In this document: one piece after another, positions 1 to 38,017 of the stretch | Layout of the letters: every line of letters begins with the position of its first letter | How positions within the stretch are numbered: position 1 is the first letter of the stretch | From: a virus | IMG/VR virus record: IMGVR_UViG_3300031839_000122 | Span: 1-38,017 of that record | Strand: one strand, 5' to 3' | Length of the DNA: 38,017 nucleotides | Position numbers and translations under genes: made by a program | The notes under the pieces: generated by a model | Databases searched by the model: none | The model's input: only the letters and a program-made list of their open reading frames with translations | Told to the model about the DNA's origin: nothing

Positions 1-540
1 AAAGATTGGCAGAATAGAGAAATTTTATTATGGACAACAGAAGCATCTGTTATATCTCTTTCTACAAGTACTACTTCATATCCTCTTAGTTATTCAACTA
101 TTGATACCTTGCAAGTTATTTTAAATAGAGATAATACTGATCTACCGTTAGATCGTATTTCTTATGAAGAATATTTACAAGTCCCTCGTAAAGGACAGAC
201 AGGTAGACCTACTCAATATACTGTTAAAAGAAATAGAGACAATCCTACAATATTTCTTTGGCCTATTCCAGAAAATTCTACAGACAAATTAAAAGTAGAA
301 AAAATTAGTGAACTTCAAGATATAAATAAATCAGCACTTCAGAATGCTGATATTTCTAAAAGATTTCTACCTTGTCTAACTGCTGGTCTGGCATATTACA
401 TGTCTATGAAAAGAGCAGGGGTTCCTGAAGGTAGAATTACAATGCTAAAACAAAATTATGAAGAGCTATTAGCAAGAGCTAACACTGAAGATAAAGAACG
501 AGCTAGCATGTATATTAGACCAAGACTCGGCTATATTTAA
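1..540 (+). CDS. Head-tail adaptor protein, SU10-adaptor-like (5' end cut by window)
   Basis: The reading frame is open from base 1, so the gene starts outside the window; the visible part is 179 codons plus TAA. An internal TTG at 109 could be mistaken for the start, but the upstream codons (KDWQNREILLWTTEAS) are protein-like and in frame. The protein has a beta-rich first half with a YPL segment, then an IFLWPIPE motif, and ends in a helical part (RFLPCLTAGLAYYMSMKRAG) followed by a conserved IRPRLGYI-type tail. This layout matches the SU10-type adaptors that sit under the portal of short-tailed phages and join the head to the tail. The portal and capsid genes would be expected just upstream, outside the window. 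The family call rests on pattern recognition, without a search. Confidence 0.65.
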   Translation, partial: KDWQNREILLWTTEASVISLSTSTTSYPLSYSTIDTLQVILNRDNTDLPLDRISYEEYLQVPRKGQTGRPTQYTVKRNRDNPTIFLWPIPENSTDKLKVEKISELQDINKSALQNADISKRFLPCLTAGLAYYMSMKRAGVPEGRITMLKQNYEELLARANTEDKERASMYIRPRLGYI

Positions 541-554
541 TATAGAGTAGTATT

Positions 555-833
555 ATGGCAACAAATAAAAATGCTAAAGGACTTTGTGATACTTGTGGAT
601 TTGCATATCCTTTAAGAGTATTGCGTATGAATAGCTACGGAATGCTGGTTTGCCCTGAAGATTTTGAGGGAAACTTTGATTTAAAAAATCATCCACAAAA
701 TAGAACTCCTGCTACAAGAGATGACGAAACCCTTCGTAATCCTAGACCTCCTCTTAATAATGATAGAAATGTTGCTTGGCAACTAGCTACGACTGAGTGG
801 GAAAACGAAACAACTGAATGGAATATGGTTTAA
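555..833 (+). CDS. Small zinc-ribbon-like protein next to head-tail adaptor
   Basis: This 92-aa protein has a CDTCG motif near residue 10 and a second cysteine in LVCPEDFEG about 20 residues later, then a polar, Pro/Asn/Arg-rich tail with no obvious fold. CxxC plus a distal CPxD suggests a small metal-binding knuckle, but there are only three cysteines, so a full four-ligand zinc ribbon would need the Asp or a His. It sits 14 nt after the adaptor gene, and its TAA overlaps the ATG of the next gene (TAATG), so translation is probably coupled. Similar small genes occur beside adaptor genes in marine podoviruses. The role is unknown; a minor head-tail joining protein is an inference from position. 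Confidence 0.6.
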   Translation: MATNKNAKGLCDTCGFAYPLRVLRMNSYGMLVCPEDFEGNFDLKNHPQNRTPATRDDETLRNPRPPLNNDRNVAWQLATTEWENETTEWNMV

Positions 834-2632
834 TGAGTAAACTTACTGGAAACTTAATTGCAAATACATATAAACAACTCCTGCAGGTTGGATCAAATAA
901 TACGGGTCTAACATCAACTGAACAAACTGTTCAGGATGGATCAGGAGAAAACTCTGCTTTAAAACTAAGTAAAAGTGCTGTAGATATTAATGGAACATTT
1001 AAACTTAACGGTGTTGCAATTACAACCAATGCATCAGCTATTAATGCAATTACCGATCTAACAGGTATTACAGGTCTTGTTGCAGTAAGCAGTGGAAATG
1101 TATACGGCAGGACACTTACTGCAGGTACAGGCATAACAATAGGTAATGGAGATGGTACTGAAGGCAATCCTACTATTGCTGTAAGTTTAGCTGACACAAC
1201 AATTAATGTTGCTAAAGTTTCTGCATCTGCCGCTACATTTAATGGCACTGTTAGTGCAGCATTCTTTGTAGGTGATGGTTCAGGTCTTGTCAATGTTCCT
1301 TCTGCTGAAGGTGGTACTGTTAAGTTTATTGAAGCAGGTACTGGTATTAAAATTACAGTTGATGGTGCAGTATCAAGTAATATTCCTGTAAGTGGTACAA
1401 TACTTGTTTCTGCAGACCAAAACTTTGGTACAGTTTCAGTTAGTACTGCTTTCGTTGCTACAGGTTCTGCAGTCTTTGGAACTTTAAGTGCAACTAATAT
1501 TGATGCTGACGAACTCTTAATGGCAGGTGTATCTGCCGCCAATGTTACAGAAGTTGCAGCAGTTTCGGCACTTACAAAAACTAATCTAGATTCTATAACA
1601 AGTATTAATTCTATTATAGGAGACGGTAGTAACTTTGCTACAAGTGCTGAACTAGCAGCAGTATCTTCAGCTTTGGCTACCAGCATTGCTACAGCTAACA
1701 CAAGGATAACATCTGTTAGTGACTTTGCGGTAGCATTGTCTGCAACAATGGCAACCAGCATAGGAACTGCTAACACCCGTATAACATCTGTTAGTGATTA
1801 TGCAGTTGCTCTTTCAGCTACACTAGCCGCTAGCATAGGAACTGCTAACACTCGAATAACTTCTGTCAGTGATTATGCGGTTGCTCTTTCAGCTACGCTA
1901 GCTACCAGCATTGGTAATTCTAATGCGGCTATAACTTCTATTAATGCTATTCTTGGAGATGGTAGTAACTTTGCTACAAGTGCAGAACTAGCTACAGTAT
2001 CTGCTGCTCTTGCAACAAGTATAGCTACAGCCAATACTCGCATAACATCTGTTAGTGACTTTGCGGTAGCGTTGTCTGCAACAATGGCAACTAGTATAGG
2101 AACTGCTAATACTCGAATAACTTCCGTTAGTGATTATGCGGTAGCACTATCCGCAACTCTAGCCACAAGCATTGGAACCAGATTAGCCATTGCAAATAAT
2201 CTTTCAGATTTGAATAATGCTGGAACTGCTAGAACAAATCTTGGAGTGGCAATTGGAAGTGACGTTGAGGCTTATGATCCTGATATATTAAAGGCTGATA
2301 CAGCAGATGAATTAACTGCTGGATTTAGTGCTGCTGCTTATAATGCAGGTACACAGACTACTGGTACTTACACACCTGATGTTGATAATGGAAATTTCCA
2401 ATATACAATTAATGGTGGCGCACATACATTAGGTGTTCCTAGTAAGAATTGTACGATGGTAATTTTATATAAGAATAATGCTAGTGCAGGAACAGTAACT
2501 ACTTCTGGTTATACTAAAGTAGACGGAGATACAATTTCTACTACGGATGGAGATGAGTTTTTCTTTTATATTACAAGAGTGAATGACGGTACAACTACAT
2601 TCTCTATGCTGACTGTAAAGGCGCTACAGTAA
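833..2632 (+). CDS. Tail fibre/appendage protein with internal 25-aa repeats
   Basis: The protein is 599 aa. I start it at the ATG at 833, which overlaps the upstream stop (TAATG); an ATG at 818 lies inside the upstream gene. It is very rich in Ala, Ser and Thr. The N-terminal 100 residues may attach it to the virion. The middle carries five copies of a 25-residue unit ending in SDYAVALSATLATSIG, with heptad-like spacing typical of trimeric fibre shafts. The C-terminal 100 residues form a different, beta-rich domain (TYTPDVDNGNFQYTINGG onward) suited to being a tip. It precedes two glycine-rich adhesin genes, which fits a receptor-binding apparatus. A long reverse-strand frame over this gene is a by-product of its codon bias. 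Confidence 0.75.
   Translation: MSKLTGNLIANTYKQLLQVGSNNTGLTSTEQTVQDGSGENSALKLSKSAVDINGTFKLNGVAITTNASAINAITDLTGITGLVAVSSGNVYGRTLTAGTGITIGNGDGTEGNPTIAVSLADTTINVAKVSASAATFNGTVSAAFFVGDGSGLVNVPSAEGGTVKFIEAGTGIKITVDGAVSSNIPVSGTILVSADQNFGTVSVSTAFVATGSAVFGTLSATNIDADELLMAGVSAANVTEVAAVSALTKTNLDSITSINSIIGDGSNFATSAELAAVSSALATSIATANTRITSVSDFAVALSATMATSIGTANTRITSVSDYAVALSATLAASIGTANTRITSVSDYAVALSATLATSIGNSNAAITSINAILGDGSNFATSAELATVSAALATSIATANTRITSVSDFAVALSATMATSIGTANTRITSVSDYAVALSATLATSIGTRLAIANNLSDLNNAGTARTNLGVAIGSDVEAYDPDILKADTADELTAGFSAAAYNAGTQTTGTYTPDVDNGNFQYTINGGAHTLGVPSKNCTMVILYKNNASAGTVTTSGYTKVDGDTISTTDGDEFFFYITRVNDGTTTFSMLTVKALQ
1601..2164 (+). repeat. Nested in-frame repeats in the fibre gene
   Basis: Five 75-nt units encode 25-aa repeats (TANTRITSVSD-F/Y-AVALSAT). 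Over these lies a longer duplication of 76 codons: 1601-1828 and 1937-2164 encode nearly the same protein, both beginning SIN-S/A-I-I/L-GDGSNFATSAEL. The copies differ at many synonymous sites, so the duplication is not recent and selection has kept the protein pattern. Confidence 0.85.
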
Positions 2633-2633
2633 C

Positions 2634-3410
2634 ATGACCTTTCCAGCACCTATAGTTCAGGGTGGTATTACAATATTTGATACTGGAACTATCATCACAA
2701 TTTCTGCTAATACTGCTGATTATAATTTAAGAAATGATCTTGTAAATAATTATAGTTGGGATGGCACAAGTGCTATTGATGTTACTCTGAATATTAATTC
2801 AGGCATAAATGTTAGAGCAACTACAATAGGAACTGCAGCTATTACAGCCGACCTTGTTGCAGGTTCTAATTTAACAATTAACAATAGCGGAACTATAGCA
2901 GGAAGAGGTGGTGCTGGAGGTAGTGCTGGCGGTCCTAATGGTGGAGCAGGTGGGGCTGGTGGAAACGCTATTGATCTTACAAATCTAACTTGTGTTATTA
3001 ACAATGCTTCGGGAGCTAACATTGCCGGTGCCGGTGGTGGTGGCGGTGGAGGTGCTGGCGGTACAGGTGGAGGAAGTTCTGATCCAGAATTGGGGTGTAG
3101 TGGACAAGTTTCATTCAGTGGAGGTGCAGGTGGTGCAGGAGCAAGCACCGATAATCCCGCTACTAATAATGCAACTGCTGGCAGTGCGGGGCAAAGCAAC
3201 TCCGGTGGCGACGGTGGGACTGGAGGTACTGGAGGAACTTGGGGAAATGCTGGAGCAAGTGGAGGTGGTGCTTCGGCAAACCCACCTAACGAATGCAAAT
3301 CGGCTGGAACTCCCGGTAGTGGTGGTGTTGCAGGTAAAGCAATTTCTGTAGGGTCAGGTGCGTCTAATACCTTAAATAATTCTGGAAACGTGTACGGGGC
3401 TACAAGTTAA
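2634..3410 (+). CDS. Glycine-rich gp38-like adhesin, copy 1
   Basis: The 258-aa protein begins with a beta-rich domain of about 90 residues (DYNLRNDLVNNYSWDG; DLVAGSNLTINNSGTIAGRG). A long region of GG-A/G/S runs follows, broken by short non-glycine loops, and the end is NNSGNVYGATS. Alternating polyglycine strands and variable loops are the mark of T4/S16 gp38-type adhesins, where packed polyglycine-II helices display loops that contact the receptor. Two cysteines in the loops may form a disulfide. It starts 1 nt after the fibre stop and is followed within 1 nt by a paralogue, so it is probably co-translated with the fibre. The gp38-like call is inferred from composition and layout; direct homology to gp38 is not shown. 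Confidence 0.7.
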   Translation: MTFPAPIVQGGITIFDTGTIITISANTADYNLRNDLVNNYSWDGTSAIDVTLNINSGINVRATTIGTAAITADLVAGSNLTINNSGTIAGRGGAGGSAGGPNGGAGGAGGNAIDLTNLTCVINNASGANIAGAGGGGGGGAGGTGGGSSDPELGCSGQVSFSGGAGGAGASTDNPATNNATAGSAGQSNSGGDGGTGGTGGTWGNAGASGGGASANPPNECKSAGTPGSGGVAGKAISVGSGASNTLNNSGNVYGATS

Positions 3411-3411
3411 A

Positions 3412-4170
3412 ATGTCTATTTTATTTTTTGGAAGCAGAAGACCTAAAGGTGAAACATTAACTATCACTTCAGATACAGAGAACTATAATCTGTCTAATGT
3501 TTTACAAGGTAGTTTTGGTTGGAACGGTGTAGACCCTATTGACGCTACGGTTGTTATTAATAGTGGTGTAAATGTTTTTAGCCAAGTTACTAATGTACCA
3601 GCATTTACTGCTCATCTTGTTGCAGGAAGTAATTTTATTTTAATTAATAATGGTAACATTATTGGTAGAGGTGGAGACGGTGGTGGTGCTGGTGGTGGTA
3701 GTGGCAGTAACGGTGGTGCAGGTGAAAATGGTGGAGATGCTATTAGTTTAGAAAATATTACCGCATCTATTACTAATGCTTCAGGCGCAAACATTGCCGG
3801 TGGCGGCGGCGGTGGCGGCGGGGGAGGAGGATACCGAACCTGTGATCGCTATGATGATGAATCTAGTACTTGTAGTGATTGTACTAATCTAGACGGAGGT
3901 AGTGGAGGTAAGGGCGCAAGCTTTGATGTTCCTCCTACCAATACTAATACAAGTGGATCATCGGGAGAAGCTTCTACTGGAGGACCAGGAGGAACTTGGG
4001 GTAACGTAGGTACAGGGGGTGCAGCAGGAAGTGGTCCTGCAGGTAATGTAAACTGTAGAGTTATTGGATCAGGTGGATCGGGAGGTGATGCAGGAAAAGC
4101 AGTTAGATTAAATTCAGGTGCATCGGTAAACATAACAAATAACGGGAATATTTATGGAGCTACATCGTAG
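3412..4170 (+). CDS. Glycine-rich gp38-like adhesin, copy 2 (paralogue)
   Basis: The 252-aa protein is clearly related to the preceding gene. Both share the N-terminal pattern YNLxNxL...W(D/N)GxxxIDxTxxINSG, the segment LVAGSNxxxxNNGxIxGRGG, glycine-rich stretches and the end (N/S)GN(V/I)YGATS. The N-terminal 20 residues and the loops between glycine runs differ most. One loop carries several acidic and cysteine residues (CDRYDDESSTCSDC). Conserved framework with divergent loops is what is expected of two receptor-binding tips with different specificities. The TAG is followed directly by the ATG of the cupin gene. Function is inferred from glycine-rich architecture and position next to fibre genes. 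Confidence 0.7.
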   Translation: MSILFFGSRRPKGETLTITSDTENYNLSNVLQGSFGWNGVDPIDATVVINSGVNVFSQVTNVPAFTAHLVAGSNFILINNGNIIGRGGDGGGAGGGSGSNGGAGENGGDAISLENITASITNASGANIAGGGGGGGGGGGYRTCDRYDDESSTCSDCTNLDGGSGGKGASFDVPPTNTNTSGSSGEASTGGPGGTWGNVGTGGAAGSGPAGNVNCRVIGSGGSGGDAGKAVRLNSGASVNITNNGNIYGATS

Positions 4171-4755
4171 ATGTTATTTTTAAACAATCGCACTTACATT
4201 GCACCTCAAAATAGTTTATACTATTACCAAGTAGATAACACAGGGAACCAATATAAAGTACCTAAAAATAGTTCAGCATGGATTATTAATAAAGAAAGTG
4301 TATCGGTTAAGAATTGGGGTACATGTTTTGGTGAAGTTATTATTACTATATACGGGTACACACCACCAAATAGAACTGCTCAAATTAATTTAAATGCTTA
4401 TTTACCTTATATTAATGGGTGCAGTACAAATAATATCCTACCTCCTATTCGATCTGGTGATCCTTGTATGCAATTATTAAAGATACCTGCTGGATGCTCA
4501 GAACAAAAACATCACATTCATTCAACAGATAGAGTGGTATATGTTTTATCGGGGAGAGGTACAGCAGTTTCAGGTGTAGGTTCTAATGTAGAGAGACATA
4601 AATTAGTTGAAGGCAAAACTTTAATTTTAAATGCTATGGAGCCACATCACTTTGAAACAGACGATGAAGACTTGATTGTTGTTCCTATGCATATATGGTC
4701 TAGTACTAATGAAGAATTTAACCATCCTATGATGTTGGGAACACATGTTGTCTAA
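4171..4755 (+). CDS. Cupin-domain protein in tail module
   Basis: In this 194-aa protein the second half is a cupin barrel. It shows KHHIHSTDRVVYVLSGRG as motif 1 (G-x5-HxH-x-E/D-like) and LNAMEPHHFETDDED as motif 2 (PxxxxH-like), giving three or four histidines able to bind a metal. The first 90 residues are beta-rich and polar (FLNNRTYIAPQNSLYYYQVD) and may be a separate virion-attachment or sugar-binding part. The gene follows the second adhesin with no gap and is itself followed by a small secreted peptide and an asparagine-synthetase-like gene. Substrate is unknown; a sugar- or nucleotide-sugar-related cupin, or a purely structural one on the virion, both fit. Cupin fold is fairly sure, role is not. 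Confidence 0.7.
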   Translation: MLFLNNRTYIAPQNSLYYYQVDNTGNQYKVPKNSSAWIINKESVSVKNWGTCFGEVIITIYGYTPPNRTAQINLNAYLPYINGCSTNNILPPIRSGDPCMQLLKIPAGCSEQKHHIHSTDRVVYVLSGRGTAVSGVGSNVERHKLVEGKTLILNAMEPHHFETDDEDLIVVPMHIWSSTNEEFNHPMMLGTHVV

Positions 4756-4765
4756 AAAATATATT

Positions 4766-4885
4766 ATGTATACACTAAAGTTTTTTGGTTTGTGTTTTGT
4801 TTTTTATGGTTGTTTTGCGTATTCTCAAGAACAAGTTAGAGTAATGGTGCAGCTTCATCAATCGGAAAAGAGTTTTATAGAATGA
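4766..4885 (+). CDS. 39-aa secreted/membrane peptide
   Basis: A short frame encodes 39 residues: Met, a few polar residues, a hydrophobic stretch (FFGLCFVFYGCFAYS) and a polar tail starting QEQVRVMVQ. This looks like a signal peptide with a cleavage site after Ser, or a single membrane helix. Its TGA overlaps the ATG of the next gene (ATGA), which supports real translation. An in-frame TTG at 4748 could add six residues (MSKKYI) and would overlap the cupin stop. No family is recognised. A second secreted protein follows the next gene, so the cassette appears to send products to the cell envelope. Confidence 0.5.
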   Translation: MYTLKFFGLCFVFYGCFAYSQEQVRVMVQLHQSEKSFIE

Positions 4886-6588
4886 GTTTAGTATTAAAAA
4901 GAATAGATAATCCAATACCGGGAAGTGATAAATCACCTTCTGATATTGATCTAAAGGTTATGGTTCTTAATGCAGATAAGACAGATTTTGAAGAGCAGTG
5001 GAAAGATTTACTAACTGTTAAAAAAGTTGTACTTGAAAGATTTGATAATCAATATGTAAAAAACAGAGATTGGTATTTTCCAGAACCTGAAAACATTACA
5101 CAAGTTGAACAATTCCTTAGATCAGAAATAACTGAAGACCAAGCAACTACAGTTATAGGAAATACTAAAGAAGAAAAAGTTGACAATGCATTACAACAAT
5201 TTAAGAATAATGCATCTAGATTATTTATTGAGGAATTATATCAAACTAGACGTCAAGAAATTTTAGATGCTACTGATCCTCAAACTTGTGTAGATATTTT
5301 AAATAATCAAGATGAATTTATTAATCCTATACCTGAAGAAGAATGTGTAGAGTGTGCAATTCTTTTACATACTGCTGTAGGTGTTGGACGAATTAGAAGT
5401 GTTTTCGGTCCATTAGATATTGATTGTAGTATAAAAGTTTTAGATAAATTTGTTGATATATTTAATTTTGAAACTCAGACATCGGTTGATGTATCAACAG
5501 ATGCACTAGGTGATAAATTAATTTTTGCTCGTCCAGATTTTTTAAGAGTTGGATCGGGTGAATATAAAAAAACAACTTTAGATGCTATAGGAAAAGATAT
5601 TCATTGTCTTTGGAATGCTATTGATCGAACAAATACTTTATCTAGTAATTTAAAGTTAGAGGGTAGTCCAATACCTGACGCTACAGGATTTACAAAAACC
5701 TTTATAGAAGTAGCAGATGAAACAGGTGTAAATCTATGGAATGAAGATAAGGAAATAAAAGTATACTGGAGTGGCGGAATAGATAGCACAGTAGCATTAG
5801 TAAGTCTATTAAAATCTAAACCGTCTGATTGGCACGATAGATTAAAAATTATTTATACTGACGCTTCTATTGAAGAGTATTCTTTATTTTGGAATAATTA
5901 TATTGATGGGAAAATTCAAACAGAAAAAGTTGTAGAACCAGTAAAAGACCCTGATAAATATTACATGGATAAACCTTTTTTCTCTCCCATTCTAAAACAC
6001 ATTGAAAATAATTTAGGTACTGGTATATCTGTTACAGGTGAATGTGGCGATCAACTTTTTGGCTCATCAGGATTGATGTCCCATCCTGAACTATTTCTTA
6101 TGACGGTAGATGAATTTTTAAAAGAAAAACATCCTGACAACATAGATGAAATAAAATTATTTAATTCTAAATGTCCTTATACTATATCTTCTATTGGAGA
6201 TTTATTTTGGTGGTGGAATTTTAATTTAAAATGGGACGAGGTAACTTATAGAGCATTGTCTCTTGTTAAAAACAAAAATGATTTAGCTAACTCTCGTTCC
6301 TTCTTTAGAACTGATGATTTTCAAAAATGGTCTATTTCAAATCCTGATAAAAAAATTAAAGATACTTTAGAGTCATATAAATTTACAGCGAAAGATTACA
6401 TCTTTGATTATACCTCAGATGCAGATTATAGAGATAAAAAATTAAAACATGGTTCTTTAAGAGTTAGATGGGGAAGCACTATAGCAATAGATAATAATAA
6501 TAATATTATTTATGCTGGAGATACCTCAACTAATACCGACTTGTTAAAAGATAAATATGGAGATTCACTACAAAGGTTTATTAATTAA
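4882..6588 (+). CDS. Asparagine-synthetase-like PP-loop protein (no glutaminase domain)
   Basis: The 568-aa protein carries a PP-loop ATP pyrophosphatase motif, SGGIDST at residues 297-303, and GECGDQLFG at 386-394, the counterpart of the GEGGDELFG motif of asparagine synthetase B. Both are hallmarks of the synthetase domain, which adenylates a carboxylate before amide or amine transfer. The N-terminal 290 residues do not look like the Cys-initiated glutaminase domain: the start is MSLVLKRID with no Cys2. So it must use free ammonia or another nucleophile, or do different chemistry. It lies between tail genes, coupled to an upstream secreted peptide by an ATGA overlap and 1 nt before a secreted protein. 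It may modify a virion protein or host surface molecule; that is an inference. Confidence 0.7.
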   Translation: MSLVLKRIDNPIPGSDKSPSDIDLKVMVLNADKTDFEEQWKDLLTVKKVVLERFDNQYVKNRDWYFPEPENITQVEQFLRSEITEDQATTVIGNTKEEKVDNALQQFKNNASRLFIEELYQTRRQEILDATDPQTCVDILNNQDEFINPIPEEECVECAILLHTAVGVGRIRSVFGPLDIDCSIKVLDKFVDIFNFETQTSVDVSTDALGDKLIFARPDFLRVGSGEYKKTTLDAIGKDIHCLWNAIDRTNTLSSNLKLEGSPIPDATGFTKTFIEVADETGVNLWNEDKEIKVYWSGGIDSTVALVSLLKSKPSDWHDRLKIIYTDASIEEYSLFWNNYIDGKIQTEKVVEPVKDPDKYYMDKPFFSPILKHIENNLGTGISVTGECGDQLFGSSGLMSHPELFLMTVDEFLKEKHPDNIDEIKLFNSKCPYTISSIGDLFWWWNFNLKWDEVTYRALSLVKNKNDLANSRSFFRTDDFQKWSISNPDKKIKDTLESYKFTAKDYIFDYTSDADYRDKKLKHGSLRVRWGSTIAIDNNNNIIYAGDTSTNTDLLKDKYGDSLQRFIN

Positions 6589-6589
6589 A

Positions 6590-6964
6590 ATGAAAAAAAT
6601 AATTTTAGCAGCTATTTTATTATTTTTATTGGTGCCTAATTATAGTGTAGCTCTAGCAAATACTTGGCAAATTGGTGACAAAGTAATTGTACTTTTTATG
6701 TGTAAAAAAGAAAAAGCTATAATGGATATAGCTTATGCTGATACTAAAAGTCAAGAAAAACTTAACTTAACTGTCTATAAAAATACTATTAATTCTAATT
6801 GTCTAGAAATAAGACCACCACAAATATTTTTAATTACTGATATTATTGGAAGTTACAAAGATTATAACAATAGAAATACTCTTATACTTAAAATTAAGTC
6901 ACCTGTTTATACCTATTTTAAAGGTTATATAGTAGCAACAGGTGTTGAAGGAAAAGGAATTTAA
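6590..6964 (+). CDS. Secreted 124-aa protein of unknown function
   Basis: The start chosen is the ATG at 6590, 1 nt after the preceding stop; it gives a textbook signal peptide (MKKIILAAILLFLLVP...SVALA) with a likely cut after VALA. An upstream in-frame ATG at 6557 lies inside the previous gene and would spoil the signal. The mature part is about 100 residues, beta-rich, with two cysteines (FMCKKE and NSNCLE) that could form one periplasmic disulfide. Export suggests action in the periplasm or outer membrane, for example superinfection exclusion or surface modification, but no family is recognised. The gene belongs to the cassette inserted between the adhesins and the next fibre gene. Confidence 0.6.
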   Translation: MKKIILAAILLFLLVPNYSVALANTWQIGDKVIVLFMCKKEKAIMDIAYADTKSQEKLNLTVYKNTINSNCLEIRPPQIFLITDIIGSYKDYNNRNTLILKIKSPVYTYFKGYIVATGVEGKGI

Positions 6965-6966
6965 GA

Positions 6967-7944
6967 ATGCCCAGTACTTATACTTCTAGAATTAGATTAG
7001 AAAAACAAGGTGATGGAGAAAATCCTAACAGTTGGGGTTCTATTCTAAATCAAAATGTTATTGATCTAGTAGATGAGGCTATTGCTGCATACACTACCAT
7101 TACTGTTTCTAGTGCGGATGTAACCTTAACAACTAATGACGGAACGTCAGATCAATCTCGTAGTCCCCTTTTAGAATTATCTGGAACTGTTTCTGCTAGC
7201 TTAAATGTTATTGTTCCAGAAAAATCTAAAGCTTATATTATTAACGACAAGACTACCAGAGAAAATTCAGCAGTAATTACTTTGAAAAGTGGGTCAGGCT
7301 CTGGTTCAGGATCAACAGTTGCAAGCGGCAGCAAAAAAATGTTTTTCTGTGATAGTGTTTCTGTTTATGGTCTTGATTATTTAACTGCTGAAACAACTGC
7401 TAGCTTTGCAAAACTATCTTCGGCTAATACTTTTACAGATACTAATACTTTTAATAAACCTGTAACCTTTGCATCTGCGGTGGGCTTTGCTACAAGTGTA
7501 TCAGCCACTAGTATATATACAACCTCTATTGCGGCTGATTCAGCAGTTGTTTCTAATGCAGTTTTAAATATTGTTAGTGTAGCAGGAAGTGCAACATTTA
7601 ATTCACAAGCTACATTCTCTGGTCAACTTGTAGTTCCACCTGTTACTCTAACAGAAGCAGCATCAATTGCTCTTGATCTATCGACAGCCACTACCTTCTT
7701 TGTTTCTTTAACGGGCAATAGAACTTTGCAGAATCCATCAAATGCATTGCCGGGACAGAGTGGATATATCTATGTATTTCAGGATAACACTGGAAGTCGG
7801 ACACTATCATATGGAGATAGTTACAATTTTCCTGATGCAGAGATTCCTGTTTTATCTACAGTAGCTAGTGCTGTAGATATGTTGGTTTACAATGTTCGGG
7901 GTGTAAGTGCAATTGATATGGTTTTAGTATCTTCATTTGGATAA
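6967..7944 (+). CDS. Tail fibre-like protein
   Basis: This 325-aa protein opens with RIRLEKQGDGENPNSWG and LVDEAIAAYTTITVSSADVT, the start typical of a widespread group of phage tail and fibre proteins in which the first 100 residues attach the protein to the tail. The rest is Ser/Thr/Ala-rich with a Gly-Ser run (KSGSGSGSGS) near residue 105 and a C-terminal beta domain (ATTFFVSLTGNRTLQNPSN). The gene starts 2 nt after the secreted-protein gene and is followed after 6 nt by the tail hub gene. It is probably a fibre or side appendage distinct from the 599-aa fibre. Confidence 0.7.
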   Translation: MPSTYTSRIRLEKQGDGENPNSWGSILNQNVIDLVDEAIAAYTTITVSSADVTLTTNDGTSDQSRSPLLELSGTVSASLNVIVPEKSKAYIINDKTTRENSAVITLKSGSGSGSGSTVASGSKKMFFCDSVSVYGLDYLTAETTASFAKLSSANTFTDTNTFNKPVTFASAVGFATSVSATSIYTTSIAADSAVVSNAVLNIVSVAGSATFNSQATFSGQLVVPPVTLTEAASIALDLSTATTFFVSLTGNRTLQNPSNALPGQSGYIYVFQDNTGSRTLSYGDSYNFPDAEIPVLSTVASAVDMLVYNVRGVSAIDMVLVSSFG

Positions 7945-7950
7945 AAACAT

Positions 7951-9837
7951 ATGCCATCTACTACTTCAAAATTAGAGAAATTAAATTTCAAGCCGGGGTT
8001 TCACCGAGAGTCTACTCAGTATTCTGAGGAGGGCAAGTGGTTTGATGGTGATCGGGTCAGATTTAGAGAAGGTAAACCTGAAAATTTAAGGGGGTATCAA
8101 AAATTTATTGATAACTCTTTTATTGGAATAGCAAGAGATTTGCTTGCATGGACAAATAATAATACAGAAAAACTTTTAGGGTTTGGCACTGAAAGTAAAT
8201 TATACGTTGTATATAGTGATTTTCCTTATGATGTAACACCAATTGTCAGCACTGTTAGTATTGGAGATTTAGGAACTGGAGGAAGTTTCAATACTGCTGC
8301 TGGATCACCTTTAATTGAAGTTAGTTCTAATAATAATGGTCGAGCCGTTGGTGACTTTGTAGAATTTTCTAATACATCTATTAATGGATTTGGAACAGAT
8401 GGCTTAGACTTTTCTGCCTCTTCTTTCGGTGGTCCAACCTTTGAGGTTGTTAGTGTTCAAGGATTAAATAATTTCTTTATTAGTGTAACTAGCATAGCTA
8501 CTAGCACTGAAACAAATCAAGGTAGTGGAGTTGCATTCTTTTTATTAGCATCAGGTAAGTCAAATCCTATTCAAGGATTAGGATATGGTGCTGGTGTATA
8601 TAATGCAGGTGCTTCTGCAACAGGAGAAAGAGCTTGGAATAGCCCGGCAGAATCTTCTAATATTGTTTTCTTAGGAACACAGTGGTCTTTAGACAACTTT
8701 GGTGAAGATTTATTAGCAGCTAGAGCGGGGGGACAGTTAATTCACTGGGATGCTACGGCTAGTTTAACCCCTGTTAGAGCAAGTATTGTACCAACATCTC
8801 CAGAGCAGATAAATAGCATTGTTATTTCTCCCAACGATAGACATGTTATTGCTTTAGGTACGGAAGAGTTTGCAACATCTGTATTTAATCCATTACTAGT
8901 AAGATGGTCTGATCAAGAAAGTTTTTCTAACTGGACTCCTTCAGTTTCTTCTACATCAGGTGAGCTACAGTTAATTGATGGTACTAGAATTATAGGAGGT
9001 GTGCGAGGACGTAATGCTATTCTTATTTACACTGACAATGCTCTATATACTTTACAGTATGTTGGTCCTCCGTTTACTTTTAGATTAGCTCAAGTCGGTA
9101 CGAACTGTGGTTTAATTGGTCTACATGCTGCAATTGATGTTGGTGGTAGAACATTCTGGATGGGCGATACTGATTTTTATGTCTTTGATGGTTCGGTTAA
9201 AAAATTAGATTGTACCATTAGAAGATTTTTATATGATGATTTTAATATGACTCAAAAGTCTAAAGTATTTGCAGGACTTAATTCTGAGTTTCATGAGGTT
9301 ATTTGGTTATATCCTAAAGAAGGATCAAATGAACCTAATGGTTATGTAATATATAATTATATGGAAAATACTTGGGTCTACGGAAGTAATTTTTATACTA
9401 CCTATATTGATGATTCTATTTTCCTTGATACGGTAGCAACTGGAGCAGTAAGCGGTACAGTTTCAACAACTAACCCACAGTACCTTTGGCTTAATGAGCC
9501 AACTTCTGTTTTCTCTGGTGATGGTCAAGCACTATCTTCTTTTATTGAAAGTGCTGATTTTGATATGGGTGATGGTGATGATATTATGTTTATGGATAGA
9601 ATTATTCCTGACTATGATATCAATCAAGGGACAATTAAATTTTCTTTAAATGTTAAAGATTTTCCTTCAGATTCTACAACGGAAGTTGGTCCTTTCGATA
9701 TAACAAATCAAACTAGAAAAATTGATATGAGGGCTAGGGGTAGACAGGCTAATGTTAGAGTATCAACGTCTGATATTAATACGTCTTGGAAATGGGGTAG
9801 TGTTAGAATAGCTATGCAACCAGCAGGTAAACGATAA
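7951..9837 (+). CDS. Tail hub / DNA-stabilisation protein (P22 gp10-like)
   Basis: The 628-aa protein starts with KLNFKPGFHRESTQYSEEGK and contains repeated beta-propeller-like blades, including GRNAILIYTDNALYTLQYVG, DVGGRTFWMGDTDFYVFDG and VIYNYMENTWVYG. This order resembles P22 gp10, which closes the tail channel below the adaptor and keeps DNA in the head, and related T7-like tail nozzle proteins. The C-terminal 100 residues form a beta domain (MDRIIPDYDINQGTIKFSL). Its TAA overlaps the next ATG (TAATG). Together with the SU10-like adaptor it defines a short-tailed virion. Homology to gp10 is judged from layout, not alignment. Confidence 0.7.
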   Translation: MPSTTSKLEKLNFKPGFHRESTQYSEEGKWFDGDRVRFREGKPENLRGYQKFIDNSFIGIARDLLAWTNNNTEKLLGFGTESKLYVVYSDFPYDVTPIVSTVSIGDLGTGGSFNTAAGSPLIEVSSNNNGRAVGDFVEFSNTSINGFGTDGLDFSASSFGGPTFEVVSVQGLNNFFISVTSIATSTETNQGSGVAFFLLASGKSNPIQGLGYGAGVYNAGASATGERAWNSPAESSNIVFLGTQWSLDNFGEDLLAARAGGQLIHWDATASLTPVRASIVPTSPEQINSIVISPNDRHVIALGTEEFATSVFNPLLVRWSDQESFSNWTPSVSSTSGELQLIDGTRIIGGVRGRNAILIYTDNALYTLQYVGPPFTFRLAQVGTNCGLIGLHAAIDVGGRTFWMGDTDFYVFDGSVKKLDCTIRRFLYDDFNMTQKSKVFAGLNSEFHEVIWLYPKEGSNEPNGYVIYNYMENTWVYGSNFYTTYIDDSIFLDTVATGAVSGTVSTTNPQYLWLNEPTSVFSGDGQALSSFIESADFDMGDGDDIMFMDRIIPDYDINQGTIKFSLNVKDFPSDSTTEVGPFDITNQTRKIDMRARGRQANVRVSTSDINTSWKWGSVRIAMQPAGKR

Positions 9838-10109
9838 TGTCTTTTTCATATCCTAACTTTAGTGTTAATTATAATATCACTGATGAAGAATTACTTCAAC
9901 TATATAATTCAATTAATACATGGGCATCAGAAATAAAATTTTTATTAGAGAGTAGAGACATAGAATTAGATGCTAGACCTTCAACTAAAATTTACTCTGT
10001 TGTAACTGTCACAGAGATAGGTAGACCTCAAAGTGGTTATGTAGCATACTCAGCTAGCTCTGGCAAGTTTAAAGGTTATGTAAATAATGCTTGGGTTGAT
10101 TTTCACTAG
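9837..10109 (+). CDS. Small conserved tail-module protein
   Basis: The 90-aa protein has a short N-terminal beta part, a helix rich in Ile/Leu/Trp (YNSINTWASEIKFLLESRDI) and a C-terminal segment (GRPQSGYVAYSASSGKFKG) ending in WVDFH. Small proteins of this form often follow the tail hub gene in marine podoviruses. The helix could oligomerise, and the GxVAYSxSSGKFKGYV end resembles the short beta motif at phage fibre attachment ends. It overlaps the hub stop by one base and is the last gene before a promoter. No biochemical function is known to me. Confidence 0.6.
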   Translation: MSFSYPNFSVNYNITDEELLQLYNSINTWASEIKFLLESRDIELDARPSTKIYSVVTVTEIGRPQSGYVAYSASSGKFKGYVNNAWVDFH

Positions 10110-10111
10110 TT

Positions 10112-10140
10112 TTGCATAAAACTAATTTTTATTGTATAAT
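10112..10140 (+). promoter_or_regulatory. Sigma70-type promoter ahead of internal virion proteins
   Basis: TTGCAT (10112-10117) and TATAAT (10135-10140) are 17 nt apart, in the AT-rich 59-nt gap between the small tail protein and the first ejection-protein gene. A GGAG ribosome site (10157-10160) precedes the ATG at 10169. The -10 matches consensus exactly and the -35 matches four of six bases. Confidence 0.6.
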
Positions 10141-10168
10141 ATATAAAATATAACTTGGAGAATTATAG

Positions 10169-12496
10169 ATGGTAGGAATGACGAATCAAAATGCTCCTTA
10201 TAGCGGCATAGCTGGATTGATGGCAGCAAAGGGGCGTTATGGGGATACAGAGCTTTTGCATGTTAGACCAGATGAGCTTGCTGGTCTTGCTAGTGTAGGT
10301 CAGTTAACTATTAATCCTGATACAGGACTACCTGAAGCATTTAGTTTTAAATCACTGTTGCCAGCCGTAGGTGCAATTGCTGGTAGTGTATTGCTTGGTC
10401 CCGGCATTGGCACAGCTATTGGAAGTGGTGCTTTCGGTGCTGGAATTGGTGCAGGTCTTGGTTCATTTGCTGGTGGACTTGCAGCAGGTCAATCACCAAC
10501 TGATGCTCTTATAGGTGGTTTAGTATCTGGTGCTACTAGTGGTATTATGGCGGGTATGATGGGTCCAAGTGCTGGTGAGCTAGCAGCAATTGGAGCAGAT
10601 GGTGCAACTACAGGGGCAGCTACATCTGGAGCTACTTCAGCAATTACTGACAGTACACCAATTGCATTTGGTCTTAATGCAGAGCAATTAGCTAACTTAA
10701 AGTATACACCATTAGATATTGCACAGTTTTCACAAGTAGCTGCTCAAGCTCCCGGTGCTACTGCTAATGTTCTTCCTGCAGCACAGGCAGCAGTAAAAGC
10801 AGCAGCCCCGTTGCAACAAGCGGTGCAGGTGCCACAGTTTGCAGGACAAGCAGGACAAGCAGGACAGCAAGTGGTTAATGTTCCTGCAGAATTAGCTAAA
10901 CAATCAGGAACTTCTTTTACAGCCCCATTTGCTGCTGGTGAGGTTCCAGCAACAACATTTGTTAGAGACTTTGGTGTAAAAGGTGCAGTAGCTGCTCAAG
11001 AAGCTTTACAAAAAGCGGGTCAGGCACCACTAACAACTACTCAAATGGCAGGTGCATTATTGCAAAGACCATCAACCTATACTCCCCTAGCATTCGGTGC
11101 GGTAGAAGGTTTGATGGCTCCTCCAGAATTTGATCCTAATGCAGATGAAGGTTTAGCTGCATTAGAAAGCACATATACTCCTAGAGATTTAAGAGTAACT
11201 GGTGGTGAATTTACTCAAGGAGATTTAAGTCAAGAGGATTATACTAGACTTGCTTTAGAGGGTGGACTTCAATCACCCTTAACACCATTTAGATATGAGG
11301 AAGAAGATACTGTTACATTAGCTGAGGGTGGAACACCCGAAGCAAAAGAAGTTGATACTCAGGTTGAAGAAGATACTGTAGCATCTGAAGAGAAAAGAAA
11401 AGAAGAAGAGATACTTCAGAAAAGAAAAGCAGCATCGGAGGTGGATAAATTTATTTCTAATGCGGTAGGAGGGGCAGCACTAGGTGCAATGATACAGGGT
11501 GGATTAAATCAAGACCCTGCTGCTATTGCAACTCCATATGGTCAAGGAGCACAACCAATTAATACAGGAGCTAATTTTGGATTTAATCAAGGTGGTCTTG
11601 TTGGCTTGTCTAATGGTGGCAGCACCAGCACAGGCTCAAAAAAAAATTCTACAGATAGTGTAAATATTCCTATATCTTTACAAGCTATGATGAAAAGATT
11701 AGGGGTTGAAGACCCTACTCCTTTTTTAGAGTTTGCACAAAAGACAAAACAGATTGAAAGTTCTGGTGGTGTTAATAGAATTAATCCTAACAGTAGTGCT
11801 AGAGGAGACTTTCAGTGGTTGACTAAAGTTAATCCTAAAGCAAAAAAAGGTGTGCATGGTTCAGTAAAAACTGCAGTTAATAGAACTATACTTTCATATA
11901 AAAAAGCAGGACAAAAGATACCAGAATGGTTAAAAACTTTAGATAATAATTCTACTAAGAGTACAAAAGATTTGGAAAAAAATGTATTATCTTTAACTCC
12001 TAATAAAGAATTAGACTTATTTTTTGGTAATATGAATTATGCAACAGGTAGTGATAAATATTTAAATAAGATTGCTAAAGGTGATAAAGGAGCAATGTAT
12101 GGTGCGTACAGTGACATACACCACACAAGAGGGAGAGAAGATACACCTACTAAACGGCTATCAATTAAAACATTTTATAGTGATATGCCTGAACAAATTC
12201 AAAGAGCAGAAGGTGGGCAGATACAATCATACTTTGAGGGTAAAGTTATTGGTCCCGGTGATGGGCAATCAGATCAAGTTTTATTTGATGTAGAGGGTAA
12301 TAATCCAGATATGGCATTGTTAAGCCCTGATGAATATGTTATACCTGCAGATGCGGTAGCTATGATTGGTAGTGGATCATCTAATGCAGGTGCAAAGAAA
12401 TTAGATGGCTTTGTTAAAAATATAAGAAAAGAAGCTACAGGAAAAACAAAACAACAAAAGCCTATTAAGCAAGGCTTAGAATCATTTCTAGCATAG
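10169..12496 (+). CDS. Internal virion (ejection) protein with lysozyme-like domain
   Basis: In this 775-aa protein, residues 25-54 carry a GDTELLHV...TINPDTGL segment also found in the 13726 gene. Residues 62-107 form a glycine-zipper membrane segment (LLGPGIGTAIGSGAFGAG). Residues 525-670 look like a soluble lytic transglycosylase: E530 in IESSGG is the probable catalytic glutamate, followed by INPNSSARGDFQWL. The C-terminal end has LLSPDEYVIPADAVAMIG and SSNAGAKKLDGFVKN, a tail common to marine phage ejection proteins. The likely job is to be ejected from the head, cross the envelope and cut peptidoglycan for DNA entry, as T7 gp16 does. It follows a promoter and a good GGAG site. Confidence 0.75.
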   Translation: MVGMTNQNAPYSGIAGLMAAKGRYGDTELLHVRPDELAGLASVGQLTINPDTGLPEAFSFKSLLPAVGAIAGSVLLGPGIGTAIGSGAFGAGIGAGLGSFAGGLAAGQSPTDALIGGLVSGATSGIMAGMMGPSAGELAAIGADGATTGAATSGATSAITDSTPIAFGLNAEQLANLKYTPLDIAQFSQVAAQAPGATANVLPAAQAAVKAAAPLQQAVQVPQFAGQAGQAGQQVVNVPAELAKQSGTSFTAPFAAGEVPATTFVRDFGVKGAVAAQEALQKAGQAPLTTTQMAGALLQRPSTYTPLAFGAVEGLMAPPEFDPNADEGLAALESTYTPRDLRVTGGEFTQGDLSQEDYTRLALEGGLQSPLTPFRYEEEDTVTLAEGGTPEAKEVDTQVEEDTVASEEKRKEEEILQKRKAASEVDKFISNAVGGAALGAMIQGGLNQDPAAIATPYGQGAQPINTGANFGFNQGGLVGLSNGGSTSTGSKKNSTDSVNIPISLQAMMKRLGVEDPTPFLEFAQKTKQIESSGGVNRINPNSSARGDFQWLTKVNPKAKKGVHGSVKTAVNRTILSYKKAGQKIPEWLKTLDNNSTKSTKDLEKNVLSLTPNKELDLFFGNMNYATGSDKYLNKIAKGDKGAMYGAYSDIHHTRGREDTPTKRLSIKTFYSDMPEQIQRAEGGQIQSYFEGKVIGPGDGQSDQVLFDVEGNNPDMALLSPDEYVIPADAVAMIGSGSSNAGAKKLDGFVKNIRKEATGKTKQQKPIKQGLESFLA

Positions 12497-12506
12497 GATG
12501 AAATAA

Positions 12507-13286
12507 ATGGTAGTTCTTACTGGTGATCAACAACAGTATTTGCAAAATACAGGCCAGACTTCTTTCACAGGTGTGGGTAGTGGTTTGGTACAGCCAACAG
12601 CAATACCTACAGCTACGGTGTCACCTGCTGTAACTACTCCAGTTCCTCCTCAACCTATTGGTCTTGTTAATAGAACTCCTCAAGGACCAGCACCCCAAAC
12701 TTCTTTACAAACTCCTTTAAGTTCTTTACCTCCTACTCCAACAAGCGGTAAGGGAGGTATGGGTGTGCCAGCACAACCATCCCAACTATCTACCGGTATG
12801 TCTACTACATCAGCTTTGCCTACCTCTCTGCCATTTCAAAGACCAAATTTAGTTCAACGTAGTTCAACGGATGCTATTAATGCTTCAGTTCCACCTGTAA
12901 GATCAGGTAAAGGTGGTGGAACACCTGCTCAACCAACAGGAGTTAATAGTTTATTTTCTCCTTCTTATACTCCTGCTGTATATGATACAGGTGATGCATA
13001 CAGTGGATCAGATTATGTAGCTGATTTCTTTAATATTGGTTCAGGTAATACAGCATCTCTACAGGCGTTGTCTACAGCTATTCAACCGGGTGCAATTGTA
13101 AGTGCGAATGAGGAAGATACTGGTCCCACAGATGCTGAAATTCAGGCACCAAAACCGGGAGAACCACTTGATTATTCAAATCAAGATTTTTCTGATGGTG
13201 ATAGCGGTGATGGTGATGATGGAGATGGTGGTGGAGATGACGGCGGTGGAGATGATGACGGTGGTGATGACGGTGATGATGAGTAG
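12507..13286 (+). CDS. Low-complexity virion-associated protein (Pro-rich start, Asp/Gly-rich end)
   Basis: The 259-aa protein is rich in Pro, Thr, Gln and Ser over its first 150 residues (PPQPIGLVNRTPQGP). Two related segments, SGKGGMGVPAQPS and SGKGGGTPAQPT, repeat inside it. The last 30 residues are almost only Asp and Gly, ending GDDE. It is probably largely disordered and strongly acidic at the end. An acidic tail could mimic DNA, bind divalent cations or keep the protein soluble inside the capsid. It lies between two ejection proteins, 10 nt after the first, with an AGGATGAAATAA leader, so a minor internal virion protein or assembly partner is the simplest reading. No family is recognised. 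Confidence 0.6.
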   Translation: MVVLTGDQQQYLQNTGQTSFTGVGSGLVQPTAIPTATVSPAVTTPVPPQPIGLVNRTPQGPAPQTSLQTPLSSLPPTPTSGKGGMGVPAQPSQLSTGMSTTSALPTSLPFQRPNLVQRSSTDAINASVPPVRSGKGGGTPAQPTGVNSLFSPSYTPAVYDTGDAYSGSDYVADFFNIGSGNTASLQALSTAIQPGAIVSANEEDTGPTDAEIQAPKPGEPLDYSNQDFSDGDSGDGDDGDGGGDDGGGDDDGGDDGDDE

Positions 13287-13295
13287 GGTAAATAA

Positions 13296-13724
13296 TTGAA
13301 GTTAATTAAAATAGAACCTAATTGCCTTGAAGCCACTTGGCCTTATGTTGTTGAGTTTATAAAAAAACCATTAAAGAGAACACAAGGTGAAAGAAGTTTA
13401 AATGACATCTATCAAGAACTACTATCAGACTATTTACAATTGTGGGTTGGTGCAGATGAAGAGGATGGAATTTTAGGTATTTGTATAACACAACTTATTA
13501 TTTATCCACAGTATAAAGTTTTGGCTATGCCTTACATAGGTACAAAACCACATACAATTCACAAATGGTTTGATTATGGAATGAGTGAAGATTCTCCAAT
13601 TATTAAATTTGCAAGAGAACTAGGTGTAAAAAAACTTGAAGGATATGCTAGGGATGGTTGGTTAAAGTTTACACCTAAGTATGATTTTAAAAAATATACA
13701 ACAGTTATTACAAGGGAACTATAG
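13296..13724 (+). CDS. GNAT-like small protein between ejection genes
   Basis: The 142-aa protein starts at TTG 13296; no ATG fits better, and an AGGGTAAATAA leader precedes it. The sequence has the strand-helix order of an N-acetyltransferase fold: an initial MKLIKIEPNCLEATWPYVVEF, a central ILGICITQLIIYPQYKVLAM strand pair, and a final KKLEGYARDGWLKFTPKYDF region like the last GNAT strands. The acetyl-CoA pyrophosphate loop (Q/RxxGxG/A) is not evident, so it may not be an active enzyme. Proteins of this type are common beside internal virion genes of podoviruses, in the position of T7 gp13, and may help assemble the core. Fold call is tentative. Confidence 0.6.
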   Translation: MKLIKIEPNCLEATWPYVVEFIKKPLKRTQGERSLNDIYQELLSDYLQLWVGADEEDGILGICITQLIIYPQYKVLAMPYIGTKPHTIHKWFDYGMSEDSPIIKFARELGVKKLEGYARDGWLKFTPKYDFKKYTTVITREL

Positions 13725-13725
13725 A

Positions 13726-16044
13726 ATGTCTGTAAAAAATATTGTTTCTAAATTATCTACTCCAGAAAAGATTGAGCTATACAATTGTTTGTATGTTGAT
13801 CTTGCTGGTAAGGGTATTGATGGAGATACTGAGTTAGCCCATGTTAATGTCGAAGAGATGCAAGTTCTTCGGGACATGGGCGGTTCAGGAACAATTAATC
13901 CTCACACAGGTTTGATTCAGTTTGGTGGTGGATCGGGTGGTGGTTCTCCTGCACCTGCTCCCTCGCAGTCAACCGTTACCAAAGAAACTATTCCTGAAGA
14001 ATTAAAACCATATGTTACTGATGTTCTAGAAAAAGCACAAGCTCTTCAAGAAAGAAGAGAAGAGGAAGGATATGTTCCCTTTTCTGGTCCTCGTATTGCT
14101 AAATTTTCTCCAGAGCAGGAACAAGCTTTTGCGGGAGTACAAGATCTACAGGGAGCGAGTCAACCATACTTTAGAACGGCAGAGGCATTAACTGCTTCAA
14201 GTGCATTTGCTCCTAATGCAGCATCTGTTGGTCAGTTTATGAATCCTTATATACAAAATGTAATAGACATTCAAACAAGAGAAGCAGAAAGAACGGCTGA
14301 TGTTGAAAGACAACGATTAGCTAAAAGAGGTGTAGATGCTGGAGCATTTGGTGGCTCTCGTCAGGCTATTTTAGAATCAGAAGCAAATAGAAATCTTCAG
14401 CAAAAACTTGGAGATATTCAAGCTAGAGGATTGGCGGCTGCATTTGAAGATGCACAGAACAGACTTGCACAACAGAGAAATAGAGAAAGAAGTGCTGGTC
14501 AACAATTTGCTTCTTTAGCTAGTGCAGTGCCAGCACAAACTCTTAGAGAGATAACTGCATTAGAAACTGTTGGAGCAACTAGAAGAGATGTAGGTCAGCA
14601 AGCCTTGGATATTGCTCAACAAGAATATGAAGTTGCCAGAACATTTCCTGAAAGAACTCTGCAAGACTATCAATCTATTATTAGGGGATACTCTGCTCCT
14701 ATTCCAGCTAGTACTGTTCAGAGAACAACAGGAACTGCAGCAACACCGTCTGCCTTACAACAAGTTGGTGGACTTGGATTAGCTGCTCTTGGTACGGCTG
14801 GTGCGTTTGGTGCTTTTAAGAAAGAAGGTGGACTAGTGGGTCTTGCTGGTGGTGGTAAGATTGGAAAGTATGCTGACATCCCCGGACGCATTGGTGGTCC
14901 GGGTATTTTTGGTAATGCTCAACAATATCAAGTACCCTCTATTCCTGTTATTGATCCGGGTCCACAGTTTTTAGATCAATATGGAAGAGCACAAAATTTG
15001 CAAGTAGAAAGAATGAGAGAAGCATTTCAGGAAAAAGAAAGACTAAGACAGCAGCAAAATCCTTTGCTAGTGCCGACACAGACGCAAGAGAGTAAAGATT
15101 ATTTAACAGCACTAAAAGGTATTGATTTTGCCAAACGAAAAACTGATGTAGAAGAAGCATATGCTAAAGAAGAAGGTGATATCGAAAGAGATAAATATCT
15201 TGCCCTTGCTAAAGCAGGTCTAGGTATATTATCAGCAAATCCTGCGGGTAAGAATCCCCTTCAAGCAATAGCATCTGGATTTTTAGAATCCAAAGCATTG
15301 GGGGATTTAAAAGATAGTTATAAAGATGAAAGAAAACTGTTAAGAGAACGAAGAAAAGATTTACAAGGCATTGAAGATAAGAAGCTAGCAAATATGGCTG
15401 GAGTGGCTAATTTAACACAGGCTCAAGCTGACGCTGTAAGACAAGCAGAAATTGCTAAAATAACTAATCAAATGGGAACGCTTGATGATAAAGGAAAATT
15501 AGCAAAAACATTTGGTGAGGTTGCTGATAAGGTGAGTCAGGCCTCTCTTGAGATAGGAAAAATTCGAGCAGATAAAACATATAATCAAGCCAAAGCTGCT
15601 GCTAAGAAAGCTGATCGAATATCAAAAAGTAAAGATCATAGAGAAAGAGAGGCTTTGAAACAAGCTAACATTCTTATTAATACTGCTCCCTTTATGCAAA
15701 CTCAAGAAATAACAAACACTGATGGTACTACATCTACAGTATCACAAATTAATCAAGGTAAATTTAGAGGCACTTTCGGTGAAAAAGCGGAAGTACAAGC
15801 TGTAGAAGAGAACATGACACTTGTTAGGTCAATGATGGGTAAACTGGCTAGAGAAGTTGGAGAGGACGGTGCTAGTCTTTCTGTTAAGTTTGGTGGTCAA
15901 GTACTAAGAACTCCTTCTATATTAAGGGATAGAGAAAAGATACAACAATTGTATGAGGAATATTTAACAGGGAAAAAGACTGTAGGTTCCTCGGCAAAAG
16001 GGACACCTCCACCACCACCCGGTTCTGTTACCGTTGGCCCATAA
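13726..16044 (+). CDS. Internal virion protein B
   Basis: The start is taken as the ATG at 13726, 1 nt after the preceding TAG; an in-frame ATG at 13681 lies inside the previous gene. The product is 772 aa. Residues 33-63 hold GDTELAHV and GSGTINPHTGL, matching the first ejection protein. Residues 90-350 are helical and Gln/Ala/Arg-rich (EREAERTADVERQRLAKRGV-like), and a glycine-rich patch GGLVGLAGGGKIG follows near residue 370. The C-terminal half is charged and helical, ending in a poly-Pro stretch. Long helices and low catalytic content suggest a core or ejection protein like T7 gp14/gp15. It lies between two other candidate ejection genes. Confidence 0.65.
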   Translation: MSVKNIVSKLSTPEKIELYNCLYVDLAGKGIDGDTELAHVNVEEMQVLRDMGGSGTINPHTGLIQFGGGSGGGSPAPAPSQSTVTKETIPEELKPYVTDVLEKAQALQERREEEGYVPFSGPRIAKFSPEQEQAFAGVQDLQGASQPYFRTAEALTASSAFAPNAASVGQFMNPYIQNVIDIQTREAERTADVERQRLAKRGVDAGAFGGSRQAILESEANRNLQQKLGDIQARGLAAAFEDAQNRLAQQRNRERSAGQQFASLASAVPAQTLREITALETVGATRRDVGQQALDIAQQEYEVARTFPERTLQDYQSIIRGYSAPIPASTVQRTTGTAATPSALQQVGGLGLAALGTAGAFGAFKKEGGLVGLAGGGKIGKYADIPGRIGGPGIFGNAQQYQVPSIPVIDPGPQFLDQYGRAQNLQVERMREAFQEKERLRQQQNPLLVPTQTQESKDYLTALKGIDFAKRKTDVEEAYAKEEGDIERDKYLALAKAGLGILSANPAGKNPLQAIASGFLESKALGDLKDSYKDERKLLRERRKDLQGIEDKKLANMAGVANLTQAQADAVRQAEIAKITNQMGTLDDKGKLAKTFGEVADKVSQASLEIGKIRADKTYNQAKAAAKKADRISKSKDHREREALKQANILINTAPFMQTQEITNTDGTTSTVSQINQGKFRGTFGEKAEVQAVEENMTLVRSMMGKLAREVGEDGASLSVKFGGQVLRTPSILRDREKIQQLYEEYLTGKKTVGSSAKGTPPPPPGSVTVGP

Positions 16045-16057
16045 ATAGGAATATTAA

Positions 16058-19000
16058 ATGTCTGAAATAACCTATAATCCAGATAGTGGGGTAGGCCATA
16101 GGTTGGAAGGTAATAAGTATATTCCAACTAAAAAAGCAGTAAACCCTGACACAGGACAGGTGTATCTATATAATGGAGAAGAGTGGAAAGAGGTTCCTTC
16201 TAATCTTCTGAAACCTAAAGAAAAAGAGACAGAAACTCCTTCTTCAACGCCACCACCTTCTGCAGAACCTTCTGCTGTTCCTGCAGAAGCTCCTCCTGTT
16301 CCTGTAAAGACTCCTCCTATTTCTGTAGAGACTCCTGCTGTTACTACAGAACCTTCTGCTGTTCCTGCAGAACCTCCTGCCGTTACTACAGAACCTCCTG
16401 TTGATACTGGAAAAGATAAGGTTTTCGGATTTGCGGGAAAGACTATAGGTGACAGATTTAGAAAATTAGAAGAAAAAGTTAAAAATAAAACTGCTACTCC
16501 CTTTGAGATAGCAGAATATAGTAAATTGTTTAGTTCTTATGGACGGTTTCGAGCATCTAAAATGTTAGCTGGAGCGGCTAAAGATGTAGCATCAACACCT
16601 GTTGAAATAGTCAAATCTCTAACAACATTTGTATCACCTGATGCAGCTAAAGCAATAAAAGAATCTCCTATTGGTGAAGTAACAAAAAAAATTAATGAAG
16701 TATTAGAACCTAATTTAAATGATGAAGAGCAATTAATTAGAGAGTTAGTAGTGTTATCTACTATAACTGGTTTAGGTAAAAAACTTTTTAAAGATGGATT
16801 AGACTATATAGCAAAGAAAAGAGGAAGAGAATTTTCTGATAAAATAAAAAGAACAGCAGAATTAGCTGGTGCTAGTGCAGGTGGTACTCAAGGTTTTGTA
16901 CAAACCACAGATTTTAGTAAAGATGAGCAAGCAGCACTCATTACACTTGCAACTGATCCTGATATAGATTTTGGTCTTTTACCTGAGTCTGCAGTTGAGG
17001 CAATAAAAAAGTTTAGAGTAAATCCAAACGATCCTACTAGAAAAAATGAACTTCTTAAATATTTTGGTGCGATAGCAGATACTGCTGTTGGTTCAGCTTT
17101 ATTTGGAATTTTAAAAGGTGTGGGATTTACTGGTAAAAAACTATTTACTAAACAAAACATTGCTAGGTTAAACACTGCTGCAGGAAGACTATTACGATCT
17201 GATGCTAATCTTCCGCAACCTTTAGCGGATGCCGCAAGAAAAAGAACTAGAGCAGCAGCAGGTTATGAAATTGAAATTAAAAAACAAATAAAAGATTTAG
17301 AAAGATCAATTAAAGATAATGATGTTGATGAAGATATTCTAAATGAATATATAAATACAGGTGCTAAAAATAGACAACCTTATATAAATAGGGGTGTTCC
17401 TGAATCTGTGTTAGTTCAGGTAGACAATATTAAAAAACAAATTAAAGGTAATGAAGAATTAATTAATACTCAATTAGGATTAACAGGTAAGGCAAGAATT
17501 GGAGTGAATAGAGATCAAAACGGTTTCTATTTATCTAGAACTTTTGAATCTGCTAACAATCCTAAGTATTATGCTGAGATTAAAGATGCACTTCAAAATA
17601 AATCTTCTAATCCTCTTTTTATCACAAAAGTAGAGAACGCCAGAGCATATCTTAGAAATCAAGGTGTTGATGCTAATGATGTTGATAGTGTTATTACTAC
17701 TATGGTTAATAGATTGTCTAAAGAAGATAGACCTCTAATAGATAAAATATTTAATGGCACTGCACAACAAGGGTATCGTCCTGCAACTTTAAGAGTTTTG
17801 AAAAGAAAAAAAGGTTTAGATAAACCTATATTGGATTTACTAGGTGAAATTAAATCTGGTAAGCAGAATCTTGCTACTAGCTTAATACAACAAAATAAAT
17901 TAATAGCAGAATTAAAATATTTAAAAGATGTAGAAAAATTTGCTAAAGAAAATATAGGTGAGAACGTAGACTTGAGTGGTTTTTTTCCTATGTTACCTTC
18001 AGTAAAAACTACCTTTCAAACAAGTGCTGCTCCAAATATTGAATTTGGTTTAGAGCAAGTTGCCAAAGATGCAATTGGAAAATTTGGCGGTGACTCACGA
18101 AAAATATTAAAAGATATTTATACAAGTCCTGATATGGGTAGGGCTATTAATCAAGGTCTTGAGGTGTTTAATAGCTCTGGTAAACTTAGAAGCATCTGGG
18201 TTAATGCTGCATCATTAGCACAGGCAAAAGAAACTTTACTTGATCTACCTGCATATGCATTAAATCTTATTGGTGGTACTCAAAGTCTTATTGCTAATGG
18301 TCATTTTCTAAATCCTGTTGCTTATAAAGCAGCAGTAAAAGAAATAGGAACTTTAGGAAACCAGCTTACTTTAAAAAATCCTAAAGCTGTTGAAAAATTA
18401 GCAAAGCTAAGATCGCTTGGAGTTATTGAGCAGGATGTTACGGGAGAATTGATAAAAGCTGGTGCTGCTCAAATGCAGAATGCCACTGGCATAGTTGGTA
18501 GAACTTATCAAAAAGCAATGAGTAAGATAGGTTCTTTGTATGGTCAACCTGATGCATACTTAAAATTAGTTGCTTTTGAAAGTGAGAGATCAGCTTTAAA
18601 GAAGATATTTAAAGAAGGACCATCAATAAATAATATTATGAGAGATCGTAATGTTAATCGTAAAGAAGCTAAAAAAATATATGATAACGATCTAGATGAA
18701 AGAGCCGCTAGATATGTAAGAGAAACTATGCCTACATACGGTGATGCTGCTCCAATAGCTAGAGAATTAGCTAAGACTCCCTTAATTGGTAACTATGTAT
18801 TATTTCCTAGTGAGGTAATAAGAAATACTAAAAATATTTTAAAGACTAGTATGAGAGATATAGCCGAGGGAACAAAAACAAAAAATCCTGCATTGATTGC
18901 ACATGGAGCAAGAAGATTTGCAGGTGCTGGAGTTGTTGCTGGTGGTTGGGATATGGTTGCAAATCAAAATGAAGATGCTTATCAAATAACAGAAGCTAAT

Positions 19001-20104
19001 AAAAAGTTTGTTAATGCTGTATCTCCAGAATGGACAAAAGGTTCAAAGCAATTTTATCTTCAACCATTTGTTAAAGATAACAATCAGAAAGACCCTCGAA
19101 TAACATCTAGATATATCGGCTCTACATCTGCTGATACCTTTGATTTGCTTAAAGCACCTCTTCGTTTACTTCAAGCTAAGTTAGGACAAAATGGATTTGT
19201 TACTGATTCTGAAATAGACGATGCTATAGGTAATGCAACAAAGGGACTTATTGGTTCATATGTGTCTCCTAAGTTTTTAACAGAGGCATTAGTTAATGTT
19301 GTAAGCGGGACCAATTTAAAAACAGGTAAACCAATTTATGATGATGAGGTAGGTGCTACAACCAAAGATAAAGTTTTAACAGCATTAACAGAGATTGGAA
19401 AATTTTTAGAACCGGGAACTATAAAAGCTGTTAGACAGTATGTTGAGTCGGTAAGTTCAGAAGAACTCTTAGGAGAAGGACAAGGGCAAAGAGCTTCTGG
19501 CTTTCCTCTAAGTTCTAAAGACTTGGAGTTTTATGTTAAGACAGGTATACGTCCAGTAACTTTAGATGTTCAAAAATCTATGGGATATGATATGTCCAGT
19601 AGATTAAAAGCTATAGCTAAAACAAAAGATAATTTTTTAGCTGAAGTAAGAAAACTTCCAAGAAGAGAAATAACTAATGAAGATGTAGATAATCTTTTAA
19701 AGAGTTACAAAGATTTACAAGAACGTAAATACAGAGGTATGCAGAAATTTACACAAAGACTTAATGAATTTAAAAATGTTTCATACTATGAAATACCTAA
19801 AGGTAAGACTGAAATTGATTTAAAAAATAAAAAAACACTAGATGTGAGGGGAGTTTTAGAAGCAGCTACAGATCAGTTTTGGTATAATCCTAATGACAAA
19901 TTAATCTTACCATTGGTTGCAGATACGGCAAAGAATGTCCAAAAAGGAGTATTCATACCTGATAATTTAATTGGAGATATGAGTATATTTAAAGCTTTAG
20001 AAGATAGGCAAGTAAAACCTGAAGTATCTAGTAAATTACAACAAGGACTAATAGATATATTTTCAGAATATATTCAAAAGCCTTTGGTAGAAGTAAAGGA
20101 TTAG
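16058..20104 (+). CDS. Very large internal virion protein (gp16-like position)
   Basis: This 1348-aa product is the largest in the window. The first 60 residues have an NPDSG/NPDTG motif, then about 60 residues of Pro-Ala-Glu-Val-Thr repeats (e.g. TTEPSAVPAEPPAVTTEPPV) form a flexible linker. The rest is mainly alpha-helical and charged, with membrane-compatible stretches such as AYALNLIGGTQSLIANG near 735 and RRFAGAGVVAGGW near 955. No transglycosylase glutamate motif is visible; that activity appears to be in the 10169 product. Size, position at the end of the ejection cluster and helical build fit the protein that lines the trans-envelope channel in podoviruses. Specific enzymatic activity cannot be named. 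Confidence 0.65.
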   Translation: MSEITYNPDSGVGHRLEGNKYIPTKKAVNPDTGQVYLYNGEEWKEVPSNLLKPKEKETETPSSTPPPSAEPSAVPAEAPPVPVKTPPISVETPAVTTEPSAVPAEPPAVTTEPPVDTGKDKVFGFAGKTIGDRFRKLEEKVKNKTATPFEIAEYSKLFSSYGRFRASKMLAGAAKDVASTPVEIVKSLTTFVSPDAAKAIKESPIGEVTKKINEVLEPNLNDEEQLIRELVVLSTITGLGKKLFKDGLDYIAKKRGREFSDKIKRTAELAGASAGGTQGFVQTTDFSKDEQAALITLATDPDIDFGLLPESAVEAIKKFRVNPNDPTRKNELLKYFGAIADTAVGSALFGILKGVGFTGKKLFTKQNIARLNTAAGRLLRSDANLPQPLADAARKRTRAAAGYEIEIKKQIKDLERSIKDNDVDEDILNEYINTGAKNRQPYINRGVPESVLVQVDNIKKQIKGNEELINTQLGLTGKARIGVNRDQNGFYLSRTFESANNPKYYAEIKDALQNKSSNPLFITKVENARAYLRNQGVDANDVDSVITTMVNRLSKEDRPLIDKIFNGTAQQGYRPATLRVLKRKKGLDKPILDLLGEIKSGKQNLATSLIQQNKLIAELKYLKDVEKFAKENIGENVDLSGFFPMLPSVKTTFQTSAAPNIEFGLEQVAKDAIGKFGGDSRKILKDIYTSPDMGRAINQGLEVFNSSGKLRSIWVNAASLAQAKETLLDLPAYALNLIGGTQSLIANGHFLNPVAYKAAVKEIGTLGNQLTLKNPKAVEKLAKLRSLGVIEQDVTGELIKAGAAQMQNATGIVGRTYQKAMSKIGSLYGQPDAYLKLVAFESERSALKKIFKEGPSINNIMRDRNVNRKEAKKIYDNDLDERAARYVRETMPTYGDAAPIARELAKTPLIGNYVLFPSEVIRNTKNILKTSMRDIAEGTKTKNPALIAHGARRFAGAGVVAGGWDMVANQNEDAYQITEANKKFVNAVSPEWTKGSKQFYLQPFVKDNNQKDPRITSRYIGSTSADTFDLLKAPLRLLQAKLGQNGFVTDSEIDDAIGNATKGLIGSYVSPKFLTEALVNVVSGTNLKTGKPIYDDEVGATTKDKVLTALTEIGKFLEPGTIKAVRQYVESVSSEELLGEGQGQRASGFPLSSKDLEFYVKTGIRPVTLDVQKSMGYDMSSRLKAIAKTKDNFLAEVRKLPRREITNEDVDNLLKSYKDLQERKYRGMQKFTQRLNEFKNVSYYEIPKGKTEIDLKNKKTLDVRGVLEAATDQFWYNPNDKLILPLVADTAKNVQKGVFIPDNLIGDMSIFKALEDRQVKPEVSSKLQQGLIDIFSEYIQKPLVEVKD

Positions 20105-20107
20105 TTA

Positions 20108-20449
20108 ATGGAACTAGATGTAAGAATGATAGTTCAGATTGGGGCGGTCATTGCTTCATTAGCTGGTGCATGGGGGTTGGTTCGATCTCAGGTGGCAACT
20201 CTTAAACAACGACAAGACGAACAAACAAAATATCTTGATGAGTTGAATAGAGAATTAGATGCAGCAGAAAACTCAGTTTCTGTTTTACGTCAACAGATAA
20301 CCGTTCTATCTAATATATTAAGTCCTAGTAATTTAGAGGAACAGAATAGATGGAGGGGTTCAATTTCTGAAAGAATAAAAAAAGCAGAAGCAGAGATTAC
20401 CACTCTACATAAGATGCACAACGGAAGACATCCTAAAATAGAAACTTAA
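20108..20449 (+). CDS. Membrane-anchored coiled-coil protein (i-spanin or holin candidate)
   Basis: The 113-aa protein has one membrane helix at about residues 7-25 (MIVQIGAVIASLAGAWGLV), then a long heptad-rich, charged coiled coil (LKQRQDEQTKYLDELNRELD; SVLRQQITVLSNIL) and a basic end. This is the layout of inner-membrane spanins (Rz-type): short cytoplasmic N-terminus, one helix, periplasmic coiled coil. Single-helix holins are the alternative. It starts 3 nt after the giant ejection gene, in a late position suited to lysis genes. A proline-rich lipoprotein that could be the outer-membrane partner is encoded on the other strand at 37163-37360. No endolysin is seen nearby. Confidence 0.5.
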   Translation: MELDVRMIVQIGAVIASLAGAWGLVRSQVATLKQRQDEQTKYLDELNRELDAAENSVSVLRQQITVLSNILSPSNLEEQNRWRGSISERIKKAEAEITTLHKMHNGRHPKIET

Positions 20450-20485
20450 AATAAAAATGTAACAAGGTTAATATAAGGAAATATC

Positions 20486-21229
20486 ATGCACCCATACCCA
20501 TCAGTTACAAAATTAGGAAAACATGAACCATTTGAATTACAGGTGGTACGGAATCAAATAGAAAACCATAAAACGGTTTTCAAATTTGGCTTTAATCCAG
20601 ACGTAAACAGTACGGAAGAAACTGTATGGGATGTAGGAGGTATTTACGCCTATCCTAGTTCTGCAGTTGCTATGACTGTAACAACAGACGCAGGTACACC
20701 AGCAAACGATAATGGTGTAAAGGTGATAGTCTTTGGTTTAGATGAAGATTACAACGAAGTTAATCAAGAAGTAACTCTTGCTGGGGCTGGTACAGCCACT
20801 ACAACACAGACATTTCTTCGGGTCTTTCGTGCTTATGTTAGCGGATCGCAAGCACCTACTGGCAATCTAAACATCACCAATGGCGCAACGACATATGCTC
20901 GCATTACCCTTAATGAGAATCAGACCCTGATGGCCGTGTGGACTGTTCCTGCTGGATACACAGGATTTTTAGATCATGTCAACGTTGCTACTGGTACGAC
21001 TAATGCCAATCAATATATAACTGCTCAGTTGGTTCAGCGTACACAGGGTGGAGTATTTCGAGCTATGATGAAACAGACACTTAGTTCTGGTGGTGTTGCA
21101 GATTTTGTTATACGTTATCCAATTTCAGTGCCTGAAAAAACAGACATAGAAGTAAGAGCAGAATCTTCTGGAGCAAACAACCTTATTTCTGCAAACTTTT
21201 CTATTGTCTACATTAAGAATGAGTCTTAA
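20486..21229 (+). CDS. Structural beta-rich protein, probable head decoration or fibre
   Basis: The 247-aa protein is almost entirely beta strands with Thr, Ala, Asn and Gly turns (e.g. SSAVAMTVTTDAGTPANDNG, VWTVPAGYTGFLDHVNVATG) and few cysteines or charged clusters. The DNA is visibly richer in G+C than its neighbours (for example 20,880-20,940), a difference often seen in highly expressed or recently acquired virion genes. It has its own 36-nt leader with AAGGA-type purines and is the last gene on the + strand before the convergent gap. I infer a capsid decoration or other abundant virion protein. No specific family is named. Confidence 0.6.
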   Translation: MHPYPSVTKLGKHEPFELQVVRNQIENHKTVFKFGFNPDVNSTEETVWDVGGIYAYPSSAVAMTVTTDAGTPANDNGVKVIVFGLDEDYNEVNQEVTLAGAGTATTTQTFLRVFRAYVSGSQAPTGNLNITNGATTYARITLNENQTLMAVWTVPAGYTGFLDHVNVATGTTNANQYITAQLVQRTQGGVFRAMMKQTLSSGGVADFVIRYPISVPEKTDIEVRAESSGANNLISANFSIVYIKNES

Positions 21230-21318
21230 TAATAGCAAAATGCTCTGTAAGCTCGTATAAGCCTTACTGGTAGATTTAGGGATTGTTCTGGTGGGTAGGT
21301 AGCCGAGGCTGTCTTTAC

Positions 21319-21352
21319 CCCTACTCAGTGGTCAACGTAGGGAGTTATTTTT
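21319..21352 (+). terminator. Candidate terminator of the late block
   Basis: CCCTAC (21319-21324) pairs with GTAGGG (21337-21342) over a 12-nt loop, followed by AGTTATTTTT. It lies 90 nt past the last + gene in the convergent gap. An upstream GGGTA can pair with TACCC (21316-21320) instead, so two mutually exclusive hairpins share these bases. The stem is short. Confidence 0.45.
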
Positions 21353-21358
21353 CTGTGA

Positions 21359-21766
21359 TCAGTCAAATTTACAACGCTTTACCATCTCATCGACCTGTTC
21401 TTTGCCAAGAACCTCCAAAGCAGAGACAATAAGATTAATTAACTCTTCCTTACTTATATTCTTTCCATCTTCTACTTTGTTACCTCTAACTCTAGACAGA
21501 AGTTCTAGTGCTTTGATGGCGCTGTTAGTGTGTCCATTTGTTTTAGCAAAGGTATATTGATCTTCAATCTCTGCTACAACATCCACACTGGTCTTGAGTT
21601 CTCTGGATAGCTCTTCAATTCTTTCTACAATAAGATCATTCTGTAGAAGACGGTATCCTTGATTATATGCTGACCTATTAGAATAACCTGCACTCTTAGC
21701 TGCATCCGTAGCATTGTTGTTTAGTACATATGCCTGTGCAAATTTCTCCTGCTTCTCTGTCAGCAC
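21359..21766 (-). CDS. terS: Terminase small subunit
   Basis: The 135-aa protein begins LTEKQEKFAQAYVLNNNATD followed by AAKSAGYSNRSAYNQGYRLL, the typical N-terminal helix-turn-helix of Terminase_2-type small subunits that recognise packaging sites. A C-terminal helical part (EELINLIVSALEVLGKEQV) suits oligomerisation. It starts at GTG 21766, which overlaps the cupin stop (TAGTG) and has a strong GTAGGAGG leader. It is the last gene of the - strand block, so it is transcribed with early/middle genes and away from virion genes; the large subunit is not in the window. It partners with TerL in DNA packaging. Confidence 0.85.
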   Translation of the reverse strand: MLTEKQEKFAQAYVLNNNATDAAKSAGYSNRSAYNQGYRLLQNDLIVERIEELSRELKTSVDVVAEIEDQYTFAKTNGHTNSAIKALELLSRVRGNKVEDGKNISKEELINLIVSALEVLGKEQVDEMVKRCKFD

Positions 21767-22113
21767 TATTCTATTCCTCCTACCGTCTTGCGAACAATGT
21801 CTTCGCTAATCCCATTTAAATAATATACCTCTAAAGCTTCAACGGGTTCTTCCTTTGTAAAGAATCTATGATACTCATTAGGTTTAACTGAGGTAAACTG
21901 TCCTTGATATAATGGTGTTACATCTACTAGATCATAATCATTCTTTTGAACTTCAATAAATAGATTACCCTTTATGACATAAAACATATTCCATTTATAT
22001 TCATGTTTATGAAGAGAGCAGAAAGCATTCTTATTTATTTTTATTCTATGTACCTCAATCATCGAGGTAACTAGAAGAGGCTCTGTCGATCCCCAAACCT
22101 TTCCCATAATCAT
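21766..22113 (-). CDS. Small cupin protein
   Basis: This 115-aa single-domain cupin has FCSLHKHEYKWNMFYVIKGN as motif 1 (HxH...E-like) and VKPNEYHRFFTKEEPVEALE as motif 2, giving three histidines for a metal. The form is like mannose-6-phosphate isomerase type II or sugar-isomerase cupins. The ATG at 22113 is preferred over 22107 because AAGGA lies 7 nt before it. It follows two glycosyltransferase genes across a 154-nt AT-rich gap that holds no further gene, and precedes TerS. A role in sugar metabolism for surface modification is inferred from neighbours; the substrate is unknown. It is unrelated in length and layout to the 4171-4755 cupin protein. Confidence 0.7.
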   Translation of the reverse strand: MIMGKVWGSTEPLLVTSMIEVHRIKINKNAFCSLHKHEYKWNMFYVIKGNLFIEVQKNDYDLVDVTPLYQGQFTSVKPNEYHRFFTKEEPVEALEVYYLNGISEDIVRKTVGGIE

Positions 22114-22267
22114 ATATCAATCCTTATATTAGACAATCACAAAATGTATTTATTACAGTAGCTCCTATAACATAGGTAAAGTATAACAAAGGAGGTATGG
22201 TATATAAATAAAATAAAAACTTTGAGACTTTTTCTTTTTTCTTTTTAGAAATTCTATGATCTACTAG

Positions 22268-24583
22268 TCATAAGTTTAAAATCTTTTCATAAGGTTGTAG
22301 TTTGTTTGTATCTGATATGCTCCATAACTTAGAAACCAGAGTTCCTTCTCCGTAGAAGTTGATGTTTAAATTAACATCTTCTTTTTCAAAAAGCTTTTCA
22401 CAATCTTGTGCCATCGCTAGAAGTTCTCCCGTTGTCCAGAAGCTTTCGTCATCGACACCCACCTTCAGATATTTAGGTTTACCCTCTTCGGTAACTTCTT
22501 TCTTTTCCTCTTCGGAAGGTTCAGGCATAGAGCAATCGTATCCAAACAAGTGAAACTCTCTAAATCCTAGAGTATGCATGATGCCAATAGATCGCATAGC
22601 GGCACAAGTCCCACCAATGATCATGGTTGCTCCCTCTTCAATACCTAAGTTCTCGTCAACCTTAACTGAACCATTTCTAACTTTTTCTTGAATATTTTCT
22701 TGCAGTGCATTGGTGTATGCATGCCATCCTACAATGTTAGATGTTTTCTTTCGTAGCAAATCTACCACAGACGGATCGGTCATAGATGCAGTCATGAACA
22801 AAGTTTTGTCATCAATAGTTTTAAACAAATCTTTTCTAACGACACCATGTGTACTAACGCCAGAGATTGGGCGAGGATCAAGAATAACACAGGCAAATGG
22901 TTCGATATTATTTTTTAATAGATCGGGATAGGAGTGCTTTACGCATACAACCTTTGCTCTTTTTTTACCGACTCTTTTAATAGTCTGCTTAACCTTCTTC
23001 CAGTCAGTACTTTTACCGCCTGAGATAATAATAGCCACATCATTATTTGCTTTTGCTTTTGTAATCCAAGTATCAATAACAGATGTATTCTTTTTAACAT
23101 TATTAAGAATATCTTCTTTAGGCATACAGTCTCTTGGCTGCACCACAATGGGTGCTCGGCTAAACTCAACAGGTAGATCAGGCAGATCGTCATCTGTTAG
23201 CACCACTGCTAAATGAGTTATACCTCCTTCAACAATTCTATCAGAGGATGGTAGAACCTTTTTTCTCTTCTCTACCTTTTCTATAATTTTATTAACGCCA
23301 TAGAACTCTTCACCGGGATCATTACCGTTAGGGTCTTTAGAAACAAAGTCATCAAAGACTACCACACTACTTTCTTTCAGCATGTCATAATCATGATTAA
23401 CGGTATCTTCTGAATGACCGCCATCAATGTAAGCAAAGTCTACTTTCTTTTGCTGTAGTGTGTGCTTTGTATCTCCCTTAAACAATTCAAAATTAAATGT
23501 CTTACCTTTTGATTTACAATCTTTCTGGTATTGATTCAGCCTATCTTCAACTGCAGCAAATAGATTGTGCTGCTTACTGTTTAGCTCCTTCTCGTCAAGC
23601 TCAGTTGTTGCATCTTCAAACAGATCATAACCATAGTACGTTACTTCATCAGAAGATTTGAATGCAATCTCGGCCATCTGAATAGCTCTACCACCATTCC
23701 ATGTACCTGTCTCTGCAATTGTTTTGGGCTTATAGTGATCCACCAACTGTAGCAGTTGTCCATATCGTTTAGGACCATTGATATCAGGAGCGACTGTCTG
23801 TGAGATATTTTTCTTCTTATTACCTTTATAATGTTTTACATATTTCGACAGAGGGAATAAATCAAAAGCCTGATCTCCGTTGATCGGGTCTTTAATATCT
23901 GCATTGCCTGTCCAATCCATAAACTTCAGACCATGAGCCTTGTAGATAATAAGCAGACGCTCGAAAAGAAAACCGTCATGCCATTCTCTATAATTTAGAA
24001 TCTCTCCAGTAATATAAGCACCTACAAGATCGCCGATAAACTCTAGAGAAACTTCACTGTTTAGATTAAAACCAACGAACGATGTTTCACTATATGTAAA
24101 ATTCTTTCTTCCTAGATGTACCAAATCTACATCTGGTAGTGCTTCAAGAAAAGATGTTTTAGATAAGTCTTTATGTGTGGTAGTATCTGCATCTAACCAC
24201 ACAAGCCAATCAGGTGAGTAGCCGTCCCTATCGGCTTTTGCCTTTCTTTCAAAGGCACAATCAGCTATTGCAAATACTTTGTGACAAAACTTAATAGCAT
24301 CCATACGCCAGTTGTATTGCTTTGTCTCGGGAGACATACCATTAAACTTTTTATATGTATCTCTAAATTGATTTAATTCTTCTAGATCATTTAGATTTCT
24401 AAATTCAATGTTCTTATTATCTGGTAACTTCTTTGTGTTGATATCAAAGTCATGATAATAAGCAATCAATTTAATTGATGGCTCCCAGTGTTCAGCGGCA
24501 GTGAATACCATCTTCTCTGCATAGTCATGCCAGCCCTGCTCCGAGAAGGAGGTAACGACTGTTACTGTTCTTAAATTACTCAT
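22268..24583 (-). CDS. Three-domain glycosyltransferase - SAM methyltransferase - DUF115 fusion
   Basis: The 771-aa protein has three parts. Residues 1-260 are glycosyltransferase-like, with WLVWLDADTTTH at 126-137 holding a DxD metal site. Residues 270-470 are a class I methyltransferase of the FkbM/Methyltransf_24 type: IAETGTWNGG (289-298) is the SAM loop, then YIDGGH (385-390) and VVVFDDFV (407-414). Residues 515-770 match DUF115/MAF-flag10-like, as in motility-associated factors that transfer nonulosonic sugars: IIISGGKS, VILDPRPISG, GGTCAAMRSIGIMHTLG and FHLFGYDCSMPE. The gene overlaps the GT8-like gene by 8 nt. It probably builds or methylates a glycan on host surface or virion. I know of no family with this exact order. 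Confidence 0.75.
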   Translation of the reverse strand: MSNLRTVTVVTSFSEQGWHDYAEKMVFTAAEHWEPSIKLIAYYHDFDINTKKLPDNKNIEFRNLNDLEELNQFRDTYKKFNGMSPETKQYNWRMDAIKFCHKVFAIADCAFERKAKADRDGYSPDWLVWLDADTTTHKDLSKTSFLEALPDVDLVHLGRKNFTYSETSFVGFNLNSEVSLEFIGDLVGAYITGEILNYREWHDGFLFERLLIIYKAHGLKFMDWTGNADIKDPINGDQAFDLFPLSKYVKHYKGNKKKNISQTVAPDINGPKRYGQLLQLVDHYKPKTIAETGTWNGGRAIQMAEIAFKSSDEVTYYGYDLFEDATTELDEKELNSKQHNLFAAVEDRLNQYQKDCKSKGKTFNFELFKGDTKHTLQQKKVDFAYIDGGHSEDTVNHDYDMLKESSVVVFDDFVSKDPNGNDPGEEFYGVNKIIEKVEKRKKVLPSSDRIVEGGITHLAVVLTDDDLPDLPVEFSRAPIVVQPRDCMPKEDILNNVKKNTSVIDTWITKAKANNDVAIIISGGKSTDWKKVKQTIKRVGKKRAKVVCVKHSYPDLLKNNIEPFACVILDPRPISGVSTHGVVRKDLFKTIDDKTLFMTASMTDPSVVDLLRKKTSNIVGWHAYTNALQENIQEKVRNGSVKVDENLGIEEGATMIIGGTCAAMRSIGIMHTLGFREFHLFGYDCSMPEPSEEEKKEVTEEGKPKYLKVGVDDESFWTTGELLAMAQDCEKLFEKEDVNLNINFYGEGTLVSKLWSISDTNKLQPYEKILNL

Positions 24584-25361
24584 AAGTTTTGTTCCACTTT
24601 ATTGTTTTAGTTTTTCCTATCACTTTGTCTATCTCAACAGCATCTCTAAAGTTTGTCCATTCCAAAGCATACTTTGCATCAATTAGTCTTTGAGGTTTCC
24701 ATCCGGGGAACCAAGGCCCACCTGTAGTGAAGTGAACATTCTTTGCTTCAATCTCATGGTGTGAATGTCCATCCAACCAATTCCATTCTTCGGGAATATC
24801 ACCAATCAAATCATTGGATAGCCATTGAAAGTTATGTAGGTAATATCCTGTTTTTAAATTAACATCATCAACGGTCAAATTTTGGTGGGCTTCATGCTCA
24901 CAGTTCCACAGAACAAAGCTCGACCAGTTCTTTCTATTATACTGTGTTTGAACTTGATCGTCCATCTTTGTTTTAGCCGTTGGATTATAATTGTGTTTAA
25001 CGCACCATATAGCTTTATCTTCTCTAGAAGCGTAATCAAATACCGCCATGATATCTGATCTAACCATCATATCACAATCCATAAAAAGAGCAAGCCCCTT
25101 CAGATTATTTACAAAAGGAACTAGAAATCTTGTAAAGGAAAACTCTGTAGAGAATGGTTTGTTGTCCTGTGTATCTAATCTAACGCTGTTCTCTAATTTA
25201 AATGATCTTCTAAAGAAGTTGATGCGTCGAAGGGTGGATTGATCTAGAGCCACTACACTGATAGGCTCTGAGGCAGTATCCAATATAGACTCTCTTAATA
25301 CTTCATACGCTTGGTGTTCCTTATTGTCATACCCTATATACACTGTAGGGATATTGCTCAT
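24576..25361 (-). CDS. GT8-like glycosyltransferase
   Basis: The 261-aa protein begins IPTVYIGYDNKEHQAYEVLR, the nucleotide-sugar binding start of GT-A enzymes. FMDCDMMVRSDI has the DxD motif (D95-C-D97) that binds metal and UDP-sugar, and WLSNDLIGDIPEEWNWLDGH and HFTTGGPWFPGW resemble the acceptor side. This pattern is shared with many marine and rhizobial phage glycosyltransferases. It overlaps the upstream 48-aa gene by ATGA and the downstream fusion by 8 nt, so these act as a unit. Donor and acceptor are unknown; phage glycosyltransferases may glycosylate DNA, capsid or host O-antigen. Confidence 0.75.
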   Translation of the reverse strand: MSNIPTVYIGYDNKEHQAYEVLRESILDTASEPISVVALDQSTLRRINFFRRSFKLENSVRLDTQDNKPFSTEFSFTRFLVPFVNNLKGLALFMDCDMMVRSDIMAVFDYASREDKAIWCVKHNYNPTAKTKMDDQVQTQYNRKNWSSFVLWNCEHEAHQNLTVDDVNLKTGYYLHNFQWLSNDLIGDIPEEWNWLDGHSHHEIEAKNVHFTTGGPWFPGWKPQRLIDAKYALEWTNFRDAVEIDKVIGKTKTIKWNKTYE

Positions 25362-25504
25362 TTACCCTGCCCTCTGTATCTTTTCCAATTTCTTTTTTTA
25401 TGTTTGTTGGTTGGTTTACAGTTTGTGGAATGCCCTATCGAAGTTCTCATATGTCTTTCGATGTCTATCTTGGTTGATAGGCCAATAGTTTTTTTAGATG
25501 ACAT
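25358..25504 (-). CDS. 48-aa basic protein
   Basis: A short frame of 48 codons plus TGA gives a strongly basic protein (SSKKTIGLSTKIDIERHMRT; CKPTNKHKKRNWKRYRGQG). It has an AAGGA ribosome site 7 nt before ATG 25504, and its TGA overlaps the glycosyltransferase ATG (ATGA). It is the first gene after the terminator that closes the hsp20 unit. Basic charge suggests nucleic-acid or membrane-phosphate contact, or a host-takeover peptide; no family is recognised. Confidence 0.6.
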   Translation of the reverse strand: MSSKKTIGLSTKIDIERHMRTSIGHSTNCKPTNKHKKRNWKRYRGQGK

Positions 25505-25520
25505 TAAATAATCCTTATAA

Positions 25521-25556
25521 ATAAAAAGAGCCACCACACACTGGGTGCAGTGGCTC
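25521..25556 (-). terminator. Rho-independent terminator after hsp20
   Basis: On the - strand GAGCCAC and GTGGCTC form a 7-bp stem (25528-25534 with 25550-25556) around a 15-nt loop, followed by TTTTTATTT. It lies a few bases after the Hsp20 stop. The pattern is a good intrinsic terminator. Confidence 0.75.
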
Positions 25557-25562
25557 GTTAGT

Positions 25563-26072
25563 TTAATTAATATTAATTATTTTAGCTTGCTCTTCTGGCG
25601 GAACAATAACATCAATGGTGATGCTTAACACCCCGTCAACATAATCACAATTAGATATCTCTGTGTTGTCAGACAAAAGAAACTCTCTTTTGAATTGACG
25701 CTTTCCAATTTTTTTCACAACTGTAACGGCATGGTTGCTCTCATCTGAGGGTTCAGATCGGCCAGATACAATAAGAATATTTTCTTTTTGTTCTACCTGA
25801 AGCTCTTCCTTTTTAAATCCAGCTAAAGCCAGTTCAATTGTAACTTGTTCTTGAACATTATCAGCCACACCTAGCCCCAATTCTTGGATAGAATTTTTAT
25901 CCATCTTCGTAACATTGTAGGGGGGATAAGACGAGTGATTAGAGGTGGTCATGTGGATACTATTCAAAGTATAGTCGTGAATGTTATCAAACAGCCTGTC
26001 TAGACCAACTGCATTGGTTCTGATTTTATTAAAATGATTGTTTAAATCCATATAAAATTTCTCAATACTCAT
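25563..26072 (-). CDS. Small heat-shock protein (Hsp20 family)
   Basis: The 169-aa protein opens with a region containing VGLDRLFDN and the motif SSYPPYNVTK, as in IbpA-like Hsp20s. The alpha-crystallin core follows: ELALAGFKKEELQVEQKENI, LIVSGRSE, RQFKREFLLSDNTEI and a final YVDGVLSITID, which fits the conserved GVL motif. The C-terminal end lacks a clear IxI tail (AKIININ may serve). Hsp20 genes are common in marine cyanophages and pelagic phages, where they probably hold host or virion proteins during infection. Here a strong promoter lies upstream and a terminator downstream, so it can be expressed as a separate short transcript. Confidence 0.85.
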   Translation of the reverse strand: MSIEKFYMDLNNHFNKIRTNAVGLDRLFDNIHDYTLNSIHMTTSNHSSYPPYNVTKMDKNSIQELGLGVADNVQEQVTIELALAGFKKEELQVEQKENILIVSGRSEPSDESNHAVTVVKKIGKRQFKREFLLSDNTEISNCDYVDGVLSITIDVIVPPEEQAKIININ

Positions 26073-26104
26073 TTTACTTCCTTTCTTTAAGCAAAGTTAA
26101 TGTG

Positions 26105-26290
26105 CTACCAATCTTTAGTTAAGAATGGGTAGCTTTCCACAGTACAATCTTCCCACTTAGAAAGAGCATATTCTTTTGCCTCTTCTTCAGTTGGAAAGAG
26201 CAAGGGACCAACATTCTCGTGTGATCCCTTTGGATCATAGTCTAATACCCAACTATATCCAGAACCTACTTTTCTTTTAATACCATACAT
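26105..26290 (-). CDS. Small conserved protein (61 aa) upstream of hsp20
   Basis: The product is 61 aa if started at ATG 26290 (MYGIKRKV); an in-frame GTG at 26299 would add MHI. No strong ribosome site is seen. The sequence is polar with aromatic residues (GYSWVLDYDPKGSHENVGPL) and a WEDC cysteine near the end. Its ATG overlaps the -10 box of a consensus promoter, so that promoter's transcript would start past the ATG; the gene would need read-through from the RNR/tRNA side. No family is recognised. Confidence 0.5.
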   Translation of the reverse strand: MYGIKRKVGSGYSWVLDYDPKGSHENVGPLLFPTEEEAKEYALSKWEDCTVESYPFLTKDW

Positions 26291-26318
26291 TATATGCACA
26301 CTTTTATAGTTATGTCAA
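26289..26318 (-). promoter_or_regulatory. Near-consensus sigma70 promoter for hsp20
   Basis: TTGACA (26318-26313) and TATAAT (26294-26289) on the - strand both match consensus exactly, with an 18-nt spacer. It lies in the short gap between tRNA-Arg and the small gene. The predicted start near 26282 is after that gene's ATG, so the transcript serves hsp20. Confidence 0.75.
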
Positions 26319-26327
26319 GTATTTATT

Positions 26328-26404
26328 TGGCACTCTCGGCAGGACTCGAACCTGCAACCTACAGATTAGAAGTCTGTTGCTCTATCCAGTTGAGCTACGA
26401 GAGT
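26328..26404 (-). tRNA. tRNA-Arg (UCU)
   Basis: All four arms are present. The acceptor is ACTCTCG pairing with CGAGAGT, the D arm is GCTC...GAGC, the anticodon arm is ACAGA-CTTCTAA-TCTGT with anticodon TCT, and the T arm contains GGTTCGAGTCC. The 3' CCA is encoded. The 77-nt gene starts on the last base of the RNR stop codon. It reads AGA, which is the dominant Arg codon in this window, so it probably supports phage translation. Confidence 0.95.
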
Positions 26405-28104
26405 TAAACTCCGCACACTCCTCCTGTGCCAGTTATCTCACAGATATCATGTGTTTGAATATTCTCTTCAAACTCTTCGCCAAGTTTCTGCATAGCTTCT
26501 TTGTAAGGCACAACGGTTAGAGGTTGACCCCCTCGACTACCGTCAGGAAAGCAAGTGAACCCTCTCAACCTGTGTGCATACTTAGCAAGAGTATTTGCAA
26601 AAGGAACAACGAGGTCTTCGTTATTTCCTTTTGATCCCCAAGCAGGTAGATTAATTGTGCTGGAGATTGACATGTCAACATACTCTTGAATGTTTGCTTG
26701 GAATGAAAGCCTACGCTCATAGTCTGTAGCCAAGTCCATAGCCGATTCAATCGAATCAGGATCAGCCCCATAAATATCAATCATTTCTTGAGCGGCACTG
26801 TCTATAACATACTGATAATGCCATCTACGGTTCTTGAGATACCTACGTTTATAGGCTACAGCAAAGATAGGTTCAACACCAGTTGAGGTTCCGGCAATGA
26901 TGCCGATAGTTCCTGTTGGTGCTACTGCTCGTTTAGCCACGGGTCGAGAGATGCCTAACTCATCAGAGAAACTATCCGAAACTCTATCAGACTCAGACTT
27001 ATAAATCTTTAGCCAACGATGCATCTCTTCTGTGGTTTCATATCGGCTTCCTCTTTGGATCAACCACTCATGTAATCCCATCAGTCCCAGACCAAGCCTA
27101 CGATTCTTTTCCCTTGTTTTATAAACTTTCTCGTAAGGCAGTTGCGCTCTCAATGTACCACAAATAAGAAACTTGGTTGCTAGTTCAACGACATTTCGTA
27201 ACTGAGAAACATCAGCAATCCTAGCAAAGTTAAGGCTTCCCAAATTGCAAACATCGGAATCATCACCGCCATCAGGAGCATTGTGGTTGTTTGCTGTAAC
27301 TTCTGTACAAGCATTTCTAAGTGTTTCATTTTCTTTCTCAAAAAAGTTAAAACTAAATCCCGGTTCGGCAGTGGACAGAGCCTGTCTTACATTGCTCAGA
27401 AATACATCTCCTACCTCTCCGGTTTCCCAATAGTTCAACAGCCATTCAGTATCATAGTTTACACTGATGTTTGTCATGTCGAGAGGAGCAGGAAAATTAA
27501 AGTCATCTTGCTTTACATCAAACAGGGATTGTCCTGTGTTTCCAACAGGCATGTCTTTCCAATTCTTGCAAAGAAGAAACTTGCCAATGTCTTCATGCTT
27601 CCAATTTAAACTAGCATAGATAGCAGAGCGACGACTCCCACCCTGCATAACCCTTCTACCAATCTCATTGATCATCTGCATCTTAGGCAAAGGACCACTA
27701 GCAATACCACCAGTACCTCCTAGCTCCTTACCCTCCGCTCTATACACAGAGTAGTCTGCCCCAATACCGCCTCCTGTCATTAGACATGATTCTGCTTTCC
27801 ATGAAAGGTTAGCCCAATCTTCTCTGGTATCTTCTTCACAGTCTAATAGGTAACAATTATTAAAAAACTTTTTATCTCTACCTGCATAGTAAAGGTAACG
27901 TCCTCCCGGTATAAATCGAAGCTCTGCTATATGACTAATCAATTCATCCTTTTCAGACTTCCTAAGATGTTCCTGACATACATCCTCTACAAGAGTAGCA
28001 GCAAGCTCATGCATTGTCTCTGCTCCCTTGTGGGCGTACTTTGTATAAAAAATAACTTCTGAAAACGTAGATCGAAACTGTGGATTTTTATTAGACTTAA
28101 ACAT
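26404..28104 (-). CDS. nrdJ: Adenosylcobalamin-dependent ribonucleotide reductase (class II)
   Basis: The 566-aa protein shows an NNCYLL cysteine (C84), SCLMTGGGIGADYS (106-119), NACTE (264-268, usually NPCGE), DVCNLGS with C286, APTGTIGIIAGTSTG (395-409) and a C-terminal CEITGTGGVCGV in which C555 and C564 could be the redox pair. These fit class II reductases, which use vitamin B12 and need no second subunit; no nrdB-like gene is present. It converts ribonucleotides to deoxyribonucleotides for DNA synthesis. It starts 5 nt after the DUF3310 gene and ends one base into tRNA-Arg. Length is in the range of short phage class II enzymes. Confidence 0.85.
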   Translation of the reverse strand: MFKSNKNPQFRSTFSEVIFYTKYAHKGAETMHELAATLVEDVCQEHLRKSEKDELISHIAELRFIPGGRYLYYAGRDKKFFNNCYLLDCEEDTREDWANLSWKAESCLMTGGGIGADYSVYRAEGKELGGTGGIASGPLPKMQMINEIGRRVMQGGSRRSAIYASLNWKHEDIGKFLLCKNWKDMPVGNTGQSLFDVKQDDFNFPAPLDMTNISVNYDTEWLLNYWETGEVGDVFLSNVRQALSTAEPGFSFNFFEKENETLRNACTEVTANNHNAPDGGDDSDVCNLGSLNFARIADVSQLRNVVELATKFLICGTLRAQLPYEKVYKTREKNRRLGLGLMGLHEWLIQRGSRYETTEEMHRWLKIYKSESDRVSDSFSDELGISRPVAKRAVAPTGTIGIIAGTSTGVEPIFAVAYKRRYLKNRRWHYQYVIDSAAQEMIDIYGADPDSIESAMDLATDYERRLSFQANIQEYVDMSISSTINLPAWGSKGNNEDLVVPFANTLAKYAHRLRGFTCFPDGSRGGQPLTVVPYKEAMQKLGEEFEENIQTHDICEITGTGGVCGV

Positions 28105-28109
28105 AGGTG

Positions 28110-28337
28110 CTATTTCCCCTCATTTGGATAATCAAATTCTAAAATCATTTCTGCATACTGAATAATCTTTTTAATATCTTCTGCCCGTCCCTTCGATTTG
28201 TGTCGAGTAATGTACTTAATAATATTACCTTCAAAGAAACTTAATCCATTAGCAGAAATATATTCTGCCGGTTGAATCATGTAGTGTTGATAGTGATCAC
28301 CACCAACCTGTGAATCAAGACTTTTATCAGAACTCAT
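28110..28337 (-). CDS. DUF3310 protein (T7 gp1.7-like)
   Basis: The 75-aa protein carries VGGDHYQHYMIQPAEYISAN, then EGNIIKYITRHKSKGRAEDI and a helix ending EMILEFDYP. This is the DUF3310 pattern, the family of T7 gp1.7, a nucleotide kinase that phosphorylates dTMP/dGMP and affects host dideoxythymidine sensitivity. It is shorter than T7 gp1.7 and consists of the DUF3310 domain alone, so kinase activity here is uncertain. It lies directly upstream of RNR in the nucleotide-metabolism set. Confidence 0.8.
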   Translation of the reverse strand: MSSDKSLDSQVGGDHYQHYMIQPAEYISANGLSFFEGNIIKYITRHKSKGRAEDIKKIIQYAEMILEFDYPNEGK

Positions 28338-28346
28338 AACTTACTC

Positions 28347-28685
28347 CTAGTGGTCATGCAATAAGAAACTCATATGCTTTCGTAGTTTACTTTTGTTTTT
28401 ACTTTCCAAAAGACGAAAAGCAAAACCCCTTACCCTGCTAGCATTAACATTAGCAAGATCGCACACTGTCTCAAAATTGTCAATGGTTGAAACAACAGAA
28501 GAGAAGAACCATGCGACGGCCTCCTCTTTTTCTTTAGAAGATTTATCGTGGCACACATCAATCAGTGCTTGAATGATAACACCGTTGAATAATGCACTAT
28601 AAGGATTTTCAGATTTGTCTACAATTTGATCCTCTAATATATCTTCAAGTTCGTCATCCGTGTAATTTAAAAAAATATTCTGCAT
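28347..28685 (-). CDS. Hypothetical early protein (112 aa)
   Basis: The protein is helical, with an acidic start (NYTDDELEDILEDQIVDKSE), a middle ALFNGVIIQALIDVCHDKSS and a C-terminal segment DNFETVCDLANVNASRVRGF that looks like a helix-turn-helix, followed by a basic tail ending LLHDH. It overlaps the end of the nuclease gene by 32 nt. Proteins of this shape often neighbour DUF3310 in marine podoviruses. A DNA-binding or regulatory role is possible but unproven. Confidence 0.65.
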   Translation of the reverse strand: MQNIFLNYTDDELEDILEDQIVDKSENPYSALFNGVIIQALIDVCHDKSSKEKEEAVAWFFSSVVSTIDNFETVCDLANVNASRVRGFAFRLLESKNKSKLRKHMSFLLHDH

Positions 28686-28983
28686 CTACTACTGCCAAGG
28701 GTTTTTTATTATTCTTTTTTATAATTAACAATGGCTCATGCTTGCCAGAGTTATCTTGTGATTGTGTGTATGCATTCCAAACATTTAACTTTTCTTGGTT
28801 CTTACATTCTATAGAGTAGGGAAACTTTTGTCGAGCAGCTTTTGCCATAATTAAATCTTCTCCACCAGCACCCATACTCCTGCTCTCTATATCTTCATCT
28901 GATATATCTAAAACTTTTATTAGTGTATCTCTTACCCATTGCTGTAAACGTCTGCCCTTTGCTTTAGCACTTTGGGTTTTCAT
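28654..28983 (-). CDS. Small PD-(D/E)XK-like nuclease or resolvase
   Basis: The 109-aa protein contains SRSMGAGGEDLIM and PYSIECKNQEKL, which supply the D...(E)xK core of restriction-endonuclease-fold enzymes, after a helical basic start (KAKGRRLQQWVRDTLIKVLD). The size suits a Holliday-junction resolvase or other short phage nuclease. It follows the Cas4-like exonuclease with an ATGA overlap. It probably acts on replication or recombination intermediates. Target not known. Confidence 0.65.
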   Translation of the reverse strand: MKTQSAKAKGRRLQQWVRDTLIKVLDISDEDIESRSMGAGGEDLIMAKAARQKFPYSIECKNQEKLNVWNAYTQSQDNSGKHEPLLIIKKNNKKPLAVVDAEYFFKLHG

Positions 28984-29840
28984 TTAATTTCCTCGACCTT
29001 GGGTTCCAAGTGAACTTCTGTGAGATATACGATCCCGTTGTTATAATTAAACTTACGAATGCCACTACCGCCGTTGCTATCAGCCCAGCAAGTATACTTA
29101 AAAGAACAATAGCGGCAAGCGGTACATAACTGACGATTGCCAGACTTGCCATAAGGAACATCCTCATAGCATTTAGGGGGGGTTTTATCTTTATCCAAGT
29201 ATTCTTTAACAGTTTTGATTTTACTTTGAACATCATGTAACTCCATAGGATGGACATCTAGTAGGGCCAATTCTCCTGACTGTTTATCTATAGCAAGAAA
29301 TGCTCCCTCTGTCTCTCCCTCACCTTTTAAATATCCTGATAGCTGGCTGATGTATCCAAATGGATCATCGTCACAGAGTGTACGCTGCTTAAACTTTTTA
29401 AATCCATAGGCAGATGCACTCTTAACATCCACAGTCACTCCATCAATTCTACAATCCTTATGCCCTACCACACCATCAATCACAACTTCTTTTTGTTGCT
29501 CTGTTACCTCATGGCCAGAGGCATAACATAAAAATAGAACAAGCTCTTCCAACACATGACCATATAGAAATCTAATCTGATCATGGGGCTGCATCTCATC
29601 CACTCTCGGCACTTCTTTTAGATCATACCAAAGCTGACGTAGGGGTTTACCAATGTTAGATATTCTTAGATATGGTTTTCTGTTTGTTCTATCTTCTTTA
29701 ATAGAATTAATTAAATGTCCGGCTATATTTTTACCGGCCTCTTCTGCAAACTTCTCCAACTCTTCGTCGGTTCTAGGAGAATCCTTGCCGTCTTGTAAGA
29801 CTTCATAAATATCTTGAATAAGTGAAGAAAGTTTTTTCAT
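28980..29840 (-). CDS. Cas4/RecB-like PD-(D/E)XK exonuclease
   Basis: The 286-aa protein has YGHVLEELVLFLCYASGHEV (H95), VIDGVVGHKDCRIDG and VDVKSASA (D138, K140), the motif set of RecB/Cas4-type nucleases. Cysteines at 224 and in LCTACRYCSFKYTC (239, 242, 245, 251) could hold an iron-sulfur cluster as in Cas4 and AddB. Such phage enzymes fill the T7 gp6 exonuclease role in host DNA breakdown, primer removal or recombination. A strong hairpin lies directly upstream, and no ribosome site is seen between it and the ATG. Confidence 0.8.
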   Translation of the reverse strand: MKKLSSLIQDIYEVLQDGKDSPRTDEELEKFAEEAGKNIAGHLINSIKEDRTNRKPYLRISNIGKPLRQLWYDLKEVPRVDEMQPHDQIRFLYGHVLEELVLFLCYASGHEVTEQQKEVVIDGVVGHKDCRIDGVTVDVKSASAYGFKKFKQRTLCDDDPFGYISQLSGYLKGEGETEGAFLAIDKQSGELALLDVHPMELHDVQSKIKTVKEYLDKDKTPPKCYEDVPYGKSGNRQLCTACRYCSFKYTCWADSNGGSGIRKFNYNNGIVYLTEVHLEPKVEEIK

Positions 29841-29849
29841 TATAAAGTA

Positions 29850-29888
29850 GAGGGGAGAAGAACTTGGAAGTTATAGTCTCCTCCCCTC
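29850..29888 (-). promoter_or_regulatory. 11-bp leader hairpin between SSB and exonuclease
   Basis: On the - strand, bases 29888-29878 (GAGGGGAGGAG) pair with 29860-29850 (CTTCTCCCCTC) over 11 bp with one G-U pair, around a 17-nt loop. It begins about 10 nt after the SSB stop and ends about 10 nt before the exonuclease ATG. The tail TACTTTATAATG is only partly U-rich, so it may be an attenuator or processing stem rather than a full terminator. Confidence 0.55.
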
Positions 29889-29898
29889 ACTCCTCTAG

Positions 29899-30378
29899 TT
29901 ATGCAGGGAACGGCACATCATCGGAGGCAGGTGCAACATAACCTCCTTTAATAGGATCGAAAGAAGAACCTTGAGGTGAGTACTCAACCAAGTCAACAAC
30001 TTGGATGGCACATAGATCACCACCTCTACCCTTTCGATTTCCCCACGACCAATCGTAGGGACGGAATTTAACTGTGACCAACGAACCATTCCCAATGTAG
30101 GTATCATCCATGGGCGTATTTTGGGAATCAACAACTGTCGGACGTTGGTTCATGCTTCCATCCTTTCGACGGACCTTTCGCTTTAACTTAATAAAGTCTC
30201 CTTTTTCATCGCCAACATTCTTAATCTCAAGACCACTCTCTTCCAAGACTGCTTTAGCAGTATCATCCAATTGTGATAGGGTACACTCCCAAACACCGTC
30301 TTCTTCAAACTTTGTGTTCGGAGCGACGATTGATGTCCAGTAAGCAACTCCAGTAGCGTATTTATAATCTTCAGTCAT
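29899..30378 (-). CDS. ssb: Single-stranded DNA-binding protein (gp2.5-like)
   Basis: The 159-aa protein has an OB-fold-like core (ATGVAYWTSIVAPNTKFEED; TYIGNGSLVTVKFRPYDWSW; GGDLCAIQVVDLVEY) with many aromatic residues, and an acidic, aromatic C-terminal tip (SDDVPFPA) of the kind that contacts polymerase and helicase. This is how T7 gp2.5-type SSBs are built. It sits between the HTH gene and the exonuclease in the replication block. It coats single-stranded DNA during replication and recombination. Confidence 0.75.
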   Translation of the reverse strand: MTEDYKYATGVAYWTSIVAPNTKFEEDGVWECTLSQLDDTAKAVLEESGLEIKNVGDEKGDFIKLKRKVRRKDGSMNQRPTVVDSQNTPMDDTYIGNGSLVTVKFRPYDWSWGNRKGRGGDLCAIQVVDLVEYSPQGSSFDPIKGGYVAPASDDVPFPA

Positions 30379-30408
30379 AATTTAATTTCTCCTTAATATA
30401 ATGTTAAT

Positions 30409-30621
30409 TTAAGCTACCGCTTCTCCAACAAGACGATAGCGAGTGTATCGAGAACCATCTTCAGCTTTAGCTTTGATTGTCTCAATATTATGACCCAAGT
30501 TACGAAGGTCAGAGATAGTGGCAGTCAGGTTTTCACATAGCCCCAACTGAATTGCAGTCTTACGAGTTACTCGCATACGCTTCTTCAGTGCGGTTAGTGT
30601 TTTCTTCTGACAATTTTTCAT
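30409..30621 (-). CDS. Small winged-helix/HTH DNA-binding protein
   Basis: The start at ATG 30621 is supported by AAGGAG 8 nt upstream; a longer frame to 30717 would run into the polymerase gene. The 70-aa product has TALKKRMRVTRKTAIQLGLC and ENLTATISDLRNLGHNIETI, a helix-turn-helix with a wing (SRYTRYRLVG). It is basic. A sigma70-like promoter and a 14-bp palindrome lie directly upstream, so it may control its own expression. Such proteins are frequent in marine phages; the target is unknown. Confidence 0.7.
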   Translation of the reverse strand: MKNCQKKTLTALKKRMRVTRKTAIQLGLCENLTATISDLRNLGHNIETIKAKAEDGSRYTRYRLVGEAVA

Positions 30622-30655
30622 AAATTTTACTCCTTGAAGTGTTGTTAAGAATTGT

Positions 30656-30684
30656 ACTTTACAGTATGTGTTACATGCTGTCAA
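30656..30684 (-). promoter_or_regulatory. Sigma70-like promoter ahead of HTH gene
   Basis: TTGACA (30684-30679, exact consensus) and TAAAGT (30661-30656, four of six) lie 17 nt apart on the - strand, in the gap after the DNA polymerase stop. The predicted start leaves about 28 nt before the HTH-gene ATG, with AAGGAG in between. Confidence 0.55.
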
Positions 30685-30697
30685 CACATTAATGTGT
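30667..30697 (-). promoter_or_regulatory. Operator-like palindrome array
   Basis: ACACATTAATGTGT (30684-30697) is a perfect 14-bp palindrome that overlaps the polymerase stop and abuts the -35 box. A second inverted pair, TGTGTT (30667-30672) with AACACA (30683-30688), shares one half-site and covers the spacer. Three related half-sites around a promoter suggest a repressor operator, possibly for the adjacent HTH protein. Confidence 0.5.
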
Positions 30698-32350
30698 CTC
30701 CGCCCAATTTTTTCCAATTTTATATTCAGAATCTAATGGGCATCGAAAAGAATATATTTCTTCTACCTCCTTCATTGCAGTTTTAGTAATCAATCCAAAC
30801 TCCTCACAGTCCTTATTGTGTACCTCAAACTGGTACTCGTCATGGATGCTGGCAACAAGTCTTACATCCAATCCTTTCTTTGTGTACGCCTCATGCATCT
30901 GTACCAGCCACTGCTTACATATAACAGCACCAGCCCCTTGAATCAAGGTGTTTAATGCAGCATGAGGAGATCGAACCTGTAAAGTCCTACCATCAAGTCC
31001 CGGTATGACTCCATTCCTTTCGACTGTTTGGTTTAGATTATTTTTAAGAGCAGAGAACTTAGGCATGTTTCTCATAAATTTAGATATCAATGCCTCTCCT
31101 TCTCTCGCAGTACCGCCTACGATCTTACCAATCTTGGCAGCACCTGCACCATACATCAGTGCATAAATAAATGTCTTGGCTTGGTCACGGTCTGTAAGGC
31201 CAGCCATCTTCATGTTAGCTGTATGAACATCACCTTCTAAAATTTCTTGTGTAAATTTAGGATCGTCCATCATGTGTGCTAATCCTCTTAGCTCAAGGCC
31301 AGAGGCATCAGTTCCAACTAAAGAATAGTTGGTAGCATCTTCCACACTCCACATTGATCTACACTCTGTTCCCATAGGAGAGTATACGGCAGGAACCTGT
31401 GCCATGTTTGGGGAGGTGTGAGCCATACGACCTGTAACAGTTTTTAAAGTTAGAACTCTACCGTGAACCCTGCTACTACTATCTGCAGCTTCTACCCAAG
31501 ATTTTACCTGTGCATATCGTTTACCTAATAATAGATATTCAGATATCTTTTTTGCTTCAGGTAAATCAACTGTCTCAAGGACTGCCTCATCTACAATGAC
31601 ATTTCCCTTATCAGTTTTCTTATCTGGCTTCCACCCTAAACCCATTAATCTTTCTGCTATTTGTTTTCTAGAAGCAGGATTAAAGGGAGTAACAATATCA
31701 GCCAGTGGTTTTCCTGATCTCTTGTGTGTTCTACCAGAGACAACATGCGGAGGGAATATTTGTTGTAGTTCTCCTTCTATATTATCCATCTTATCCTGAA
31801 CACAGGATATAAATGTCGTTGCTTTAGGTAAGTCTAAGTAGAATCCATTATCTTCTTGTTGTTGAATAATACTTTTAATTCTATGTTCTAAAGCAATTGA
31901 TCTAGAAGAAAAAACATTTTGTTGTTTCTTAAAATATTTATATAAAGAATAGGTAACATTAACATCTTGTTTACAATAGTCGAGCATCTCTTGAGAGAAG
32001 TGATCGAAGCTATCTACTTCTCCTTTAGGAATACCCAATCGTTCACCCCAAGACTTTAGGCTATGTCCTTTCTCAATTATAGGATTGTAGAGTTGAGACA
32101 GGATCATGGTGTCTACCATCCTGTCTGATTGTATATCGGTTCCCGTAAGTTTATTTAATACTGGTGCATCAAAAGATATACCATTGTGCATTACAAACTT
32201 AGACACACTACGGGCAAAGTTAGGAAACTTAACATAGCATTCTTCTTCAACAAATGTATAAGGTATATTTTTATCTATGTCATAAGCCACAATACAGTGT
32301 ATCTTTGTGGCATCAATAGCATCGGTTTCTATGTCAAGAACTACGCTCAT
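30689..32350 (-). CDS. DNA polymerase I-like, T7 family A, with 3'-5' exonuclease
   Basis: The start at ATG 32350 gives VVLDIETDAID with exonuclease D6 and E8; a TTG at 32362 is too close to the AGGAG ribosome site. The product is 553 aa. The exonuclease domain continues with HNGISFDAPVLN and LDYCKQDVNVTYSLY. Palm motifs follow: A, TDASGLELRG (D348); B, RDQAKTFIYALMYG (R388, K392, Y396); and C, SIHDEYQ (H504-D-E). Y396 is the position of T7 Tyr526 (E. coli Phe762). It is shorter than T7 gp5. It replicates the phage genome; thioredoxin binding is not evident. Confidence 0.9.
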   Translation of the reverse strand: MSVVLDIETDAIDATKIHCIVAYDIDKNIPYTFVEEECYVKFPNFARSVSKFVMHNGISFDAPVLNKLTGTDIQSDRMVDTMILSQLYNPIIEKGHSLKSWGERLGIPKGEVDSFDHFSQEMLDYCKQDVNVTYSLYKYFKKQQNVFSSRSIALEHRIKSIIQQQEDNGFYLDLPKATTFISCVQDKMDNIEGELQQIFPPHVVSGRTHKRSGKPLADIVTPFNPASRKQIAERLMGLGWKPDKKTDKGNVIVDEAVLETVDLPEAKKISEYLLLGKRYAQVKSWVEAADSSSRVHGRVLTLKTVTGRMAHTSPNMAQVPAVYSPMGTECRSMWSVEDATNYSLVGTDASGLELRGLAHMMDDPKFTQEILEGDVHTANMKMAGLTDRDQAKTFIYALMYGAGAAKIGKIVGGTAREGEALISKFMRNMPKFSALKNNLNQTVERNGVIPGLDGRTLQVRSPHAALNTLIQGAGAVICKQWLVQMHEAYTKKGLDVRLVASIHDEYQFEVHNKDCEEFGLITKTAMKEVEEIYSFRCPLDSEYKIGKNWAETH

Positions 32351-32365
32351 AACCGAATACAACTC

Positions 32366-32845
32366 CTATTTAAGTTTAATCATTGCCGCCCTATTGATAG
32401 GGATAATAAAGAAAAGCTCTCCTTTGCTAACATATCTATTCGGTATTTCTTTTAAGGGACATGAAGCTACCACATCCCCTCTTATTTGCCAAGCCCTAGT
32501 GTACTCTTTATTAAAAATAAAGAAGTCTAAAAGGGCATTGTTACTTTTTGCTAACGCAATCAGTCGGCTCTTCCTTTCAGGAATGCGAACATCTTCCCAA
32601 GTAACAGGCCAATCTCCAGACCACACCAGCTTAGTCTCTACCTCTGTGTAGCGAAGCACACCATTCTTTTCAGAGATAATATCAGGACCATAGGTTTCTT
32701 TTTTATCTAAGATAGAATGATCTTGAGATTTTAAATAGGATGCTCCTGCTCGAATAGCCTTGGTGTTTGTTTTGTTGTATAAATTTCTATCAAATTTCTT
32801 TCTTACTGTGGCTGCGCCAGCAGTAGCCTTTATCCTATCGGTCAA
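32366..32845 (-). CDS. PD-(D/E)XK-like nuclease between polymerase and primase-helicase
   Basis: The 159-aa product starts at TTG 32845, overlapping the helicase stop (TTGA) with GAAGGAGAAG upstream. The core YGPDIISEKNGVLRYTEVET supplies PD and ExE/K residues, followed by SGDWPVTWEDVRIPERKSRL and a strand-rich end. This fits a short restriction-fold endonuclease, in the place where T7-like phages encode endonuclease I (gp3), but the motif order is not that of gp3. A junction-resolving or DNA-breakdown role is likely. Confidence 0.65.
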   Translation of the reverse strand: MTDRIKATAGAATVRKKFDRNLYNKTNTKAIRAGASYLKSQDHSILDKKETYGPDIISEKNGVLRYTEVETKLVWSGDWPVTWEDVRIPERKSRLIALAKSNNALLDFFIFNKEYTRAWQIRGDVVASCPLKEIPNRYVSKGELFFIIPINRAAMIKLK

Positions 32846-34497
32846 AATGCTTCTCCTTCTTCATCCTCTTTAACTTCAAAGGGATTAGATATTTCAGACA
32901 TGCGTCCCGAATCTTTATCATAAAAGAGATATGTAGTCGGTCCAACCTCACCACTATACCTGTTCTTCAGGATTCTGACAAGGGTTGTATTTGCTAATGT
33001 CTCATCTGTCTCTTGTTGGTTTCTCTCCAAGGCATACACCATGTCTGATAGTTGAGCAATACTATGACTGCCCCTAAGATGGGCGAGACTAACCTCTCCA
33101 CCCTCCTCATGAGACTTTGAAGAGTTTGCTCGACGTAGGTGTGATACAAGATTTAAAGAGATGCCTGTCTCCTCAACCAAGCTTCTTAGCTTAGTCATCA
33201 AAACATCAATACCTCGACGCTCGTCTCCTTCCTCCTGACCCGATACAAGAATGGACAGGTGATCTAGAAAAACCCATTTACAGTCTAAAGCTTTAGCCAT
33301 ATACCTGATTCGAGAGAGTATCTCGTCATTAGATATAGAACCAAAATGATCAAAAGCAAAAAGTCGTCCTGTTCCAATGGTCTTCTCCTCCCAACGCTTG
33401 AGTTGTTCTTTGGTAAATTGATCCCGCACTTCTTTAATATATAATCTTTGGTTTGCTTCAACTGCCATAATATTAAAGGCAGTCTTCTTGGTGTTCTCTT
33501 CAAGGGCAAGAATACCAATGCTATCTTTTGTATTATATAGAAAGTGATGCATGAGTTCTCTTAGAACTGAACTCTTTCCCATACCAGAACCAGAGGTCCA
33601 AGTGACAAGCTCTCCCGTCCTGCAGCCAAAAGTCTTTTCATTAAGAGATGGCCAAGGATAGGCTACACTCTCACAAAAATCTTCTTCGTAAAGAGAGTCA
33701 CCCAATTTACCAAGATTAATAATTCCTGCAGGTGTATACGGTTCTGCACCCCACCAAGCCTTAGTGAAATCCTCTCGGCAACCAGCCTTCAGATAATCGG
33801 ATGCATCTTTAAACTTGGATAGTTTAACTATGCTGCATGTGTTGGGTTCAAACAGAGCGGCTACCTTGTTTGCAGCCTCCCGTCCTGCCTTGTCATTATC
33901 AAAGCAGAGAATAACATTATCAAATGAATTAAGATAATCCATGTTCTTTTGACAGTCAGACACTGCCGTGGTGGAAGACCTGACTGAAACACAAGGCCAT
34001 TGACTACCAAACATTTGATAGGTAGCTGCAGCATCCAACTCACCTTCGGTAATCGTAATGTATTTACCTTTAGCAGGAAAGTTTTTCTGTCCAAACAAAG
34101 CTGCATCAGTGATGTTGCCTTCGGTAGGAAAAGTTTTGTTGGCAACAACTCGAAACTTGTTGGCTACATGGGAGCCATCAGTATTGTAATAAGGATACAC
34201 ATGCTTAATAATATTACCACTTACATCCTGAACAACGGAAATTTCGTAGGCTTTACAGGTATCTGCGGTAAGTTTACGATCTGGAATATCTCGATAGTTT
34301 TTATTTTCAGTCATGTTCGTAGAATATACTTTTAAGTTAGCGTTAGATGGTTGAACTGATTGTTGCATACTGTCGTCCTTTGAATAAGTTTTACAAACAA
34401 AACAAAAAGCACTGCCGTCGTCATACAGAGCATTGCCGTCTGACGATCCGCACTCTTCACAATTCACATGCTTCACAAACTTAGCATCTTTCTTCAT
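32842..34497 (-). CDS. Primase-helicase (T7 gp4-like)
   Basis: The 551-aa protein has a zinc site CEEC...CFVC (C13, C16, C32, C35), a Toprim primase core with TEGELDAAAT (E151) and CFDNDKAG (D200-D202), and a RecA-type hexameric helicase with GSGMGKSS (303-310) and WVFLDHLSILVSG as Walker B. All parts expected of a bifunctional T7 gp4 are present. It unwinds DNA and makes primers at the fork. AGGAG lies 6 nt before its ATG, and a 10-bp hairpin lies just upstream. Confidence 0.9.
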   Translation of the reverse strand: MKKDAKFVKHVNCEECGSSDGNALYDDGSAFCFVCKTYSKDDSMQQSVQPSNANLKVYSTNMTENKNYRDIPDRKLTADTCKAYEISVVQDVSGNIIKHVYPYYNTDGSHVANKFRVVANKTFPTEGNITDAALFGQKNFPAKGKYITITEGELDAAATYQMFGSQWPCVSVRSSTTAVSDCQKNMDYLNSFDNVILCFDNDKAGREAANKVAALFEPNTCSIVKLSKFKDASDYLKAGCREDFTKAWWGAEPYTPAGIINLGKLGDSLYEEDFCESVAYPWPSLNEKTFGCRTGELVTWTSGSGMGKSSVLRELMHHFLYNTKDSIGILALEENTKKTAFNIMAVEANQRLYIKEVRDQFTKEQLKRWEEKTIGTGRLFAFDHFGSISNDEILSRIRYMAKALDCKWVFLDHLSILVSGQEEGDERRGIDVLMTKLRSLVEETGISLNLVSHLRRANSSKSHEEGGEVSLAHLRGSHSIAQLSDMVYALERNQQETDETLANTTLVRILKNRYSGEVGPTTYLFYDKDSGRMSEISNPFEVKEDEEGEAF

Positions 34498-34518
34498 GTG
34501 ATTCTCCTATAATTAAAA

Positions 34519-34551
34519 TAACCTACAGTTCGTAGAACTTACTGTAGGTTA
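34519..34551 (-). terminator. 10-bp hairpin in leader of primase-helicase
   Basis: TAACCTACAG (34519-34528) pairs perfectly with CTGTAGGTTA (34542-34551) around a 13-nt loop. On the - strand it is followed by TTTTAATTATAGG, so it resembles an intrinsic terminator or attenuator placed before the primase-helicase ribosome site. A second smaller hairpin, GCCAGA/TCTGGC, lies at 34565-34579. Confidence 0.55.
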
Positions 34552-34584
34552 CTTTAATTAGTTTGCCAGAATGTCTGGCGGCTG

Positions 34585-34743
34585 TCAACTGGAACTTACT
34601 ATTGTATAGCTATTAGGCTTTGCCTTTAACGCACTCAACAACCCCTCTCTATTTTTAATAAAATCTTCTGCCTGTTTTTTAACTGTGAAGGTTATGTTCG
34701 TATTGTTTCCTTCGTAGTATATAAAATATTTTCGTCTTCTCAT
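34585..34743 (-). CDS. Small 52-aa protein after thyX
   Basis: A short frame begins at ATG 34743, overlapping the ThyX stop (ATGA), and encodes MRRRKYFIYYEGNNTNITFT followed by a helix (KKQAEDFIKNREGLLSALKA) and a short strand ending SSS. ATGA coupling and clean protein-like sequence support it. It is basic at the start, and no family is recognised. It is followed by two hairpins before the primase-helicase gene. Confidence 0.6.
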   Translation of the reverse strand: MRRRKYFIYYEGNNTNITFTVKKQAEDFIKNREGLLSALKAKPNSYTIVSSS

Positions 34744-35441
34744 TTTGTTAGTGCCTCCCATGATACAGGATACAACTCTTCTATAATATTATTCCACCGC
34801 TCTGCCAGATTCTGTATTTCTATCTGGGCTAGGTCATCGCTCCTTAGTTTATATGCCCTAGCAAACGCAGCCAAAGAACCTGTAACATAATAACTTGTGT
34901 ACATTGACTGAGGCAAGACCATCCTTGCTTGTTCAGCACACACTCCGATACTGAGCAGTTGCTTATATGTTCTCAGACAGTCATCATAAATTTCTTCTGG
35001 AGACATGATCAGACCATTAGCTTCCTCTTTGTCCCGTAGTTTACCGTTAACTTCCTGTGACGTTAACCCGGTATAATGTGATCCTTGTTTTACATTATCA
35101 GCTTTGAATCTCCAGGTATCTGGAGTGTAAAACTCTGGCGTGTCGTTAACGTACCGTCTACTTACTTCGTTATAACTAAATCCTATTGTATGCTTAAACC
35201 TTTGCCTTGCAACAAAGATAGGAACAGTTTCTCTGAGAGTTATCATACAATGAGTGAACGGTGTAAAGTGATTGTGCTTGGCAAGATATTTAATTAACTT
35301 AACATCTTTATCTTTAAGGACATTTTCTACGGGACCGGCAGGAGTTATGGATTCCCATTCACTTTCTTTATCAAAAGAAACTCTAGCTGCATTAACAACA
35401 GTCAGATCATTTCCTAAGTGAGAGATTAATTCTGCGTCCAT
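34740..35441 (-). CDS. thyX: Flavin-dependent thymidylate synthase ThyX (variant motif)
   Basis: The 233-aa protein has HNHFTPFTHCMITLRETVPI, then VARQRFKHTIGFSYNEVSRR (78-96) and AEQARMVLPQSMYTSYYVTG, which are the helical core and substrate segment of ThyX. The signature is normally RHRxxSxNxxSxRY; here it aligns as KHT (83-85) followed by a one-residue-longer loop before NEVSRRY. The family assignment is firm from the rest. It makes dTMP from dUMP using FAD and methylene-THF. The deaminase at 37357 could supply dUMP. Confidence 0.88.
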   Translation of the reverse strand: MDAELISHLGNDLTVVNAARVSFDKESEWESITPAGPVENVLKDKDVKLIKYLAKHNHFTPFTHCMITLRETVPIFVARQRFKHTIGFSYNEVSRRYVNDTPEFYTPDTWRFKADNVKQGSHYTGLTSQEVNGKLRDKEEANGLIMSPEEIYDDCLRTYKQLLSIGVCAEQARMVLPQSMYTSYYVTGSLAAFARAYKLRSDDLAQIEIQNLAERWNNIIEELYPVSWEALTK

Positions 35442-35623
35442 TATTGATCCTCTTCCTCGTTCAATAGGTTGTCAACAAAATATTTTTTATCGGCCATAAC
35501 TTCTTCTGCTTCTCTCTTTGCATGGCTTCTAGCCTCTCTTAAAGAATACCCCTCTCTTTGATATTCTCTTGTAAGCTTTTTAAATAGATTTTTAGAATCT
35601 AATTCCCATAAATTTTTTGACAT
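35441..35623 (-). CDS. Small charged protein upstream of thyX
   Basis: The start at ATG 35623 is preferred to a TTG at 35635; it follows GAGAG and gives 60 aa. The protein is highly charged and helical (SKNLWELDSKNLFKKLTREY; SLREARSHAKREAEEVMADK) with an acidic end. Its TAA overlaps the ThyX ATG (TAATG), so coupling is likely. Function unknown. Confidence 0.6.
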   Translation of the reverse strand: MSKNLWELDSKNLFKKLTREYQREGYSLREARSHAKREAEEVMADKKYFVDNLLNEEEDQ

Positions 35624-35631
35624 GCTATCTC

Positions 35632-35814
35632 TCAAAAATTTCTTGTGTAGTCCAACGATTTTTTTGATAAGCTTTCTAAACTATCTTCTGTTATTGTTAA
35701 TTTTAATTTTAAATAATCATTCTCTTCTTTTAATTCTTTAATTCTAATATGTAATTTATTTACTTGTTCACTTAGATCATAAACATTTTTCTTTAAAATA
35801 TCTAGCTGGTCCAT
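35632..35814 (-). CDS. 60-aa coiled-coil protein
   Basis: Nearly the whole protein follows a heptad pattern of Leu/Ile/Val with charged residues between (LDILKKNVYDLSEQVNKLHI; KELKEENDYLKLKLTITEDS). It is expected to form a dimeric coiled coil. It lies between two other small helical early genes, 1 nt from the upstream one. Function unknown; small early coiled coils often bind host proteins. Confidence 0.6.
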   Translation of the reverse strand: MDQLDILKKNVYDLSEQVNKLHIRIKELKEENDYLKLKLTITEDSLESLSKKSLDYTRNF

Positions 35815-35815
35815 A

Positions 35816-36085
35816 TCATCTACCCACTGTCTTCTCTATTTCCTGAAACAACACCTGAAGTTTAGTGGCAGTTGTGTGTAACTGTGCCTCTTGTTTTAAG
35901 CTTGTAAATTTAATTTCATTTACATTATTTAAAATATCTATCACGGTTTTTGCGTAGTATTCTAAGTCTTCATGCAGACGTTCATGAATAATCCTTAAAT
36001 CTACTGACAGCCTAGCTTTACCGTTTAGAGATTCTTTTTCTTTTTTTTCGATATCATTAATAATTTTGTTTAAAGAATAAAGCAT
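35816..36085 (-). CDS. 89-aa helical early protein
   Basis: The protein is all-helical and charged (KIINDIEKKEKESLNGKARL; HEDLEYYAKTVIDILNNVNE), ending QEIEKTVGR. No motif or membrane segment is visible. It lies between the 2OG oxygenase and the coiled-coil gene in a run of short early genes. Function unknown. Confidence 0.6.
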   Translation of the reverse strand: MLYSLNKIINDIEKKEKESLNGKARLSVDLRIIHERLHEDLEYYAKTVIDILNNVNEIKFTSLKQEAQLHTTATKLQVLFQEIEKTVGR

Positions 36086-36091
36086 AGTTCC

Positions 36092-36652
36092 TCACATAAA
36101 TTGTGGACCATTGTACCAACAGACAATAGAGTATCTGCTGCCATATTTAACGGGTGTTACTTGATGCCACATAAACGATGGAAATACTACCACGCTTCCG
36201 GCATTACGCATTTCCTTAACGGTTTCATATCTTTTCTTTTCTACTGGCGATACAAGATTTTGTATTTGGAAGTCACCACCCTTGAAGTTCTCGTTCAGTG
36301 TTATACACACACTGAGCTTGCGAACAAGTCCGTTTTCGTCGGGCAGCATATCATGATGCCATGTGTACTTATCATCCTTACGATAGATACTGACCTGTGG
36401 GATTTCATATCCAGTTAAATTATAGTTCCATCCGCATTCATCTTTAGCAAATCCAACATATAAACTAAAGATATCTACTAATTCTTTTGAGTTTAAAAAG
36501 GCAACCTGAGATTGTCTCCTCTCCTCGTCAAGAATATCACTATCATCTCCTGCCACTGTGGAGCCATCGAAGTTCAACTCTTTTAGATATTTAATAATAT
36601 TATTACAATTATTTTTATCTATTGCTTTATCATAAACTTTATATGTTTGCAT
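36092..36652 (-). CDS. 2-oxoglutarate/Fe(II) oxygenase (prolyl-hydroxylase-like)
   Basis: The 186-aa protein has the facial triad H99-x-D101 in WHHDML and H163 in FPSFMWHQVTPV, with R173 in GSRYSIVCWY binding 2-oxoglutarate. LNENFKGGDFQIQN is the usual strand before the distal histidine. This is the PKHD/P4Hc fold found in many marine phages. It hydroxylates an unknown substrate, which could be protein, nucleobase or small molecule. A GU-completed hairpin lies just upstream. Confidence 0.85.
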   Translation of the reverse strand: MQTYKVYDKAIDKNNCNNIIKYLKELNFDGSTVAGDDSDILDEERRQSQVAFLNSKELVDIFSLYVGFAKDECGWNYNLTGYEIPQVSIYRKDDKYTWHHDMLPDENGLVRKLSVCITLNENFKGGDFQIQNLVSPVEKKRYETVKEMRNAGSVVVFPSFMWHQVTPVKYGSRYSIVCWYNGPQFM

Positions 36653-36670
36653 AATTATATCAGCCTATTA

Positions 36671-36705
36671 GTTGGACCGGCTATCGGAATGACAACCGGC
36701 CCAAC
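36671..36705 (-). promoter_or_regulatory. 10-bp RNA hairpin upstream of the oxygenase gene
   Basis: GTTGGGCCGG and CCGGTCCAAC pair over 10 bp on the - strand, with one G-U pair that is an A-C mismatch if read from the + strand. This shows which strand makes the RNA. The loop is 15 nt. No U-run follows, so it is more likely a processing or stability element than a terminator. Confidence 0.5.
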
Positions 36706-36713
36706 CCGAGTAA

Positions 36714-36899
36714 TTAGTGAATGTGTTTGCTGCTCTCTTTAAAAATCTGCTCGGTTTCCCAAGTCTCCAAAGAGTTCATAAAATCATTGATATGTTCTAA
36801 CTCAAGCTCTGCAATGTCTGAGACATCAGCAACAGACATGACATACAACTGTATGTGTCCGGGTACTTCATTGTGGTCTTTATAATTATAAATTTTCAT
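36714..36899 (-). CDS. Small acidic early protein (61 aa)
   Basis: The protein begins KIYNYKDHNEVPGHIQLYVM and continues with an acidic helix (ADVSDIAELELEHINDFMNS) and a short His-containing end. It is strongly acidic, without cysteines or membrane helices. It lies between the DUF6552-like membrane gene and the oxygenase. No family is recognised; acidity would suit an inhibitor of a host nucleic-acid-binding protein, but this is speculation. Confidence 0.6.
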   Translation of the reverse strand: MKIYNYKDHNEVPGHIQLYVMSVADVSDIAELELEHINDFMNSLETWETEQIFKESSKHIH

Positions 36900-36914
36900 T
36901 TTACATTCCTTTCT

Positions 36915-37166
36915 CTACTGTATGTAGTATCTTAACACTCCACTTACCAGTATTCCTAATGCTATTAAATTAATAATTATTATAGCCTTGTCATTCCAAA
37001 AACAACCTACTACCAGCCACCCAAAAGCACCAATGGATTGGGCAATAATATTTTCTGGATAAATATTATAACTATTTAATACCATGCTAGCAATAAGTAT
37101 GATACTAGCAGCCCACTTAATATACCAATCTATTGTATATGTGGGCGTAATTTTTCCCACGATCAA
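36915..37166 (-). CDS. Small membrane protein, DUF6552-like
   Basis: The TTG start at 37166 overlaps the lipoprotein stop (TTGA) and gives IVGKITPTYTIDWYIKWAAS; a GTG at 37172 is the alternative. The 83-aa product has three hydrophobic segments: AASIILIASMVLNSY, SIGAFGWLVVGCFW and AIIIINLIALGILVSGVL. The GKITPTYTIDWYIKW start resembles the DUF6552 family of marine phages. It probably sits in the inner membrane; function unknown. Confidence 0.65.
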   Translation of the reverse strand: MIVGKITPTYTIDWYIKWAASIILIASMVLNSYNIYPENIIAQSIGAFGWLVVGCFWNDKAIIIINLIALGILVSGVLRYYIQ

Positions 37167-37360
37167 CAACACAAGATTGTGTTGGGAGAGACAGGGATAA
37201 GATAGTCCTCTGGTTCTAAAAATAATTTAGATTTATCTTTTTTCTCTATATAAAACTTAGGTGGAGTCGGAGGAGGAGCTACCCCGTCCTTCTCTTTTCC
37301 ACATGAGGACACCATCAGAGAGATGCCTGTTACCATGACAATCAAAAGAATAGTCTTCAT
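37163..37360 (-). CDS. Short proline-rich lipoprotein (o-spanin candidate)
   Basis: The 65-aa protein has a lipoprotein signal peptide ending in LMVSSC, with Cys20 as the lipidated residue, followed by GKEKDGVAPPPTPPKF and a polar tail ending LCC. A small proline-rich lipoprotein is the form of an outer-membrane spanin. A possible inner-membrane partner is encoded at 20108-20449 on the other strand, which would be unusual for a spanin pair. It overlaps the deaminase stop by ATGA. A surface-exclusion lipoprotein is an equal alternative. Confidence 0.6.
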   Translation of the reverse strand: MKTILLIVMVTGISLMVSSCGKEKDGVAPPPTPPKFYIEKKDKSKLFLEPEDYLIPVSPNTILCC

Positions 37361-37797
37361 AACTTTTCTACTTCTCCATTAAGATTGGTATAAAAAACAT
37401 TTTTAATTCCAAACTCGACTATACATTTATAACATCCTGAACAGGGTTTTGCAATAGTCTTTTGAAAAATATTTTTATTTTGTTCAGAGAATTTTCTTTT
37501 AACACGAACGACAATTAACGTACATCTTGATAGGTCGTCCATCTGCCTTGCTGCGTTCTTGATTGCAGCTATCTCTGCATGTAGGTGTATTGCATGTTCA
37601 TGCTTGCCATACTTGGCTTGAAACGGATCGGTCTTGTACGAATTAACACCAAGACCTACGAGATTATTCTTGTGCCATATACCTGCCGCAAGACGATAGC
37701 ATCGAACTGGATCAGTAATATCTTCTGCCACTCTGGCAAGCAGATCAACCGCCTTTTCCATTCGGACAGTCATTGTCCTTCTCCGTTCATAAGCCAT
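37357..37797 (-). CDS. Cytidine/deoxycytidylate deaminase-like enzyme
   Basis: The 146-aa protein has HLHAEIAAIK (H73-A-E75) and KPCSGCYKC (C119, C122), the zinc and proton-shuttle residues of the cytidine deaminase fold. The first 40 residues are basic and helical. In a genome with ThyX it would provide dUMP from dCMP; a nucleoside or tRNA deaminase is possible. It lies first in this visible run of - genes, just after the tRNA-like element. Confidence 0.75.
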   Translation of the reverse strand: MAYERRRTMTVRMEKAVDLLARVAEDITDPVRCYRLAAGIWHKNNLVGLGVNSYKTDPFQAKYGKHEHAIHLHAEIAAIKNAARQMDDLSRCTLIVVRVKRKFSEQNKNIFQKTIAKPCSGCYKCIVEFGIKNVFYTNLNGEVEKL

Positions 37798-37814
37798 ATA
37801 AAGGGTGTGGGTAG

Positions 37815-37907
37815 TGGAAGGGAGAGGAATCGAACCTCTCTTAGTTCACCCCATGTGCGCTACAGACCAGCATCTGCATCGTAGTGATGGGCGTCCCAGT
37901 GCCTTCC
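37815..37907 (-). ncRNA. 93-nt tRNA-like element (acceptor and T arm only)
   Basis: Read on the - strand the element starts GGAAGG and ends CCTTCC-A, a 6-bp acceptor with a C-C mismatch at position 7. It also has a perfect T arm: stem AGAGG/CCTCT with loop TTCGATT. The 59 nt between do not make a normal D or anticodon arm. Instead CCCAT pairs with ATGGG, CTAC with GTAG, and CAGA with TCTG, giving a long central hairpin. CCA is not encoded. It could be a degenerate tRNA, a tRNA mimic or a piece of host tRNA. A TATAAT lies at 37913-37908, one base from its 5' end, with a weak -35. Confidence 0.4.
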
Positions 37908-37926
37908 ATTATAAAAGAGAGAGTAT

Positions 37927-37966
37927 CAGGGCAAGCCTAGTACACTAGTGTAATAGACCTGCCCTG
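37927..37966 (-). terminator. Hairpin with 12-bp palindrome after cut gene
   Basis: CAGGGCA (37927-37933) pairs with TGCCCTG (37960-37966). The interior holds a perfect palindrome, TACACTAGTGTA (37941-37952). It lies just downstream of the cut - strand gene; the following bases are CTCTCTTTT. It may be a terminator or a protein-binding site. Confidence 0.45.
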
Positions 37967-37981
37967 TTTATTGATTAGCAA

Positions 37982-38017
37982 TTAAGCTGCCTCAAGAAAG
38001 TCAGCAAAAGTATTGGA
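37982..38017 (-). CDS. C-terminal fragment of a further early gene
   Basis: The last 36 bases, read on the - strand, give eleven codons in frame with a TAA at 37984-37982: SNTFADFLEAA. It is protein-like, and the hairpin after it suits a gene end. The gene continues outside the window, so the product cannot be named. Confidence 0.4.
   Translation of the reverse strand, partial: SNTFADFLEAA

Follow-up and report, generated by a model that had tools for sequence, protein, structure and literature searches.

An asparagine-synthetase-like enzyme encoded beside polyglycine adhesins in a marine virus of bacteria: a candidate for modification of receptor-binding proteins

The stretch of DNA analysed here (the window) comprises 38,017 nucleotides of IMG/VR virus record IMGVR_UViG_3300031839_000122, which comes from a marine virus of bacteria. 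Two GP38-type polyglycine adhesins of 258 aa (2634..3410, + strand; Pfam PF05268, E=1.1e-7) and 252 aa (3412..4170, +; E=3.4e-7; alignment A9) carry polyglycine stretches and match PF05268, as do the T-even GP38 adhesins, at 30.8 and 32.3 bits, above the cut-off of 25. Behind them, at 4171-6964, lie four open reading frames (ORFs) on the same strand that overlap or nearly touch, in the order cupin, 46-aa peptide, 568-aa asparagine-synthetase (AS)-like enzyme and exported protein. The stop codon of the second adhesin abuts the cupin start, and the cassette is followed by a fibre-like gene (6967..7944, +; PHROG phrog_9017 tail fiber, E=3e-4; phrog_4757, 2e-14). The preliminary description, made from the letters alone, had placed four tightly coupled genes between adhesins and a fibre gene; all of the ORFs were found, with the flanks as described. 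Against relatives at measurable distance, dN/dS is 0.09-0.22 (cupin), 0.12-0.27 (peptide) and 0.21-0.40 (enzyme), which marks these three ORFs as more than chance. GC content is 25-33% in the cassette versus 37% in the window. A promoter scan gave 29 promoter-like matches, below the shuffled-sequence mean of 37.5, and a terminator scan gave no terminator-like match inside the cassette.

The longest of the four genes (4882..6588, +) had been read as an asparagine-synthetase-type, amide-forming enzyme with SGGIDST and GECGD motifs but no glutaminase domain, joined to a receptor-binding module, and this reading is supported. The PP-loop SGGIDST, the ATP pyrophosphate site (residues 297-303; 5770..5790, +), and GECGDQ, the counterpart of AsnB GEGSDE (residues 386-391; 6037..6054, +), show little or no variation among 12 relatives, with SGGIDST invariant in alignment A1. 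Across 36 divergent members (alignment A3) the motifs are conserved at a level of at least 90%, as seen for G386, E387, G389 and D390, and SGGIDS is invariant. The second ATP-site motif thus takes a variant form in this family, GECGDQ or GELGDQ, that is largely conserved; the stretch reads TGECGDQLFG in the window, and the loss of ATP-binding residues that had been named as a possible objection was not seen in these motifs. The protein begins MSLVLKR, with Ser at residue 2 and without the Cys2 of an Ntn-type glutaminase. In the AF2 model (pLDDT 88.4, pTM 0.81), residues 1-233 (4882..5580, +), for which structure prediction had been suggested, form a different, mainly helical domain in place of the Ntn glutaminase. 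This N-terminal domain is confined to the adhesin-linked clade (hmmsearch with an N-domain profile), has three invariant cysteines (Cys155, Cys158 and Cys182), and matched nothing in Pfam or PHROG. No kinship was found between it and the ~220-aa partner proteins encoded beside CPR and Xanthomonas enzymes; the two kinds of partner are probably kin (prob 70).

Searched by sequence, the enzyme matches none of the families in Pfam, NCBIfam or the PDB. Asn_synthase (PF00733) gave no match to the enzyme at E<=1 in hmmscan and was absent from the window record, while the same search was positive in 11 of 14 control genomes; single-sequence and profile PDB searches with the enzyme and the cupin returned nothing significant. 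The best PDB folds in Foldseek were those of E. coli AsnB (1ct9, the top match), TsnB9 hydroxyamidotransferase and human ASNS; the list also includes LarE and beta-lactam synthetase. Probabilities are 0.99-1.00, but E values only 7e-3 to 4e-2. AsnB itself scored a probability of 1.00, yet E=7e-3 and a full-chain TM of ~0.25, and profile-profile alignment of the family with AsnB covered the PP-loop only (prob 93). As modelled, the fold is closest to AsnB-type asparagine synthetases. The enzyme has the PP-loop and a GE(G/C)xD motif in common with AsnB and human ASNS, but lacks their glutaminase domain, Cys2 and PF00733 match, has a different N-terminal domain and GECGDQ in place of GEGSDE, and bears an extra signature, DRTxxL...IP and DDFQKWS...SYKxxAKDYI. 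Beta-lactam synthetase (1mbz) and TsnB9 (7ylz), members of the AS superfamily that join carboxylates to amines, are among the matches at fold level, show no sequence profile match and differ in gene context. The predicted fold of the C-terminal domain is the same as that of two uncharacterised phage ‘Asparagine synthase’ proteins, A0A6J5LYZ2 (E 5e-15, TMt 0.71) and A0A8S5PBV1 (E 6e-14, TMt 0.65), which are shorter (~370 aa) and lack the N-terminal domain. A role in modifying nucleic acid, at a tRNA or DNA base as with TilS, MnmA or QueC, would fit the weak matches to QueC, LarE and MesJ/TilS and the mnmA annotation of the copies in Pseudomonas phage Cygsa01. However, the QueC, TilS, MnmA and LarE profiles matched below threshold and over the PP-loop only, the GECGDQ motif and a Foldseek ranking led by AsnB point elsewhere, no RNA-binding domain was recognised, and the adhesin-linked clade has no linkage to nucleic-acid genes; we consider such a role very unlikely.

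The cupin (194 aa; 4171..4755, +; Pfam Cupin_2, E=2e-7, above cut-off) has a conserved HxH(x3)R ... H pattern, with H115, H117, R121 and H159 invariant in alignment A4. It departs from the canonical ligand set HxH(x3-4)E ... H, reading HIHSTDR with an invariant Arg at the Glu position; the three retained histidines (115, 117 and 159) suggest a 3-His metal site. Its AF2 model is mostly beta and matches bicupins, including BacB and AerE. Of the 71 rows of cupin loci, a number that includes overlapping retrievals, 70 have an AS-like gene in the same locus; the single exception ends within the enzyme gene, and no cupin was found away from the AS-like family.

The small ORF between cupin and enzyme (4745..4885, +) is present, although its length is 46 aa from the ATG at 4745 rather than the 39 aa of the preliminary description, which placed the start too late. 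Relatives conserve the earlier start codon; in the cupin-less loci L005 and L006 the peptide begins directly after the adhesin stop. Both small proteins had been thought to look exported. A signal peptide is present in the 124-aa protein, while the 46-aa ORF encodes a membrane peptide with an N-terminal hydrophobic segment and a conserved EQVRVxVxLHQxE tail. The overlap of this ORF with both the cupin end and the enzyme start, together with purifying selection, might suit the precursor of a ribosomally made, lasso- or microcin-like product modified by the enzyme. Against this, the peptide is missing in L021, L034 and L042, its hydrophobic part is deleted in L011 and L012, no equivalent was seen beside distant family members, and no protease or leader-binding gene adjoins the cassette. 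A lasso-peptide cyclase system was rejected on the absent or shortened peptides and the lack of these adjacent genes, and the earlier suggestion of a small peptide product is not supported, since the peptide is dispensable; a precursor role now appears exceedingly improbable.

The exported protein (124 aa; 6590..6964, +) is hypervariable, with only 24-43% identity to its positional counterparts versus 77-91% for its neighbours, and it is replaced or missing in L036, L019 and L042. The gene probably serves a surface interaction of its own instead of supplying a substrate for the enzyme, and more likely encodes a receptor-masking or superinfection-type protein. The T5 Llp-type receptor-blocking proteins are small, exported and encoded beside a receptor-binding gene; by analogy, the exported protein of the window resembles them in gene position, but has no obvious lipobox.

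Independent scattering of the four genes in relatives had been named as grounds against a single cassette, and it is what is seen: the cupin (missing in L005, L006, L034 and L019), the peptide and the exported protein are each missing, shortened or replaced in relatives, so that the idea of one mobile unit was rejected. What survives is a core of adhesin and enzyme, with or without the cupin; the other two genes are accessory and specific to particular lineages. This independent coming and going, the low GC of the cassette, and a second AS-like paralogue that lies beside capsid genes in L161 and beside an adhesin in L011 and L012, could reflect a loose set of accessory genes with separate roles at a recombination hot spot, with selection for linkage acting only on the island as a whole. 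We think this rather unlikely, as across several phage types the cupin is never apart from AS-like genes, and wherever an N+C-type enzyme locus extends far enough upstream into viral sequence, a polyglycine adhesin lies just before the enzyme, a pattern that holds down to ~40% enzyme identity.

The enzyme family is divergent, almost purely viral (11 matches in 84,980 species genomes) and widespread in uncultured viruses. Among the 50,697 deposited phage records that were searched, only that of the isolate Cygsa01 contains it; there, a long tail fibre and a 278-aa, 31%-Gly protein matching the adhesin profile (E=1.8e-8) precede two AS-like genes; these copies are annotated mnmA. A T4-like contig, L050, has adhesin, a 115-aa protein, cupin and AS in order; Xanthomonas prophages encode a poly-Pro/(PT)n fibre, partner, AS, cupin and 2OG-Fe(II) oxygenase; and L123 and L126 have tail-fibre genes, AS, cupin and an Asp/Asn beta-hydroxylase (PF05118, E~1e-39). 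The family recurs beside adhesin or fibre genes and beside the cupin, and some loci add 2OG-Fe(II) oxygenases; these oxygenases and hydroxylases belong to classes known to modify proteins. Enzyme loci in CPR genomes are not obviously next to tail genes, and an N-terminally truncated match in an alphaproteobacterial MAG (L097), beside a response-regulator-type gene, is taken as a remnant. Related polyglycine adhesins also occur without any AS-like gene (L146-L153, among the matches listed), including a fibre-adhesin-tail order in L147, and therefore the adhesin can work unmodified; we know of no AS-like enzyme or cupin associated with T-even GP38. Relatives of the first adhesin have two invariant Cys and a GATS C-terminus. 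No sequence feature distinguished enzyme-associated from other adhesins, an E-x2-3-C motif was discarded as a modification site as it also occurs in L147, and tblastn of a window adhesin against phage records found nothing.

The majority of the stand-alone members retrieved come from T4-like contigs, where they sit between the small and large terminase genes in islands that also hold radical SAM, B12-radical SAM, QueC-like PP-loop, SSF, TctC and TRAP genes; 14 non-window-type contig fragments, most of them T4-like, contained no GP38-type adhesin. These adhesin-free islands, the tandem AS-like copies (x2-x5) and the resemblance of the cupin to BacB and AerE, of small-molecule pathways, would suit an enzyme and cupin whose product, newly made or modified, is a small molecule or a group on the host surface, such as an amidated sugar acid or amino-acid derivative, in auxiliary metabolism or envelope change, with adhesin linkage reflecting a common hypervariable host-interaction island. 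AS-like amidotransferases of sugar acids (WbpS type) are known. Host-recognition-related islands and radical-SAM cassettes have also been described in marine phages (PMC7029224, PMC3909814). However, the window cassette has no sugar-nucleotide or glycosyltransferase gene beside it. In the window clade, as in Cygsa01, Xanthomonas and L050, fibres or adhesins lie next to the enzyme, which is carried independently by distinct types of phage with polyglycine adhesins. The preliminary description had left open a virion protein or a surface molecule as target; linkage to adhesins and fibres favours the virion protein, and a small-molecule or host-surface product, though less likely, is a serious rival. 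ATP-dependent amide ligation modifying an adhesin or fibre is our best reading, with a probability of roughly 0.4.

We propose that the 568-aa protein belongs to the asparagine-synthetase (PP-loop) superfamily, as a member specific to viruses, and that it would use ATP to activate a carboxylate for joining to ammonia or another amine. Its most likely substrate would be the polyglycine adhesin encoded directly upstream of the cassette, modified by amidation of its carboxylates or by attachment of a small group, which the putative metal-binding cupin might prepare or finish; recognition of the adhesin, or of an intermediate in its assembly, is the probable role of the clade-specific helical N-terminal domain. 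Substrate, product, amine donor and the roles of cupin and N-terminal domain are all inferred.

The recurrence of this enzyme beside the gripping proteins of unrelated viruses suggests that some viruses may chemically finish or decorate their host-recognition parts. More tentatively, viruses may have a so far unnoticed system that modifies receptor-binding proteins after translation, in which an ATP-dependent ligase of the AS type and a cupin, joined in some phages by 2OG-Fe(II) hydroxylases, would act on adhesins of low complexity (polyglycine, polyproline, Pro-Thr repeats) and alter binding target or strength independently of adhesin gene sequence. Host range is usually inferred from the adhesin gene; if some phages modify their adhesins enzymatically, predictions of receptor specificity made from sequence alone would go astray, and adhesins expressed recombinantly without the enzyme would behave wrongly. 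Pseudomonas phage Cygsa01 and the Xanthomonas prophages provide a first testable cultured system.

We interpret the 568-aa protein encoded at 4882–6588 as a diverged viral lineage within the asparagine-synthetase (AS) superfamily, and from this membership we infer amide-bond chemistry. The preliminary description had noted AS motifs without a glutaminase domain, which is borne out: SGGIDST (residues 297–303) and GECGDQLFG (386–394) are conserved in 12 close relatives and largely kept in 36 divergent ones, and the glutaminase domain is missing. It named loss of ATP-binding residues as a refuting result; in the alignments, both the PP-loop and the second motif are largely conserved across relatives. 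The protein had no Pfam or NCBIfam profile match above cut-off, no convincing match in a PHROG search and no significant hit in PDB sequence searches. A confident AlphaFold model (pLDDT 88.4, pTM 0.81) matched E. coli AsnB best among solved structures; LarE, TsnB9 and human ASNS ranked next and beta-lactam synthetase lower still, all at weak E-values (7e-3 to 4e-2); in a viral structure library it matched several proteins labelled asparagine synthase. Residues 1–233 form a domain confined to the adhesin-linked clade, with three invariant cysteines (155, 158 and 182).

The window is an IMG/VR viral record of 38,017 bases. In its structural region, two GP38-type polyglycine adhesins (2634–3410 and 3412–4170, both above the Pfam PF05268 cut-off) precede a cupin (4171–4755), a small peptide ORF (4745–4885), the enzyme, a 124-aa exported protein (6590–6964), a fibre-like gene (6967–7944) and a virion structural family gene (7951–9837, phrog_3287 match), whose nearest relatives are proteins of Phage DSL-LC04 and pelagiphages HTVC023P/HTVC027P (31–34% identity). 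The coordinates and motifs first reported were correct, but the small peptide has 46 residues rather than 39, and the proposal that four genes form one block is refuted by synteny comparison, as single genes are absent or swapped in relatives. Among numbered loci of relatives, the cupin is absent from L005/L006 and L034, and the peptide from L021, L034 and L042, being reduced to a stub in L011/L012; L036 lacks the exported protein, which is replaced by different genes in L019, L041, L042 and L045. The constant pair is the polyglycine adhesin and the enzyme with the N-terminal domain: wherever such a locus extends far enough upstream in viral sequence, it has the adhesin, and the remaining loci either run into a contig end or, in the case of L097, represent a truncated copy in a chromosome. 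Presence of the cupin is tied to the enzyme: in 70 of 71 cupin locus rows, which include overlapping retrievals of the same contigs, an AS-like gene is no more than five genes away; in the lone exception, L018, the contig stops within the enzyme gene. This pairing of cupin and enzyme is also present in T4-like phages, in the phages of L119 and L123, and in prophages of Xanthomonas.

A profile scan found 188 relatives of the enzyme in viral contigs, the best 79 of which were analysed as loci; more distant relatives are mostly stand-alone proteins of ~330–400 aa, and some loci hold tandem copies (three in L022, three in L054, five in L083). In cellular genomes, a single-pattern scan of 84,980 species gave at least 11 AS-like loci; these lie in prophages of Xanthomonas, in a small number of CPR MAGs and in MAG contigs, of which several are plainly phage. 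Three family members, searched against 50,697 deposited phage records, recovered a single phage, Pseudomonas phage Cygsa01. Its two AS-like genes (locus L144: 4691–6837) are deposited as tRNA 2-thiouridylase MnmA, a name that is probably wrong. A second AS-like paralogue of 373–376 aa, with PP-loop LSGGFDS and an altered second motif, adjoins the adhesin in L011/L012 (L011: 6185–7315) and lies beside capsid genes in the window-type relative L161 (2453–3574, minus strand); the window begins downstream of the capsid region.

Genomic contexts vary. In Cygsa01 a long tail fibre and a 278-aa, 31%-glycine protein matching the adhesin profile (E=1.8e-8) precede the two AS-like genes, and L050 has an adhesin C-terminus, a 115-aa protein, cupin and AS-like gene. 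Seven Xanthomonas-type loci encode a short fibre that ends in extended polyproline or Pro-Thr repeats, followed by a partner of ~200 aa, the AS-like protein, cupin and 2OG-Fe(II) oxygenase (PF13640, E=7e-11 in L099). L123/L126 have tail-fibre genes, AS-like, cupin and Asp/Asn beta-hydroxylase, and L049 has fibre genes, including one for a Thr/Ser-rich 413-aa protein, then a 301-aa protein, AS-like and SSF symporter. T4-like marine contigs carry AS-like genes between the small and large terminase genes, in islands that also hold radical SAM, SSF, TctC, TRAP, QueC-like PP-loop, 2OG-Fe(II) and cupin genes, and CPR genomes pair the gene with a ~220-aa partner. In a maximum-likelihood phylogeny of catalytic domains, the window clade, Cygsa01 and L050 each occupy a branch of their own, although deep nodes are poorly supported. 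Linkage to a polyglycine adhesin is thus seen in separate lineages, but it is not a property of the entire family. Transporter genes (TRAP DctQ/M/P, SSF, TctC) adjoin AS-like genes in viral contigs (L083, L088–L094, L054, L122), and SSF- and TctC-like genes, identified by reading rather than profile, lie near them in CPR MAGs L101, L102 and L104. The Xanthomonas prophage fibres with very long proline runs or Pro-Thr repeats, followed by the oxygenase (L099, L103, L069–L071, L084, L093), are candidate hydroxylated phage fibres.

We tentatively propose, with a probability of about 0.42, that the enzyme modifies the adhesin by carboxylate activation and amine transfer, with the cupin in the same path. 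The enzyme would adenylate a carboxylate, either of the adhesin itself or of a group attached to the adhesin, and pass it to ammonia or an amine; the cupin, which has three conserved His and an Arg replacing the canonical Glu, may carry out an oxidation or isomerisation. The strongest arguments are the recurring adhesin/fibre linkage and the company of hydroxylases, which belong to known protein-modifying classes. Our confidence is held at this level because polyglycine adhesins without the enzyme exist (L146–L153), no adhesin was found in the fragments searched around terminase-island members, and no feature was found separating enzyme-linked from other adhesins. A somewhat less probable but serious alternative is that the enzyme acts on a small molecule or the host envelope.

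Relative to related loci, the cupin (dN/dS 0.09–0.22), peptide (0.12–0.27) and enzyme (0.21–0.40) are under constraint. The exported protein, hypervariable among otherwise close relatives, is 24–43% identical to its positional counterparts, with its neighbours at 77–91%; against the near relative L002 its dN is 0.06 and dS 0.013, and adhesin 2 has a dN/dS of 0.94, which is only suggestive given the few changes. If compared with receptor-blocking proteins, whose genes adjoin those for receptor binding, these two fast-changing proteins would fit a receptor-level arms race, and the exported protein is possibly a receptor-masking or superinfection-exclusion gene product.

Elsewhere in the window, a second small cupin (21766–22113), unrelated to that of the cassette, and a protein of 771 aa (22268–24583) that combines a methyltransferase domain (Methyltransf_24) with an MptE-like one, next to a glycosyltransferase-like gene, possibly form another sugar-modification set. 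The early region encodes a 2OG-Fe(II) oxygenase (36092–36652; PF13640, E=1e-15), and the replication half a tRNA-Arg (TCT) (26328–26404).

For marine phages, earlier papers describe hypervariable islands for host recognition, as well as GP38 adhesins and Fe(II) oxygenases located in variable islands, and for pelagimyophages radical-SAM cassettes (PMC3909814, PMC7029224). The literature searched, which covered neither preprints nor subscription papers, gave no description of such an AS-like enzyme linked to adhesins; this is weak evidence of absence. We see in it a viral branch, so far unassigned, within the AS superfamily, marked by a new domain and by a recurring adhesin/cupin/oxygenase context.
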